From Tritrichomonas musculus (lineage: Eukaryota; Parabasalia; Tritrichomonadida; Tritrichomonadidae), in NCBI GenBank assembly GCA_039105265.1, contig JAPFFF010000005.1:1302001-1366000 (forward strand): a stretch of 64,000 bases of DNA, in the 5' to 3' direction. The first letter of the stretch is position 1, and every line of letters starts with the position of its first letter. The notes beneath the pieces are model-generated. The model was not told the DNA's origin and did no database searches. It saw only the letters and a list, made by a program, of their open reading frames with translations. Made by a program: the position numbers and the translations under genes. Shown here one piece after another: positions 1 through 64,000 of the stretch.

Positions 1-33
1 TTTTTTGTGGCATATTTTTTATAAAATGCATGA

Positions 34-270
34 AGAGTATCTTGTGATGAATTTGAAATTAAAGTTAAACTTTTTCAGAATTTAATTAGCTGGAAGAAAC
101 AAAATCTAAATGAAAATCAGAACTTTGTACAAAGTAAAGTAAAAAAATCTCTTTCAAATTTATTTTTTAGTACTTTATATCTTAATAAAATGAATTTTTA
201 TACTTTAAAACTTCTTAATATAGGATATCAGAAATATAAAAAATTGTTTTATGTTAGAATTATAATTTAA
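34..270 (+). other. Open frame, possible 3' end of an upstream gene
   Basis: A frame stays open for 78 codons from just after a TGA at 31-33 to a TAA at 268-270. It is lysine-, asparagine- and leucine-rich with mixed, protein-like composition (for example ISWKKQN and LNIGYQKYKKLF). No family is recognised. It could be the last exon of a gene that starts left of the window, or chance openness in AT-rich DNA. No clear CTAAC...ACAG acceptor is seen before it. The rest of 1-346 shows nothing else. Confidence 0.2.
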
Positions 271-346
271 ATTGCACAAAGTAGTGTTGTAGAAACATTA
301 TTCATTTTAAAATAGACTTTTTGGGATATAATAGGAATTAAAAAAA

Positions 347-880
347 TTAATTTTGATTTTGACTTGCCAAAGTTTGGAAATCAATTTTTGGCATTTCAAT
401 TCCCAAAAATTTAGAAATTGCATCACGGAAAAACATGGTACCTAACCAATAAACGAAGTTGTATCCAGCATCACGCATATCTTCATTTTCTACGCCAGCA
501 TGTGAAATTTTGCAAAGCAAATCCCATGGAACAAAGGGAATTCTGGCGCAAACAAGTCTATTAAAAGAATTTCGAGCAAGTCTGTTAAAAATAATGAAAA
601 ATAATGCCGAAACTAAATTTCCTCTCATCGATAAAGCAGAAATATTTTGTGAATGGAGCTTGATATCAGCCATTAATCTTTTCTTTCGCTTTGCAACTGT
701 TTTATCGTCATCATCTTTAGCATTTAGTTCATCTAATTGCTCTTGCTTTTTCTCGAGAGCTGCTTTGTTAGTCTGAAAGGTTTGTGTTCTTAGAACAAAG
801 AGCCAATTAATAAAAGTTCCACAAGCTGCACTTAGAAAAGACATACCTAATGCAAGAAGGCCATTATAAATCGTCTTCAT
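347..880 (-). CDS. TMCO1: TMCO1-like ER calcium-leak/translocon protein (EMC3/Get1 superfamily)
   Basis: This 177-residue protein follows the TMCO1 plan. It has an N-terminal membrane segment (about residues 5-30) ending in LFVLRTQ, a charged coiled coil (about 38-78), then LSMRGNLVSALFF, a second membrane segment, the RIPFVPWDLLCKISHAG stretch matching the TMCO1 KLPF.P...GLSHR region, and a last hydrophobic segment ending FRDAISKFLGI. Length is close to the usual 188 residues. In other eukaryotes TMCO1 acts in the ER membrane as a calcium-load-activated channel and as part of a multipass translocon. It is divergent from the calnexin gene, 301 bp away. On the coding strand TTCAAAAT lies about 20 nt before the ATG, an Inr-like motif. 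The family call is by recognition of motif order. Confidence 0.85.
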   Translation of the reverse strand: MKTIYNGLLALGMSFLSAACGTFINWLFVLRTQTFQTNKAALEKKQEQLDELNAKDDDDKTVAKRKKRLMADIKLHSQNISALSMRGNLVSALFFIIFNRLARNSFNRLVCARIPFVPWDLLCKISHAGVENEDMRDAGYNFVYWLGTMFFRDAISKFLGIEMPKIDFQTLASQNQN

Positions 881-1181
881 AGAGAGGGATCTGATTTTGA
901 AGCTTAGCCATTGAAATTTTCAATATAATTGAATTATTTGGTCTATGCTTTTGAAATTTATGATGGGTATTTAATATTTAAAATAGATTTTTTTAGTAAA
1001 AATATTTTTTTAATATAGTGATACACAAATATGAGACATCATTTTTAACGAATTAAATTCATATAATTTTATATATTAATTTCTAAATAGCAATTTGTAT
1101 TTTTATTATTTATTTACATTCTGATATATCAATAAAATAAAACTATAATGAGTACTTATAACTATTATTTCATTAAGACAA
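881..1181. promoter_or_regulatory. Divergent intergenic region between TMCO1 and calnexin
   Basis: This 301-bp AT-rich spacer separates two divergent genes and must hold both promoters. On the plus strand TCATTA at 1170-1175 lies 7-12 nt before the calnexin ATG, matching the trichomonad initiator consensus. On the minus strand TTCAAAAT lies close to the TMCO1 ATG. No other structure is evident. Confidence 0.5.
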
Positions 1182-2816
1182 ATGCTTCTTATTCTTTTTT
1201 TTTGTTTATGCATTAAATTTAGACAACCGACTTTCCCTCATCGACCAAAAGGTGAAATTATATATTTTCAATCTTTTACAGAGAATAATTGGGTTGATAG
1301 ATGGTTTGTAACTAATGCTCCAAACTATACAGGAGAATGGCGTGTAAATACTTCTATTTCTCCCCAATGCATTTTAGGCGAGAAGATGCTATATATGATG
1401 ACCAAAAAATCATTTCACGGAGTTTCTTCAAAGTTGAATCAATTTTTTTCAGTTAAAAATAAAACACTTGTTCTTCAATACGAAGTTAGATATCAAAATA
1501 ATATTGAATGCGCTGGCTCTTATATCAAATTATTTGGGAAAGATTTCAATGCAGCAACATTGACAAACGAGACACGATTTATTTTAATGTTTGGCCCAGA
1601 TCATTGTGATAAATCTGATAAAGTTCATTTTATATTAAACGTCAAGAATCGCATCACTGGCAAATACGAAAAAAAAGAGCTGAAAATGCCACCAGCTACA
1701 AAACTAAACAAATTAACAAATCTTTATACATTAATTATCAGACCAGACAGCACCTATGATATTCGAATTAATGATAAAAAAGTAAAAAGAGGCAATATTT
1801 TTACTGATTTTGAGCCTTCGATTAATCCACCAAAATATATAGATGATCCACGCGATATCAAACCTCAAGATTGGGTTGATGATCCAATGATGGATGATCC
1901 ATCGTATCCAAAGCCAGAAGACTGGGATGAAAATGAACCAGAATATATTAATGACCCTAATCGTCTTAATCCACCTGAAGGATGGTATATTAATGAACCC
2001 AAATATATTCCTGATCCAGATGCAACCAAGCCAAAAGCTTGGAATGAAAAGAAAAAAGGACCTTGGAAGAGTCCTCAAATACCAAATCCAAAATGTCTAG
2101 CAGCTCTTGGCTGTGGACCTTATACTCCTCCCAAAATAAAAAATCCAAATTTCAAAGGAAAATGGAATCCACCAATAATTCCGAATCCAAAATACATAGG
2201 GAAATGGGAAGCAAGGCAAATTGAAAATCCTTTCTATTTCGAATTAACCAAACCGAGCGAGCTCATTGAAGATATTTATGCTTTAGGCTTTGAATTATGG
2301 ACAATACATGACGAAATAGGTTTTAATAACATTTTGATATCCACAGACGAAAAGGCTGTTAGAAAATGGAATAAAGAACATTTTTTGCCAAAGCATGAAC
2401 TTCAAGAAGAAAGAATTTTCAGAGATATTGATAATTTGCCAAAGAAAAGAGAAAAAATCAAAGGGAATGGCTTTTTAAAAGGAATAAAAGCATTATTCTC
2501 AAATATATTAGACACTTATCTTGATTTATTCGAAAAAAATTCAATTATTATCATTTTTTTATCATCTTTTATAATTTTTTTCATTCCTTTCATTGTTTAT
2601 ACAATCTTTTTCAAGAAAAAAAGCATCAAAAAACGGTTATCCCCTGAAATGAAGAAAAAAATAATGAAAGTTCTTGTTCAAAGAGAGAGAGAAAGGCAAT
2701 TGAAGGAAGAAATGGAGAAGAAGAAAATGGATGATAAAGATTTCAATGATGGCTCAAATAATAATCCTCGAGAAGATGATATTAATATGAAAAGAGATAT
2801 TGGAAAATTAGATTAA
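1182..2816 (+). CDS. Calnexin, membrane-bound ER lectin chaperone
   Basis: The 544-residue product has an N-terminal signal peptide (MLLILFFCLCIKF), a lumenal domain with the typical GEIIYFQSF..NNWVDRWF and LVLQYEVRYQNNIECAG blocks, and a P-domain at about residues 209-356. The P-domain has four type-1 repeats (KYIDDPRDIKPQDW, then ...PEDWDE, ...PEGWY, ...KAWNE) followed by four type-2 repeats (PWKSPQIPNP, PPKIKNP, WNPPIIPNP, WEARQIENP). Four plus four is the calnexin count, against three plus three in calreticulin. A transmembrane helix (about 453-476) and a charged cytosolic tail follow, and there is no KDEL-type ending. It would bind monoglucosylated N-glycoproteins during folding. The start fits an Inr TCATTA 7-12 nt upstream. 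Confidence 0.95.
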   Translation: MLLILFFCLCIKFRQPTFPHRPKGEIIYFQSFTENNWVDRWFVTNAPNYTGEWRVNTSISPQCILGEKMLYMMTKKSFHGVSSKLNQFFSVKNKTLVLQYEVRYQNNIECAGSYIKLFGKDFNAATLTNETRFILMFGPDHCDKSDKVHFILNVKNRITGKYEKKELKMPPATKLNKLTNLYTLIIRPDSTYDIRINDKKVKRGNIFTDFEPSINPPKYIDDPRDIKPQDWVDDPMMDDPSYPKPEDWDENEPEYINDPNRLNPPEGWYINEPKYIPDPDATKPKAWNEKKKGPWKSPQIPNPKCLAALGCGPYTPPKIKNPNFKGKWNPPIIPNPKYIGKWEARQIENPFYFELTKPSELIEDIYALGFELWTIHDEIGFNNILISTDEKAVRKWNKEHFLPKHELQEERIFRDIDNLPKKREKIKGNGFLKGIKALFSNILDTYLDLFEKNSIIIIFLSSFIIFFIPFIVYTIFFKKKSIKKRLSPEMKKKIMKVLVQRERERQLKEEMEKKKMDDKDFNDGSNNNPREDDINMKRDIGKLD

Positions 2817-3033
2817 TCAAACCTCTTTTTTCTTTTTGTTTTTAATTAAATATTATTACTGATATTGATTTTTTTTACAACTCAAAATTTTCAAAAAAGA
2901 TAGAATATCACATTTATGTGAAAGAATGTTTTAAAATGTTTTGCTTTTTTTTTTAATATAACTTTATCTATAGCAAATAAAAAATAAATATATATAACAT
3001 AAATTCTATTGACCACACAAGCATTTTGTTCGA

Positions 3034-3789
3034 TCATGATACAGGCTTTCCGAATTTGAGATGATTTAAGAAAAAATTAATAAGTGGTTGCGTGAGATGC
3101 GTGCGAGCATATTCACTTGTAACAACATATTGAATACTTTCACCATTTTTCTTTCTCTTTACAAGATACAATACTGAAGATGAGTCAGGTTTGGTAGCAG
3201 CAGCTAAAATTTCATATTCGTTATTTACGTTGGATAAAATAGATTTCTTTTTCTCCACAATTTCTTTTTCTTTATCCTTTCCTTTTTCAATTTTTCTATC
3301 TTTTTCTTTTTCTTTTTCTTTATCTTTAATTTGAAAAAAATTTTCCATTTGAGATTGTATTTCTTTTTTTCTTTTCGTTTCTTGTCTTTCTTTTTCTATC
3401 ATATCTAATTTGATTTTTTCTTCTCTATCTTTCGAAGGATTTAAAGCCAGAGAACTTGTATCAATTTTTTTCTGTATTAAAGATCCCATGAAAATGCTAG
3501 GTAATTGCTCTTTGTTTTCTTTCTTTTTTTTTTCTTGGTTGTTCGATGATACAGGTCGTTTATTTTGAGGCGATAAGGTATTAGGTGAATTTTGAGTTTT
3601 CTTGGGGGACTTTACATTTTTCCAATATTCTTCAAGTAAATTCTGGCAATCTAAATTTTTTTCTTTTTCCCATGTGGAGTCACTCATTGGATATCCCTTC
3701 CACTTTAATTTATACATAGTTACTCCTTTTACAACTTTATGGTTCAAAATTTTTTCAACTTCATATACTTCTTCATCTGAATCACCCAT
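3034..3789 (-). CDS. HP1-type chromodomain and chromoshadow-domain protein
   Basis: The 251-residue protein begins with a chromodomain (about residues 6-60). EVYEVEKIL, YKLKWKGYP, TWEKEKNLDC and LLEEYW align with HP1, and the three aromatic cage positions (Tyr, Trp, Tyr) that read methylated histone H3 lysine are present. A long lysine/glutamate-rich hinge follows. The C-terminal about 60 residues (EILAAATKPDS...LYLVKRKKNGE...INFFLNHLKF) match a chromoshadow domain, the HP1 dimerisation module. The two-domain layout argues for a true HP1 homologue acting in heterochromatin. The spacer 3790-4362 upstream is AT-rich with no other recognisable feature apart from ACCGTTTA on the coding strand near the start. 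Confidence 0.85.
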   Translation of the reverse strand: MGDSDEEVYEVEKILNHKVVKGVTMYKLKWKGYPMSDSTWEKEKNLDCQNLLEEYWKNVKSPKKTQNSPNTLSPQNKRPVSSNNQEKKKKENKEQLPSIFMGSLIQKKIDTSSLALNPSKDREEKIKLDMIEKERQETKRKKEIQSQMENFFQIKDKEKEKEKDRKIEKGKDKEKEIVEKKKSILSNVNNEYEILAAATKPDSSSVLYLVKRKKNGESIQYVVTSEYARTHLTQPLINFFLNHLKFGKPVS

Positions 3790-4362
3790 TTTTATCTAGA
3801 ATTTCATTAAACGGTCACCATTTTGAGTAATTATTCAAAAAGTTTATATTAAAACTTCAATTTTTCCAGCCAAATTAATTAATTTCTTGGTAGATGCAAT
3901 CAATCAATTTTGGAAAGATATTAAAATTCAAGTTAATTTTCATTACCTTTATTTCGCAATCTGCAAAAATAATGAATATTTATGGATACTGATAACTTTT
4001 ATATGAATATTAAATAATATATCTTTTTGAACTTTCTTTAACTTAAAACTTATATATAAAAAGCCAAAACAATTGATTCAATATAACAAACAATAGTAAT
4101 ATGAGAAATGAAGAGGATAAAAATAATATCTTTGACTATCAATATTAAATGATTACATTTATAATATTGCTTCATTTTAAATTTGAAAAGAAATTCAAAA
4201 AACAATTAATGATTAGAATCTCTTAAAATCTCTTATTCATTTCTTACCATTGTATCAAATAATGATATATAAGATTCAGATCCAGTAAAATTAACCGATA
4301 TAGTTAGAAACAAATAATTAAATAAACAAGTAAAAACATATTTATTGTATACAACACAACTA
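3790..4362. other. AT-rich spacer, no gene seen
   Basis: This 573-bp gap lies between the start of the chromodomain gene and the end of the next gene on the same strand. It presumably contains the chromodomain gene promoter and the downstream gene's 3' UTR. I see no RNA gene, repeat or credible ORF in it. Confidence 0.5.
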
Positions 4363-5652
4363 TTATTCATCAAATTTTCGACTGAAAGATTTTTTTGGAC
4401 CACCTCTTTCAAAGTGTTGTCCAGTGTATGGAGTATAAGAAAATCCACCACTTTCATTTCTAATTACTTCTTGTCGGCTATATAAATTAGTTTCGAGAGT
4501 TGTTTGACTTTTTCTGGTTGATCTTAAAAATGCTTCAGTTTTTGCTTTAATTGCAGCAATATCAATATCATTAAATAACATAGTTTTTGCTTTAGTCGAA
4601 GTTTGGCCTGGCTCACTATTTTCTTTTGGTTTAAATTCGAATAATGATGCGTTATCTGAAAAAGTATTATTTTCTTTCGGCTTGAAATTAAATGATGAAA
4701 ATGTATCAGATGATTTTTTGTCATCTGCTTGTTTGAAATTAATTTTTGAAAATGTATCCGAATTCTTATTATCAGTTGGCTTGAAATTAATTGTTGAAAA
4801 GATGTCAGATGATTTTTTGTCTTCTACAGGCTTTAAGTTAATTGTTGAAAATGTGTCAGATGAACTTTTTTCTTCTTTGTTTTTGAAATTAAATGCTGAA
4901 AATGTGTCAGATGACTTTTTGTCTTCCACAGGCTTAAAGTTAATTGTTGAAAACGTGTCAGATGAATTTTTTTCTTCTTTGTTTTTGAAATTAAATGTTG
5001 AAAATGTGTCAGAAGCTTTCTTTTCTTCTTTTGTTTTGAAATTGATTGTTGAAAACGTGTCAGAAGTATTCTTTTCTTCTTTCGCTTTGAAATTGAATAT
5101 TGAAAATGTATCATTAGCCCTCTTTTCTTCTTTTATTTTGATATTATTAATAGAATTCTCTTCAATAGAACCTTTTTGATTCTTAATATTTAGGCTCTGG
5201 CTGCCTGATATTGCTTCATTTTTAGAGTGATCATTAGAACCATCTGACTCAATGCATATTTCAAATCTTTTGGTATTATCTAACTTTGTGTGATCTTTAT
5301 CTTCAGGTTCAGAATTATTCGGCATACTTTCAACAAAAGAATTTTGTTGGCTCAAAATTTCGTTTTTTTCATGATCAAAATATTTAAAACGTGAAGAAAG
5401 ATATGAATAACTTATCTTTTTGGGGATAAAAGAAACAGGAATTTCAATATCAGTTTCTGATTCTTTCGTTGTTAAATTTGAGATTGTTTGCTCTGTCTGG
5501 GTAGCAAATGACCGACTAGTTTCCTTTGCTAATAATATAGGGAATTGTCTTCTTTTAATTCTCGGATCTGGCTTAAATGGATATAACGGTGCCGGTGGAT
5601 CTATATCATTTTTTAATTCAAAAAAATTAAAGAGTTTCTGAAAGAAACTCAT
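4363..5652 (-). CDS. Protein with ten 17-residue SDTFSxxNFK repeats (nucleoporin-like?)
   Basis: The 429-residue protein has a proline-containing N-terminus (APLYPFKPDPRIKRRQF), an acidic Ser/Asn/Asp-rich middle, and about ten tandem 17-residue units at roughly residues 180-347 of the form SDTFSTINFKxKEEKKx. The C-terminus holds an alanine/lysine helix (DIAAIKAKTEAFLRSTRKS) and GGFSYTPYTGQ. The regularly spaced Phe-x-Phe-Lys cores in a charged, disordered spacer resemble FxFG-type nucleoporins, but no FG dipeptide is present in the cores, so that function is only a guess. The start codon is 26-33 bp downstream of TATCGTTA, the reverse of a trichomonad Myb site. Confidence 0.75.
   Translation of the reverse strand: MSFFQKLFNFFELKNDIDPPAPLYPFKPDPRIKRRQFPILLAKETSRSFATQTEQTISNLTTKESETDIEIPVSFIPKKISYSYLSSRFKYFDHEKNEILSQQNSFVESMPNNSEPEDKDHTKLDNTKRFEICIESDGSNDHSKNEAISGSQSLNIKNQKGSIEENSINNIKIKEEKRANDTFSIFNFKAKEEKNTSDTFSTINFKTKEEKKASDTFSTFNFKNKEEKNSSDTFSTINFKPVEDKKSSDTFSAFNFKNKEEKSSSDTFSTINLKPVEDKKSSDIFSTINFKPTDNKNSDTFSKINFKQADDKKSSDTFSSFNFKPKENNTFSDNASLFEFKPKENSEPGQTSTKAKTMLFNDIDIAAIKAKTEAFLRSTRKSQTTLETNLYSRQEVIRNESGGFSYTPYTGQHFERGGPKKSFSRKFDE
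4612..5113 (-). repeat. Tandem 51-bp coding repeats
   Basis: About ten degenerate 51-bp units inside the gene at 4363-5652 encode 17-residue units with core SDTFSxxNFK. Neighbouring units alternate between two spacer types, KEEKx and PVEDKKS, suggesting duplication of a two-unit block. Confidence 0.85.
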
Positions 5653-5677
5653 CAGCCCAAATTCTATAATTAGAGGG

Positions 5678-5685
5678 TATCGTTA
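5678..5685 (-). promoter_or_regulatory. Myb recognition-like motif TAACGATA (reads TATCGTTA on +)
   Basis: TATCGTTA lies 26-33 bp upstream of the repeat-protein ATG. TAACGATA is the Myb recognition element described for Trichomonas vaginalis promoters. Near matches occur before the giant coiled-coil gene (36203-36210) and before the Ras gene (8158-8165). Function here is inferred. Confidence 0.35.
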
Positions 5686-5725
5686 AGGCTAATTTTTTAC
5701 CCAAAAAATTAAAATTATATATATA

Positions 5726-7210
5726 GGTGGGCCACTTTTTTTTTGACTTTAAAAAAGTTCTTTTTTTCTTCGAATTTTAAGAATTATTCAGCAATTTCAT
5801 AATATATATTTATATAACACATATATGATAGGATGCAGTTGTTAAATTAAGTTTTGAACTAATATTCATCAACTTTTTTTTTAATACATGATATGCAATA
5901 TCACAAGTTCAAATGAATTAAAATACATATTTCTATTATTTTATGATATTATCTATGTCATACATCAAGAATGATCTGGAAACAATATAAAATAATTAAT
6001 AGATTTCTCTAAAAAGTTAAAATAAAAGGTATTTTTAATTTTCAGAAGTATATAAAAAAATTGAATGTTTTCTTTTTTGATATTTAGTTTCTTCATCGCC
6101 CAGGCTTTTTATTGATATAGTTAGTTATAACATAACTTCAAAGATAAAGGTTAGTTGGGAAAACATATTCAAAAAGTTGAATTAGTTAACGGAATGATTC
6201 AATTTTGGAGCCACTTGGTAAGAAATTATAAACGGTCAAACAATAAATTTGGTATAAATAAAGGTAAACTAAAATTGGATATATGTCCTAGAATATTGGA
6301 CCTTTATTAAAAAATCATAAAAAATTAAAATCAGCTTTTTTTTATTCAATTTTCTCTCAATTTATAAAAATAGCTTTCAAATTTTTTTTATATTTTTTCT
6401 CTTATTGAAATTTTAAGATTTTTAGAAAAAGCAATATCTTAATTTAAAATTAAATTAATCTATATTAATATTATTATTTCATAATAGAATTATATATTAA
6501 AAATATATATAAATGAGATATTTCATTTTAAATTTAAAAAGCAAAGATAATCAAAATTAAAATTATTTTATATTTATTTGAATTTTTAAAATTTCAAAAA
6601 AAAAACTAAGTTTTAATAAAAATTATAAATATAGCAATTTAAATAGAAATAAACATAATATATTTTTATTATAATATTATAAACATGAATATAATAGTAA
6701 ATAATATTTTAAAATATTATAATAAATCATATACTAATAAATTTTCAAAATCATTATAATCGAATAATTGATTATTTCTAACTTTTTCAAAACGAATTTT
6801 TATAGCATGCTTCAATTGTTATATTCAAAATTTTAGGTATAGAAAAAATCATTTATTTCTTTTTATATTTTGTCTTTGATTATAATCAACAAGATATAAC
6901 TTTAAACAAAATTAAATTAAACAATTAATTTAAAATTAAAATAGATATTTTTATTCTTAATAAATGAAATTTTCTTATATAAATTGAATGATCTTTTTAA
7001 ATTCTTTTAATTTTGAGAAAATTATTTCGAATATTTTTGAAAGATTTTATCTATACTATTTGAATAGTTTACAAAAAAAATATGAAAATTTAAATTATTC
7101 ATAAAAACTTTATCTTTAATATTTATGAACTATAATTAATATTTTATTTTATTATTATATGTAATCTATCTAATGGTGCAAAAGTTATAAAAATTCATTG
7201 GTGGCCCACC
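5726..7210. mobile_element. Non-coding segment bounded by inverted GGTGGGCCAC ends with flanking TA
   Basis: The left end reads TA-GGTGGGCCAC and the right end GTGGCCCACC-TA, a perfect 10-bp inverted repeat in otherwise extremely AT-rich DNA. The flanking AAATTATATATA is also mirrored, so the full inverted repeat is about 25 bp. The 1.49-kb interior has no credible ORF. A Tc1/mariner-type non-autonomous element with TA duplication is possible, but TA flanks are common by chance here. The rest of 5653-7560 is AT-rich spacer. Confidence 0.35.
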
Positions 7211-7560
7211 TATTTATATATATAATTTTTTTTTTTCTTAAATTTAACTCATTCTAGATATACCAATTAATGAAAAGACCTTTCATTATTTTGATTGGTT
7301 TTAAAACCAGGATATTATGCTATTTTTTTTATAAAGCAATTTGATTATCTAAATATTTTATTCACGATTTGACATAAACAACAGATAATTCTATTATTTA
7401 ATATATTATTTTCATTATGGCAATTATCATAAACTTAAGCTATAAAGAAAAAATATAATTGATAATCAAAAAAGTACCATTCTTAATAAAAAAGAGTTCA
7501 AAATAATTATCTGATACATTTAACATACAGGTAAAAAAAAAAAAACATAGTACAAATATA

Positions 7561-7953
7561 TTAAGACCGCTTTGATTTTCGAGTAAGCTTAAGTAGATCC
7601 TGCTCAACCATGTTTTTAACGTTAGATTCTCTGTTTATTTTCTTTGGCATTGCTTTCTTGAGTTGCTCTTGATCTTTTTCGTTCGCCCAGTTAACTTTAA
7701 TTACACGTCCGTCAAATCTTTGACCATTCATTCTCTGAATTGCATTTTGACCAGATTGTCGATCTTCATAGTTAATAAATGCATAACCTTTGGATTCGTA
7801 ATTATCATTACATACCATATGTAAATCAAGAATTTTTCCATATTGCGAAAATGCTTTATAAACATCATCAACAGTCGTTCTAAAATTCAGTGAAAGTATG
7901 ATAACTTGATTTTCATATGAAAATGGTCTGATGCTTTCAGGCTCTTCCGACAT
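7561..7953 (-). CDS. Small RRM protein (RNP motif), possibly a cap-binding CBP20-like protein
   Basis: The product from the ATG at 7953 is about 130 residues. The longer frame upstream begins with TTG, so this first ATG was chosen. One RNA-recognition motif covers about residues 14-92: VIILSLNF (RNP2) and KGYAFINYED (RNP1), ending GRVIKVNWA, followed by a lysine-rich tail. RNP1 in the form KGYAFINY, the ending VIKVNWANEKDQ and the small size recall the nuclear cap-binding subunit CBP20, but a generic single-RRM splicing or SR-related factor is equally possible. It is divergent from the Ras gene with a 329-bp shared spacer. Confidence 0.75.
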   Translation of the reverse strand: MSEEPESIRPFSYENQVIILSLNFRTTVDDVYKAFSQYGKILDLHMVCNDNYESKGYAFINYEDRQSGQNAIQRMNGQRFDGRVIKVNWANEKDQEQLKKAMPKKINRESNVKNMVEQDLLKLTRKSKRS

Positions 7954-8282
7954 AAGAATAAGGTAAATTTTTTCTGAAAATATTACAGTTAGCTTCAAAT
8001 GTCTTTGTGTGAAAAATCTAAAGAATTTCTCTGAAAGAAATTAATAAATTCAAAAACAAAAACAGAAATCGATATTAAAAAGATGTCAATGAATAAATTC
8101 TCCAATTTGGAAATAAAATAATTGAATTTCTCCATACGATTATTTCGGTTTTAATTATAACGATTAAATCCTGCTCAAAAAAAACTAAACTACTTTTTGA
8201 ACTGTAATTTCGCCTTTAACGGTGCTCTTTATATTGCTTTATTGTCATGTGATATGAATAGAATTTGATTTTCCTTTTTTAG
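7954..8282. promoter_or_regulatory. Divergent intergenic region between RRM gene and Ras gene
   Basis: This 329-bp spacer holds both promoters. TAACGATT at 8158-8165, 118 bp before the Ras ATG, is one base from the Trichomonas Myb site. No clear TCAYTW Inr is seen close to either ATG. Confidence 0.4.
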
Positions 8283-8867
8283 ATGAGTGACGAAGAATAT
8301 CGTATCGCTGTTTTAGGGTCAGGAGGTGTCGGAAAGACATGCCTTGTTTTACGTCTTACAAGACAGACTTTCGACCCCGAATATATTCCAACTATTCAAG
8401 ATTATTTCGAAAAAAAACTGGTGGTCGATGATAAAGAATATACAACTAAGATTATAGATACAGCAGGACAAGATGAAATGCAGGGAATTACAGATATTGG
8501 TATTAAAGATGCACAAGCATGCATCATTGTATATTCAGTTACTTCTCAACTTTCTTTCAATGAGGTAGATAAGTTTCGCGATAAAGTTAAAAATTTTGCA
8601 CAAGATAATAATGCAAAAATTGTTCTTGTTGGAAATAAATGCGATATGCAAGAACGTGTTGTTACGCAAGATCAAGGAAAACAGAAAGCAGCCGAATGGG
8701 GTAATGTACCATTTTTCGAAACCTCAGCAAAGAAAGATATTAATGTTCAAGAAGCTTTTGCTGCTTCTTTGAAACTTTTGGTTTCTAATAAAGGCGGAGC
8801 AGCTGCAGGTGGCAGCAGTAAATCAAATGATGAAGGCGGAAGTGGTGGATGTTGCACAATTGCCTGA
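8283..8867 (+). CDS. Ras-family small GTPase (Ras/Rap type)
   Basis: The 194-residue protein has all five G motifs: P-loop GSGGVGKT near residue 11, switch I PTIQDYF with the effector threonine, DTAGQDEMQG with the catalytic glutamine, NKCD and ETSAK. Switch II begins DTAGQDE as in Ras and Rap rather than the DTAGQE of Rab. The C-terminus ends CCTIA, giving a CaaX box CTIA with a further upstream cysteine, so prenylation and membrane attachment are expected. A Gly/Ser-rich hypervariable tail precedes it. It would act as a plasma-membrane or endomembrane signalling switch. Confidence 0.92.
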   Translation: MSDEEYRIAVLGSGGVGKTCLVLRLTRQTFDPEYIPTIQDYFEKKLVVDDKEYTTKIIDTAGQDEMQGITDIGIKDAQACIIVYSVTSQLSFNEVDKFRDKVKNFAQDNNAKIVLVGNKCDMQERVVTQDQGKQKAAEWGNVPFFETSAKKDINVQEAFAASLKLLVSNKGGAAAGGSSKSNDEGGSGGCCTIA

Positions 8868-8916
8868 AAATATCATATTTGATATTATAATTTTTTTTTT
8901 ATTTATCGCTATTTGA

Positions 8917-8932
8917 TCAGATTGAAATCTGA
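8917..8932. other. Short perfect hairpin after the Ras gene
   Basis: TCAGATT-GA-AATCTGA forms a 7-bp stem about 50 nt after the Ras stop codon. It may be a 3' UTR or 3'-end structure; its role is unknown. Confidence 0.3.
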
Positions 8933-9237
8933 CCTTTTAATAAAAGATCAAGTTACATATTATGAATCATAGTTTTTTTAGGCAATATAGTCTACATTTC
9001 AAATCGGCCTTTTTTGCCCTTTTAATGGTCAATATATGGTAAAATATACGTTGAAAAAGACGATAAGTTTACCTTTCGGAGGTTTTAAAAATTACGTTCT
9101 GTTCAAACTTTTTCAAAAAAATAACCAAGAAAAAAATATCAATTGCGTTTTACTATTACGTCTACGTGAAAATAATTGGAATGCGACTTTTTTAGAAAAA
9201 GTTAATAAAAAGTTGTATTTGAAAAATAAATATATTA

Positions 9238-10200
9238 GAGCTCGGAGAAAAAGGGATTTCCTTTTTGAAAATAAAGAATTATATTTATAAAACATATTTA
9301 TTTTGATGTGTATAAGTTATATCTGAAAGCATACACTTTTTCGAAAAAAATTTGTTTTTTAAAAAAAAAGTGACTTTTTTATAAAAAGGTTTATTTTTGA
9401 ATATTTTTTTTTTATAAAAAAAAAGCTTCTTTGCGAAAAGTTTTTGTGTGTGCAAAAAGTAAAATCATATCAATAAGTTTCGATCATTTCAAATAAAAAA
9501 TTTAATTAAAATCATAAATTCCTTTCAAAATATAAATTGATAGAAAAAATTTAGTTAACAAGAATTTCAAAGAATTATTTAATAAAAGCATATATTTAGA
9601 TATTATTCAAATCATAAAGAATGATATTTGATGTATAAATTATAAAGTACTCGTAATCATTGCTTATGATCAAACTATATTCAAAATTTGAAGCATTCTA
9701 ATGATATAGAAAATATCATTTGCTTCATTAAGCTGTGAGGCACTTTCCAATCTTGTTAAATGATGCTTTTGATGCAGACAGTTTAAATCGGGAATGAAAA
9801 TAATAGTTTTGTCCTCAAAATGTAGTTTTTTCCACCAATTATAACGTTTTTTTTTTTTTTTAATATGAATAAATAACGTATTCAAAAATCAAAATCAAAT
9901 AATATATTTATTAGATCTTGTTTTTTTTAAAAGAAAATCTATATTAAAAAAAATTGTTCATATAAAAAAGACTTGGTGTTTTGAAAAAAGAAAATTATTT
10001 CGCAAAAAAAAGATCATTTTAAGAAGTATTTTTCATTTTAAAAAGAAAACAAATTTTTTCAACGAAAAAATTATTTCACAAAAAAATTTTTTTACAGACA
10101 AACCTTTTTCTTTTCGAAAAAAAATGGATTTTTAAAACATATGGATCTTAATGATATGAAAAAGTTTTGTAAATATGGAAATTCCTTTTTCGCCGATCTC
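9238..10200. mobile_element. Possible inverted-repeat element flanked by TA
   Basis: The stretch at 9236-9261 (TAGAGCTCGGAGAAAAAGGG...) and the reverse complement of 10177-10202 (TAGAGATCGGCGAAAAAGGA...) match at 23 of 26 positions. Both ends abut TA. The interior has no credible ORF. It could be a non-autonomous DNA transposon; the evidence is only the mirrored ends. Confidence 0.3.
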
Positions 10201-11071
10201 TATTTATATTTAAATATAAATATTTTATCCTTTCAAATTTGAGAGCTCTAGCTTAGAGGTTAAATTAATTAGAGGCCAAAGTATTGAGTTCGAAACTAAT
10301 CCTCTTTAATTTTTTTATAAATTATATAATTATGTTTCATTTCTGCAATTTTTACATTTTAATACGTCTTTTCATTGAATTTTATAAAATTCCAATTACG
10401 TCCGAAGGGTAACGATAAGAAATCTTTTTTTATATATCATCAAATCACTTTGGTCATATAATATTTCCCGCAAGTATTAAGTTTTTTCATATTATAATGA
10501 CAATTGCGAGGCTTAATATTTAAAAATTGATTTATTTAGAGTTTTCTGTACATTGATGATAAAGAGTTTTTTTTTTTGATTGAATGCTATGTATGCAAAT
10601 TGTTTTATACAACATTCAATTTTTCTGTTGTATCTAGTCGTATTATGTTTAAATTATTATGCTTAAATTAAGCTTTACATTATTATAAATAAAGCATTTA
10701 GCTCTGTAAAAGTTTAATTAAAAATTTTGCTCTTTTTTCTCAGATAAAAAAAAAAATAAAAAAAATTGAGAATCAAATTGAATACTAAATAGAATTATAT
10801 CCCATACTTTTCAAAGTAAAATAATCCATTTTATCAATTGATTATTTTTTTTTTTTTGATGTTTTTAAAATAAACAGTTTAGTATTAATTTAAAAATAGA
10901 TTAAGGCTTTATGAAAAAATACATAAAAATTCATAATAAAAATCCGTTAGTAAATCAAACAAATTATTCAATTTTCAAAAGTAGATATTAACAATTTTTC
11001 ACCATTATTTTACCCCGCTAATTTTAGGTTATTGAATATGTTTTTATATAATTTAATTTGAATAGAGCAAG

Positions 11072-14000
11072 ATGAAGGATGGGAAAACAAGCCAAAATTC
11101 ACTCTATTCATCAAATTCATTCTTCTCAGATTTTTCTGCAGAGTCGAAATACAATGGCTTAGTTCAGAAGAGCCCCTTAAAGATTGCAAAAAATAGATTA
11201 TTTTCTTTAATGTCTTATATGGATAGTACAGTGCCTCATTTTTATTTAATGCATGAGGTTGTTACAGTATGGAGATTTATCCAATTAATTGGCGCAACAT
11301 TTTGTGCAAGCTACGACGACTTTTGGGAGGACAAATCTCTCGCAAAGAATGCAATAGGAATCGTTTCTATATTTTTCCACTTAATTCCACCTAAGTATAG
11401 ATTTGATGGTGCAACAATTTGCGAATTCATTTATTCAGTTCTATTCATAGTATTCTTTATCCTTATTTTTGCATCAGCTACTGTTTATAAGAAAACTGCA
11501 AAACTTCCAAAAGCGATTACACCAATCATTTCAGTTTTTCTGTCAACATTCATGCTTCTTTTACATCCAGTCGCACTTAACTTATGCGGTGAACAGATAA
11601 GTCATATTGCTATGGGACATAAAACAAAATTTCAACTTGGCGTTGAAGTGTTTGCAATTATTTTAGTGATCGTGGTTTTTTTGGCTTCTGTCCTATTCTA
11701 TAAGAACATTGCTTCATGCAATTTTACATTTAGGCCAATTTCATTCATGACCGTTGAGAACAGACCATCCGTATTTCTATTTATCATATCAAATTTGATA
11801 ACATTTCTCATAGCATTAGGCTCGCATTTATCAAAAATACCGCAAATAGTTTTGTTAATTATCAGTGCTCTCCTTAATTTTTCACTTGTTTATTCTTTAT
11901 TTATGCCAGGAACTTATATTCGTAAATACCATAGTCGGCTTATTTTTTCAGCTTCAATTGGCGGTGGCGTTTTACTTCTTGTTGTTACTATATTTTTAAT
12001 ACTTAACAAAACGGCATCGCAACCACAAATTTTTATTATCATCGCAATATTTATCTTATTCTTTATTATTGGATATGTCGTTTTAAATAAAAGAGAAATG
12101 AAACAATTAGTTTTACTCGATAGCTTCATCGACAATTTGAATAACGCAGATTCCATTCAATCTCCCTCTCATATGATTTCAATTTTGTGCACTGGAATGG
12201 CATATGCGCACACAATATGCGTTTCTTGGGACTTGTTTAATTATAGTACAGAAAGATGGCCAGAAGAATCATCAGTATGGACAACATTTGCCAAATTTGT
12301 GTCAATATATCCGGAAGAAACCAATCTATTGTCATATATTATTAGAAATATTATTACAAGGAAAATAAAAGGTCCTTTAGTTAAAGAAACAATTATGCAA
12401 GCTACTCAAATTCAAATGCATCGTGAAAATACTTTGTCTACTGATTTGAAGAAAAAACTTGCTCATGTACAAAAAGAAGTCACATCAACAAAACGTAAAT
12501 TGAGAGGAATTTGGGATTTGGTTATTCAGGGCAATATAAACGAAATTGAACATGCTGTTAATAATGCATATAAATCTGCTAACAAAACTAGCAACGAATA
12601 CATCCACTTGATTACTCTTTATCCAAATAATAGATTTGTTGCAAGAAGCTATGCTAGATACTTGAATGAAATCGTTGGCGATGCTCAAGCATTTTTACAA
12701 TGGAAAGATAAAATCAGAACTCTTCAAAGAGGAATTCCAGTTAATGCAGATATTACAAATCAAATGGGTCTTCATGCCTTTCCCCTTCTTCCATTTGCAA
12801 CACAAACTGTTGTTAGCAATCAAACCATGACAAATGAATCTAACTCATTTTCAACAATTGATATTGATGCAGATGAAGATTTAGCTCAAACATTATCTGA
12901 TCATAATACTTTAATTAGTAGTCGAATCAATGAATTAAAAATTCCTTCAATCAGACATATTCGAATCATCTCAATTTTCTTATTTGTTGTTTTCATGATT
13001 GCTCCAACCATCGCAATTCTTGTTTATGCAACACACTTCATCAATTCAATGACAGATCCACTCGATTTTATGTCATACTTATCAATTCTCAGATCTTACA
13101 ACTTCCAGCTTCCTCTTTGGGCACATCATTGGATCAACGAACATTTAGAATTTCCACCAGATAATAAACCGATGTTTGAAAAGCCTAAATTTACTCATAT
13201 TCCTACAACGCTAGGCTCCTCTACCGATACGTTTGATCAACTTAAATATCTATTACTTGAAAGTCTTACAATATGTGAAAAAATTGGCAGTTTTAGAGCC
13301 TTTGAAACATCTGATATTTATATGAAACCAGTTCATGATGTCATGTTTGAGGAAACAATTCCTTATGATAATTATAAAAGTATCAATACTAGCGAATCAT
13401 TGACCACCAGCCTTTTACTTTTCTATCTTGACAGTATCATGGAATTATCATCAATGACAGAAAAAACACCTGATTTCTCAATGTTTAATTCAAGCAAATT
13501 ATTAAATCCATATTTGAATGCCAATTCATTTGCAACTCATATCAGTAACTCACTTGTTGGCATCACCAGATACATTAACGAAAAATCTACCAAAATCGAT
13601 CAAATAATTCGAATTGTTGAAATCGTTGCATGTGTTGTATTTGGAGTTGTTTGGATTCTTCTCTTAGTATATCAATTAATTGAACTCAAAAGGAACAAAC
13701 AAGATGTTTACAAGTGTTTAATTTCACTTCCAAAGAATGTTGTCAGTACAATGAGTGAATCAATGAGAGTACTTAAGAAGGATGACAACGAAATGTCAAG
13801 AACAAACACTGAATTAGACACAGAAATGAACAAACAAGAAGAAAACTTATTAAAAATTTTCGCATCAGCCGGAGATTCAACTGCCAATTTATCTGGCGAT
13901 ATCATTGTATTCTCTGTAGCTTATTTATTAATGATGGCAGTAGCTATTATCATTGTAGTTCTTCTTTGCGAAACTTTCCCTAAGATATCAAAGACACTCA

Positions 14001-15781
14001 CAAGTAATACTCCTCATTTGGACGATGTCATGGGAACAACAGCTTATATGATAGGTATCTTTCTTGCCCTCAACAATGCCGTTATTGCCAATACAAATGG
14101 TTATAATGGCATGGTTCAAATTAATGAAGGTATTGGTGGTCGTCCCATCATATCGTCTCTTGGAAGAGTCTCAGATCGTTTAGCTACATATTTAAGCTAT
14201 TATCATCGTGCTCGTTATGGAACAGCTGATCATTCCGAGCCAATGTTTGATCGTTACAGTGAAGGAATTGCACGAGCTTCTCAGATTTTAAGCTGTGAAA
14301 ACGAATCAAAGATTTATGAAGATATTCATGATACTTATTCATGCTTCCAAGCAGATTCACAAATATTACTTTTTGAACCATTTGTTAATAAATTTATTCA
14401 GCCAATCCTTGATAATGTTACAGGATGCCGAATTCGAACTACAGATAAGATATTTATTGAATTATGGATTCTTGCATGTAATTTGTATGATACATTATTT
14501 TATCCAATGTTTGATGGAATTGTTCCAGATATGAAACAAATGATGAATGATTCAATCCCAGCAACAAGAACACCTGTAATTTTCCTTGTTTTCGTAGGAT
14601 TGATTCTGACAATCATCATATTAGCTCAATCATTCCAATCAGAATCGAAGATGAAATTTGCCTTAAAACTACTTCTTCATGCACAATCTAAAATTGTTCT
14701 TCAAATTCCAAAAATCTCAGAAATTTTATCTGGCGATTTCTCCAGTCATTCAAAAGATACTACTCAAAGGAATGAAATATTCTTCCAAAATGTTGTTCAA
14801 AATCTTCCAGATGCCGTCATTATTGCCAATCAACAATTCCAAGTAGAAACATGTAATACTGCATTTGAAAGGATCTTCCATCGACCACCATTGACAGGTG
14901 ATGTACGTGATTTCTTTTCATCAGACATTTTTGATAAAGATGTTACACCAATTTTGGCTGATCAATCTAATAAGATGCTAGTTGCTTATCATGAAGGCTC
15001 AACAATGGCTTATTTAGTCATTAGTTGTGGCGTTTCAAATCAACATTTCATTATTATCGCTAGAGATGAAACCCAAACAACAATGTATAATACTTTAATT
15101 AAAGAAGAAAGAAGTAAAAGTGATCAATTATTAGCTTCCATCTTGCCTGCTAATTTGGTTACTAGAGTTCAAGAAGGTGAAACTAATATTTCTTTCTCTG
15201 TACAAAGCGCTACTGTTACTTTTATGGATATTGTCGAATTTACTCCTTGGTGTGCTTCTAACACGGCTGCTATGGTTATGATGTCTTTAAATCATCTTTA
15301 TAAAGAATTTGACGCTGCTTTGGCAATGAAGCCAACAATGACAAAAATTAAATGTATTGGTGATTGCTATATGGCAGCAGGTGGTATATTTTCTGAGGTT
15401 AATCAGCCGGCCGTCCATTCAAAAGAAGTCGTCGACTTTTGCTTGGATTGTATAGCAGCTGTTAGAAAAATTGATAAGGAAATAAACCAAACACTTCGCA
15501 TTAGAGCAGGTGTTGCTACTGGTGGCCCTCTGGTTGCTGGCGTTCTTGGAACTGAAAAACCAACATTCGAGATTATTGGACCTTGCATCAATATGGCTCA
15601 ACAAATGGAACATAATGGCGTTCCTATGCTTGTACACATTTCTAGAAGTGTATACGAGCTTATCTATATGGGCGATTTCGTGATTAAAGAAAGAGGCCAG
15701 ATTCAAATTAAAAATGGAACTGCTTTAACTTATTTGGTCGAATCCCGAAAAAGTGGAGCCCATGCAAGCTCTCAATCTTAA
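11072..15781 (+). CDS. Multipass adenylyl cyclase with PAS-like region
   Basis: The 1569-residue protein has a short Ser/Asn-rich start, about ten membrane segments in the first 330 residues, further membrane segments near 645-670, 860-885, 945-975 and 1165-1190, a PAS-like region (about 1235-1340; NLPDAVIIANQQFQVE) and a C-terminal class III cyclase domain (about 1375-1560). Metal-binding aspartates are visible in FMDIVEF (Asp1386) and KCIGDCYMA (Asp1431). Lys1427 sits at the purine-selecting position, favouring ATP over GTP. The position of the transition-state arginine (ASRM in mammalian enzymes) is glutamine here (INMAQQME, Gln1511). Trichomonads carry a large family of such receptor-like cyclases, so this would make cAMP in response to an unknown signal at a membrane. 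Confidence 0.9.
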   Translation: MKDGKTSQNSLYSSNSFFSDFSAESKYNGLVQKSPLKIAKNRLFSLMSYMDSTVPHFYLMHEVVTVWRFIQLIGATFCASYDDFWEDKSLAKNAIGIVSIFFHLIPPKYRFDGATICEFIYSVLFIVFFILIFASATVYKKTAKLPKAITPIISVFLSTFMLLLHPVALNLCGEQISHIAMGHKTKFQLGVEVFAIILVIVVFLASVLFYKNIASCNFTFRPISFMTVENRPSVFLFIISNLITFLIALGSHLSKIPQIVLLIISALLNFSLVYSLFMPGTYIRKYHSRLIFSASIGGGVLLLVVTIFLILNKTASQPQIFIIIAIFILFFIIGYVVLNKREMKQLVLLDSFIDNLNNADSIQSPSHMISILCTGMAYAHTICVSWDLFNYSTERWPEESSVWTTFAKFVSIYPEETNLLSYIIRNIITRKIKGPLVKETIMQATQIQMHRENTLSTDLKKKLAHVQKEVTSTKRKLRGIWDLVIQGNINEIEHAVNNAYKSANKTSNEYIHLITLYPNNRFVARSYARYLNEIVGDAQAFLQWKDKIRTLQRGIPVNADITNQMGLHAFPLLPFATQTVVSNQTMTNESNSFSTIDIDADEDLAQTLSDHNTLISSRINELKIPSIRHIRIISIFLFVVFMIAPTIAILVYATHFINSMTDPLDFMSYLSILRSYNFQLPLWAHHWINEHLEFPPDNKPMFEKPKFTHIPTTLGSSTDTFDQLKYLLLESLTICEKIGSFRAFETSDIYMKPVHDVMFEETIPYDNYKSINTSESLTTSLLLFYLDSIMELSSMTEKTPDFSMFNSSKLLNPYLNANSFATHISNSLVGITRYINEKSTKIDQIIRIVEIVACVVFGVVWILLLVYQLIELKRNKQDVYKCLISLPKNVVSTMSESMRVLKKDDNEMSRTNTELDTEMNKQEENLLKIFASAGDSTANLSGDIIVFSVAYLLMMAVAIIIVVLLCETFPKISKTLTSNTPHLDDVMGTTAYMIGIFLALNNAVIANTNGYNGMVQINEGIGGRPIISSLGRVSDRLATYLSYYHRARYGTADHSEPMFDRYSEGIARASQILSCENESKIYEDIHDTYSCFQADSQILLFEPFVNKFIQPILDNVTGCRIRTTDKIFIELWILACNLYDTLFYPMFDGIVPDMKQMMNDSIPATRTPVIFLVFVGLILTIIILAQSFQSESKMKFALKLLLHAQSKIVLQIPKISEILSGDFSSHSKDTTQRNEIFFQNVVQNLPDAVIIANQQFQVETCNTAFERIFHRPPLTGDVRDFFSSDIFDKDVTPILADQSNKMLVAYHEGSTMAYLVISCGVSNQHFIIIARDETQTTMYNTLIKEERSKSDQLLASILPANLVTRVQEGETNISFSVQSATVTFMDIVEFTPWCASNTAAMVMMSLNHLYKEFDAALAMKPTMTKIKCIGDCYMAAGGIFSEVNQPAVHSKEVVDFCLDCIAAVRKIDKEINQTLRIRAGVATGGPLVAGVLGTEKPTFEIIGPCINMAQQMEHNGVPMLVHISRSVYELIYMGDFVIKERGQIQIKNGTALTYLVESRKSGAHASSQS

Positions 15782-16032
15782 TGATGCATAATTATTGTTC
15801 GATGATTTTTTTTATTAAATGAATGTGGTTTTATAAATCTAATAATTCTTTATTCCTATTTTAAATAAATACTTTTATTCCTCTCTTAAAAAAAAAAAGG
15901 GTTTACCAAAAAAAAATATATCTATGATAGATAATCTATCACAATAAATTAGCTAATCGATTTTTATTAATTTATATACGAAGTTAAATATTTACTGGTA
16001 AATTGCCGAAATTAAAACAAACAATTTTTTTT

Positions 16033-16647
16033 TTAAACATCATCAGGAAAATTATATGCTTTTTTATAATCACTTCGCTTGGATGCATAATCTAAAGTAG
16101 AAAAAGTTTTGAATTCTGCTTTGTTTATTTGATAAATATAAATTATTTTTAAAACCCATCTTCTTATCATTTGGTCTTCATTAGGGTGAATCGTCTGATT
16201 TAACAAATTTTGAAGTTTATCAGATAAATTTTTCTCTTCTCCCATAAATTTTTTTAGGATTCTAGTATTATTTCGAATCATTATTTCAAAAAGCTTTAAA
16301 AATTCAACTATTAATTTACCTTCTGCAGTTGTTCTTGTTATATAATTAAAAATTCTTGTAAAGGAAAGGTCATGAATCTGAACAAGTTGAGATAAAAAAT
16401 CAAGATTAATATCTTTTTCATCTTTTCCGGCCATCCAACAAATCATTGTTAAATATCTAATATCTTTTATACATTCTATTACAATTTGTTCATTTTTGTT
16501 TTCTACACCATCAGTTTTTTGTTCAGAATCGACACCTGCATTCATATCTAAATGAGCCCTTTCATTTAGATCAAGATTTTTGTTAATATTAGCTATAACT
16601 TCATTGGCATCTTTTAAGTAAAGTTGTATTAAACTTGATTCAGTCAT
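16033..16647 (-). CDS. Unknown helical protein
   Basis: The product from the ATG at 16647 is 204 residues; two codons upstream in frame begin with TTG. It is predicted mostly helical, with leucine/isoleucine-rich segments (IRYLTMICWMAGKDEKDI, LIVEFLKLFEIMIRNNTRIL, MIRRWVLKIIYIYQ) resembling ARM/HEAT-like helices, but no repeat periodicity is certain. I do not recognise a family. It starts 55 bp from the divergent membrane protein gene. TCAATTCAATTTT lies just upstream on its coding strand, an Inr-like motif. Confidence 0.7.
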   Translation of the reverse strand: MTESSLIQLYLKDANEVIANINKNLDLNERAHLDMNAGVDSEQKTDGVENKNEQIVIECIKDIRYLTMICWMAGKDEKDINLDFLSQLVQIHDLSFTRIFNYITRTTAEGKLIVEFLKLFEIMIRNNTRILKKFMGEEKNLSDKLQNLLNQTIHPNEDQMIRRWVLKIIYIYQINKAEFKTFSTLDYASKRSDYKKAYNFPDDV

Positions 16648-16702
16648 TATCAATTATAAAATTGAATTGATATATGGCCTTTTCATTTTTTTTTTATTAT
16701 TT
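16648..16702. promoter_or_regulatory. Very short bidirectional promoter
   Basis: Only 55 bp separate two divergent start codons. The spacer contains an imperfect palindrome (TCAATTATAAAATTGAATTGA minus one base, 16650 onwards) that places a TCAATT Inr-like motif on both strands, and TCATTT at 16683-16688 before the plus-strand gene. Confidence 0.5.
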
Positions 16703-17350
16703 ATGCACAAAACAACGCTTTTTCGAAGATGTGCAATTACAGGCTCTTTTTTTTGCATTTCACATCTTATATTTGGACCAATTGTTTATTTTTTTATTAT
16801 TGGAATTTCAACAAAAGCAACTTTGGCATTATTTTGCGCTTTTATTTTCATAATAATCAGCATCGTTTTTTTCATAATTGGATGTCAGCAATTTTGCTCC
16901 CTTCAGGAAAATCAAGTTCCTTATTTGATTTCAACTGGAGTGCTATCTTTATTTGCATCAATTTCTTGCTTTTACATCAATACAAATTGGTTAGCAAGTA
17001 AAAATATAGTTAATAGAATTCCATTTTATCTATTAATTATTGCTTCTTTATACTTAACATTTACGTGCACACTAGTTGCTTTTTTCAATTTTCTTAATTC
17101 AAATGACGTTTCACCATTGTTTCAAATACATGGTACCGTTCTAGGCAAATTTGTTTGTGATTTATTGACGAGTTTAATTTTATCATTTATTTTTAGCTTT
17201 ACATATTCTGATAGCACCAAGCACACAAATTTGACAGCTTTTATTTTGTTTTCAACGCTGCCTTGCTCATTTTATACAATGATTGGATGCCTTTTAGAGT
17301 GCTATTCGCAAAATATATACGAGATTATTGAACCTTCAGCACAAATGTAA
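16703..17350 (+). CDS. Six-helix membrane protein of unknown function
   Basis: The start is taken at the first ATG (16703), giving 215 residues. Six hydrophobic segments are visible: FFCISHLIFGPIVYFFII, ALFCAFIFIIISIVFFII, LISTGVLSLFASISCF, YLLIIASLYLTFTCTLVAFF, LLTSLILSFIFSF and LFSTLPCSFYTMIGCLL. The size and six-helix layout recall Frag1/DRAM/Sfk1-type proteins, but no diagnostic motif was confirmed, so it stays unassigned. TCATTT lies 15-20 nt before the ATG. Confidence 0.7.
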   Translation: MHKTTLFRRCAITGSFFCISHLIFGPIVYFFIIGISTKATLALFCAFIFIIISIVFFIIGCQQFCSLQENQVPYLISTGVLSLFASISCFYINTNWLASKNIVNRIPFYLLIIASLYLTFTCTLVAFFNFLNSNDVSPLFQIHGTVLGKFVCDLLTSLILSFIFSFTYSDSTKHTNLTAFILFSTLPCSFYTMIGCLLECYSQNIYEIIEPSAQM

Positions 17351-17956
17351 TTTTCCTCTTGTTTTTGCGTTCTTTATAAGTAATAGAATGCTAATTTTAG
17401 ATTTTATATTTGTATTCTATATAGAACTTATAAAATCCAAAATTTAACCTTATTTATTATTTCTATTATATTAAGTTTTACAGCAGTAAGTGTTTCAGCC
17501 AAGTATTGTATTACATTCAGATACCGATAATGATATCAATTATTTAAAACTTTTTCTTTGCCATATAGGAAGTTAAAGCTTTTAAAATGAAAAGAATTCA
17601 TTCATATAAACAGTACCACCAAAATTAAAGCTGTTTGTTATCAAATTAATTCTAAAAAGCATTCATAATGTTCGTGATCATGCTGGAGATAATGGAATGT
17701 GAATGATTTATTGAAATTTCAATAAATCATGCATTGACACACCAATTTTTAAAATATTATTTTTATTACATCAAAAAAAAAAAAAAAAAAAAAAAATTGA
17801 ATTTAAGCTACACATAATTTATATATATACAAATTAGGCTTCTGATTATTTCAAAGCCACAGAAATAACGTTCAAACAACGCTAAAGAAATATGTCAATG
17901 TTCATTGTTAGAATTAAAAAAAAAAAAAAAAAGATTGATATGTATAATATAAATAA
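17351..17956. other. Convergent intergenic region with a 28-bp palindrome and poly-A tracts
   Basis: This 606-bp spacer lies between two convergent genes. It contains a perfect 28-bp palindrome at 17703-17730, a run of 24 A at 17773-17796 and a second A run near 17917. No gene is seen. The segment 17640-17740 is less biased in composition than its surroundings. Confidence 0.5.
17703..17730. repeat. Perfect 28-bp palindrome
   Basis: Half-sites ATGATTTATTGAAA and TTTCAATAAATCAT are exact reverse complements with no spacer. It lies 3' of two converging genes, so it may act in 3'-end formation or be a relic of a mobile sequence. Confidence 0.7.
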
Positions 17957-19189
17957 TTAAGTAACAGGTAGTTCATGATATTGCGAACTGTCAGATTGCG
18001 AATTCAAGTGCTCTAAAACAGCATGCCATGTTAAAAAGCGCTTATCTGATTCGTCAATTAAATAACCTGTGAGAGATGATGCAGATATCAAGTTGTATAT
18101 ATGACTTGTCCATTTACGTGCTTTTTTTAAAACAAAACAATTAGAGCAAGTGTTTGAATACGATCCAGAAATGGATTTGCTGTAATCGAATTCTTGAACT
18201 TTGGGCAGAAACCAGCCTCCAAAATCATATGAGCAACATAATAATTTATGAATTTTTTCAATGATATCATTTTCTGGGCCAAAGTGTGAATAAAAATTAA
18301 AGAAGTCAGAAATTGTAATTATATCTGGCTTTTTGTGATAAAATACATATGCAACCATTTTGAATACAGTTTGATTAAAATTAAGGTTATTTGAACTAAC
18401 ATATAGTGAAAAATCAAGAGGCGCGCTGTTGATAGATATTTCTTGATTTTCATTTTGCTGAGATTTAAAATCTTTGCAAAGATTTTGAACTAAGTTTGTT
18501 AAAAATACTTTTTTGTTAACAGCAAAAACTCCAGATCGTCCAAGAATTTTTTGCCATAAATCCACTACAGTTTTTTTAATAAAATGAATTTCAGATTTAT
18601 CAATTGCATAATTATGAACAGAATCCAAGGCGGTAATAAGTAAAACTTGATCATTTCCTATTGATACAATATCATCTATTTTTCTTTTATCAATTTTATG
18701 CAAAGACTCTTTATCTATATTTTTTGAAAAATTCTCTGACTTTAATATTACAACTGAACGACAGTGCTTTTTTGATTGTGAAAATCGGCATTGCCTTAAT
18801 TTATAGTTAAGCGTATTTAAATTTATGTTTGTTACAATACAAAATCTTTTTTTGATTAAGAAAAATTCATCGTTTGAAATCCATCCACAGCCAATTCCAA
18901 GCATTTTATCTATATCATTACCAGCATATTCTAAAATATCGTATAATTTGGAAGCAAATCCTTCATTTTGCCGATTAAAAAGTAAATGTGATGGAAATTT
19001 CTGAGCATAAATTTCAGGTGGATCTAAATTTTTCCCATTTAATGAGTATTCCAATAAAACAGGCGGTTGTTTCCAACTTTCATTTTGTGATTTCTGATAA
19101 TCATTTACATCTGAAGATTGATCATCTGAATCTTCATCATTTTCAATCAATGGGTTAACAATTGGTATATTAGAACTTGATATATTCAT
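17957..19189 (-). CDS. Initiator-binding domain (IBD/IBP39-like) protein
   Basis: From the ATG at 19189 the product is 410 residues; an upstream in-frame ATG at 19240 adds only a hydrophobic run. After an acidic N-terminus, residues about 60-165 match the trichomonad initiator-binding winged helix: FASKLYDILEYAG, IGCGWISNDEFFLIKK, NLNTLNYKLRQCRFSQSK. The C-terminal part (SDFFNFYSHFGPENDIIEKIHKLLCC, FGGWFLP) matches the second conserved region of the same family. IBP39 in Trichomonas vaginalis binds the Inr core promoter element and contacts RNA polymerase II, so this is a candidate transcription initiation or regulatory factor. A family with several members is expected, and this copy may be a paralogue rather than IBP39 itself. 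Confidence 0.75.
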   Translation of the reverse strand: MNISSSNIPIVNPLIENDEDSDDQSSDVNDYQKSQNESWKQPPVLLEYSLNGKNLDPPEIYAQKFPSHLLFNRQNEGFASKLYDILEYAGNDIDKMLGIGCGWISNDEFFLIKKRFCIVTNINLNTLNYKLRQCRFSQSKKHCRSVVILKSENFSKNIDKESLHKIDKRKIDDIVSIGNDQVLLITALDSVHNYAIDKSEIHFIKKTVVDLWQKILGRSGVFAVNKKVFLTNLVQNLCKDFKSQQNENQEISINSAPLDFSLYVSSNNLNFNQTVFKMVAYVFYHKKPDIITISDFFNFYSHFGPENDIIEKIHKLLCCSYDFGGWFLPKVQEFDYSKSISGSYSNTCSNCFVLKKARKWTSHIYNLISASSLTGYLIDESDKRFLTWHAVLEHLNSQSDSSQYHELPVT

Positions 19190-19314
19190 AACATATAAAT
19201 GTATTTGAATAATAATATTATAAAAAAAAATTGAATACATTTTGAAAAAATCTCACAAAAATAAAAGTAAAAAAAATAACAATATTTACACAATATAAAC
19301 AGATAGTCTCATAA

Positions 19315-20310
19315 TTATGCTAGCATTTTCTTGACAATATCCACAATTGGTGTGTCCGGCCTTTTGGTGTATTCTGAAAGCATTTCTTTAATTTTAATTT
19401 CATTACTTTCTTTTCGATGTTGATTGCTTTGCAATCTTTCTTCCGCAGCCTTTTTTTCTCGTTGAAGTCCAATAACATCTTTATTCATGTCCTGAACTTC
19501 AATTTCAATTTTTCGGAGTTCATTCAATTTGCTTTCGAGAACTTCCTTTTTCTCATTTTCAACTTTTTGAATATCTTCAAGTTTCTTTTTCATTAAAGCA
19601 TCTTTTTCGTTTAATTCTTCTTCACTACATTTAATTTGTTGAATATTATCTTCAAGTCCAGCAATCACTTCTGCTAAGTCTATCTTTTGATTTTCAATTT
19701 GCTTAACGATAGCAGAAATATCTGAAAATTCTGAATTTTTTTGGTGAATTAGTTCATAATGAGCTGCAGCAACGCTTTTAAGTTCTTTTCTTTGTGTAGC
19801 TATTTCATCAAGTTGTTTTAAAAGGTCTGATCTTTGAAGTCTTAGCTCTGTCATCTCATCAAGTAGCTTCTCACTTTCTTCGTTACACTTTTTAAATTCT
19901 TTTGCTTTTGCTCGACGCATTTTATTAACGAGTTCAGAAAACTGATCTTCATTTTGAGTTACAGAAGATGAATCCGTAACCATTTCTCTGTGTTTTTCAA
20001 GTAAGCTCGAGCTCATTTCATCGTATTGCTGTTTTATTTTGCTAATCAAAGGGCGACATACAGTGAACTCATTAATTAATTTTTCAAAAGCTCTTTTATA
20101 AACATTAACTCGATCAGAATCACTGTGAGCAGCTGCGTTTTCTTTTTTTATAAATGCTTGCAATTGTTCGAGAAAATTTTGTTCGTGAATTAATGGCGGA
20201 TTTGACCTAACAGCTCGCGCTGAATGAGGAACAGTAGATTTATGGATTGAATTTCCAATCCTTGGATTTGTTGTTCTAGGTTTTGATGGTGGATGAATTT
20301 TGTCGTTCAT
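19315..20310 (-). CDS. TSNAXIP1-like coiled-coil protein (flagellar)
   Basis: The 331-residue protein has a basic disordered N-terminus, then a segment at about residues 45-115 (FLEQLQAFIKKENAAAH, RVNVYKRAFEKLINEFTVCR, LISKIKQQYDEM) that fits the N-terminal domain of translin-associated factor X-interacting protein 1. The remainder is a nearly continuous coiled coil (about 130-320) rich in Lys, Glu and Gln. Relatives of this domain are found in flagellated and ciliated eukaryotes and associate with axonemes. It lies in the same region as clear ciliary genes. The assignment rests on one motif and general architecture. Confidence 0.6.
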   Translation of the reverse strand: MNDKIHPPSKPRTTNPRIGNSIHKSTVPHSARAVRSNPPLIHEQNFLEQLQAFIKKENAAAHSDSDRVNVYKRAFEKLINEFTVCRPLISKIKQQYDEMSSSLLEKHREMVTDSSSVTQNEDQFSELVNKMRRAKAKEFKKCNEESEKLLDEMTELRLQRSDLLKQLDEIATQRKELKSVAAAHYELIHQKNSEFSDISAIVKQIENQKIDLAEVIAGLEDNIQQIKCSEEELNEKDALMKKKLEDIQKVENEKKEVLESKLNELRKIEIEVQDMNKDVIGLQREKKAAEERLQSNQHRKESNEIKIKEMLSEYTKRPDTPIVDIVKKMLA

Positions 20311-20567
20311 ATTATCAAAGAATTTTTTATACGTTAATTAATGAAGGTAATTTTTTTCACCTTTGTTTTTGAAATAAAATTTTACAAAATCTTTATGTAA
20401 AAATCAAATATAATTGCTATTTTAAATATAAAGCCGTATCAATAAGATAAGATTCACAATAATTATAAATTATAAAACAATTTGAAATCTATTGATGTAT
20501 ATCATCTGGAGACCGTTTAAAAGTGTCTATTTGCTTTAAAAAAAAATAGTAAATATTGCTCCAATAA

Positions 20568-20960
20568 ATGGCAAATACAATACCAGAAAATGTAGGAAAA
20601 TCCGGAATCAAACTTATAGGTATCGAATCAATTGAAAATGGACAACTAGCAAATGTTATTAGTCAAATTGAAGAATATTCTACTGCATTAACTCAAAATT
20701 TTGAAGCAACAACAAAACAGATTAAGCAAAAATTGGATGATGGTGGATCTGTAGCAATTTTATCTTTGCAAAAACTAATAGAATCAAAAAATGCTTTCGA
20801 TGAAATGGTAAATAAAAATTTTCAAGCCACAGAAACATTATTAGACGAATTAGATGGCGTTTTAGACTCATTAAATGAACTTGATGAAATCCAAGCCCAA
20901 GTTAATCAGTTATATGATACAGTTGTTACATTTGAGCAATTTGTTAAGCATCCTGTTTAA
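20568..20960 (+). CDS. Small coiled-coil protein, BLOC-1/BORC subunit-like
   Basis: This 130-residue helical protein has heptad-like segments (LANVISQIEEYSTALTQNF, TETLLDELDGVLDSLNELDE, VNQLYDTVVTFEQFV). Size, two long helices and the closing LDELDGVLDSL...VNQLYDTVVTFEQ resemble small BLOC-1/BORC subunits, which work in lysosome positioning and biogenesis. The next gene encodes Vps33, which acts in the same endolysosomal system, though gene order alone is weak evidence. It is divergent from the TSNAXIP1-like gene (257-bp spacer). Confidence 0.55.
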   Translation: MANTIPENVGKSGIKLIGIESIENGQLANVISQIEEYSTALTQNFEATTKQIKQKLDDGGSVAILSLQKLIESKNAFDEMVNKNFQATETLLDELDGVLDSLNELDEIQAQVNQLYDTVVTFEQFVKHPV

Positions 20961-21138
20961 CTGATATATTTAACTATCTATTTTAATATATTGTCTTTTC
21001 ATATTGAATAAAAATTTTAATTAGCCAATCAAGTTATTTGTACGCTTTCATAAAAAAGCGCTCGTGAAAATTAAAAGTGATCTACAAAAAATAGCAAAGA
21101 AAAAAATATCAAAAAATTAAATTATAAATGAAATATAT

Positions 21139-22905
21139 TTATTTAACTGATTTTGCAGCAACACAAGGACAAACAGATTCAATTAATTCTCTTCCATTGG
21201 TGATTTCAGTTGAACCAACGTGGAATTCATACCTGTTCTTGAAAATGGTCTTTCCCATTTCATTGAAAAGAGATATTTCAGTTTGGGTTATGCCTCCAAT
21301 AACAAAAACCAAGACTTTTCTCGTTTGAATTCCCGTATCAGTTTGAGGAACTGTACCAGATATTTCGTGTGGGATTTTCATCTTATTGAGAAGTTTATCA
21401 ACAGGATATCCCTTTTCCCAATCGCCAAAGAGTGCACTTTGAACAATACGATGCATAATTGGAACATATCCATCGTATCCTTTATTAATATCTTGAAATG
21501 ATGATTGACTTGGAACAAGAAGACGGAGAGTTGAGTCAAGATCTTTAAATTTGGGAGTCTGCTTGAAATTAAGTTTAGAAAAGAAGCTTGAATCATTTGA
21601 AAACAAACCTGATTTCTCGAGTCCAATAAGATCAGAAGTTGCTTCAAATCCACAATATCCAATAATGCGACGTTGCAAGTCTTCAACATTTTTGGCAGAT
21701 ATCTCATCTGGTGAAACAAGTGATGCAAAGCAAAGTAAACGAAGTGCTTCAATAATACGACCACCACCAATCAATTGCTTTATGATTGTTAAGTCTAATG
21801 GATTCTGAATTAGAATGCTATACTCATAATTATATATATCAGCCATAAAGTTTTTCTGAGATAAAATCTTATTAACAAGATTTTGATGGAGTTCAAGAAT
21901 AGGCTTTTCATCCTTTAGTTTTACAGCTCGTTTGGCAATTGGACCATACTCAACAGTTCCTAAACTTGCTTGGAGGTCGCTTAAAACTTTTTGGATTAAT
22001 GCTAATTGATCAGTGAAATGTTGAGATGTGTCTGCAACTGACATTCCTCTTAAAACTTTAAAATTGTCATCGTTTAAATCTGAAAAAAGAACTTCTGTTG
22101 TGTCTGGTTGATCTTGTATTTCGATACCAAATGGTAGCTTAAAGTATCCATATTCGTAATCAAAAAGATCATCAAGAAGACCACCATAATAAAATTGTGA
22201 AGCGAGCGGAGTAACAAGGTCAACAGTACGATCAATAATGAAAATATCATCGAACTGGGGATCTTTGAAGTTTGAATATCCACATTGATTTTTCATTTGC
22301 TCAAGCAAAGTAAAAACTCTTTGTGACATTTCACCAGCATAAAACGTACGCTCAACACCACCAGTAAATAATTGAAGTTTCAAAAGTGATCGAGCAATTG
22401 TATAAATATCGTTAATGTCATTTTGAATAAAGCAACGGCTAAAGCAACGTGGTGATGGAACCAAAAACATGTTTTCTTCCAAAGGTATAATTTCAAGAGG
22501 TAGTTCAAGCGTTGTGATGTCAAGTCCAGAACGATCGATTTCTTCTTGGCATGATGTTGTAACGCGAGGAATTAAAACGATATATAATTTGCAGTTTGTA
22601 ACTAATTTGAGAAGTTCCAAAACTCTCCTAACTTCTTCGTTGTCGTCGAGACAAAATGCGCAAAAGCTTCCTGTATGTTCACTTCCATTTTCTGGTGAAA
22701 GTTCTTCGAAAAAAAGAGTTTTTGAGAAGTAAGAAGATAAATCTGTTATAAGAGAAGTTGGAATTGCTCGTCGAATAAATGAAAAGTTTTTACTTGAATA
22801 TGAAATAATTCGAGGTTCAGGAATTCCTTTAATTAGTTTTTTCATATCATCTCCAGCGATTGTTTGAAAAATCGAATAGATAGTTTCTTTGATTTCAGTT
22901 GTCAT
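21139..22905 (-). CDS. VPS33: Vps33, Sec1/Munc18 subunit of HOPS/CORVET
   Basis: The 588-residue length and motifs fit the Sec1/Munc18 family. FDDIFIIDRTVDLVTPLASQ and YYGGLLDDLF are the Vps33 signature block, and VLVFVIGGITQTEISLFNEM near the C-terminus is the family's closing motif. The vacuolar Vps33 type is favoured over Sly1, Vps45 and Sec1 because of IDRTVDLVTPL followed directly by the GGLLDDLF segment. It would bind SNAREs within HOPS/CORVET tethering complexes at endosomes and lysosomes. Convergent with the small coiled-coil gene at 20568-20960. Confidence 0.85.
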   Translation of the reverse strand: MTTEIKETIYSIFQTIAGDDMKKLIKGIPEPRIISYSSKNFSFIRRAIPTSLITDLSSYFSKTLFFEELSPENGSEHTGSFCAFCLDDNEEVRRVLELLKLVTNCKLYIVLIPRVTTSCQEEIDRSGLDITTLELPLEIIPLEENMFLVPSPRCFSRCFIQNDINDIYTIARSLLKLQLFTGGVERTFYAGEMSQRVFTLLEQMKNQCGYSNFKDPQFDDIFIIDRTVDLVTPLASQFYYGGLLDDLFDYEYGYFKLPFGIEIQDQPDTTEVLFSDLNDDNFKVLRGMSVADTSQHFTDQLALIQKVLSDLQASLGTVEYGPIAKRAVKLKDEKPILELHQNLVNKILSQKNFMADIYNYEYSILIQNPLDLTIIKQLIGGGRIIEALRLLCFASLVSPDEISAKNVEDLQRRIIGYCGFEATSDLIGLEKSGLFSNDSSFFSKLNFKQTPKFKDLDSTLRLLVPSQSSFQDINKGYDGYVPIMHRIVQSALFGDWEKGYPVDKLLNKMKIPHEISGTVPQTDTGIQTRKVLVFVIGGITQTEISLFNEMGKTIFKNRYEFHVGSTEITNGRELIESVCPCVAAKSVK

Positions 22906-23167
22906 TTTGATTTTGGCACTTTTTATGATGATGAAATGTTATTAACAAAATTTTCTTAAAACTATTCAATTTTCGATTAACTCTCAAATAAACGTGCGCC
23001 AATCTCTATGTGTTATCTAATCACTAACTCCATCAAGTAAATTTAGTAATATTATTTTGTAATATTATTTTTTTTAAACAGGATTTAGCTTAAATCGAAT
23101 GAATGAAAAGCATGCAAATATAATAAAATAATTTATAAAAATAAAAATACATACAATTTATATTATA

Positions 23168-24454
23168 TCATTCAACTTGTAATATCCGAGCATTTTTTTG
23201 TCTTGATGACATTGCTTTCCATTGTCTTACTGTATTGTCTTTCGATGATGTCATGATTCGATCTCCAGTATAATTATATTCAGCATTAAGTAAAATATCT
23301 GTATGGCCTTGTAGAATCTCATTTCTTATACCAGACTCTGCATCCCAAATTGCACAAGTGCAATCGTCAGAAGCAGTAAGTAATTTGTTGCTTTGGGGTG
23401 AAAACTGAACTTTTGATACTTCATTTTTATGTCCCTCGCATGTAAAAACAAGATTACCAGTCTCTGTACTCCAAACTTTGGCTGTTTTATCTGATGATCC
23501 AGTAGCCACAAGTTTTCCATTATTAGAAATATTAGCAGAAACTACAGCGCTTGCATGATCTCTTAAAACATGCAAAGCAATTGTTTGTCTAACATCCCAA
23601 ATTCTCGCTGTTCCATCATGTGACGCTGTAACAATTTGTTGTCCATTAGTACTGAAATATGCGCCGGACAAATCTTGTCGATGACCTCGAAGGGTAGCAA
23701 CACAGTCACCTGTGCGCCTATCCCATAATTTGGCCGTTTGATCAAATGATGAAGTAAGAAGAAGATCTGATCGGGGCTGAAAATCAACAGTGGGTATTGT
23801 ACCTGTATGCTCTTCAAGTAAATGAAGGCAGCTTCCTGTTTCAGTATCCCAGATTCTGCATGTTGAATCAACTGAACCAGTTGCGATATATCTTGATGAT
23901 TGATCAAATTTGATTGTAATAACCTCTTTTGTGTGGCCTGTTAGAATATGAAGACTTTGTGAAGAAACAACATCAAAGATACGAGCAGTTCTATCGAATG
24001 AAGCAGTTCCAACAAGATTACCAACAGGAAGATTAAAGCAGCATGAATAAACAGCATTTGTGTGTCCAACAAATGTTCCAATTGTTTTCCCACTTTCTGT
24101 TTCATGAATTTTTACAGTTCTATCATATGATGATGTGAGAAAAAGATCGCCACTTTTATTAAAGCATGTATGAATAATTGGCATAACGTGTGTTTTGATA
24201 ACTTTCTGTAGATGAAAATCACTAAATTCAATAAATTGAGCATCACGGACTTGTTTTAATGCATTTCTAAGATTTGCTTCGTGACGAGGTAGAAATTCAG
24301 AATTTGAATCCATAATTTTTAAAGCTAAAGATGGAATATCAACAACAGGTGTTAATTCAGGAAGATCAATTTCACGCATCTGGTCAATATCACCATCAAG
24401 ATATTCAATAATTATGCCTGGAGGATAAAAACGTGCATGAAGTTTTTGGAGCAT
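23168..24454 (-). CDS. DAW1: DAW1/ODA16 outer-dynein-arm assembly WD40 protein
   Basis: The 428-residue product starts with the DAW1-specific N-terminus: LHARFYPPGIIIEYLDGD, which parallels the YYPPGIMLEY of animal DAW1, then the KVIKTHVMPIIHTCFNKSG lead-in. Eight WD40 repeats follow, with the GSYDRT/TASFDRTARIFD/SVDSTCRIWD series ending in TSSKDNTVRQWK. Length is close to the human 415 residues. ODA16/DAW1 is an IFT cargo adaptor that brings outer dynein arms into the flagellum. Its neighbour, 127 bp away in divergent orientation, is B9D2. TCAATT lies 5-10 nt before the ATG on the coding strand. Confidence 0.92.
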   Translation of the reverse strand: MLQKLHARFYPPGIIIEYLDGDIDQMREIDLPELTPVVDIPSLALKIMDSNSEFLPRHEANLRNALKQVRDAQFIEFSDFHLQKVIKTHVMPIIHTCFNKSGDLFLTSSYDRTVKIHETESGKTIGTFVGHTNAVYSCCFNLPVGNLVGTASFDRTARIFDVVSSQSLHILTGHTKEVITIKFDQSSRYIATGSVDSTCRIWDTETGSCLHLLEEHTGTIPTVDFQPRSDLLLTSSFDQTAKLWDRRTGDCVATLRGHRQDLSGAYFSTNGQQIVTASHDGTARIWDVRQTIALHVLRDHASAVVSANISNNGKLVATGSSDKTAKVWSTETGNLVFTCEGHKNEVSKVQFSPQSNKLLTASDDCTCAIWDAESGIRNEILQGHTDILLNAEYNYTGDRIMTSSKDNTVRQWKAMSSRQKNARILQVE

Positions 24455-24581
24455 AACAAATTGATATAAAAGTGGTTACATTTTTGACACAAATAAAAAT
24501 AAATTTTAAACGTAACTTCTGAAAATTCACCCGTTAGTTTTTCATTTCAAAAAAAAAACAGCAACAAAATAAAATTCGAAA
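24455..24581. promoter_or_regulatory. Shared promoter of DAW1 and B9D2
   Basis: This 127-bp spacer lies between two divergent ciliary genes. Inr-like motifs are TCAATT (minus strand, 24459-24464) and TCATTT (plus strand, 24542-24547). CACCCGTTAG at 24529-24538 is a GC-richer patch between them. Confidence 0.5.
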
Positions 24582-25118
24582 ATGTCACAAACAGCTGATG
24601 CTTATTTCATTGGTCGAATTATCGGATCATCAGGATTTAGTGAAGGTACATTTTGTCGTTGGTGGATTGTTGCTGGGCAACAATGGAAATTAATGAATGG
24701 CATTGAGAGAGGACAAACGCAAACTGATTGCCCAAATGATTCATCAGGAACTTGTATTTGGAGCCACCCCATTGATGTATACTATGAATTTACTGGTATA
24801 CAAGGTTGGCCCAAAATTTCTTTTGAAGTATGGGAGCATGATTCTCTTGGCAGATCTTTTCTTGGAGGTTATGGATTTTGTGCACTTCCTATGTCTCCAG
24901 GAAATCATGATATTAGTGTTCATTTATGGAGACCAGTTGGTACATTTGTTGAAGATTTGACAGCTAGTTTTATAGGTGGTTCTCCCCATTTAAGAAGTCA
25001 AGAACTTGTTCACACGCCAAATGATAGATTCCGTCTTAAATCTGAAAGCGCTGGAACAGTTCATCTTAATATTAATGTTATTCTCGGAAGAACAGCAAAC
25101 TTTCAAGTGGCATTTTAA
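24582..25118 (+). CDS. B9D2: B9D2, transition-zone B9 (C2-like) protein
   Basis: The 178-residue protein is one B9 domain matching B9D2 along its length: YFIGRIIGSSGFSEGTFCRW, the WKL..G...GQTQTD block, WSHPIDVYYEFTGIQGWPK, FEVWEHDSLGRSFLGGYGFC, WRPVG and GTVHLNINVILGR. B9D2 works with B9D1 and MKS1 in the MKS module of the ciliary transition zone, gating entry into the flagellum. Its neighbours DAW1 and MAPK15 are also ciliary. Confidence 0.95.
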   Translation: MSQTADAYFIGRIIGSSGFSEGTFCRWWIVAGQQWKLMNGIERGQTQTDCPNDSSGTCIWSHPIDVYYEFTGIQGWPKISFEVWEHDSLGRSFLGGYGFCALPMSPGNHDISVHLWRPVGTFVEDLTASFIGGSPHLRSQELVHTPNDRFRLKSESAGTVHLNINVILGRTANFQVAF

Positions 25119-25348
25119 GGATATTATTTTTTTATTTATTTATCATTTTATCTTTCTGATTTTATTTAAACAATTGATTCTATGTAAATTTTTTATGGAA
25201 GAAGTAACTAAGTACAAATCAAAAATTATTAATAAACGCATTTGTTTAAAAAAAAAGGAAAAAAAAAAAAAAAAAAGTATAATGTGTGTATATATTATAT
25301 TGTATTTATAAATTATTGAAAATGAGAAATAACAAAAAATAATTTGAA

Positions 25349-26443
25349 TTAGCGTGTAATTGGAACTTTTTCCAATGGTTTTACCTGTTGATCTGCTGTT
25401 TTGGAGAGAAAGTTCTTATAAATTTTGTTTCGATAATCTTTAACAGAATATCTTTTATTATCACTGAGAGATAACTTGAGTGGAGTGTCACATGCTAATT
25501 CTTCTTCAGGGTTATGAAATTGAGCTACAAATTTATGTTCCAAAGCATCTTGGACTGTCATCCTATGATCAGGGTTAAAAACAAGTAATCTTTTAATAAA
25601 ATCTATTGTATCATTATCTGCTTGTGGAAGTTTTTGCTCTAATGTTAATCGGGGCTGATTATGTTGTAAGTTGGCAATCATGGTATCAGCAAATTCTGAG
25701 TGCATTGAATCAATATCTGCTTGACTTGGATGTCCTGTAAATGCAACAACGCGTTCCATTTGATCTAATGTAGAATTACCAGGGAATAATGGTCTTCCAG
25801 CATAGAGTTCAGCTACTATGCATCCAACTGCCCACATGTCAACACCCTCATTATAATAATTTGATCCAATAATTAACTCTGGTGATCTATACCAACGAGT
25901 TGAAACATATTCTGTCATAACATTTTGACATATATTCCCCTCATTTAAAGTTCTAGCAAGGCCAAAATCACAGAGTTTAACTGTTGAGTCACTGTTAATC
26001 AAAAGATTTGATGGTTTAAGATCACGATGAATTAACTTACGAGAATGAAGATATTTCAATCCAGCAAGTAATTGCCAAACTATATAGCGTTTATGTACAT
26101 CCATAAGGATATTTGCACGAATGACTGAGTGAACATCGCTTTCAAGAATTTCAAATACAACGTAGAGATCAAGGTTATTAACAGCTTTTGAAACAGCTAA
26201 AAGTTGAACGATTCGAGGATTTCCTTCCATCTGTTTAAGGAAAGATATTTCTCGAAATGTTCTTTGTGCATCTGTAGCGTTTCTAAAGGCTCCAAATATC
26301 TTTTTTAATGCAACGAGTTGATGTGTATTTTTGTCCATTGCTTTCCAAACAACGCCATAAGCTCCTTTACCTATCTTTTGAATAATTTCAAACCTGTTTG
26401 TAATATGTTTGTCAATGCGTTCTACATTATCTGTGTGACTCAT
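25349..26443 (-). CDS. MAPK15: MAPK15/ERK7-type MAP kinase
   Basis: The 364-residue kinase has GKGAYGVVWKAMDK, the catalytic lysine in ALKKIF, HRDLKPSN, DFGLAR, and a TEY activation loop (VMTEYVSTRWYRSPE). The block ALKKIFGAFRNATDAQRTFREI is diagnostic for ERK7/ERK8 (MAPK15). The long C-terminal extension of animal MAPK15 is absent; only about 45 residues follow the kinase domain. In several protists and animals this kinase sits at basal bodies or cilia and controls ciliogenesis. It is convergent with B9D2. Confidence 0.9.
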   Translation of the reverse strand: MSHTDNVERIDKHITNRFEIIQKIGKGAYGVVWKAMDKNTHQLVALKKIFGAFRNATDAQRTFREISFLKQMEGNPRIVQLLAVSKAVNNLDLYVVFEILESDVHSVIRANILMDVHKRYIVWQLLAGLKYLHSRKLIHRDLKPSNLLINSDSTVKLCDFGLARTLNEGNICQNVMTEYVSTRWYRSPELIIGSNYYNEGVDMWAVGCIVAELYAGRPLFPGNSTLDQMERVVAFTGHPSQADIDSMHSEFADTMIANLQHNQPRLTLEQKLPQADNDTIDFIKRLLVFNPDHRMTVQDALEHKFVAQFHNPEEELACDTPLKLSLSDNKRYSVKDYRNKIYKNFLSKTADQQVKPLEKVPITR

Positions 26444-26990
26444 TTACGAAAATTTTTTTGTAATCTGTTAACAATTTAACACAATTGAAAAATCAAATAA
26501 AGTATTCAATATTGCCTTGTTAAAAAAAAAGATTGTTATTTTATTATCAATTAAAACAAAAGAAAATGATGTGCAAGATAAAATATTAAATTATCGAAAA
26601 AAAAAATAAAACAATATTTTTGAAATAAAATCTTTTATTTTCAATACTTTAAAAATCTAAAACGAATTGGAGCATAGAAAAAGTTAATAGAAAGAAATTG
26701 ATCGAATTCTATTAATCGAAAGCTATAGAAAAATCAAATCTAAAGCTAATGTCAAATTTAATTGGGACTTTATAATTAACACATTCAAACTTAGTATTAT
26801 GATTCGATTTAGATTATCTTCACGATTAAAGTCAATGAAGCAAATATTTGCTATACAATAGCAAGTTTAAAAATAATAATAATAAAACACTTAATTTGAT
26901 AATTGAATAAAGAGCAAGAAGAAACTAATATGATCTGGATATATTGCATATATAATAGCAAAATCCATATTTGATATCAAATAATTTGAA
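26444..26990. other. AT-rich spacer, no gene seen
   Basis: This 547-bp gap lies upstream of MAPK15 and downstream of the coiled-coil gene. It consists of AT-rich sequence with short A/T runs. I see no RNA gene, ORF or repeat. Confidence 0.5.
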
Positions 26991-28274
26991 TTAGTCAATT
27001 GACTGAGCAATTGCATCTGTTACTTCAGAAGAAACTTGATAAAGCTCTCCACCTTCCAATTTTTGATTACTATCATTTTCTGTAGGAATATCTATATTTT
27101 TTTCACTTTCTGAATTATTTGATGCTGTATTTAATGAATTTTGGCTTAAGTTTTGAGAATTAGATAGTGAGATATTACTGCTTTTGTTTTGCATTGTCTT
27201 TTTTACTTTTGGAAATATAAGCATTGGAAGTTTTTTGCCTGGTCGGAGATCTTCAGAATCATCAAGAACAGCAACGGGACGTGATACCACTTCGTTTGAA
27301 GGATGTTTGTATGGTTCAAGAGGTTTTGGTTTGGTTTTCAAAACTGCTAATCTGTGATTCATAACATCTTCATCTTTTCTAATTTTTTGGAATAAAAAAT
27401 TTCTTTCTCCTTCACGCATGAACTTATATTGTTCAACTTCTTGCTTTTGACGAATGATTGCTGCATTTTTTGCTTCATAGTAATCTTTTTCATATTGAGC
27501 TTGCGCATTTTTAGCTTCTGATTCCTCAAGACGATGAACAGTCTCATGAATATATGCCGCTTTTTCAAGTTGATCATTCTGAATCATTCGTGCCTCAAGT
27601 GTTCGTTGACGTATTAAGTTTGCTGATGGTTTTCTATATAGTTCAACTTTATTATTTTCCCAATCTTCATCAAGAGCTTTCAAATTTTCTTGTCCTCTTT
27701 TATCAATTTCAACCAACTTATTTTCGGTTTCTTCATCAAATTCTTTGATCTCTTTTTCCCATTTCTCTTTATATTCTTGAATTACTTTTTCAAGATCAGC
27801 AATATCTTGATTTGGTGGATCAATTGGCTTTCTAGAACGGTATGTATCTATTACAAAATTTCTTTTCGCAACTGCTTTCCTCGCTTCTGAATAATCACCT
27901 TTGCAGGCAAGATCTTGTGAATAAATTCGAAGATGAGTAGCAAGTTTCATTAAAAATTGGTTATCATATTCATCTAACTTGTGGGGTTCTTCAATATTGT
28001 CTCGAATAGAAATGCACTCTTGATCATTTAATAAGTCATATGCTTTTTGAGATGATGTTGTTCCTTTATTTTGTTTACTACGTGATGTACTAATAGCAGA
28101 TGATCGTCGCGAAAGTGAAGAGTTCGGATGAAATAACGGATTAGATTTAATATCAGCATATCCTCGGAACTCTGCAACTGGTACTGCTGTTGTCGCTACA
28201 AGTTGTTGCCACCGAGGTTTTATTCTTGGAGGAAGAGGTTGAGTTTGAGATAATCGTTTCGTTCTATAAGCCAT
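26991..28274 (-). CDS. Coiled-coil protein of unknown function
   Basis: The 427-residue protein has a basic, Ser-rich N-terminus (SLSRRSSAISTSRSKQ), a helical segment (about residues 105-145; KLATHLRIYSQDLACKGDYSEARKA, which looks like a helical hairpin), a long charged coiled coil (about 150-315) and a Ser/Asn-rich acidic tail. It resembles a family of trichomonad cytoskeletal or flagellar coiled coils in general style, but no named family is recognised. It is divergent from the PH-AGC kinase (217-bp spacer). Confidence 0.7.
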   Translation of the reverse strand: MAYRTKRLSQTQPLPPRIKPRWQQLVATTAVPVAEFRGYADIKSNPLFHPNSSLSRRSSAISTSRSKQNKGTTSSQKAYDLLNDQECISIRDNIEEPHKLDEYDNQFLMKLATHLRIYSQDLACKGDYSEARKAVAKRNFVIDTYRSRKPIDPPNQDIADLEKVIQEYKEKWEKEIKEFDEETENKLVEIDKRGQENLKALDEDWENNKVELYRKPSANLIRQRTLEARMIQNDQLEKAAYIHETVHRLEESEAKNAQAQYEKDYYEAKNAAIIRQKQEVEQYKFMREGERNFLFQKIRKDEDVMNHRLAVLKTKPKPLEPYKHPSNEVVSRPVAVLDDSEDLRPGKKLPMLIFPKVKKTMQNKSSNISLSNSQNLSQNSLNTASNNSESEKNIDIPTENDSNQKLEGGELYQVSSEVTDAIAQSID

Positions 28275-28491
28275 TTCAATTTATACGTTATTATTCATTA
28301 CAAAAATTAACATTATTTGTATGAAAAAAAATTTTAATGCGAAAATTATTTGGTTTAATCATCCGATATCGATTTAATGTTAAATAATAACGAATATTGA
28401 ATTTTTTATTTAAAAAATAAAGGTTATTCAAATTTGAATGAAAAGAAAAAGCCTTTCTAAATTCAGAAACATTCAAAAAATATTATTTAAA

Positions 28492-29831
28492 ATGGAAGCA
28501 AACGATTTGACGCCAAATTCTTTAGATTATTCAGGTTGGTTAAAGAAAAAAGGAACTAACCAGGGTTTATGGCATAAGCGTTTTGTTTACATATCTCAAA
28601 CTTCTCTGTTTTTTTTTTTTTTTAAATCTAACATTACAGAGTGATTGCTAAAAAGGAAGATGGTTCAGTCATTGATCAAGTAATTCCATTAACAAAGGAA
28701 ACAAAAGTTGAAATAGTTGAGGGTGCAACACCAAGATTTATTGTTGAAAATTCTGAATCTGAATCAGTCCTTCTTTCTTCGAATTCCAACGAAGAAATCA
28801 ATCGTTGGGTAACTGTTATTAAAGGATCAACAGAACCCCTACCTTCCTTATCAATGGACCTTTTTGATATAGTTTCTGTTATTGGCAGAGGTTTTTATGG
28901 AAAAGTAATGCTTTGTAAGAAAAAAGATACAGGTGAAATTTTTGCAATTAAATCCATTAGAAAATCCAGATTAATTGAAACAGGAAAAACAAAATCAATT
29001 ATTACTGAACGAAACATAATGATGAGGGCTCATCACCCATTCATAGTCAATCTTTGTTTTGCTTTTCAAACTGAATCAAAATTTTATTTTGGTATGGAGT
29101 ATGTTCCAGGAGGTGAATTATTTTACCACATGGAAAGATTGCAACAAATTCAAATTGATGATGCCCGTTTATATGTTGCTGAAATAGGTCTTGCACTTGA
29201 TTATCTTCACTCACTTGGTATTATTTATCGCGATCTCAAACCAGAAAATATCATACTTGATAGAAATGGGCATGTTAAAATCACAGACTTTGGTCTTTCC
29301 AAAGAAACTGATTCCACGGATGAAACGGCTTCAACTTTTTGTGGAACTGCAGAATATTTAGCTCCAGAACTTGTTCTTCAAGTACCTTATAGCTATCCTG
29401 TTGATATTTGGGCTCTTGGTATTCTTACTTATGAAATGATATTAGGAACTACTCCATTTTATCATGAAAATAATTCACGAATGTTATCAAAAATTGTTTC
29501 TAATGACCCCGAATTTCCACCTGGACTTGACATTCGAATTATTGACTTTATACAGAAAATGCTAACAAAGGATCAACACAAAAGGCCTAAATTTAGTGAA
29601 ATGATGAGTCATCCTTTCTTTGAGGGATTTGATTGGGATGGTATATATAAAAGAGAATATAGACCTAACTTCATTCCTCAAATTAAAGATATTCTAATTG
29701 CCAATAATTTTGATAAAGATTTCACAAATGAATTGCCAGCTGATTCCTATGTTGCTCCTCCAATTGAAGAAAGCGGAAATGTTCCTGGCTTTTCATATAC
29801 ATCAGTAAGTATTAATAACTTACAAGTGTAA
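28492..29831 (+). CDS. PH-domain AGC kinase (Akt/PKB-like), two exons
   Basis: The exons are 28492-28607 and 28640-29831, giving 435 residues. The PH domain (about 10-105) spans the intron: YSGWLKKKGTNQGLWHKRFV, a lysine-rich turn after the junction, and EEINRWVTVI. The kinase domain (about 120-375) shows GRGFYGKV, FAIKSIRK, HRDLKPEN-type YRDLKPEN, DFGLSKE and an activation loop with STFCGTAEYLAPE. A C-terminal hydrophobic motif (PGFSYTS) ends the protein, as in Akt/S6K-type kinases. The PH domain suggests recruitment by phosphoinositides. Without splicing, the reading frame breaks after a run of 15 T, inside the PH domain. Start ATG is preceded by TTCAAAAAATATT. Confidence 0.85.
28608..28639 (+). 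other. 32-nt spliceosomal intron in the AGC kinase
   Basis: The predicted intron runs GT, then 15 T in total, AAA, and ends TCTAACATTACAG. Removing it joins codon CT|A in frame and restores a continuous PH domain strand. The 3' end resembles the Trichomonas intron signal ACTAACACACAG, and it matches the intron at 37852-37877 in this window. The 5' site GTTTTT is unlike the usual GTATGT. Confidence 0.75.
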
Positions 29832-29983
29832 TAAGTAAAGAAAATTGTTTGAAAAAAAAAAGATAAAATTTTTTTCTATATTTTTTTTTTATTTTATTTT
29901 AAATAAAAATGAAAGCTTGTGATACACCTTTATTCGCCTACAAAAAGACAACATAAAATAAAAATATATTTGAAAGAAAAAAA

Positions 29984-32900
29984 TTAATCATTTTCCTCTT
30001 CTTGAGGTAAACTTAACTTCTTTCTTCTTGGTTGAACAGATTGGTTCAAAATCACGCTTGAATTAGCTGAGCTATTCAAATTCACTATTATACCTAATCT
30101 AGACTCAATTTCCTTAAGTCTTTCACTGACTTTCTTTTCAAATTTAGGTAATGAAGGTGTATCGATAATCTTTCTAATAGCTTTGATTTGAGAAGATTGG
30201 CTAGCAATTGATTCGTTTTGACGTGTATATGTTTCAATGAAGTTCTGTTTGAGGATTTGCATATCCTCAATGATTTGTTGATGGCTGTCATCATTTGGAA
30301 CTTCTCTGGTAGTAGTATCATTAGATTCGGACTTAAGTTTCTTCATCTTTTGTTGAAGGCTATCAACCTTATTAGCAAGAATATTAGTATCGTCAACTTG
30401 AACCTTAAGCTTTCTCATTTCATGCTTAATGCAACGAAGTGTTTCAATAGCCTTGTCAAATTGTTGCTTGGACTTATTAACGTCTACCTTGAATTCGTCA
30501 AATTGATATATGATATCTTTCTTTAGTTTGGCAACAGTCTTTGTGAGTTTATTGAATTCATTATCTTGTTTCTTGTTGTTTCTTTGAAGTTCATCTTTAA
30601 CTTGACCTTCAATTTCGCCCTTCAAATTGTTGATGTTCTTTTCAATCAATCGGATGGACTTAGACATTGAATCTTTTCCATCTTGTGATTGTTTCTTAAC
30701 AGCTTCAAGTTCTTCCTTGACACTTTGTATTTCTGATTTAACGATTTCAGTTGGTTTGCGTGAGACATCGCTATCGAGACGTCTCATTGATTCTTCTAAC
30801 TGAAGGACTTTCTTTTGAAGGTTTGCATTTGTTAACTTGCTGCTTTGATTTTCAGCCTTTAATGCATCAACTTCGCTTCTAATCAGTTGTACGTTAGTGA
30901 ATTCTTCTTCATTCTTTTCTTGAAGTTTTCGAAGTCTAGCAACTTCGTGTTTGAGGCATTTGATGGCTGGTTCAAGGTATGATGAGTTTGCAGCAGCACC
31001 CCTTGGTGATGCTCCTCTAACACCTCTTGTTTGATTACCTCCTCTTGTTGTTCTAGCAACATTTGGTGCATTTCTAGTATTTGGATAATTACCGCTGGAA
31101 ACATTGTTATTAGTATTTGTATTATTGTTTCCACCTTGTGTATTTTCTTGTTCTTCATCATCATTATTATTATTGTTGTTGTTGTTGTTGTTGACTGGTT
31201 CATTGTTGATTGAAACGGAACGTGTTGTCACTTGTTGTCCTTCTTCACCATCATATTGTGGATTTTCATTTAATGGTTCTTCGCCAAATTCTTCTTCTTC
31301 AATATAGTCGATGTTTGCTGCTCTTTCGTTGTAGCCGTTATTGTCATTAAGTCCTTCAATATCAATATTTCCATCATCCTTAAGTCTGTTTAATTCCATC
31401 TTGAGGCATTGAAGGCTTTGGCGAACTTCTGGTGAAGAGCTGATGGCTTCTTTGCCATATGCTTGTTCGAGTCTTCCCATGACATTGCTGAGGCAAACAA
31501 CACCTGCTGCAACATTAGATACTGCTGAATGGAATTCATAGTTTTCAGTATCAGTGAAGTTATTTTCTGGACTTTCGTTTTCATTGTTTTCGTTTTGGCC
31601 TTGAGGAAGAGTAATTCCACGTTCAAGGACACCGAATGGTTGGGTTTGATTATTAAGGTATGTAAGTTGTTCTTCAGCCTTTTGTTGTTTCTTATCAATA
31701 GAATCAAGTTTCTCACTTTGGCTCTGAATTGTGTTGTTAACTTCGTTCATTCCGTCTTGAAGTTGTTTGATTGATTCAGAGCCTGTTTGAACATCCTCTT
31801 GAAGCTTGGTGATGTTTTCTTCAGCAGATTGAACTTGATTTTGAACTTGGCTAATTGTATCTTTGTTGGCTTGGTCACTTTCTTGAAGTTGTTGAATCTT
31901 TGCAGCATCTTCTTGAACATGTGTTTGAAGTTGGTTGATATTTTCTTCGGCTGCCTGAGCTTTCTCTTGAAGTTGGTTGATGTTTTCTTCAGCTGTTTGT
32001 GCCTTCTCTTGTAATTGATTAATATTTTCTTCAGCTGTTTGTGCCTTTTCTTGAAGTTGGTTGATGTTTTCTTCAGCTGTTTGTGCCTTTTCTTGTAATT
32101 GGTTGATATTTTCTTCAGCTGTTTGTGCCTTCTCTTGTAATTGATTAATATTTTCTTCAGCTGTTTGTGCCTTCTCCTGAAGTTGTTTGATATTAACTCT
32201 ATCTTCTTGAACGTCTTGTTGAAGTCTCTTAATGTTTTCTTCTGCTGCTTGGGTTCTGATTTGAAGTTGGGCGATGTTGGATTTATCTTCTTGAACTTCT
32301 CTTTGAAGTTGTCTAATTTCTTCTTCTGCAGTCTGTGCCTTGTTCTGTAATTGAGCAATGTTCTCCTTGTTAGTCTTATCGCTTTCTTGAAGTTGTGAAA
32401 TATTTTCTTTATCAGTTCTAACATCTTCTTGGAGTTTGTTGATATTATCATTTGCTTCATCAAGTCCTTTTTGTAATTCTTTGATATTTTGTTGATAGGC
32501 GTTCATTTCATTTTGGAGATTTGCAATATTTTGTGAGTTTTCTTCAATGAGTTGAGCATCATTCTTTTCTCTTTCGTTCAAATCAACAAGGTGGTTTTCT
32601 GCATCAGTGATTCTTCCAGTTAATTTATAAATTTCTCTTTCATCTCTTCTTTCATTTTCTTCAAGTGTTTGGACTTCGGTCTTGAGTTTTTGATGTGCGG
32701 ATGTTATTTCATCGTTTTCTCTTTGTTGCTTCTTCTTAAGATCTTCTGCATCATTTGTTAGATTTCTGATGTTCTTAGCATCTTCGCTTTGGTTTTGGAC
32801 AAGTTCTTGGGTTGTTGAAAGAAGGCTGGAAATGTTATCTTCATGTTTTCTCAAACTTTGATTAATCTTTGTGAAGTCATCTTCCATTGCTGCAACTTTA

Positions 32901-35900
32901 GTTGTGGCCTTTGTTGAGTTTTCAAGTGCTTTGGCAGTGTTTTCTTTGATTTCATCAATTGCCTGAGTATGTTGGAGAGTTGTTTCGACTAAGTTGGATA
33001 ACTTATCTGAGTTTGCCTTTTGTCTTCTTGTGAATTCTTCATTGTTATTTTCGATTGCTTCAACTTTGCTTGTTAAGGTGCTTGTAGATTCGTCAAGCAT
33101 CTTTTGTGCATTTTCAACTTGTTCTAATCTGGAAGTGATTTCATTTTGAATGTTTTGGATTGTTGAATCCTTATCTGCACCAGATGTTTGTATTTCATTG
33201 ATCTCACCAACTCTTCTTTCAAGTGTCTTTGCAGATTCATCAACATTTGTTAATGATCGTTCAAGTTTGTCAACTCTGTCAGTAATTGATGAAATTTGTT
33301 GATTATGTTCATTGTTGCCTGTGCTTAAATCGCTAACATTTGATAATAATGATTGGATATCTGTTAATGCTTTATCAACTTTACTTTCAAGTTCTGAGTT
33401 TCTTTGAACGTCTTCAGTAAGGGAAGCAACTTTCTTTTCAATTTCTTCAAGGCAATTGTTGTGTTCTTTAAGGCCAGTCTTGAATTTCTTGACTTCATGT
33501 TTGATGCATTTAATTGAAACGTTATCATCACTTAATCTGTTCATTATTCTGTTGACGCTTTCTTGGTTTTGCTCGCTTGCTTGTTCAATTTGTTTGAGTC
33601 TGTTATCTTGCATTGTGGTGCTTTGTTTAAGTTCTTCTATGTCGTTCTTTAATTGAGTAAGATCATCTTCAGTCTTTGTTGATTTCTCTTCAATGCTGCG
33701 CTTGAATTCTTTAAGCTCGTTAAGTTGGCTTGTTGAATTGGATACTGTTTCATTAAGAGTTTGAAGAGTTGTTGATGATTCTTCTTGGAATTTAAGAAGT
33801 TCTGAAGTCTTTCCTTCATTGGTTGAAAGTCTATCTTTAACATTATTTAATGCGTTTTCATTCTCACTTACCTGTGAACTCAATTCTTCAACTCTTGTTG
33901 TGTTTCTGCTGTTGGATGATTCTAAAGCAGATAATTTGGCACCAGCTTCTCCTTGTTTAGAAGAGATTTCATCAATCTTTCCTTCAATGAGGGTAGATCT
34001 TTCAACTAAGTTGGACAATTCTTGGTTGTCAGAATCATATTTGCTAGCCATGCTATCAAGTGTATTCTTGATTGTATTGAGTGTATTTGCAGTATTGATT
34101 TTCTCTTCGTTAGATTGTTCAGTAAGAGTGTGAACGTTTCTCTTCAAACGAGAAACTTCATGTTTCAAGCAGCGAAGAAGATTCTTTTCTGAGGTGTCTT
34201 CTTCAGATTTAGCAATAAACTTAGAAAGAATTTCTCCCATTTCGTTTACTTTCTTCATTTGTCTCTTGATTATCTCGACTTCGAATTTCATCTTGTTGAG
34301 ATCAGTTAAATCAAGAACATCTTTCTTGAGATCGTCAATTGATTGTTCAAAGGATTTAACTTTAGCATTGATTTGTGCATTGAGATAGCTAGCTTCTTCA
34401 TCCTCTTCTTCATTTTCATTTTCGCCAAGTCCACGGGTTCGATAACGGTTTCTTGCGTTCTCTTTAACTTTCTCAAGTTCAGACTTAAGGCATCGAATTC
34501 CAATTTGCATCATTTGAAGAGATTGTTCATCAACTTTTTGGTTTTGGACTGCTTCCTTTATATTTGCAATTTGCTGTTGATGGTCCTCGATTGAAACTGT
34601 ATGAAGGTTAGCAGTTTCAATGAAATTGCTTTCAAGGAATGAAAGCTCATCTCGAAGAGCTTGATATATATCATTTCCAGCTTTATTGTTTCGAGAATTG
34701 TTATTTCCAGCTGTTAAAGTGGTGTTATCATCAATTCCAAGGAGATTGACCGACCTTTCAACAACGTCGCCGTCATTTTCGGCAAATCTTTGTTTCAATT
34801 CTTCTCTTACAGTATCAACTGAGTTGGCTAGTTCTTTAGCTTCTTTATAAGTACGTCTCATTAAATCAATTTCATCTAAGTTACTCTGCAACTTTTCTTG
34901 CATATCATGAAAAGCATCCTGTACTCTATTAAGTTCGGCAGCTTGTTCTTTAAGGTTATCATCAAAGCTGGACATTGTTGTGCTATTTTCAGCTTGAATA
35001 TTGTGAATTTGTTCAAGCTCATTTGAATGAGTAGTTAGAAGGTTATTGATTTTAGAAACTTCTTCATCAGTCTTATCTGAGAATGATGATAAATCTTGTT
35101 TAAGTTGATCAATTTGAGATTGAAGATCCTTTGCTACATTGTCATTTCTATTATTATCTTCAACACGAAGGTTTTCAAGATTTGTTAAGTCATTTCTTAA
35201 TATTCTGAGGTTTTCTTGTATTTGTGCGATTTCTTCTATATCTTGTGCCTGAGCATCAAGAATTTCTTTAATTTCCATTATTTCATCATGATCTTCCTTA
35301 ATTGATTTTCTGTTTAAGTTGATAGCTTCTTCAGCATATGTTTTATAAAAGTTGATTTGTTCTTGAAGACTTGAAGCTGCATCAGTTTCAATATGGGAAG
35401 AAGAAAGAACAGATTGAGAAATTTCACTTTGGTTGGTGGCGACTTGTTTGAGAGCATCTTGAATTTCATGTTGTCCTTCTGTTAGAGATTTTTGATTTTT
35501 AGCTTGATTAGAAAGAAGTCTGTTAATCTTTTCAACATACTCAGATAATTCTTCAACCTTTGATTGAAGTGGTTTCACTAATGCGGATGAGCCATTTGTC
35601 TCCTTGAGTTTCTTTATTTCATGTTTTAAGCAGCGGATTGCTACTGAGTCTTTTTCTTTATTCGCTTTGTAATTGATGAATTCTTTACGACTCAAATTAA
35701 TTGCGTCTCTTGTCTTTTCCATGGTTTCTTTGTATATAGGAACAAAATCATTAAATTGCATATCAGAATCAACAGATCTTTCAAGTAATTGAACTTCATC
35801 TTCCAAATGTTGAACTGGTTCAGTTGTGTCTAACTTTGATTTCAGCAACTTAAGTTCACTATTGATGTTTTTAATCTGTGATTGAATTTGGAGCAAAGAT

Positions 35901-36160
35901 AAATCGGACGTTTGTTCATTACTATTTTGACCTTGATGAGTTACCCAGGGAGGAGAATCATTATTATCATTTTTTTGATCGAGATTAGAGTAAAACTTTT
36001 CATCAAATGCTTCTAACTGGTTGATATCTTCTTGGTATTTTTCAGCTAAACTGTTTATTTTTTTATCATTCGGGATTTTCGCAAGTGATAAAATTAGATC
36101 TTTTTGATCAATTAATATCTTTGCAATATGCCCAACTTGTGAGCCGAGTGTCAAAGACAT
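29984..36160 (-). CDS. Giant coiled-coil protein (2058 residues)
   Basis: The protein is almost entirely helical coiled coil with low-complexity breaks (an Asn run near residue 1660 and a Gln/Gly/Arg-rich stretch near 1690). A motif of the form hxCLKHExxxLK recurs about seven times, at roughly residues 175, 555, 666, 887, 1584, 1735 and 1909 (RCLKHEIKKLK, RCLKHEVSRLK, KCIKHEVKKFK, KCLKHEVARLR and RCIKHEMRKLK are the clearest). A 14-residue unit (EKAQTAEENINQLQ) is repeated six times near 1330-1412. No globular domain, membrane segment or signal peptide is visible. A structural or cytoskeletal role is likely but not shown. Such proteins are often mislabelled as viral inclusion proteins. Confidence 0.8.
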   Translation of the reverse strand: MSLTLGSQVGHIAKILIDQKDLILSLAKIPNDKKINSLAEKYQEDINQLEAFDEKFYSNLDQKNDNNDSPPWVTHQGQNSNEQTSDLSLLQIQSQIKNINSELKLLKSKLDTTEPVQHLEDEVQLLERSVDSDMQFNDFVPIYKETMEKTRDAINLSRKEFINYKANKEKDSVAIRCLKHEIKKLKETNGSSALVKPLQSKVEELSEYVEKINRLLSNQAKNQKSLTEGQHEIQDALKQVATNQSEISQSVLSSSHIETDAASSLQEQINFYKTYAEEAINLNRKSIKEDHDEIMEIKEILDAQAQDIEEIAQIQENLRILRNDLTNLENLRVEDNNRNDNVAKDLQSQIDQLKQDLSSFSDKTDEEVSKINNLLTTHSNELEQIHNIQAENSTTMSSFDDNLKEQAAELNRVQDAFHDMQEKLQSNLDEIDLMRRTYKEAKELANSVDTVREELKQRFAENDGDVVERSVNLLGIDDNTTLTAGNNNSRNNKAGNDIYQALRDELSFLESNFIETANLHTVSIEDHQQQIANIKEAVQNQKVDEQSLQMMQIGIRCLKSELEKVKENARNRYRTRGLGENENEEEDEEASYLNAQINAKVKSFEQSIDDLKKDVLDLTDLNKMKFEVEIIKRQMKKVNEMGEILSKFIAKSEEDTSEKNLLRCLKHEVSRLKRNVHTLTEQSNEEKINTANTLNTIKNTLDSMASKYDSDNQELSNLVERSTLIEGKIDEISSKQGEAGAKLSALESSNSRNTTRVEELSSQVSENENALNNVKDRLSTNEGKTSELLKFQEESSTTLQTLNETVSNSTSQLNELKEFKRSIEEKSTKTEDDLTQLKNDIEELKQSTTMQDNRLKQIEQASEQNQESVNRIMNRLSDDNVSIKCIKHEVKKFKTGLKEHNNCLEEIEKKVASLTEDVQRNSELESKVDKALTDIQSLLSNVSDLSTGNNEHNQQISSITDRVDKLERSLTNVDESAKTLERRVGEINEIQTSGADKDSTIQNIQNEITSRLEQVENAQKMLDESTSTLTSKVEAIENNNEEFTRRQKANSDKLSNLVETTLQHTQAIDEIKENTAKALENSTKATTKVAAMEDDFTKINQSLRKHEDNISSLLSTTQELVQNQSEDAKNIRNLTNDAEDLKKKQQRENDEITSAHQKLKTEVQTLEENERRDEREIYKLTGRITDAENHLVDLNEREKNDAQLIEENSQNIANLQNEMNAYQQNIKELQKGLDEANDNINKLQEDVRTDKENISQLQESDKTNKENIAQLQNKAQTAEEEIRQLQREVQEDKSNIAQLQIRTQAAEENIKRLQQDVQEDRVNIKQLQEKAQTAEENINQLQEKAQTAEENINQLQEKAQTAEENINQLQEKAQTAEENINQLQEKAQTAEENINQLQEKAQAAEENINQLQTHVQEDAAKIQQLQESDQANKDTISQVQNQVQSAEENITKLQEDVQTGSESIKQLQDGMNEVNNTIQSQSEKLDSIDKKQQKAEEQLTYLNNQTQPFGVLERGITLPQGQNENNENESPENNFTDTENYEFHSAVSNVAAGVVCLSNVMGRLEQAYGKEAISSSPEVRQSLQCLKMELNRLKDDGNIDIEGLNDNNGYNERAANIDYIEEEEFGEEPLNENPQYDGEEGQQVTTRSVSINNEPVNNNNNNNNNNDDEEQENTQGGNNNTNTNNNVSSGNYPNTRNAPNVARTTRGGNQTRGVRGASPRGAAANSSYLEPAIKCLKHEVARLRKLQEKNEEEFTNVQLIRSEVDALKAENQSSKLTNANLQKKVLQLEESMRRLDSDVSRKPTEIVKSEIQSVKEELEAVKKQSQDGKDSMSKSIRLIEKNINNLKGEIEGQVKDELQRNNKKQDNEFNKLTKTVAKLKKDIIYQFDEFKVDVNKSKQQFDKAIETLRCIKHEMRKLKVQVDDTNILANKVDSLQQKMKKLKSESNDTTTREVPNDDSHQQIIEDMQILKQNFIETYTRQNESIASQSSQIKAIRKIIDTPSLPKFEKKVSERLKEIESRLGIIVNLNSSANSSVILNQSVQPRRKKLSLPQEEEND
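31927..32178 (-). repeat. Six tandem 42-bp coding repeats
   Basis: Six consecutive 42-bp units encode the 14-residue unit EKAQ(T/A)AEENINQLQ in the giant coiled-coil gene. The length equals two heptads exactly, so copy-number change would preserve the coiled-coil register. Silent differences (for example TTCTCTTGTAATTG against TTTTCTTGAAGTTG) show the copies are not all recent. Confidence 0.85.
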
Positions 36161-36697
36161 TTTATATTATTTGATTGGTGTTATATAAACTTTTTTTGAA
36201 CGTATCGTTTATTTAAGGATTAACGTTCATATTTTTTTATTTATCAATGATCCAGCCGTTAATTTTTCTTCAAAAAGTGAAAATAAAACATACTTTTCCC
36301 GGGAAAAAAATAAACGCAATTAAGATTTCAATGTATATTTAGTTTCTTAAAATAAGGAAAATAGCAAACTCTTTCTACGAAGGAAAAAAAGTATTCATTA
36401 CGTTTTAAATATTTAAAACTTTTGAAGATTACGTTTTATTCGAAAAAGTTATATGAAAAATTCAGCAATCATTCAATTTAAAAAAAGAAATTTTCTTTTC
36501 TTTTATTTATTTAATTTTTAATAATATGTTAAATCCTGATTTAATCTCTTTTTTGAGGAAATTTTAAACGGATGGAGAATCAAATTTTATTCATTGAAAA
36601 TATATAAACTAAATAAGCTCAGAAATACATTGGTCTTTTTTTAAAAGATGTGGTTACTTTTTTTAAATGGTTATGATTTTTCTAATCCAAAAAAAAT
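36161..36697. promoter_or_regulatory. Divergent intergenic region with palindrome TTTTCCCGGGAAAA
   Basis: This 537-bp spacer lies between the giant coiled-coil gene and a tail-anchored protein gene. TATCGTTT (36203-36210) is a near match to the Myb-like site, and TCAAAT lies about 10 nt before the coiled-coil ATG. A perfect 14-bp GC-centred palindrome is at 36294-36307. No gene is seen. Confidence 0.5.
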
Positions 36698-37138
36698 ATG
36701 GACCATTGCTCTATTGATAGAGCTACCACTCTATTAAATCAACTAACTGGTATTGTAAATTCATACGATGATGCTCAAAAACAGAATCATACATCAAAAA
36801 CCCTTGTTTTGGAGAGCCGTTTTTTTTCATTATTTGAAAATAACAAAGATTTGTTGAATGAGTTGCGAATTTCTAATGATGAAGTAGCACTGCAAATTTT
36901 GGGTGAAATAGAAGTAAAATGCGCAATTTTTCAGCAGATAATCGATGCTTCAAACGAGCCTCAAAATCTTGTTGATGTTGATGATATGAATCATTTATTA
37001 AATCACACGCCAAGTCATGAGCAGATTGTGCACTCTCAAAACTCGATATTCAGTGATTTTTGGTTTTCGATGATTTTTACAATTGTTATTTGCATATTAT
37101 TTTCTGTCATTTGGTCTCAGTACTCAAAATCGCATTAA
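36698..37138 (+). CDS. Small tail-anchored membrane protein
   Basis: The 146-residue protein has a helical, acidic N-terminal part and a single C-terminal hydrophobic segment (about residues 120-140; WFSMIFTIVICILFSVIW) followed by a few polar residues, the layout of a tail-anchored protein. It has no signal peptide. SNARE-like or membrane-tether functions are possible, but no SNARE heptad layer with a central Gln/Arg was identified, so no function is assigned. Confidence 0.65.
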   Translation: MDHCSIDRATTLLNQLTGIVNSYDDAQKQNHTSKTLVLESRFFSLFENNKDLLNELRISNDEVALQILGEIEVKCAIFQQIIDASNEPQNLVDVDDMNHLLNHTPSHEQIVHSQNSIFSDFWFSMIFTIVICILFSVIWSQYSKSH

Positions 37139-37532
37139 GTGTTCTTTTTTATATGAAAAATGGTTTTGTATAACTTCGGATTCATTGTTTATTATTTTAT
37201 ATGTATGTTATTTAATTAAATAATGTTTATATATGTATATAAGTCTGGTTTTATTATATGCTTTTTTGCTCATTTGTTATTTATCTTACTTCAAAATGAA
37301 AAAACTTTCGTATAATAATGTACATTTTTATTCATTATTGTTTTAGATCAATAGTATTTTTATTATATTTTCTCATATTCTTGGATTATAATAAAGAAGT
37401 CAATTTCATTCATTTATTTCAAAAAAAAAAAAAAAAAGAAATCTATTTCAATTTTGGATAAATTGAATAATCAAAATCTCAGCCATTGAAAAATTGAATG
37501 TTTCGACAGACGCGGCTGTTTCTTTTCACTAG
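37139..37532. other. Intergenic spacer with poly-A tract
   Basis: This 394-bp AT-rich spacer lies between two plus-strand genes and contains a 15-A run near 37423-37437. It ends with TCACTA (37526-37531) directly before the B55-like ATG, a good Inr match implying a 5' UTR of a few bases. No gene is seen. Confidence 0.5.
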
Positions 37533-38713
37533 ATGGATTTAAAGCTTTTATCGTGTTTTGGTGAGCATTCTGCAAATACAAATACAAATGATAATGACAC
37601 GATTGAGCAACTTTCATTTAGTCAGTGCGATAGATTTATAGCGTCAGGTGATCGTGGAGGTAATATAAATATATACAGAATTAAAGAAACAGGAAGGGCG
37701 CGGTCCCCTCTTAATTTTTTGTTAGCAACTAAATTTTGTGCTTTTCAAAATGATTTTGATCCATTTCGGAATGATATGAGGAATCAAAAAATTAACTGTT
37801 TGCAATTTCTCCCAAAATATTCTTTAAATCCTTTTTTGCTTGTTAGTAATCGTATTTTTTTATATTCTAACCCACAGAGTATGACATAAAATTATTAAAA
37901 ATTAGACTAGATTCAATGATCGCATGGAAAAGAGTTGAAGATGGTTTTCCAACTCCAAACAGAATTACAGAGAAAGTAAATGTGGAGCAATGTGATCTTT
38001 TCTTAGATCCCTATGCAGAAAATATTTGTAAAATTTTATGTTTGCAAGATCAATCATCATTTCTAGAGATTGAAGCTTCTTCAGCTAAAATGTGGAATAT
38101 TGATTATCATCAGCCAAAGCCTTTTGTACTGTTCCAGAATTACAAAGATGAAATAACTGCTGCTGCATTAGATCCATCTCAACCGAATGTTTTTGCATTT
38201 TCCGATGATACAGGATCTGTAAAGCTTTTTGATATATCATCAAATTCTATTATTAATACGTTTTCAACATCCGAATTTGGTGATGATCAATATTCTGATT
38301 TGAGTGTCACATCAGTTAAATATAAGCCCAGTGGAGTTCTTTTTGCCACACGCTCATTTACCCACCTCCAAGTATGGGATACAAGAAATAATAATAAACC
38401 TTTGGCTTCGCAAAAAGTTCAAAGCTATCCTGAAAGAAGTAATTATGCGCGTATTGGTGATTCGCCGCATGATAACTTTGGTTCTCTTTTTTTATCTTCA
38501 GATGAAATTTATTCTGGAACATTTGGTCAAATTTTTATATCTTGGGATTGGAAAAATTCTGTTGTTATAAGGCATAAAGCATCAAGAAGACCCACTGCAA
38601 ATATTGATTCGCAAGTTGATTTTACAAAGAAAGTCTCAAAAATTACCGTTAATCATTCTGGTAATGTTCTTGGGGTTGCTTCAACTTCATCGCTGTTTTT
38701 TTATCAATTATAA
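37533..38713 (+). CDS. PP2A B55-type regulatory subunit (WD40), two exons
   Basis: Exons 37533-37851 and 37878-38713 give 384 residues. The order of blocks follows the B55 propeller: IEQLSFSQCDRFIASGDRGGNINIYR, DFDPFRNDMRNQKINCLQFL, then after the junction DIKLLKIR, a WD strand SSAKMWNIDY, VFAFSDDTGSVKLFD, SVTSVKYKPSGVLFATRSF and LQVWDTRNNNKPL. The protein is shorter than animal B55 (about 447 residues) and divergent. It would target PP2A to substrates. The frame is interrupted unless a 26-nt intron is removed; the joined reading gives a normal WD strand. Confidence 0.8.
37852..37877 (+). other. 26-nt spliceosomal intron in the B55-like gene
   Basis: The predicted intron begins GTATTTTTTT and ends TCTAACCCACAG. 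Removal restores the frame so that exon 1 continues directly into a DIKLLKI strand of the WD propeller. The 3' motif is one to two bases from the canonical Trichomonas ACTAACACACAG. At 26 nt it is among the shortest plausible spliceosomal introns. Confidence 0.8.
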
Positions 38714-38924
38714 TTTTTGTTTTTAAAAAATATTATGGTCCTTTCAAACTCATGGATAGATTTTTTTTAATATCATTTGGGTTTTTTTTTTTTTTTTTTT
38801 AAATATTTCCATGATTGTATATGTATTATATATAACAGAACTTAATAATAGATAATGTACTTGATGATAAATAAAGATTGAATATTAACTATAAATTTAT
38901 TAAAAACATATTGAGATGTTAACA

Positions 38925-40433
38925 TTATTCTTGGTATGAAAAATATATTATTTTTTCATCTGATGGATTTAACAATTTAAATAATTGATATAGTGGAGTT
39001 GCATTTGTTTCTTCCAGTTTCTTATTATTATTTAAAAACAATTTAATTTTTTTAGCTCTAATGCCTAGTACTTCGTTTAATAAAGTAGAGCAAAAATCAT
39101 ATAAGGCCTTTGCGCATTGATCTGAATGAAATGCTGCTTTGGTATTAAATATTTTGATTTCTTTGCAAACAAACTTGATGTCAATCCTATAAGATTTAAT
39201 GTAATCCGCCAATATTTGTGGGTCGTCTTTTTTTTGCAGATATCCGATAATCTCATCATCAAATTTAATATGCCTATGAAATTTTTTATGATTTTCGAAT
39301 TTAAACGTAAAAAAATATTGCGAAATGCGGTTTTTTTTAATAAATTGTGATATTTCAAGTTTGATATCGTCGTAATTATTTTCTTCGTTAAATACTTCTT
39401 CAAATTCCATTTTTTGAGTTGATAATAGTTCTAAAGTAACTTTGCATTTTTGGTGTGTTTTTGATATTAATTCAAAATTATCATTAGGAGAAGAATTTTT
39501 GGATGACTGCTCTAGTATTTGAGATTTTGATGGAGTTGTGAACTGTGAAGAACTTGATAAAGATGAGCTTATTTGTTGTTCAAAAGATGGTGATGAAGGA
39601 GGAATGTCATCTACTAAAATTGAATCTAAATCTATTTTTGGTATGTCTAACAGTTCTGTATTTAAGGGTTCATAAATATCTTCAATATTTTCTCCAAAAG
39701 CAAACATAATGAAAATATTCTCATCTGAATGGCTGAGCTCCTTTAATGATTCGAAAGGGCATATTGATATTTGGTCATCATCGATGGAGATCCAATTCAA
39801 TGTATTATTTGAACTTTGCGATATGTATAAAATATAATGTGAAGGATTATTATATTTAGAAATAACAAAAGCAAAAAGTGAAAAATAGTATTGAGTTTCA
39901 TAATTCGTCATCTCTAAGAAAAAATACAAATTAAATTTGCTTTGATTTGTTGGATGAAATAAAAAAACGTTAGGTTTGTCAGAAAAATGATCATACTCTG
40001 ATGTAATGCAGTCATTTAAATTCATATCGGATAATTTAAAATCAAAAACAGAGGATTTTATAAATTTTATTATAGAATTGGATAAAATTGAGGAATAGAA
40101 TACATTAGAAAAATAGCCATTATCAGATTGAGATTTTGGATCGTAATAAATTAAAGCTGATTTTATTAGCTTAATGAAATCTGTTGTTATTGGGATGTCG
40201 TGAGAGCATATATGAATAAATGGAAATATGTCAATATCATTTGAACCCTCTTTGATCTGTGAATATATATCGATTAAAGCTGCATGGTATTGAAATTCGA
40301 TTGAATCTGGTGAAAAAATTGATAAACTTTTTACTGAGTTTTCTACAACTGGTTTAATCCTTGATAAAAATTGACAACAGCATGCATAAGCATTAGAAAC
40401 TTTGTTAGGTTGAAAGAGTCCTCCAACACTCAT
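38925..40433 (-). CDS. Unknown protein, possibly degenerate ubiquitin-specific protease
   Basis: The 502-residue product has a middle segment (about residues 180-255; FSLFAFVISKYNNPSHYILYI, LNWISIDDDQISICPFESL, IFIMFAF) that resembles the His-box half of USP-type deubiquitinases, where GHY, a W.x.FDD-like strand and a closing LLFY strand occur. The N-terminus (GGLFQPNKVSNAYACCCQFL) may correspond to the Cys box but lacks the NTCYMN motif, and the zinc-binding CxxC pairs are missing. A disordered Ser-rich linker and an unidentified C-terminal domain follow. If related, it is probably inactive. Confidence 0.5.
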   Translation of the reverse strand: MSVGGLFQPNKVSNAYACCCQFLSRIKPVVENSVKSLSIFSPDSIEFQYHAALIDIYSQIKEGSNDIDIFPFIHICSHDIPITTDFIKLIKSALIYYDPKSQSDNGYFSNVFYSSILSNSIIKFIKSSVFDFKLSDMNLNDCITSEYDHFSDKPNVFLFHPTNQSKFNLYFFLEMTNYETQYYFSLFAFVISKYNNPSHYILYISQSSNNTLNWISIDDDQISICPFESLKELSHSDENIFIMFAFGENIEDIYEPLNTELLDIPKIDLDSILVDDIPPSSPSFEQQISSSLSSSSQFTTPSKSQILEQSSKNSSPNDNFELISKTHQKCKVTLELLSTQKMEFEEVFNEENNYDDIKLEISQFIKKNRISQYFFTFKFENHKKFHRHIKFDDEIIGYLQKKDDPQILADYIKSYRIDIKFVCKEIKIFNTKAAFHSDQCAKALYDFCSTLLNEVLGIRAKKIKLFLNNNKKLEETNATPLYQLFKLLNPSDEKIIYFSYQE

Positions 40434-40770
40434 CTAAAGATCATTGATTGATTTTAAGTATGACCAAATAAAAATAGAAACACCAAAATTGTAAACTGGT
40501 ATATTTTTTGAAATCAGGGTTTTGTGATTTTAATATAAAAAAAATCATTGCATATTATTTATTTGATTTGAGAATTTTCGAAAGTTTGAGTCATAATTAC
40601 TGATGATACTCGTTTTAAAAATCAAATTTAATTAATGGTATTTTTCAATTAAACGAAAAATTAATCATTTATAAAAAAAATTGATTAACATTTTAAATAA
40701 AAGAGAAATACATTAATATGTTATCCGCTAACTATTGAAGGTAAAGGTAAATTTAATAATATAAAATCAA
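40434..40770. other. AT-rich spacer, no gene seen
   Basis: The 337-bp gap lies between two minus-strand genes. It presumably carries the promoter of the 40433 gene and the 3' end of the NOT4-like gene. No specific motif is noted. Confidence 0.45.
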
Positions 40771-41595
40771 TTATTTTTTATCATTGAACATAACAGAACG
40801 TACTGAAGGACGAGATAAATTCAGTTGATCATTAAGAGATTGTCCAACAGTATAGTCAACTTTAAGTGGTTTAGATACAATTTCATCATCGCCAAATAAA
40901 GAATTTAAAAAAGAGTTTTCCTCATCTTCTTCTGGTTGTTCTATTTCTGTCTGTTTAGATTCTATTGGTTTAGTTGGTGAAACTTTTGGTTTCTTTAATA
41001 TTCTCCTTGGGGGAAAAACTACAGGCTTCTGATCTTGAAACTCAAAATCAAAATAATCCGGAGGTCTTAATGGTCGAGTTTTGGATAAAAATCTCTCTGA
41101 ATTTTGTTGAATTTCGTCTGTTGCAAATGAATCTTTTGGATCGCCTTTATAATGCAAATACATACAATCTGGTTTTGAGCATTTCTGTCCACTCAAGAAA
41201 GCTGAACAATATTTGCTTGTTCCAAATGAAGCTTTAAGAATATGTCCACCAATAGAAAAAGATTCAAGTGCGTAAAGGCACTCCCATGCATCTTCTATAT
41301 TCTGAAACGTGACGTATGCAGAAACTGTTGGTTTTTGAAAAGATGAAGTATGAACAGTTTGATTATTAACAACTATTTTTTTTATTGGGCCATACTGCCC
41401 AAAGTATGCATATCGTGAAAGTATTTCCTCATTGGCGATATCAATTGGAATTCCAATTACGTAAACAAGATCGCGCTGTATGACTCGATAACGAGAAAGG
41501 TATGCCCTTTCAGGTAAAGGGGCTCTTGCACGTGGGCCGTTTTTTGACTGTTTGCTCATCTGGTCTATGTAATTTGATTTTCCAAAACTTCTCAT
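40771..41595 (-). CDS. NOT4-like RRM and CCCH zinc-finger protein lacking the RING
   Basis: The 274-residue protein starts with a short basic region and then RVIQRDLVYVIGIPIDIANE, YFGQYGPIKKIVVNNQT and SAYVTFQNIEDAWECLYAL, the NOT4-type RRM (about residues 38-130). A C-X8-C-X4-C-X3-H zinc finger follows (KYCSAFLSGQKCSKPDCMYLH region), ending in the NOT4-specific SFATDEIQ. This is the exact NOT4 order, but the N-terminal C4C4 RING that gives E3 activity is absent, and no RING is coded in the 160 bp upstream. It would keep RNA or CCR4-NOT contacts without ubiquitin ligase activity, or act as a partial paralogue. Confidence 0.82.
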   Translation of the reverse strand: MRSFGKSNYIDQMSKQSKNGPRARAPLPERAYLSRYRVIQRDLVYVIGIPIDIANEEILSRYAYFGQYGPIKKIVVNNQTVHTSSFQKPTVSAYVTFQNIEDAWECLYALESFSIGGHILKASFGTSKYCSAFLSGQKCSKPDCMYLHYKGDPKDSFATDEIQQNSERFLSKTRPLRPPDYFDFEFQDQKPVVFPPRRILKKPKVSPTKPIESKQTEIEQPEEDEENSFLNSLFGDDEIVSKPLKVDYTVGQSLNDQLNLSRPSVRSVMFNDKK

Positions 41596-42037
41596 TCGCC
41601 CTTATTTTGAAAAATCAAAAATTTAGTTCAAAATTTCTTATCCCTCAAAAAATTTTGATAAAAATTAATATGTTTTTCTTGATTTTAAACAAATGTTTTA
41701 GTTGCCAGTTCAAATTATAATAAAAAGGAAAGAAAATTACATTAAATTTTTTAGTTTTAAATGAATATTGGTCCATTTCACTATATTAGAATTATTTTCA
41801 TGTAAAGTTATAAATATTTCTCTTCTCATTGGAAAATGTAATATAATAAACTAATAAAATTCTTCTCTTGTTTTGAGCTTGTACTTCATAAATAAATAAT
41901 TGATAAGTATGTTGTTAAAAAAGAAAAGAAAAGAAATCTACAAGTATTTTTATCATATTTTCTTAATAAATAAAACAAAATATTGAGAAGTGAAGCAAAG
42001 ATAAAGCTTAGAAAATGAAACTAACATTTGATATAAT
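41596..42037. other. AT-rich spacer, no gene seen
   Basis: This 442-bp gap lies upstream of the NOT4-like gene (minus strand). TTTCAAAATAAGG lies close to its ATG on the coding strand. The rest is AT-rich with A runs near 41920-41950; no ORF or RNA is seen. Confidence 0.45.
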
Positions 42038-43393
42038 TTATGTTGGAAGATCTTCATCATTAATTTTTCCGGCATCTAAAAGTTCTTTTAATGCTCCGAT
42101 TTGAGATTCGTATTGCTTTTCCTGATCAGATAGTTGAGCAATTCTTCGCTTCATATTCTTCTTTCTCTTTTTAAGTAAATTGATATGTTCATTCATTTGT
42201 TCACTTGACCTTTCCATTTCATCTGGTGTCATTTTTCTGGACCACTCTCTAATTAAAGCGAGATCGTTATTTGTGACTTTTGCTTCAGTTAATTTATCAA
42301 ATTTCCATCTTTGAGAATTTGAGGCATCAAGAATGATTTGACTTTGTTTTTCCATTTCTTCAGCTTCATGATTAGACTCATCAATCAGATCTTTTGTTGC
42401 TTGAATTTCACTCTGTAAACGAAGTTTGGTTTGTTCGAGCTCATGGAGCTCTAAATCTAAATTCGTTTTCTTTTGTCGAAGTTGAACTGATTCGTCCATT
42501 TCATTTTTTCTTGCAACATCGTCAAGTGGTCTGAGTAGAAGCTCAGCACCTATTGTTGTGCATTCATCTTTTAATTGTTCTTTCTGTTCTCGTAAGGTAT
42601 CGATTTCTTTTGTTATACGTTGGAGTTTTGAATGTGTATCTCCAAGAGCATTAATTTCATTTTGTAAATCTTTTCTAACACTTGGTAAAACAGGTCTTAA
42701 TGATTCTGATTTTTTGGTGAGCGTTTCCATTTGATCATGAAGCTTTTGAACTGCTCTCTGAATTCTTGTAGCTTCTGTTATCAACGAATCAAGATCTTCT
42801 TGTCGAGCAACGCAATCTTCATTAAACAATGCTCTCATCTGTTCCATTCTCTTTGCCAAAATTTTTGATTCACCGCTTAAAACATCAAGGCAAAAACTAA
42901 AGTCATCTTTGTCAATATCATCAACTGCTGTTTCTGACATTATTTTTAATTGGGTGTATATTTTTCTGAGATCTGTATTATTAAAAGGTCCAACCAGTAA
43001 AGAATCTTTTGGAATTGGAGCTTCAACTTGATGTAATTCGATGTATTGGCATAAAAGATCTTGTTGGTCGGCAATTTCTGCTTCTAATTGTTCTTTATCT
43101 GCCATCATTTGCGAAATTGTTGCTCTAAGTTGATGGCACCTTCTTTCTGATGCGGAATAATTAGGTGGGCAAACTTCATCTGATGTCCCATCAACTATTA
43201 TTGACGTATTCTGAACCATTGAAAGTTGGCGAGTAGTTTCAAAAGTAATGTCGTTAATTTCGGATTTTAAAGCAGATTCTTGGTTCTGCATCTTTTGAAG
43301 TTGTTCGTATGACAGTGTATATAGACTTTCAAGTTTATCGCGTGGCAGTGAGCTGATTCCAACCGGAGTTCCAATAAATCTTTTCCACCACAT
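42038..43393 (-). CDS. Coiled-coil protein of unknown function
   Basis: The 451-residue protein has a conserved-looking start (MWWKRFIGTPVGISSLPRD) followed by nearly continuous coiled coil from about residue 20 to 440, with a short break near 125-160. There is no membrane segment or recognised domain. The Trp-rich N-terminal segment may be a docking motif. Structural function in cytoskeleton or flagellum is plausible but unproven. Confidence 0.72.
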   Translation of the reverse strand: MWWKRFIGTPVGISSLPRDKLESLYTLSYEQLQKMQNQESALKSEINDITFETTRQLSMVQNTSIIVDGTSDEVCPPNYSASERRCHQLRATISQMMADKEQLEAEIADQQDLLCQYIELHQVEAPIPKDSLLVGPFNNTDLRKIYTQLKIMSETAVDDIDKDDFSFCLDVLSGESKILAKRMEQMRALFNEDCVARQEDLDSLITEATRIQRAVQKLHDQMETLTKKSESLRPVLPSVRKDLQNEINALGDTHSKLQRITKEIDTLREQKEQLKDECTTIGAELLLRPLDDVARKNEMDESVQLRQKKTNLDLELHELEQTKLRLQSEIQATKDLIDESNHEAEEMEKQSQIILDASNSQRWKFDKLTEAKVTNNDLALIREWSRKMTPDEMERSSEQMNEHINLLKKRKKNMKRRIAQLSDQEKQYESQIGALKELLDAGKINDEDLPT

Positions 43394-43700
43394 TTCCTAA
43401 AATTTCAAATTAATTTTATTATAAGATATTCGTTTATTTTTTGGATAAACGTTTTTTATAAAGTTTTTTATGATTATTATTTTTGTTATTTTATATTTTT
43501 TCAAGCTAATTATTTTATTTGGAAATTAAAGTTTAAAGATGAAAAACCTAGTTTTCCTTATTGGATATATGTAAATATCTTATAATTATGTTTGGATCTT
43601 TAACAACCCCTGTCATGAAAATGTGTAATGTAGAGCGGATATAAATTTTAGTTTTAATCATTAAAAAAAAAAAAAAAAAAATTAGAAATGAGGGAAATGT
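43394..43700. other. Spacer with poly-A tract
   Basis: This 307-bp gap lies between two minus-strand genes. It contains an 18-A run near 43663-43681 and AAACGTTTTTT upstream of the coiled-coil gene. No gene is seen. Confidence 0.45.
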
Positions 43701-44438
43701 TTATGAAGAAAGGCTTCTAACGCAAAAGAAGCAGCTGCATAAAAAGACTTGTAAAACGCAGAATGTTCCTAAAACAAGAATTAAAGCAGCTGGTGAAATG
43801 GATTGTGCTTGTGGAATTACCTGTTGTTGAACTGGAATTTGTCCTTGTTGAACATTCTTCTTTTCTTTGTGATCATCATCGTCTTCATCATCATCATCGT
43901 CATCATCAAATTCAACTTGAGCAACTTCAGGTGGTTGGTGAAGTTGTTGAGCATAATGGCCAGCTGCTGTTGTGTTAACATCAGCTCCACCAGCGAAGCA
44001 AAGATATTGGTGTTCAATTGTTCCGTTTGGAAGAACAGCAGTAACTTCAATTAATTTGTCATTGATGAGATAAACGCCAAATTTTCTGCCATTTTTGAAT
44101 GTAATGTTGCAAACTTTACCATTTCCTTGTGATTGAAATACAAATGGGTACCAATGGCGATCATCGCCAGCAACATAAAGACCACGATCGTTTGATTGGA
44201 AAAATATTTTGACATCACCAGCAAATGCAGCTTTATCAACGTTATCGTTTGTTGGCATCTTGTTGCTTGTCCATGCTGTTGCATATCTACGTTCATCAAA
44301 TGGATCATCATAGAAAGCAAAAGTATATTTTAATTGTGGGGCATAGGAATGTGCAGAGCCTGGATAAGCGCTCCATTTTCCAACCAAAAGGGTTTTTGCG
44401 TCAACTGCGAGAGCAGATGAAAGCCAGAAGAAAAACAT
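43701..44438 (-). CDS. Small type I membrane protein with Asp-rich linker
   Basis: Start taken at the ATG at 44438 because it begins a signal peptide (MFFFWLSSALAVDA) and an Inr TCATTA lies 15-20 nt upstream on the coding strand; an in-frame ATG at 44519 would bury the signal. The 245-residue product has an extracellular or lumenal domain (about 20-150; YTFAFYDDPFDERRYATAW, DDRHWYPFVFQSQG, CNITFKNGRKFGVYL, with NTT and NGT sequons), a poly-Asp/Glu linker, and a C-terminal membrane helix (LILVLGTFCVLQVFLCSCFF). No family is recognised; the domain looks beta-rich. Confidence 0.7.
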   Translation of the reverse strand: MFFFWLSSALAVDAKTLLVGKWSAYPGSAHSYAPQLKYTFAFYDDPFDERRYATAWTSNKMPTNDNVDKAAFAGDVKIFFQSNDRGLYVAGDDRHWYPFVFQSQGNGKVCNITFKNGRKFGVYLINDKLIEVTAVLPNGTIEHQYLCFAGGADVNTTAAGHYAQQLHQPPEVAQVEFDDDDDDDEDDDDHKEKKNVQQGQIPVQQQVIPQAQSISPAALILVLGTFCVLQVFLCSCFFCVRSLSS

Positions 44439-44519
44439 CGATTTGATAATTTTTAATGAATTGAAAAAGTTATTTTTTTGGTTTCTTAGTGTTTCATAGA
44501 TATCTTCATTTTTCTCCAT

Positions 44520-46237
44520 ATTTTATTAATTATTAATGTAAATATATATAATTAAACTATTTATATGTATACTACAATTAGTAAAACTCTTAAACGTTTT
44601 TAAATCTAAAAACAAATAATTTAAAAAAATTAGATATATATTCATTAATTATATTTATATAATTAATATTGATAGATATTAAATTATATAGCATAATATT
44701 CATACTTTAAAAATAAAAAGCATAAGAAAATGATAGTAAATTAATTGTATAAATTCTATGAATTTCATTTAATATTTGAATATATTTTAAAATTCATACA
44801 TCCGACCAGACATAAACCGTCATAAAGCCTTGTTTTTTGGTTTCATTCAAAAAATGAATTAAAAATAATTGATTTAAAATAAGCATAAATTATTTATCAT
44901 ATGAAATATATATTTCATCGTTTATTTTTTCATTTTTCAATAGTTTTCACTTTTTAGTTATCTAACCACTTTTCGTGAAATAATGAGTTCAAATATTTGT
45001 CAGGTTTTTTTGATTATGGCAATATAAAATTATTGATAATTATTGCTTAGGAAATAATAAATGTTAAACTATTATTTATTTTAATCTTATATTATTATTT
45101 CCAACATAATTACCTTCTAACCATCAAATAAGCTTTAACCAAAGAGAAAGATTTCCAATTTCATAGAGAGACTCGTCTAAAACAAGAATTTCATTCAAAA
45201 AGTCAAATGTTTTTTATTTTTCTGATTTTAATATCTTTTTGACTTGGAAATAATATCTTTTAATAATAAAATTAAAATTTTGTATTATTTTATTTAGGCT
45301 GGCTAAATAAATTTGTGTAAGCTCTGAGAATTTTCACAAATTTTGAATTGTCTTAACAAATTTGAGAGTTAAACTTTTTTAGAGGAATCTTCTGAAATAA
45401 TGAAACTTTTTTAGAGAAATCTTTTTATTTTTTGAAAGGGGATCTAATATATTCAAAATTTTAATAACAAATACTAATATGCATTTGATAATTTATTAAA
45501 TTGTTATTATATTATTAAATGAAAATAAATATATATGTAATTATTGAATTTATCAATATTCTAGCAAGATATAAATATTTGATATTTTTTCTTTCAATTC
45601 AATTTCAAGAAAAAAAATTTTTATTAACTCATAGAAATACCCATCCTAATTTTATTCATAAATTCAAAGCTTTTTTATCGTTCTCTTTGAATGAATCGGG
45701 AAGCTTTTCAAACTATATTATTATGAATTATTTAACAAAAATTGAATAAAAAAGTATAAAAAAGTATTCAAAAAGTTAAAAAGTTTTCAAAAAGTGGGAT
45801 AAAAAAAAGTTACAAAGTTTTCAAAAAGTTCAAAAAGTGAGCATCCTTTCTTTATAGATAAAACTCCATAATTATTAAGCATAAAATAATTATGTTTTAA
45901 TATTATATTTTGTTATCATAATTAAGTATGTTTGCAACTAAAAATTTAATAATTTACTATAATAACAATAATATATTTGTATTTTTTTCACATTGAATAA
46001 CCAAAATTTTAATATGCAATCAAAATTAAAATCATTTTATCTATATTGATATTTATGTTATTATCTTACAATGATTACATTATAGGTTATTATTAGGTTT
46101 TAACTCTATATATATATATAATAGAATAAGATATAATTTTATTTTATCTATAATAATAAATCTCAAATTTTTATTATTCTAATTAGATTTTATTTTTTAT
46201 TTAAAAAGTTGTATTTTCAGTTTAATTGAGAAATAAA
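44520..46237. other. AT-rich gene desert with AAAAAGT repeats
   Basis: No credible gene is seen in this 1.7-kb stretch. A short frame at 45519-45749 is low-complexity. Around 45750-45840 the motifs AAAAAGT and TTCAAAAAGT repeat several times, the same words that occur in the inverted-repeat unit just to the right. Confidence 0.5.
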
Positions 46238-46902
46238 AAATCTCTCAAATGGTCCACTTTTTGAACTTTGTTCCTTTAAATTTCTCCAAAAATTCCTTTT
46301 GGTCGGATACTCTCAAAAAGTTAAAAAATTGAATTAAAAAAGATAAAATTATAAAAAAATTAAAATTTTTATTAAATTTATAAGATATCACTGATTTGGA
46401 GACCTGCTTTATCTTGATCTCGATCAAAATATAATAAATATTCCTCACTTTGCCACCTTCCGTTGCAATTGATTTTTCAGAGAAATCGTTAGATTCTTGA
46501 GTTGCGTTATTTTGGTTGTAATTTGGCGGTTGTTGAAAAGGCGGTTGGTAATAATTCATTGGAAATTGCGGCTGTTGTACAGGAAAATTATTGTTTATCG
46601 TTTGATTTTGGAATTGAAAGTTAAAAAAATTGGTTGGCTGATTTGAATAAGTAGAAACGCCAATTCCATTATTTTGAGGATGTTGAAATACAGGATTTGT
46701 ATTTTGAAGTGTATTGTAATTTCGTCCAAACATAGCTTTAAATTTTTGAAAATCAATAAATGGTTCAAGATTTTTATTGAAAAAGTCATTTTTCAGATCA
46801 GGATTGATTCAATTTTTTAACTTTTTGAGAGTATCCGACCAAAAAGGAATTTTTGGAGAAATTTTAAAAGGAACGTTCAAAAAGTGGACACATTTGAGAG
46901 AT
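46238..46902. mobile_element. Foldback-like unit with about 95-bp inverted repeats
   Basis: The left arm (46238-46336) and the reverse complement of the right arm (46805-46902) match over about 95 bp with few differences, sharing blocks such as GGTCGGATACTCTCAAAAAG and TTTCTCCAAAAATTCCTTTT. The inner 470 bp contain most of a Q/N-rich ORF on the minus strand. This is the layout of a foldback or non-autonomous DNA element; no clear target duplication was identified. Confidence 0.55.
46245..46733 (-). CDS. Hypothetical Q/N-rich ORF within the inverted-repeat unit
   Basis: The 162-residue frame begins with an Asn/Gln/Pro-rich, prion-like region (FQHPQNNGIGV, PPFQQPPNYNQNN) and ends in a Lys/Phe-rich region encoded by the left inverted-repeat arm (RVSDQKEFLEKFKG). 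The last third looks non-coding in composition, so a true gene may end or splice before residue 95. No family is recognised. Confidence 0.3.
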   Translation of the reverse strand: MFGRNYNTLQNTNPVFQHPQNNGIGVSTYSNQPTNFFNFQFQNQTINNNFPVQQPQFPMNYYQPPFQQPPNYNQNNATQESNDFSEKSIATEGGKVRNIYYILIEIKIKQVSKSVISYKFNKNFNFFIILSFLIQFFNFLRVSDQKEFLEKFKGTKFKKWTI

Positions 46903-46915
46903 TTGCACATTCCTC

Positions 46916-46955
46916 TCAGCACTTTTTGAGAGCTTCGCTCTCAAAAAGTGCTCCG
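46916..46955. other. Strong hairpin to the right of the foldback unit
   Basis: AGCACTTTTTGAGAGC and GCTCTCAAAAAGTGCT are perfect reverse complements separated by three bases (TTC). The stem words are the same as in the adjacent inverted repeats. It may be an end of the mobile unit or an RNA hairpin. Confidence 0.6.
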
Positions 46956-48754
46956 AGGAATTTCCAAAATTTACTATTGATACATTTTAAATTATAAATA
47001 TAACAAAATTGGTAGTTGTAAATTAAAAAATAAATAATAATATATATTTATCCTTATTTATATTATAAATGATAGGTATAGCTTTTGAAATAAGCCTTGG
47101 TTTTTGTATTTACAATTGTATACATCTTGTCCGTTTAAAAATTACAATTGTAATTACAATTGTAAATACGTTATTTTCTCGATATTAGTTTTTTATTTTT
47201 ATCTTGATCTACAATTATTTTTTTATATTAAAAATGTTTTAAATAATTTAAAAATAAAAAGATAAAATAGTAAAATGTTTTTCAAATTAAATAATATTAT
47301 TTTTGATTCTTCATAAAATAAAAAAAAATTTATTCGCATTCAAAAAGTTTCATTGATACTACAAATCAAAAAATCGTTATTTTATGAAAAAAGACGTTAA
47401 AAAGACGTTTATAGTATTTGTGATGTAAAAAAAATAAGGCCTATTTTGAAATCTATCTGCCAATTTCTCAAGATTTTGCAAACAATTTACATGATAAATA
47501 ATGATTTGGACCAATCATAAATAAAAACTTGAAAAAAATCAAACAATTTATTATGGATATTTATCATTAGGACATTACAAATGACTTATCGATCAATAAA
47601 AAAATTTAAAATATTCATTTTTTAAGGGACCACTATCATATTTTTTTGTAAACATTTCAATATTGAAAAAACTCATAGAAAACAAAATTCAATGGTTATT
47701 ATTTCGGAAAAAGTTTAAAACTTTAAAATTTCACCATTCCGATCATTTTTGTAAAATTTTTACATCCTTTCAACTTTTAATTTTTTATTGAAAAAAGGGA
47801 ATAGGCTTAAAAGAAGAATAGAAATAAATGATATATAATTTATATAATTTATATATACCAAAATATAGCAAAAATACTCAAGAAATAATTTTTTTTAAGT
47901 CAATTAATTTTGTGATAACTCATAGAATTTTCAACACAGAATTTGATAGTGTTCCCTTAAAAATCAGTAAATTTTTCGAATCTTTTAAAATATAAATATT
48001 TATTAATTTTGTTTTTATTAATTAAATGTTATTTTTAATTATTTAAAAAATTCGTGATTTTATTCAATATAGACATAGATAAATGAATAATGTGTTAAAA
48101 TTTTATAAGATTTTATGAGTATTCAATTGGTTGACCACCCTCTTTCACCCAGAGGTACTGGTGCTCACTTCACATCAAACTTTTTGAATACTCAAACTTG
48201 ATTTTCCCATTTCATATTACTGATTATTGTTATAGCAGTGTATATCATTATATTTATGCCAACCAATTCGAATTTTCAACTGATATGAAGGAGATGATAT
48301 TATATTTTAAAACGATCATAATTCATATCCTATTTGTATTATGTAGGAATGAAGTATCAATTCATATTTATTATTATTAGTTGTTTATATTTAAGTGCTT
48401 TTCATAAGCCATAACTCAAATGATTAATGAAAAATAACAAAAAAAAAATCTCTATCACCAATAATTTAATATATATTAATGTTTGATTTTCAAAAACATG
48501 TTCATTTATTGTATCGTTTGATGCTTGATGATATTTCAAAAAAAATCAAAAAAGTGCTCCACCAATTCAGCTAGGATTCACTCTTTTTATTTGAATTGTT
48601 TTTTCGTACGTTAAAAAATAAACCATTCAATTATAAATCTCAACAAAAATGATGAAGAAAACTAATATCATTTATCATATTGTCATAAAAGCAGATAATT
48701 ATATTGAAAGTTTTTAAATATATCATTTAAAAGAATTTTTGTATTAATCAAATA

Positions 48755-49871
48755 CCCTTACAAATTAACTGTCATTTTTTTTTGCGGAATAAACGTACGT
48801 ATAATTTTCATTTAAAATTTTTAAAATTTTTTTTTGAATAAACTCAATTCAAAAAAGAATTGTCATTTACAAAACATATTATTTTTAATTTATAATTAGT
48901 AATCCTTTAGATTTTATTAGAAAGAAATATGCTTTATAAGAAAATCTTATTTTTTATGAAAAAGTGAATATAATCTAATTTTGAAAGAGTGATCGTAAAT
49001 CATAAAATTCACCCATTTTTTTATACAAGTTCCTTTGCTCAATTTCTACTTAAATCTTGCTTCTGAAACATCGAGACCAAAATATTATTACAGTTCCTAA
49101 GTGTATAGATGATCTCAATTCGTTGCTAATTCAAATTTGAAAGATTATTCGATGACGATATTTATTTTTTTCGATTCTTTTTAATTTTATGGTTTTTACT
49201 AAACATATTCTTTATAATCATTCTCTTATTATGCTTTTTATTTGACCCTTTTTGCTTTTTTTAATATTATTCCATAAAGATTTAAAATCGCTATAATTTG
49301 ATTAATTTGTGCTTCCAATGTGCGTTTTAGATAATACTTAAGTATAATACTTAAGTATGAATCTTAATTTTATATAATAATCACTCAAAAATTTCAATTT
49401 TAGCTTTTTTTAAATAAAAAAATATAGAAAAAGTCGATGAATAATGAGATTTATATTAAAAAAATGGTATAAATAAATTTAATATTATTTATAATTATAT
49501 TATAACTATAAATATTGGGATTTAATTCGAATTTTTTATTATTAAAAAAATTGCTAACGATTAAAAAAACAAAATTCGTTATAACTTGGGCATTAAATAA
49601 TATAGGATATAATGATTTAAATCCCCAAAGATTTTATCCAAATATTTGTTAAATATAAAGAAAAACCTCATTTACATGTAAAATCAATAATAAACGGTCA
49701 AAATTCTAATAAAAAAAAAATTATTTCAAAAAAATTCAATGGGAATAAAAAGAATTGTCAGATTTTGAGAGAGAAAGTAAAATTATTTGTGAGAAAATTT
49801 TTCAAAAATTTCTTCTTACGTTTACTCGTACGTTTATTCCGCAAAAAAAAATGACAGTTAATTTGTAAGGG
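48755..49871. mobile_element. Non-autonomous DNA transposon candidate with 45-bp perfect TIRs and TA flanks
   Basis: 48755-48799 is an exact reverse complement of 49827-49871 (starts CCCTTACAAATTAACTGTCA, ends CGTACG). Both ends abut TA, fitting a Tc1/mariner-type TA duplication. The 1.03-kb interior has no ORF of interest. The smaller element at 62759-63135 shares the terminal CCCTT and TA flanks. Confidence 0.7.
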
Positions 49872-50701
49872 TAATAAGATGAGTATAAATCTCGTAAAAA
49901 TTGTGATTTGAGGTAAATATAGATATATTCATATTTTATACGTTTATATAACGAAATTAATCACTATATTAATTATTGAACTTCCTTGAATTCAGCATTA
50001 AGTTACAAAATAAATTTGTGAGAAATATATATAAACCATTCAAATTTTTATGAAAAACAAAATTGATTTTATAGCTGAATCCGTGGAACAAAATTCAACA
50101 ATGTATAATATAAAAATAATTGTATATATATGTAAAATTAAAATACTTAATATCAAAAAGAAATAATTTTTTTTTTTTATGCGCTCATACCTTTGATTCC
50201 ATGAATCAATGATTCCCCAAAATCATAAATAAAAAAACTAAAAATTACTAAGATGTATGAATTAATATAAAAATAAATATTTAATTTAAAAAATATTAAA
50301 GTCCTTTTGGGGTTTTATGCGCACCAGAATCCAACTTGGGATATAAATCTTGGCAGATATGAAACCTAAAAAAAAAAACTTAAAAAATGAACTTTTTGGG
50401 TATTGGATAAATTGTGTTACGAGTGATTCATGCAAAATCTAGATTTAAAAAAGAGAAAAGTACAAACAAAATCAGTTAACTATTTTTTCTCATTTCTAAG
50501 ATAATCAGAAACGAACAAAATATTCAAGAAATGATGAAAGTAATTCAAATAAAATATTCAATTTTTGAATTAAAACGTTTTCATACTAATCGAAATAAAA
50601 TCTTTCAATTCTAACTAAACTATTGAATTAACAGAAGTTTTGAATAAGATCAAAAAATAATTATTTATTAAAAAGTTATTTCTAGAAATAATTCTTTCTT
50701 A

Positions 50702-51784
50702 ATGACGGATCGTGTTTTTGGAGGTCGTTATGCCCTCATCAAAAAAATAGGGGCAGGAAGTTTTGGTGAAATATATTATGGTGAAGATCGAAAGACAGGA
50801 AAAGGGGTTGCAATTAAGATCGAGCAATTAAAAACGCAAGTTCCACAGCTTAGCGCTGAATCAAAAATATATTCCATTTTATCCGGAGGAGTTAATGTAT
50901 GCAAGCTCTATTATTTTGGTATTGAAATCAAAACATGTGCAATGGTGATCGATTTTCTTGGAAAATCACTCGAATCTGCCAGGATTGAATGTGGAGGAAA
51001 ATTGTCTGTTAAGACGGTTTTGATGTTAGCTGATCAAATGATTTCATCAGTTCAATTTCTACATTGTTGCAATTTAATTCACCGCGATATCAAACCAGAT
51101 AATTTTATGATGGGTGTCAATGATACATCAAATCAAATTTTTCTTATCGATTTTGGTTTGGCAATGTTTTATCGGGATCCAAAAACAAATAATCATATTC
51201 CTTATTCTGAGCATAATTCTTTTGCAGGGACTGCAAGATATGCATCAATATCTTCACTTCGCGGTATTGGGCCAAGCCGTCGAGACGATTTGGAAGCATT
51301 AGCTTATGTATGGGCATACTTATTGCGAGGTAGCTTGCCTTGGATGAACGTTGTAGCCAATTCTCTTCAGGCTAAATATAGTCAAATTGTTTCAGTTAAA
51401 GCAAAGATAACGCCCGAACTGCTTTTTGACGGATTTCCATCAGAATTTGCCGACTATCTTAAAGAAGTAAGAGCATTAAAGTTTCAAGACGAACCTAATT
51501 ATGCCAAATATAGGAAAATGTTTCGTGATTCATTGGAAAAATTAGGATGTATTTATGATTATCAGTACGATTGGGTAATTGGACCACCAAAAATCAAATC
51601 AATTAGTGCATCAATATCAAAGAAAAATGATGATTTGCCACCAAGAAGGAATCAATTCAGAACCAAAAAGAAGCCTATTAAAATCGAATTAGAAAGCAGT
51701 CGTTTCAAGTCATCAGTTAACAAAAGAAGTCAATCTTCTAGACCAGTCATAAAATTCAAAAGTGCAGCTGAAAGTAATGATTAA
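50702..51784 (+). CDS. Casein kinase 1 family protein kinase
   Basis: The 360-residue protein has a CK1 kinase domain (about residues 9-285): GAGSFGEIYYGED, AIKIEQ, KTVLMLADQMISSVQFLH, HRDIKPDNFMMG, LIDFGLAMFYRDP and AGTARYASI, with the CK1 replacement of APE by SIN-like SIS. SRRDDLEAL and GSLPW are intact. The QGLKA motif after PW is replaced (MNVVA), a divergence from canonical CK1. A basic tail follows. CK1 acts in trafficking, cell-cycle and flagellar signalling. Confidence 0.92.
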   Translation: MTDRVFGGRYALIKKIGAGSFGEIYYGEDRKTGKGVAIKIEQLKTQVPQLSAESKIYSILSGGVNVCKLYYFGIEIKTCAMVIDFLGKSLESARIECGGKLSVKTVLMLADQMISSVQFLHCCNLIHRDIKPDNFMMGVNDTSNQIFLIDFGLAMFYRDPKTNNHIPYSEHNSFAGTARYASISSLRGIGPSRRDDLEALAYVWAYLLRGSLPWMNVVANSLQAKYSQIVSVKAKITPELLFDGFPSEFADYLKEVRALKFQDEPNYAKYRKMFRDSLEKLGCIYDYQYDWVIGPPKIKSISASISKKNDDLPPRRNQFRTKKKPIKIELESSRFKSSVNKRSQSSRPVIKFKSAAESND

Positions 51785-51963
51785 TTTTACTATCATTTGT
51801 TATTTTCATGTTATTACATTATTTGCATTGTCAAATATTATATTATGATTTTTGTATTTATTTTATGATTTTATCATTTAGATCTTACTTTTAAAAAAAT
51901 AATAAAATAAATAGATGAAAATATTAACTATTGAATTTTTTTTTCCTTTTTGAAATTTATTTA

Positions 51964-53976
51964 TTATATTGGCAAAAGTTCTCCATATGATGGACCATAA
52001 GTAATTTTGCATGGAATTGGCACTGTAAGGCCAATTTGGTCAGAACATTCTGCACTTGATTTCAAAGAATTGCATAAATCATCAAAATCTTTGGTTCCTG
52101 GTTTAATTTTTGTCCTAAAGAGCCATTCATCATGGAGCTGAAGAAGTGGCTCTATCAAACCTCCACATTTTTTCATTATTTGGAGTAGAGCAAATTTCAC
52201 AAAATCTGCAGCACTTCCTTGTATTTTGGTATTAATTGCCATTCTTTGATCTCTTTTCCGTTCAATGGCATTGTTACTCTGAATATTTGGCAAAAGCCTC
52301 TTTTTTCCACTTAAGGTTTGGACGTATCCATCTTTTGTTGCAAGAGCTGTTGTATTGGTAACAAAAGTTCTAATTCCTGGGAATGTTTTAAGTACTGCTT
52401 CAAGTTTTTGGCCTTTTTCAATTCCATCTTTTGTCCATCCTTTACCATATATTGTTGCATAAACAGCTTGCTTTATTTCTTCTCTTTGCTTTGATGTGAT
52501 TAGATCAATAGAGTTAACGTTATAGATTATCTGAGCAATATGTGAATGTAAATCTATTTCTGGTTGTGAACAAAGAGTACAAAAACTAGGATCCCTCGAA
52601 TAATGAGCTAAAATTCGCAATTCGAGTTGTGAATAATCGAGTGAAAGTAATATGTACTCTGAAGAAATGCATTTGGAATAAAATATTGATTGATCATCAG
52701 CAGGATTTGAATTAAAAGAATCGTTTGCAAGTTGGTTAGTTGGGCATGGTATAAAAAATGACCTGATATTTGTATCAAAGAAGTTTTCTTTGTTTTTTGG
52801 AATAGAGTCTCCTTTCTTAACTTGCTGGCTTGGAATGTTTTGAAGATTCGGAGATTTGGTAGAAATTCTTCCTGTCACTGTTGAGCAAACCATAAATATT
52901 GGATGAAGCCCTCCGTTTTCATCAGCAAAATCAGTAAATGAGAGCCAATTTGAAATTATTTTTTGTATTTTACGATATTGCAGTATTTTTTTTGCAATTG
53001 GATGATTAATTTTTTCTAAAACCATTGAATTAGTAGATGAGAATTCTTTATGAACTGTAACTCTATGACGAGAATCAATAGAAAATGTATTTTGAGGATT
53101 TGAATCAGGTGGTTGTATATGAAGATGATTGAATAAAATGTCGCTAACATCAAAAGGAGATAATATATTGAACTCGCATCCCGATATAGCGTATATTTCT
53201 TTCTCTAACTGCGACAAAATAGTTGATAATCTATTTTTTTCTTTTCCTATCTTATTAATATCTATAAACAATGAAGTCTGATGCATGTTTCCTAACAATC
53301 TAGCATGAGGTATTTCTATTTCATTTATCCATTTTAAATATTGTGATTGGGAAAGCAATGGTTCAAATATTGCTTTAAAAACTTCAAATAAATGAGGTAT
53401 TAATGTCGATGAATCCAAATTTGCAGAATTGTCTAACTTTTGATCCAAAATGTTCATTGAAACCAAATTTTCTGATTTTTCCAAGCATTCAGTATTGCAA
53501 AACCAAAGAGAAATAATTGGATCGAAAAAAAGAATTTCTGAACGAAAAAATGGATCGACAGAAAAAACCCATGAAGAATTTGGCAAAAAATGAACGCAGT
53601 TTTCCGAAAAATGAATGTCAGCTGTATCTCCATAAACAATACTATCGCCATTGATTGTGTGAATAATAACTTTAGTTATATTATTATCAGATTGGATTTT
53701 ATGTTTTCCGTATATTAAATTTGTTAGATTTTCTGTTTGAACTTCCCAAATAATATATCCATCAATATCATAATGAATGATTTTAGTTTGTCCTAAGTAT
53801 TCTTCATTTGCATTTGAGAAATTGTCAATATTTAATTCATCAAATTGGTCACTATCAGAGTTCAGAAAAGAATGTTGGTGGGCAGACTGCCCTTCAATAG
53901 GAAGAGGAGGAATCTCCCCTTTCCAGCTAGGAAAAACAAATTTGAATAAGAGCTCATATGGAAATTCGTCAGTCAT
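51964..53976 (-). CDS. Family A DNA polymerase (Pol theta/nu type) without helicase domain
   Basis: The 670-residue protein ends in a family A polymerase domain. Motif A is SLDYSQLELRILAHYSRDP (about residue 445). Motif B is REEIKQAVYATIYGKG, with the conserved Arg, Lys and Tyr-Gly and a tyrosine at the Taq Phe667 position. Motif C is LQLHDEWLF (about residue 613). RMAINTKIQGSAAD, NLQNIPSQ and GRISTKSPN are also typical. The motif spacing and KQ.xY..IYG form fit Pol theta and Pol nu. The first about 300 residues are poorly conserved and no superfamily 2 helicase precedes it. Expected role: nuclear repair or translesion synthesis. Its 5' end is close to a divergent PHD-finger gene. Confidence 0.9.
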   Translation of the reverse strand: MTDEFPYELLFKFVFPSWKGEIPPLPIEGQSAHQHSFLNSDSDQFDELNIDNFSNANEEYLGQTKIIHYDIDGYIIWEVQTENLTNLIYGKHKIQSDNNITKVIIHTINGDSIVYGDTADIHFSENCVHFLPNSSWVFSVDPFFRSEILFFDPIISLWFCNTECLEKSENLVSMNILDQKLDNSANLDSSTLIPHLFEVFKAIFEPLLSQSQYLKWINEIEIPHARLLGNMHQTSLFIDINKIGKEKNRLSTILSQLEKEIYAISGCEFNILSPFDVSDILFNHLHIQPPDSNPQNTFSIDSRHRVTVHKEFSSTNSMVLEKINHPIAKKILQYRKIQKIISNWLSFTDFADENGGLHPIFMVCSTVTGRISTKSPNLQNIPSQQVKKGDSIPKNKENFFDTNIRSFFIPCPTNQLANDSFNSNPADDQSIFYSKCISSEYILLSLDYSQLELRILAHYSRDPSFCTLCSQPEIDLHSHIAQIIYNVNSIDLITSKQREEIKQAVYATIYGKGWTKDGIEKGQKLEAVLKTFPGIRTFVTNTTALATKDGYVQTLSGKKRLLPNIQSNNAIERKRDQRMAINTKIQGSAADFVKFALLQIMKKCGGLIEPLLQLHDEWLFRTKIKPGTKDFDDLCNSLKSSAECSDQIGLTVPIPCKITYGPSYGELLPI

Positions 53977-54023
53977 ATTTTAAAACAAAAACATAGTCAT
54001 AACATCAAAAAGCAAAAAATTTG

Positions 54024-54683
54024 ATGTTTATAAATCAAATGATTTGTGAACTTTTTGAAAATTCAGCTTTAGAACGATCAAAATTTATTCAAATTTTTCT
54101 ACAAAAAAGTCTAATGAGTGATTCTCAAAGTAATGAATCTGACACAAAAAAAGCTCTTATTGATGCAATGGCTCAAATAATACCATCTATTCCAGACTTT
54201 AGTTGTACAAATGAAGACATTGATATGTCAAACCCAGAAAACTTTTCCAAACCTCCAAAAATACATAATCAAGTTGTAAATGTACGTTGTATTTGTAAAT
54301 TAAAACATGAAACTGGTGATATGATCCAATGTCAATCATGTCAAAATTGGCTTCATGCGAACTGCATTCATCTTAAAAATAGTCAACAAGTTAATTCATA
54401 CATATGTATATATTGCCAATATGATGTTTCTCTAACAGTTAGAAATTTTATTACAAGTCAAGCAAGCAAGTTTCGAAATGTTTTAGAACAAATTTCCAAT
54501 CAATCAGAAACCACAAGTGTTAAAGATAAACCAATAATTCCACCATTGCTAAAGATGATACAAGAAATAGAAAGATCTCTCAAAATGATTCCTTCATTTT
54601 TGCCTCTAAATGAAAACTCTTCACAAGAAGAAAGTGAGTTTTATGATGATGATGACGAAGGCTCAAACGAAGGAGATGCTTAA
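54024..54683 (+). CDS. PHD-finger protein
   Basis: The 219-residue product (first ATG 54024; a second in-frame ATG at 54114 gives a more typical MSDSQSNESD start) has one PHD finger at about residues 92-136: RCICKLKHETGDMIQCQSC, WLHANCIHL and YICIYCQ, with the C4-H-C3 pattern complete. The helix-rich flanks and acidic C-terminus (DDDDEGSNEGD) have no further domain. PHD fingers read histone H3 tails, often trimethylated Lys4; the aromatic residue in NWLHANC fits that class. The gene is divergent from the DNA polymerase gene with only 47 bp between the first ATGs. Confidence 0.82.
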   Translation: MFINQMICELFENSALERSKFIQIFLQKSLMSDSQSNESDTKKALIDAMAQIIPSIPDFSCTNEDIDMSNPENFSKPPKIHNQVVNVRCICKLKHETGDMIQCQSCQNWLHANCIHLKNSQQVNSYICIYCQYDVSLTVRNFITSQASKFRNVLEQISNQSETTSVKDKPIIPPLLKMIQEIERSLKMIPSFLPLNENSSQEESEFYDDDDEGSNEGDA

Positions 54684-55063
54684 CTGTATAGAAAAATTGA
54701 TAATTTAACTGTTATTAGAGGTATCATTTTAAGAGAAAAGAATATTGATCACCAAATATCTTATGTGATTTTCCTTAATTTATTCTTTCACTAATTTTGT
54801 TCGTATTTTATTTTGTAAAATAAAGAGAAGTGTTAATTTTAATTATTTAAATTGAAATTCTGAAAAATGATATTGTCAATAAAAAGTAAAAGCAAAGCAA
54901 TCGAAAATATTTTTTAACAAACAAATAATAATACTAAATAAATGATAGAAATATCTCTCCTTCAAAAAGAAGAAGAGATGCAGCAAAGCATCTAATTTCA
55001 CTTGATAAATTCTAAAACTTCTAGTAATAGAATTACAGTTGAAAATTAGATAATAAAAAACTC
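54684..55063. other. Convergent intergenic region, no gene seen
   Basis: This 380-bp AT-rich spacer lies between the converging PHD and CK1 genes. No repeat, RNA or terminator-like structure stands out beyond A/T runs. Confidence 0.45.
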
Positions 55064-56350
55064 TTAGTCTGGCTCATTAAGTTGAATTGGTCTTCTTGAT
55101 TGATAAACTCTGGGTGGAATTTGCGGACGGTTGATTCGAGGCGTTAGGCCGCCATTGTTGTGATATCTTTGATTAGGAAGTGCAGTTCTGAGCCTGTTTC
55201 CTTCTGTCCTAGTTGAAAGCATAAACGAATTCTTTTGTGTTGGGCTTACTTTCTGGTTGACATTATCACGTCTGCTATTTTGATTCCTATTCAAATTTGT
55301 GTTAACGTTAAGATTGTATCTCCTTGAAAAGCGCTGATAAAAATGGTCTTGGTTTGGTTGTCTAGGTTGAAATCGGGCATTTGGTTTTTTCCTTTTGGAT
55401 TGCTGAGTTGATGGTTCTGGTTCAACTGGCAAATGCGGTTCGAGCCAATCATATTTGTAATCATATGAAAATCCAGAATTAATAAAGAGCTGCCTAAACA
55501 TATGACGATATTCTGAATAGTGTGGTTCGTCTTCAAATCCTAATTTCCGAACCATTTTTAAATAATCTGCGAATTGGTGTGGTAAGCCATCACATAATTC
55601 ATCAATTGACGTTTTTCGTTTCATGTTGAGTATTTTTTCTAATTTTTGATTATTATCTCGGGCTTGAAGTCCTTGCCATGGTAATTTTCCTTTTAATAAA
55701 TATACGAAAACGTATCCAAGAGATTCCATATCATCTCTCCTGCTTTGTTCAACGCCTCTCATTGCATTAACCGATGCATATCGTGCAGTTCCGGTTAATG
55801 ATTTATTATCTTCATAATCAATATGTTTCAACGTGTTGGGATCTCTATATTGTTTTGCTAAACCGAAATCAATTATATAAAGTTTGTTGCTATTATTACT
55901 TCCGTTAATACCTATAACAAAATTGTCCGGTTTCACATCTCTGTGTATATAATTTCTATGATGAAAAAATTGAATACATTGAAGCATTTGTTCAACTAGC
56001 ATCAAAACGGTTTTAAGCGAAAAAGGTGTTGGTTGAAGGGTGCCACTTTTAGCTATAGATCCAGTCATTAAAATATCTTCCATTGATCTTCCGAGTAGAT
56101 CAATTGCCATCATATTATAATGATGGTCAGAACCATAATAATAATAGGTTGGAATATTTACGCCTTTTTCCATGCAATTATAAATATGAGCTTCATGCTC
56201 AAGTTGGGGGGCGCTGAGATGATTTGATTCTAATTTTAAAGCAACCATTTTATGGTTTAAAAGATCTTCAGCACAATATATTTCGCCAAAGCTTCCCCCG
56301 CCAATTCTGTAACGAAGATTAAAACGATTGGACAGAGTTTTGTTCTCCAT
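55064..56350 (-). CDS. Casein kinase 1 family protein kinase with basic Asn/Arg-rich tail
   Basis: The start at 56350 is the first ATG; the frame upstream begins with TTG. The 428-residue protein has a CK1 domain (about residues 8-300): GGGSFGEIYCAED, ALKLESN, KTVLMLVEQMLQCIQFFH, HRDVKPDNFVIG, IDFGLAKQYRDP, GTARYASVNA, SRRDDMESLGYV and GKLPWQGLQA. This copy keeps the canonical QGL motif, unlike the CK1 at 50702-51784. A 130-residue Asn/Arg/Gln/Pro-rich disordered tail follows and may localise it. Confidence 0.92.
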   Translation of the reverse strand: MENKTLSNRFNLRYRIGGGSFGEIYCAEDLLNHKMVALKLESNHLSAPQLEHEAHIYNCMEKGVNIPTYYYYGSDHHYNMMAIDLLGRSMEDILMTGSIAKSGTLQPTPFSLKTVLMLVEQMLQCIQFFHHRNYIHRDVKPDNFVIGINGSNNSNKLYIIDFGLAKQYRDPNTLKHIDYEDNKSLTGTARYASVNAMRGVEQSRRDDMESLGYVFVYLLKGKLPWQGLQARDNNQKLEKILNMKRKTSIDELCDGLPHQFADYLKMVRKLGFEDEPHYSEYRHMFRQLFINSGFSYDYKYDWLEPHLPVEPEPSTQQSKRKKPNARFQPRQPNQDHFYQRFSRRYNLNVNTNLNRNQNSRRDNVNQKVSPTQKNSFMLSTRTEGNRLRTALPNQRYHNNGGLTPRINRPQIPPRVYQSRRPIQLNEPD

Positions 56351-57707
56351 CAAAAAAATATATTTCAATTGTGTATTTTGTAAAAATTGTATTTATTCAA
56401 TTTTCTGATTTTAACCGATATGCAATTTTGAAAGTAGGCATTGAAAATAACGAGTTTTTCAAATAAGAGATCTTCTCAAAAGACGAAAATAAACATTTAT
56501 TCAATTGAATAAAAAGAAGAAATATCATTTATATAAATCAAAATAGTTTTAAAATCTTTAAAAAGGGGGAAAAAAAATTATACAAATTATTGGTTATTTT
56601 TAGCATATTTTGAAATATTATAAATAAACAATTATTTTTTTAATATATTTACATTTTAAATATAGCATTTTAATTTTATATTAAATTTAAAATTTGAAAT
56701 TAATTTTATTTATCAATATAATTTTAAAATCGACAAATATTGATTATTTGGAAATTGAGAAGATTTTATTTCAATTTATTTTTTGCCCAAGAAATTCAAA
56801 AAAAAAACGTATCCATTTGTTTACATTTTTCCTTAAAAATATTTCATGTTATCCAATTAAATATATAAATATATTATTAACAACTCATATGAAGCATTAA
56901 TTTGTTTGTTTTAACCAGAAATATATCTTATATTGCCAAAACAAAAATATACGTTTGCATCTAATATTTGTATAATATCTTGATAAAAATTAATTATTTT
57001 CCAAAATAGTTTTAAAAATATTTTATATTTTATAATACTACTATTTTATATTTTTATTTCAATAGATATTTTATTCAAAAACAATTTGTTTCTCGTTGTG
57101 ATTGTAAACAAAATATTATGAGTTATTAAAATAATACGTGAAATAAAGTTTTAATTCATGCGTAGAACTATAATCATATAAATATTCATATTAATTAAGT
57201 GAACCTTTTTGGAAAATTTGAATTTTTTAATAATTGTGATACTTCACAAAAATTGAAATATTTATTAAATATATTTATTACACAAATTTTTGCATTCTTT
57301 TATTTCATTTCATTCTTTATCACTAATTCTAAAAATCAATTAATTAAATGCCAACAGATGAATATAATTAAATAAGTAATGATTTATTTCTTATTGACAT
57401 TTTTTTTTAATGAAATTCGAAAAGATATAAAAATCAAATTAATTTCAAACGGACACTATATTGAATGAATCTATTTATGTAAACTATTTAAAAATCTCAA
57501 CATAAATCTTTAAAGATATTATGGAAAATTTATCAAATATAGTAATTTACTTTTAATATAGTTTAGAGGTATTTTAAAAAATATTATAATATAATAATTG
57601 AGCATAAATAATATGTTTTTAATTGAAATTTTATCATTCTTTCAGAAAATGTTCGTTTTAATTTGAGAAAAAGTGCAAATATAAATACCGTTTTTTAAAT
57701 TCCGCTT
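56351..57707. other. AT-rich divergent intergenic region
   Basis: This 1.36-kb region lies between the CK1 and IFT122 genes and contains both promoters. It is very AT-rich; no RNA gene, long repeat or credible ORF is seen. TTCGTTTTAATTTG lies about 55 bp before the IFT122 ATG. Confidence 0.45.
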
Positions 57708-60700
57708 ATGCAAGTTCAAGAAAAGTGGAAACAAATTCACACACATCACGAACAAAAGATTCCTGTTTACGCCGTTGCTATTAAGCCTGACCAAAAACAA
57801 TTACTCGCCGCAGAAGGTCCTCGCTTAAATATTTATGATCTCAAAGATGGAACTATCATCGCAAACCCTCGTAAGCATCGTAGCGCTATTTACGCTATCG
57901 CAATTTCATCGCATGATCCATACTTTGCTACTGCTGGAACAGATGACGTTGTTATCATCTGGAATTCAGATCAAAATAAAGGTATCGTTAAATTCTCTAT
58001 CAATGGATCTGCATCATGTTTAACTTTCAGCCCTGTTGCTCCAAATCTATTAGCATGCGCTGGTACAGAACTTTCAATTTGGCACCCAAAGATTAAGCAA
58101 GTTGTTCCATTTGCCGTTGCAGCAAAAGTCCTTTGTGCAGCATGGGCACCAGATGGGAAAGCTTTTGCAATTGGTCTTATTAACGGAACCGTTTCTGTCC
58201 GTAATTCTGAAAATAACCAAGAAATTTATACGCACCACCTTCAAGTCCCAGTTTTTGCAATGTCATGGTCGAATGATCTTCTTCTGGTTGGTGACTGGGA
58301 TAACAAACTTTCAATTCATAAACCGCGAGATTCTCAATTATTGTCAAATGAAAACTTACCAGCTCAACCCTCAATGATTTTGAATTTTCAATCGAATTTG
58401 CTTATAACAGATATTTCAGGAAAAGTTTGTCTTTACAACGATGATGGTCAATTACTTTCAGAAGTTGCTGACGTGAAAGAATGGATTTGGTCTGCTTCAG
58501 TTAGTCCTGATGGATATTTAGCTCTGGGGCTCGATGATGGAACAGTTCATTTATATTCGCTTGGTCTAAGACCAGTATACTCGCAATATCGAACTGCTTT
58601 TGCCTTACGAACTGAACTCACAAAAGTGCAATTAAGAATTCTCGAAACTGATTTAATGGAAGACGTTGAATTTATCAAGCCAGTCCAAGGTGTCTCGGTT
58701 ACCGAAACAATGATTGCAATTCGTTTTGCAGATGAAGTGTCAGCATATTCATTTGAAAATATTAATGGGCATCTTGAATTAAATAAATTTGGCCGCTTTG
58801 ACACTAATTTTAATTGTAACAAATTCTTCATATTTTCCAATAATTATGTCTTTTGTTTTGACAAAAGTATTAAAATTTACTCACAAAATGGAGCGTTCAC
58901 ACGCGAATTCAACTTCTCTGCAAACGTTAATGATGCAGCTATTTGTTCAACAGTTCCAGGAATGGAAGGAATTGTTGCAGGACTTGAAGATGGACAAATT
59001 GTCCAATTGTTTGTTAATCATCGATTTACGCATGTTTTAGTTAAACATGATAAGCCAATCAAAAACATCGCTGTTTCAATGATGCGATCAAAGATTTCTG
59101 TTGTTGATTCAGACAGAAGGTGTTGTGTTTACGATGCAATCAGTGCAGCTCTTCTATACATTGAAGAAGGAGTTGATGTTTGTGCCTGGAATGAATTGTG
59201 TGATGATTTAATAGCATTCAGTGATGGAGAAAAAGTTTCTGTTAAGCCATATGATCTTCAAAGAATATCAGTCAATTTCAAAGGTCAATTAATTCGTTTT
59301 TCAGGTCTTACTGTATATGCAATCAATGGAACAGCACTTTCGGAAATAGATGTCTCACTTGCAACCGCAGTTAAAACATTGTCTAGAGCTCTTGACTTTG
59401 GACGCGCTTATGAGCTTGCTGCTTTTGGTTCAACTGAAGATAATTGGAATGAACTTGCAGATGCTGCTCTTCGAGCCCGCGAGATGAACATTGCTGTTAA
59501 ATCTGCAGCACATTCACGAAACATTAAGTTGCTTCACTTTATCGAACAAATGTCTCATCTCATTACAGATTCCAAATTCACACAAGATCATCTTAATGCT
59601 GAAGTCGATGCATGGACTGGTAACTTTGATTCTGCAGCCCGTATATGGACTCGTTTAGGAGAGAATGAACGAGCTGTCCAAATGTACTTTGATCTTCGAC
59701 AATTTGACAAATTGAAGAAATTCTTAACAGGTGATCGTATGAAAAAGTTTGCCATTCAACAAGCAGAATCCTTCCAAGCGATGGGCGATCTCGATCTTGC
59801 CGCCGAGATGTACATCGTTGGAGGAGAAGCTCTTAAATCAGTCACATTATTAAATGAAGCCAATATGATTGATTCATTATGCGAAGTATCAAAGAAAATT
59901 GATCCCTCGCAAACCGAGGCTCTTCAATATGCAGCTGATGCTTTGATGAAACATGACATGGTCAAAGAAGCAACTAACTTATTAGCTCAATTAGATGATG
60001 TTTCATCACTTGCTAAAGTTCGAGTTTATACAAAAGATTGGAATGAAGCACTTTCTCTTGCTAAGATGCATCCAGCCTTACTTCCAGAAGTCTTCCTTCC
60101 TTTTGCTCGTCACTTATTCGAGGATGATCAGTACTTTGAATCACTTGTTTCATTCTTCATAGCTGGTCGATTTGATGAAGCCCTTAAATCATTAAACGTA
60201 CTTCTTGATAATGCAATTAAAATGAGACGTTATGAAGATGTTTCTTTCTTCCTTTATGGAAGGACACTTGGTTTAGCTTCTGCTTGTGAAGATCAAGAAG
60301 AAGCTAATTTAATTGTTGAAAGTGGTCTTCAGCTCGCTCGTGCCTACAGCGCTTTTGGACGTCTAAAAGAAGATACTACATCGCCTTTCACTGTTCGTGA
60401 ACGAGGAATGTCTTTCTATTTAGCAAGATATGTAACTGCATATTTGAATAGTGTAAGAAGAGGTGAATTTAAACAACGCTATATGCATTCTTTAAATGAC
60501 GAATTAATCAGTGGAATTTCTTTCCCAGAAGCTCTTTTTGCCCTTTTCAATGAGTCTGAAAGCGTTGGTGAATATAGATTAATGAAATGGTGTGCTGAAC
60601 AACTTTCACTTTTCATGGTTCCTCCAGCTGTTGAAGAAGCTGTTGATTATGCAATTTTAAGAACTTCTGGAATGAACGATGATGAAGAATCTGAATGTTG

Positions 60701-61265
60701 TGAAAGATGCGGATCTAGATTATTTGCATCTAGTGAAGGTCCCTTACTTTGGTGTAATGAATGTAAATGCCCAATTGTTTTCTCAAGTTATTCATTTAAA
60801 GTACTTCCTTTAGTCCCAGTTAAGGTTGATGGAGTAACTGAAGATGATGCAAAAGAGCTTTTGAAATCTGACCCTCCAATTGATGCCCAAATTGCAGATA
60901 TATCAGATTTAATTGATCCTTCTCATGCAATAGATGGCGAGGAAAGGCCAGTGCTTAATCATGATAGTTTAAGAAGGATTGACCCAAGTATCGTAATTAT
61001 GTGTGAATGGAAGAAAAATGCAAAAGTACCACCTTCATACATATTAAATCCTTCATTAGAATCTATTCATAAATGTAGAGGATGTAATTCCATTTTCAAT
61101 GATGTCGATTTCGAATTGACTTTCTTAGAAAATGGATCATGTCCACTTTGTAAAACTCCTCTTGATCATGAAGCTGAAGGTGATTTCGCAGATACCATGG
61201 ATTCTTACTCCGATTTATTGAAACAATTGCGAGACTTTGCAGATGCTGTTCCTATCGATTTTTAA
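57708..61265 (+). CDS. IFT122: IFT122, IFT-A core subunit
   Basis: The 1185-residue product has the IFT122 plan. A first WD40 propeller (about residues 1-290) shows VYAVAIKPDQKQLLAAEGPRL, IYDLKDGT, YAIAISSHDPYFATAGTDD, VIIWNSD and SIWHPKIKQV. A second propeller (about 300-550) and a helical TPR-like solenoid (about 555-985) follow. The C-terminus has two zinc-binding clusters, CCERCGSRL...WCNECKCP (about 994-1020) and CRGCNSIF...CPLCKTP (about 1121-1150), as in IFT122/IFT-A proteins. It works in retrograde intraflagellar transport and ciliary membrane cargo entry. The gene is uninterrupted. Codon choice is more GC-rich at synonymous sites than most neighbours, suggesting high expression or stronger selection. 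Confidence 0.93.
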   Translation: MQVQEKWKQIHTHHEQKIPVYAVAIKPDQKQLLAAEGPRLNIYDLKDGTIIANPRKHRSAIYAIAISSHDPYFATAGTDDVVIIWNSDQNKGIVKFSINGSASCLTFSPVAPNLLACAGTELSIWHPKIKQVVPFAVAAKVLCAAWAPDGKAFAIGLINGTVSVRNSENNQEIYTHHLQVPVFAMSWSNDLLLVGDWDNKLSIHKPRDSQLLSNENLPAQPSMILNFQSNLLITDISGKVCLYNDDGQLLSEVADVKEWIWSASVSPDGYLALGLDDGTVHLYSLGLRPVYSQYRTAFALRTELTKVQLRILETDLMEDVEFIKPVQGVSVTETMIAIRFADEVSAYSFENINGHLELNKFGRFDTNFNCNKFFIFSNNYVFCFDKSIKIYSQNGAFTREFNFSANVNDAAICSTVPGMEGIVAGLEDGQIVQLFVNHRFTHVLVKHDKPIKNIAVSMMRSKISVVDSDRRCCVYDAISAALLYIEEGVDVCAWNELCDDLIAFSDGEKVSVKPYDLQRISVNFKGQLIRFSGLTVYAINGTALSEIDVSLATAVKTLSRALDFGRAYELAAFGSTEDNWNELADAALRAREMNIAVKSAAHSRNIKLLHFIEQMSHLITDSKFTQDHLNAEVDAWTGNFDSAARIWTRLGENERAVQMYFDLRQFDKLKKFLTGDRMKKFAIQQAESFQAMGDLDLAAEMYIVGGEALKSVTLLNEANMIDSLCEVSKKIDPSQTEALQYAADALMKHDMVKEATNLLAQLDDVSSLAKVRVYTKDWNEALSLAKMHPALLPEVFLPFARHLFEDDQYFESLVSFFIAGRFDEALKSLNVLLDNAIKMRRYEDVSFFLYGRTLGLASACEDQEEANLIVESGLQLARAYSAFGRLKEDTTSPFTVRERGMSFYLARYVTAYLNSVRRGEFKQRYMHSLNDELISGISFPEALFALFNESESVGEYRLMKWCAEQLSLFMVPPAVEEAVDYAILRTSGMNDDEESECCERCGSRLFASSEGPLLWCNECKCPIVFSSYSFKVLPLVPVKVDGVTEDDAKELLKSDPPIDAQIADISDLIDPSHAIDGEERPVLNHDSLRRIDPSIVIMCEWKKNAKVPPSYILNPSLESIHKCRGCNSIFNDVDFELTFLENGSCPLCKTPLDHEAEGDFADTMDSYSDLLKQLRDFADAVPIDF

Positions 61266-62758
61266 AACATATTTATTAAAATTCATACATATTAAACTTA
61301 TATTATTATATTTTTAATTATTGGGTTGTGAAGAAATATTGCTTATATTAATAACTGTGTGATGAAATTTTAAATTTATATGATATTTTTAAATATTATT
61401 TTTTTGTAAAGATTGTCCAACTTGAACATCATTTAACATGCTATTTCAAACACTAAGGTCTATCATTTTATAATGAAAAAATTAAAGTAAAATGTATATC
61501 TGTTGTGGTAAAAATTAAAAAACTCAAAAAGTGATATTTTTAAAAGGCCATACAGCGAACAATCCTCTTTGGATTTAAAATAAAAATAAGAAATATACTA
61601 ATTGCCCAATTTGGAAAATACTTAAACATAGAAAAAGAATTTTCATATATATATATAATATAATAAATTGTGAAATGTTGGGCCATAATCAACTATTTTC
61701 CAAGAAGGACTTTCGCTAAAGATAGCCTCATGTGTCTCACAATGTGAAGCTTGAGAGATACGAATCTAATCAAGGTAACAATTGTGAATATGGCCGACCA
61801 GCGAACATTTAAACGCAGAAAAAGTTGTATTAATGCATTTTTTTTAAAAAAAGGGTTACACAACAATTTAGATGATTCAAAAAAGTTGAATTGCATGTGT
61901 AAACTTTGCATACACAAAAAGGGATTAAAAACTTTTTGTTAATCAAAAATATAATAAATAAAAAATAATGAATTCAAAAATATTTTTAATGTTTTATTAA
62001 TAATATAAGAGTTATTTTAATACAATTTGGATATCTGAAGCTGTGTCTTATTTAGATTAAAAATTGGTAAAAACAAAAAATATGTAATATTTTCTGGTGT
62101 TAGAATTCTTTGTAAAAGTCAGAGTGCAATTTATGCATCAAAACTCAGAGAGGTTCTCACGCAAAATCATCACACTGAAAATACATACTCTATTTAGATC
62201 AAATTTGCTTTCTTTTTAAAAAAAATATAAACCAAACAGACTTTTCAAATATTAAACAACTTTTTGTAAAAACCGTACGTTAAGAAGCCGTTTATATTTA
62301 AATCACATTTAAGGTTCTCCTTCCTAAAAAAAAATGTAAATTATTCAATATTGAATTAACTCATAGAATAAATAATTCAATAGAGCATTTTTCGGAAAAA
62401 GTTTTGGTGAAAAATAAAAAAAAAATTGGCCTCAAAGATTAAATCTTATTTATTCAAAAATTTATTGATTTTTTAATTCTATGATTTCTATCTGTAAAAA
62501 AACGAAATCGATAAGATTTCATAAAAATATTTTTATCAAATCATTTGAAATATATATCTATATAAATTTAATATTTTAATTTATTTTTAAAAACGATATT
62601 TATGCATATTTTATTTGTGAAATCCCATTGAATTTTTTCTTTTAAATTAAAAATATTCTTTCCAAAGCAACAATGAACTTTATAATATAAAAAAAAGAAT
62701 TGAAATTTATCCAAATACTTTTTTGATCCAAATCTCAGATTTTTAAAGAAACCAAATA
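61266..62758. other. AT-rich intergenic sequence
   Basis: No credible gene is seen. A 250-bp patch at 61680-61930 has less biased composition and is open in a 63-codon plus-strand frame and a 74-codon minus-strand frame. Neither product is recognisable, so it may be a relic of a gene or element. Confidence 0.4.
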
Positions 62759-63135
62759 CCCTTCTCCCACATAATTTCGTACAAGGGTATTTTATAAAAG
62801 GGTAATTTATATAGAAAAAAGTACGTTTATTTTTATAATATTACAAGAAAATGATTTATTTGGGGAAGTTCTTGAGATCGTGAAATATAAACGAAATATG
62901 TTTATATATCCTTATTAAAGAATGATTGTACAAATTTTCATCGAAATTCGTTAACCTCGTTTTTCGTGATATTTAATTATGTCTTCATTCATTAAATTTC
63001 AATGCACAATCTCTTTATATTGAATTTAAAATCCAAATACTATTATACATTTATGCTAATTATAAACTAGGTTTAAAAAAATTACCCTTTTATTCTTTTA
63101 AAATTACCCTTGTGCGAAATTAGGTGGGAAAAGGG
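62759..63135. mobile_element. MITE-like element with imperfect TIRs and TA flanks
   Basis: The left end (CCCTTCTCCCACATAATTTC) and the reverse complement of the right end (CCCTTTTCCCACCTAATTTC) match closely, and the similarity continues for about 54 bp with repeated internal AAGGGTA words. Both ends abut TA. At 377 bp with no ORF this fits a miniature inverted-repeat element sharing terminal CCCTT with the larger element at 48755-49871. Confidence 0.65.
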
Positions 63136-63370
63136 TATAATTTTAAAGAAGATATTTTAATAAAAAAATTAATGTTTATGCATAGTAAGTACAGAGAACT
63201 TTTGAAATTCAATTTGGTTTCAATTCTACTCAAGAAGAGCTACAAGAAGAGTCCAGAACAAGAGATCTAAAACTTCCAATTCATAAAATTGAAATATTAT
63301 CAAGATTAAATTAGAATGTATTTGCAAAATGATTTAGAGAAAACAATAAGTTCATTACCAGAATAAGTGT

Positions 63371-63379
<9 letters not shown>

Positions 63380-63401
<22 letters not shown>
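63380..63401. repeat. (AT)n microsatellite
   Basis: About eleven TA/AT units in a row, just beyond the stop codon of the helicase fragment. Confidence 0.85.
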
Positions 63402-63407
63402 ATGCTC

Positions 63408-63650
63408 TCAATCTCTATTTTCAATGATAAAAAAAGGTAAAAGAAATACATTCATAATTGTTTGGATTACTCCATTATTATGAAATTGAGGGCCTTCTAC
63501 TGGGAATTGTTCAGGACCAAACAGTACAACATTATGTAATTTCTTAACATTACTGAATGCTACATAAAAAGAGCCATGAGCAAATGCATCTTTTGATATA
63601 TTAATTGCAACTTTATTTAATATTTGTCCTTGAACTTTTATGAGCTGTTA
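63408..63650 (-). pseudogene. PIF1/Helitron-type helicase, frameshifted 3' fragment
   Basis: On the minus strand, YELTAHKS in one frame continues as QGQILNKVAINIS in the next, a single-base shift inside the helicase motif usually read as YALT.HKSQG. The open part ends after ISKDAFAHGSFYVAFSNVKK, NVVLFGPEQFP and a stop at 63408-63410. This is the last conserved region of PIF1-type superfamily 1 helicases, with the FYVAFS (YVALSR) motif altered at its arginine. Sequence upstream (63650-64000) has stops in all frames and only short helicase-like shreds. Such genes occur in Helitrons and other mobile elements and are numerous in trichomonads. Confidence 0.65.
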
Positions 63651-64000
63651 ACTCATAACACAATTTTATTGAGAATTATAAAAACTAATTTATGATCCAT
63701 TTGGTAATTCTTTTTGATAAAAAAATTGTGTTTTTATAGTAAAGCAAATTCAATAGCTTATACATTCATCCCCCAATGATTAAAAAGATGTTAGAATGTA
63801 GTTTATCGTTTTTTTACTTATTGTTTATTAAACTAGACAATAACCGTTTATTAAACTAGAAAGTTTATATTTGCAAGCTACCATCATGCTGGAGATTTTA
63901 AATTTAGTATAATTGCTTGTCAATGATTTTGATTGCTTGTTATTTATCTGCACCTGCTATGCTGATCATGAAATAATCATAGGTCACTTTCAATCATTGG

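Follow-up and report, generated by a model that had tools for sequence, protein, structure and literature searches.

A probable 26-nt spliceosomal intron in a PP2A B55-like gene of Tritrichomonas musculus

The B55-like gene and its predicted intron

The window analysed here is a 64,000-nt stretch of the genome of Tritrichomonas musculus, a protist commensal in the mouse gut. It holds an IFT122-like gene (57708-61265) and a family A DNA polymerase gene (51964-53976), each a single long open reading frame (ORF), and one gene matching IBP39, an initiator-binding protein typical of trichomonads. It also carries, on the forward strand, a gene for a PP2A B55-like regulatory subunit in two predicted exons. 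Exon 1 (37533..37851, + strand) comprises codons 1-106 and the first base of codon 107 and is covered by the relatives P0010-P0014, while exon 2 (37878..38713, + strand), delimited by its ORF and by homology, extends through the stop codon. In the unspliced sequence the ORF starting at 37533 stops at 37889, and the downstream ORF is in a different frame. Joining 37851 to 37878 yields a protein of 384 aa, with a stop codon ending at 38713, that is colinear with PP2A B55alpha (phmmer against 3dw8_B, whole-sequence E 6.9e-20, with query 15-343 matched to 22-383); an extra C-terminal stretch in the same comparison was too weak to count on its own. The joined protein also aligned with P0006 and P0007, two full-length 386-aa relatives, over the entire length of both. 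The colinear match and these relatives bear out the assignment of the host gene made in an earlier note on this DNA. A Pfam scan of the joined protein returned 17 WD40-type models, among which ANAPC4_WD40 alone was above cut-off and none was named B55. Since Pfam supplied WD40-type families only, the B55 assignment depends on the match to solved chains and on the label "protein phosphatase PP2A regulatory subunit B" that one source attaches to P0004, a relative from T. foetus.

Between the two exons lies a 26-nt segment, GTATTTTTTTATATTCTAACCCACAG (37852..37877, + strand), which we interpret as a phase-1 intron in codon 107 on the grounds of frame restoration, a gap-free junction, a break point shared with relatives, and a genome-wide class of similar segments. 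Its predicted 5' splice site, GTATTT (37852..37857, + strand), agrees with the GTWYWD pattern given in PMC12316389. At the other end, the sequence reads as a branch site, TCTAAC, fused to a 3' splice site, CCACAG (37866..37877, + strand). The putative branch A would be that at 37870 (+ strand), 7 nt before the intron end, by analogy with introns described in PMC6260720.

The earlier note held that excision removes exactly the segment that breaks the frame. Removal of the 26 nt does reopen the frame, but other GT..AG pairs do so as well, namely 37846-37877 (32 nt), 37842-37879 (38 nt), and several longer ones, so frame alone is no proof of the boundaries. The homology is what decides: the 26-nt join left no gap at the junction, either against B55alpha or against P0006 and P0007, whereas the conserved strand was shortened by 2 residues with the 32-nt join and by 4 residues with the 38-nt join. 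Homology, and not frame, is thus what fixes the predicted boundaries at 37852-37877, and sequence and homology together support both these boundaries and the 12-nt fused branch site and 3' splice site.

We consider it quite improbable that the same intron instead uses the 5' splice site GTAATC at 37846, or that both sites are in use. The resulting 32-nt version has an open frame and the same terminal AG, but it costs 2 residues of a strand that is otherwise gap-free against B55alpha, P0006, and P0007, and GTAATC deviates from the published GTWYWD at +4 and +6. The GTAATC site also lacks T at +6 and +7, whereas T occupies +6 to +8 in all 12 frame-restoring cases described below, which were picked with GTAT.

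With the upstream ORF as query we found five proteins, each a short N-terminal piece of 111-118 aa. In all five, the ORF ends 4-11 residues beyond the "..NR" that straddles C|GT, and the tails past NR are mostly an F/Y-rich run, as expected of a translated T-rich intron. One of the five, P0010, is 98% identical to the window ORF and has SNTQ in place of the window's SNPQ; this difference falls inside the predicted intron. Of the eight relatives found with the whole protein, six start 6-15 residues beyond codon 107, and one of these six is P0004, an annotated T. foetus protein of 266 aa. The longest contig was 12,549 for both P0011 and P0005 and 2,141 for both P0012 and P0008, and from this agreement P0011 and P0005 probably lie on one contig, as do P0012 and P0008. 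The break point shared by all five exon-1 relatives suggests that the intron position is probably conserved. The simplest reading, drawn from where the relatives' ORFs break, is that the intron is probably conserved in these relatives and was overlooked by gene prediction; about 120 N-terminal residues of the annotated P0004 were then probably lost through a missed intron. P0006 and P0007 may lack the intron, or they may be spliced predictions.

The same records bear on two explanations that do not involve an intron. An assembly error, for example in the run of seven Ts, could have produced a frameshift; T runs are numerous in the genome, and a small indel would change the frame too. Such an indel, however, would leave about nine surplus residues that are absent from B55alpha, P0006, and P0007, and the same-residue break recurs in five other records, including the nearly identical P0010, all of which makes this account highly improbable. 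We give still less credence, to the point of regarding it as barely tenable, to a decayed gene with a disabling insertion. While a pseudogene would likewise have a frame that is broken when unspliced, both exons are otherwise intact across 384 codons, exon 1 and the same break occur in one record at 98% identity and in four more at 55-69%, and the inserted 26 nt have a complete intron architecture.

Candidate introns of the same class in the window and the genome

A second predicted intron in the window, of 32 nt (GTTTTTTT...TCTAACATTACAG, 28608..28639, + strand), interrupts the PH-domain region of a PH/AGC-like kinase gene and contains a run of 15 T. Of six GTs within 120 nt of its end at 28639, only the one at 28608 gave an open frame. 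Excision of 28608-28639 produces a 453-aa protein (counted from the frame's first ATG) in which the PH match crosses the junction. The two window introns had been said to match at their 3' ends; the ends are indeed alike, but TCTAACATTACAG at 28608-28639 is one base longer. The pattern GT[AT]T-N4-24-TCTAAC-N1-4-CAG occurs twice in the window, at 37852-37877 and 28608-28639, compared to a mean of 0.125 (largest value 2) in 40 first-order Markov shuffles.

We scanned 193.4 Mb of the genome (746 contigs), using the reversed pattern as a control. The scan that the earlier note had proposed showed no enrichment: TCTAACNNACAG was rarer than its reversed control (97 vs. 227 matches), as was the same scan in the form GTAT..CTAACNNACAG (14 vs. 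118). Among 41 TCTAACNNACAG places that we tested (40 of the 97 matches and the window's own), only the B55 intron and one other locus, L015, connect two long frames that are interrupted in the unspliced sequence. We excluded the other 56 places on visual inspection because they were probably copies of repeats, TCTAACCAACAG or TCTAACAAACAG in most cases. Copies of TCTAACCAACAG were seen paired on opposite strands with about 13-17 kb between them (we counted 11 such pairs, on 10 contigs; e.g., G000:C1:6322250 and 6336386), an arrangement that resembles the ends of a large mobile element.

The relaxed pattern GTATN{4,24}TCTAACN{1,4}CAG was not enriched in the genome either, with 131 matches compared to 387 for the reversed control. 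A near-identical 37-nt segment, GTATAGTTAATTCGTG...TCTAACGCAG, made up 11 of the 100 listed rows of this pattern (e.g., G000:C1:4699986-4700022); it may belong to a repeat or be the intron of a gene present in many copies. Only the T-rich subset GTATN{2,14}TTTCTAACNNCAG, a form absent from the B55 intron, was enriched, with 16 genome matches compared to 3 reversed.

Frame restoration was assessed for 71 distinct candidates from 100 loci and the window piece, with identical strings counted once. A candidate passed if 80 or more codons were open downstream, if an ATG lay 8 or more codons upstream, and if the unspliced segment was not itself crossed by a comparable open frame. The 71 consisted of 68 of the 100 rows for GTATN{4,24}TCTAACN{1,4}CAG (100 of the 131 matches being listed), the row on contig C37 of GTATN{2,14}TTTCTAACNNCAG, and two further segments in the same stretches. 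The remaining 32 rows, comprising repeat families and the majority of rows shorter than 20 or longer than about 38 nt, were dropped by eye. We called candidates T-rich when at least 60% of the bases between GTAT and TCTAAC were T.

The frame was restored in 12 of the 71 candidates, comprising 12 of 30 that were T-rich and none of 41 that were T-poor (Fisher P 6.8e-6, with the 0.6 cut-off picked after the data were seen and the rows picked by eye). A class of frame-restoring cases emerged only with the relaxed 3' end. Random deletions of the same length passed in 0.2% of trials on average and in 0.36% in the loci of the T-rich candidates, with the highest rates being 3.9% (L015) and 2.5% (the piece with the B55 gene). 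In the same loci and the window, none of 138 T-rich GT..CAG segments without CTAAC restored a frame, nor did any of the 43 that begin with GTAT or GTTT. The frame criterion was failed by 18 of the 30 T-rich candidates, some of which would be situated near a start codon. Among the GTATN{2,14}TTTCTAACNNCAG rows, 7 of 16 passed and 9 failed.

The 12 frame-restoring cases are 23-39 nt long, and each carries T at +6 through +8 as well as T before TCTAAC. The distance from the branch A to the intron end is 6 nt in seven cases, 7 nt in four, of which the B55 intron is one, and 8 nt in one; TCTAAC is followed by NNCAG in 7 of the 12. We scanned the joined proteins of six of these cases and of the kinase gene interrupted at 28608-28639, which is outside the 12. 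A Pfam match above cut-off spanned the junction in the kinase, in two Arf-family proteins, in a third Arf-like protein, and in a histone-fold protein. The match spanning the junction of a Snapin/KxDL-like protein was below cut-off, and that of an RRM-like protein stopped short of the junction. One of the Arf-family GTPases, L084 (on contig C11), was rebuilt as an Arl3-like protein with residues 1-176 of 177 aligned (E 1.7e-68). Its predicted intron has the same position and phase as that of the other, L101 (on C7), lying three residues ahead of the initial glycine in GLDNAGKTT, just upstream of the P-loop.

Relation to known short introns and proposed mechanism

Type B introns of Trichomonas vaginalis and T. 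stableri, as described in PMC6260720 and PMC12316389, are 23-28 nt long and have a degenerate 5' site, with TCTAAC fused to the 3' splice site and 7 or 8 nt separating the branch A from the intron end. The B55 intron resembles them in being a GT..AG intron of 26 nt, within the 23-28 nt range, and in its 5' site GTATTTTTT, which fits GTWYWD with T at +8 and +9 (PMC12316389). It further shares TCTAACCCACAG, in which TCTAAC has T rather than A or G in first place and the putative branch A is 7 nt from the intron end (PMC6260720), as well as a T-rich middle and the restoration of a conserved protein upon excision. It differs in that its TCTAAC-C-CACAG is one base, a C for A at -5, off the published TCTAACH{1,2}AACAG (PMC12316389), which we read as a search pattern and not a definition of type B, and in that its genus is Tritrichomonas and not Trichomonas. 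According to the same paper, T. stableri itself departs from the T. vaginalis motif. The B55 intron is almost certainly of the type B kind known from Trichomonas, found in another genus, and its 26 nt are no record.

Its other likenesses are more limited. Type A introns of T. vaginalis share the 12-nt fused branch and 3' block, with 7 nt after the branch A (PMC6260720), but are 56-196 nt long and carry RCTAACACAYAG (PMC12316389). Fused branch points and 3' splice sites are also described for Giardia in PMC6679479, but Giardia and Spironucleus belong to another lineage and have an extended, highly conserved 5' site, and many Giardia introns are trans-spliced. PMC2483917 deals with the strong conservation of the 3' block in eukaryotes that have few introns. 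The earlier note placed 26 nt near the lower size limit, which is only loosely true: the shortest introns cited in PMC12316389 are 23 nt in Trichomonas, 18 nt in Bigelowiella, and 15 nt in Stentor, the latter two in unrelated lineages that are comparable in extreme shortness, and a frame-restoring T. musculus case, L073, is 23 nt.

Table 1 of PMC12316389 names no product as B55, PP2A, or WD40 and lists 11 hosts with function unknown. PMC11978803 gives 2,500 T. musculus genes with introns; the B55-like gene may be one of them, and its intron may already be annotated. Within the parts of the open-access literature available to us, we found intron counts for T. musculus, T. foetus, and Histomonas but no catalogue of Tritrichomonas intron motifs.

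Taken with the homology at the junction, these likenesses make it very probable that 37852-37877, in the T. musculus PP2A B55-like gene, is one of the very short spliceosomal GT-AG introns known from trichomonads in kind. Judging from the sequence, the 26 nt would be spliced out in cells. By analogy with known introns, U1 and U6 would read GTATTT and U2 would pair with TCTAAC, and ordinary two-step splicing would follow, with the AG fixed at a short distance from the branch. Because this AG lies 7 nt past the putative branch adenosine, the branch site and the 3' splice site would act as one block, with no room for a polypyrimidine tract downstream of the branch. One compact block would take the place of a separate branch site, pyrimidine tract, and 3' splice site.

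We also favor, with more reserve, the view that T. musculus has a dialect of ultra-short introns, GTATNTTTT...TTCTAAC-N(2-4)-CAG, in which the usual spacing between the branch adenosine and the intron end is 6 nt. Such introns would occur in conserved genes, at positions kept both among tritrichomonad relatives and from one paralog to another, and would be missed by present annotation, as in the truncated B55 protein of T. foetus. The usual 6 nt of this proposed dialect contrasts with the 7 or 8 nt of published type B introns, among which PMC12316389 describes the shorter block only for the six shortest T. vaginalis introns. Since these introns are short of one base at -4, such a block has a precedent.

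The short-intron class would thus reach from Trichomonas into a different trichomonad genus, and the predicted intron bears on the limit to which a spliceosome can pack a branch site and a 3' splice site together. The results suggest that some gene models in that genus lack whole exons. A T-rich GTAT..TTCTAACNN(N)CAG that restores a frame could serve as a rule for scans that re-annotate such genomes.
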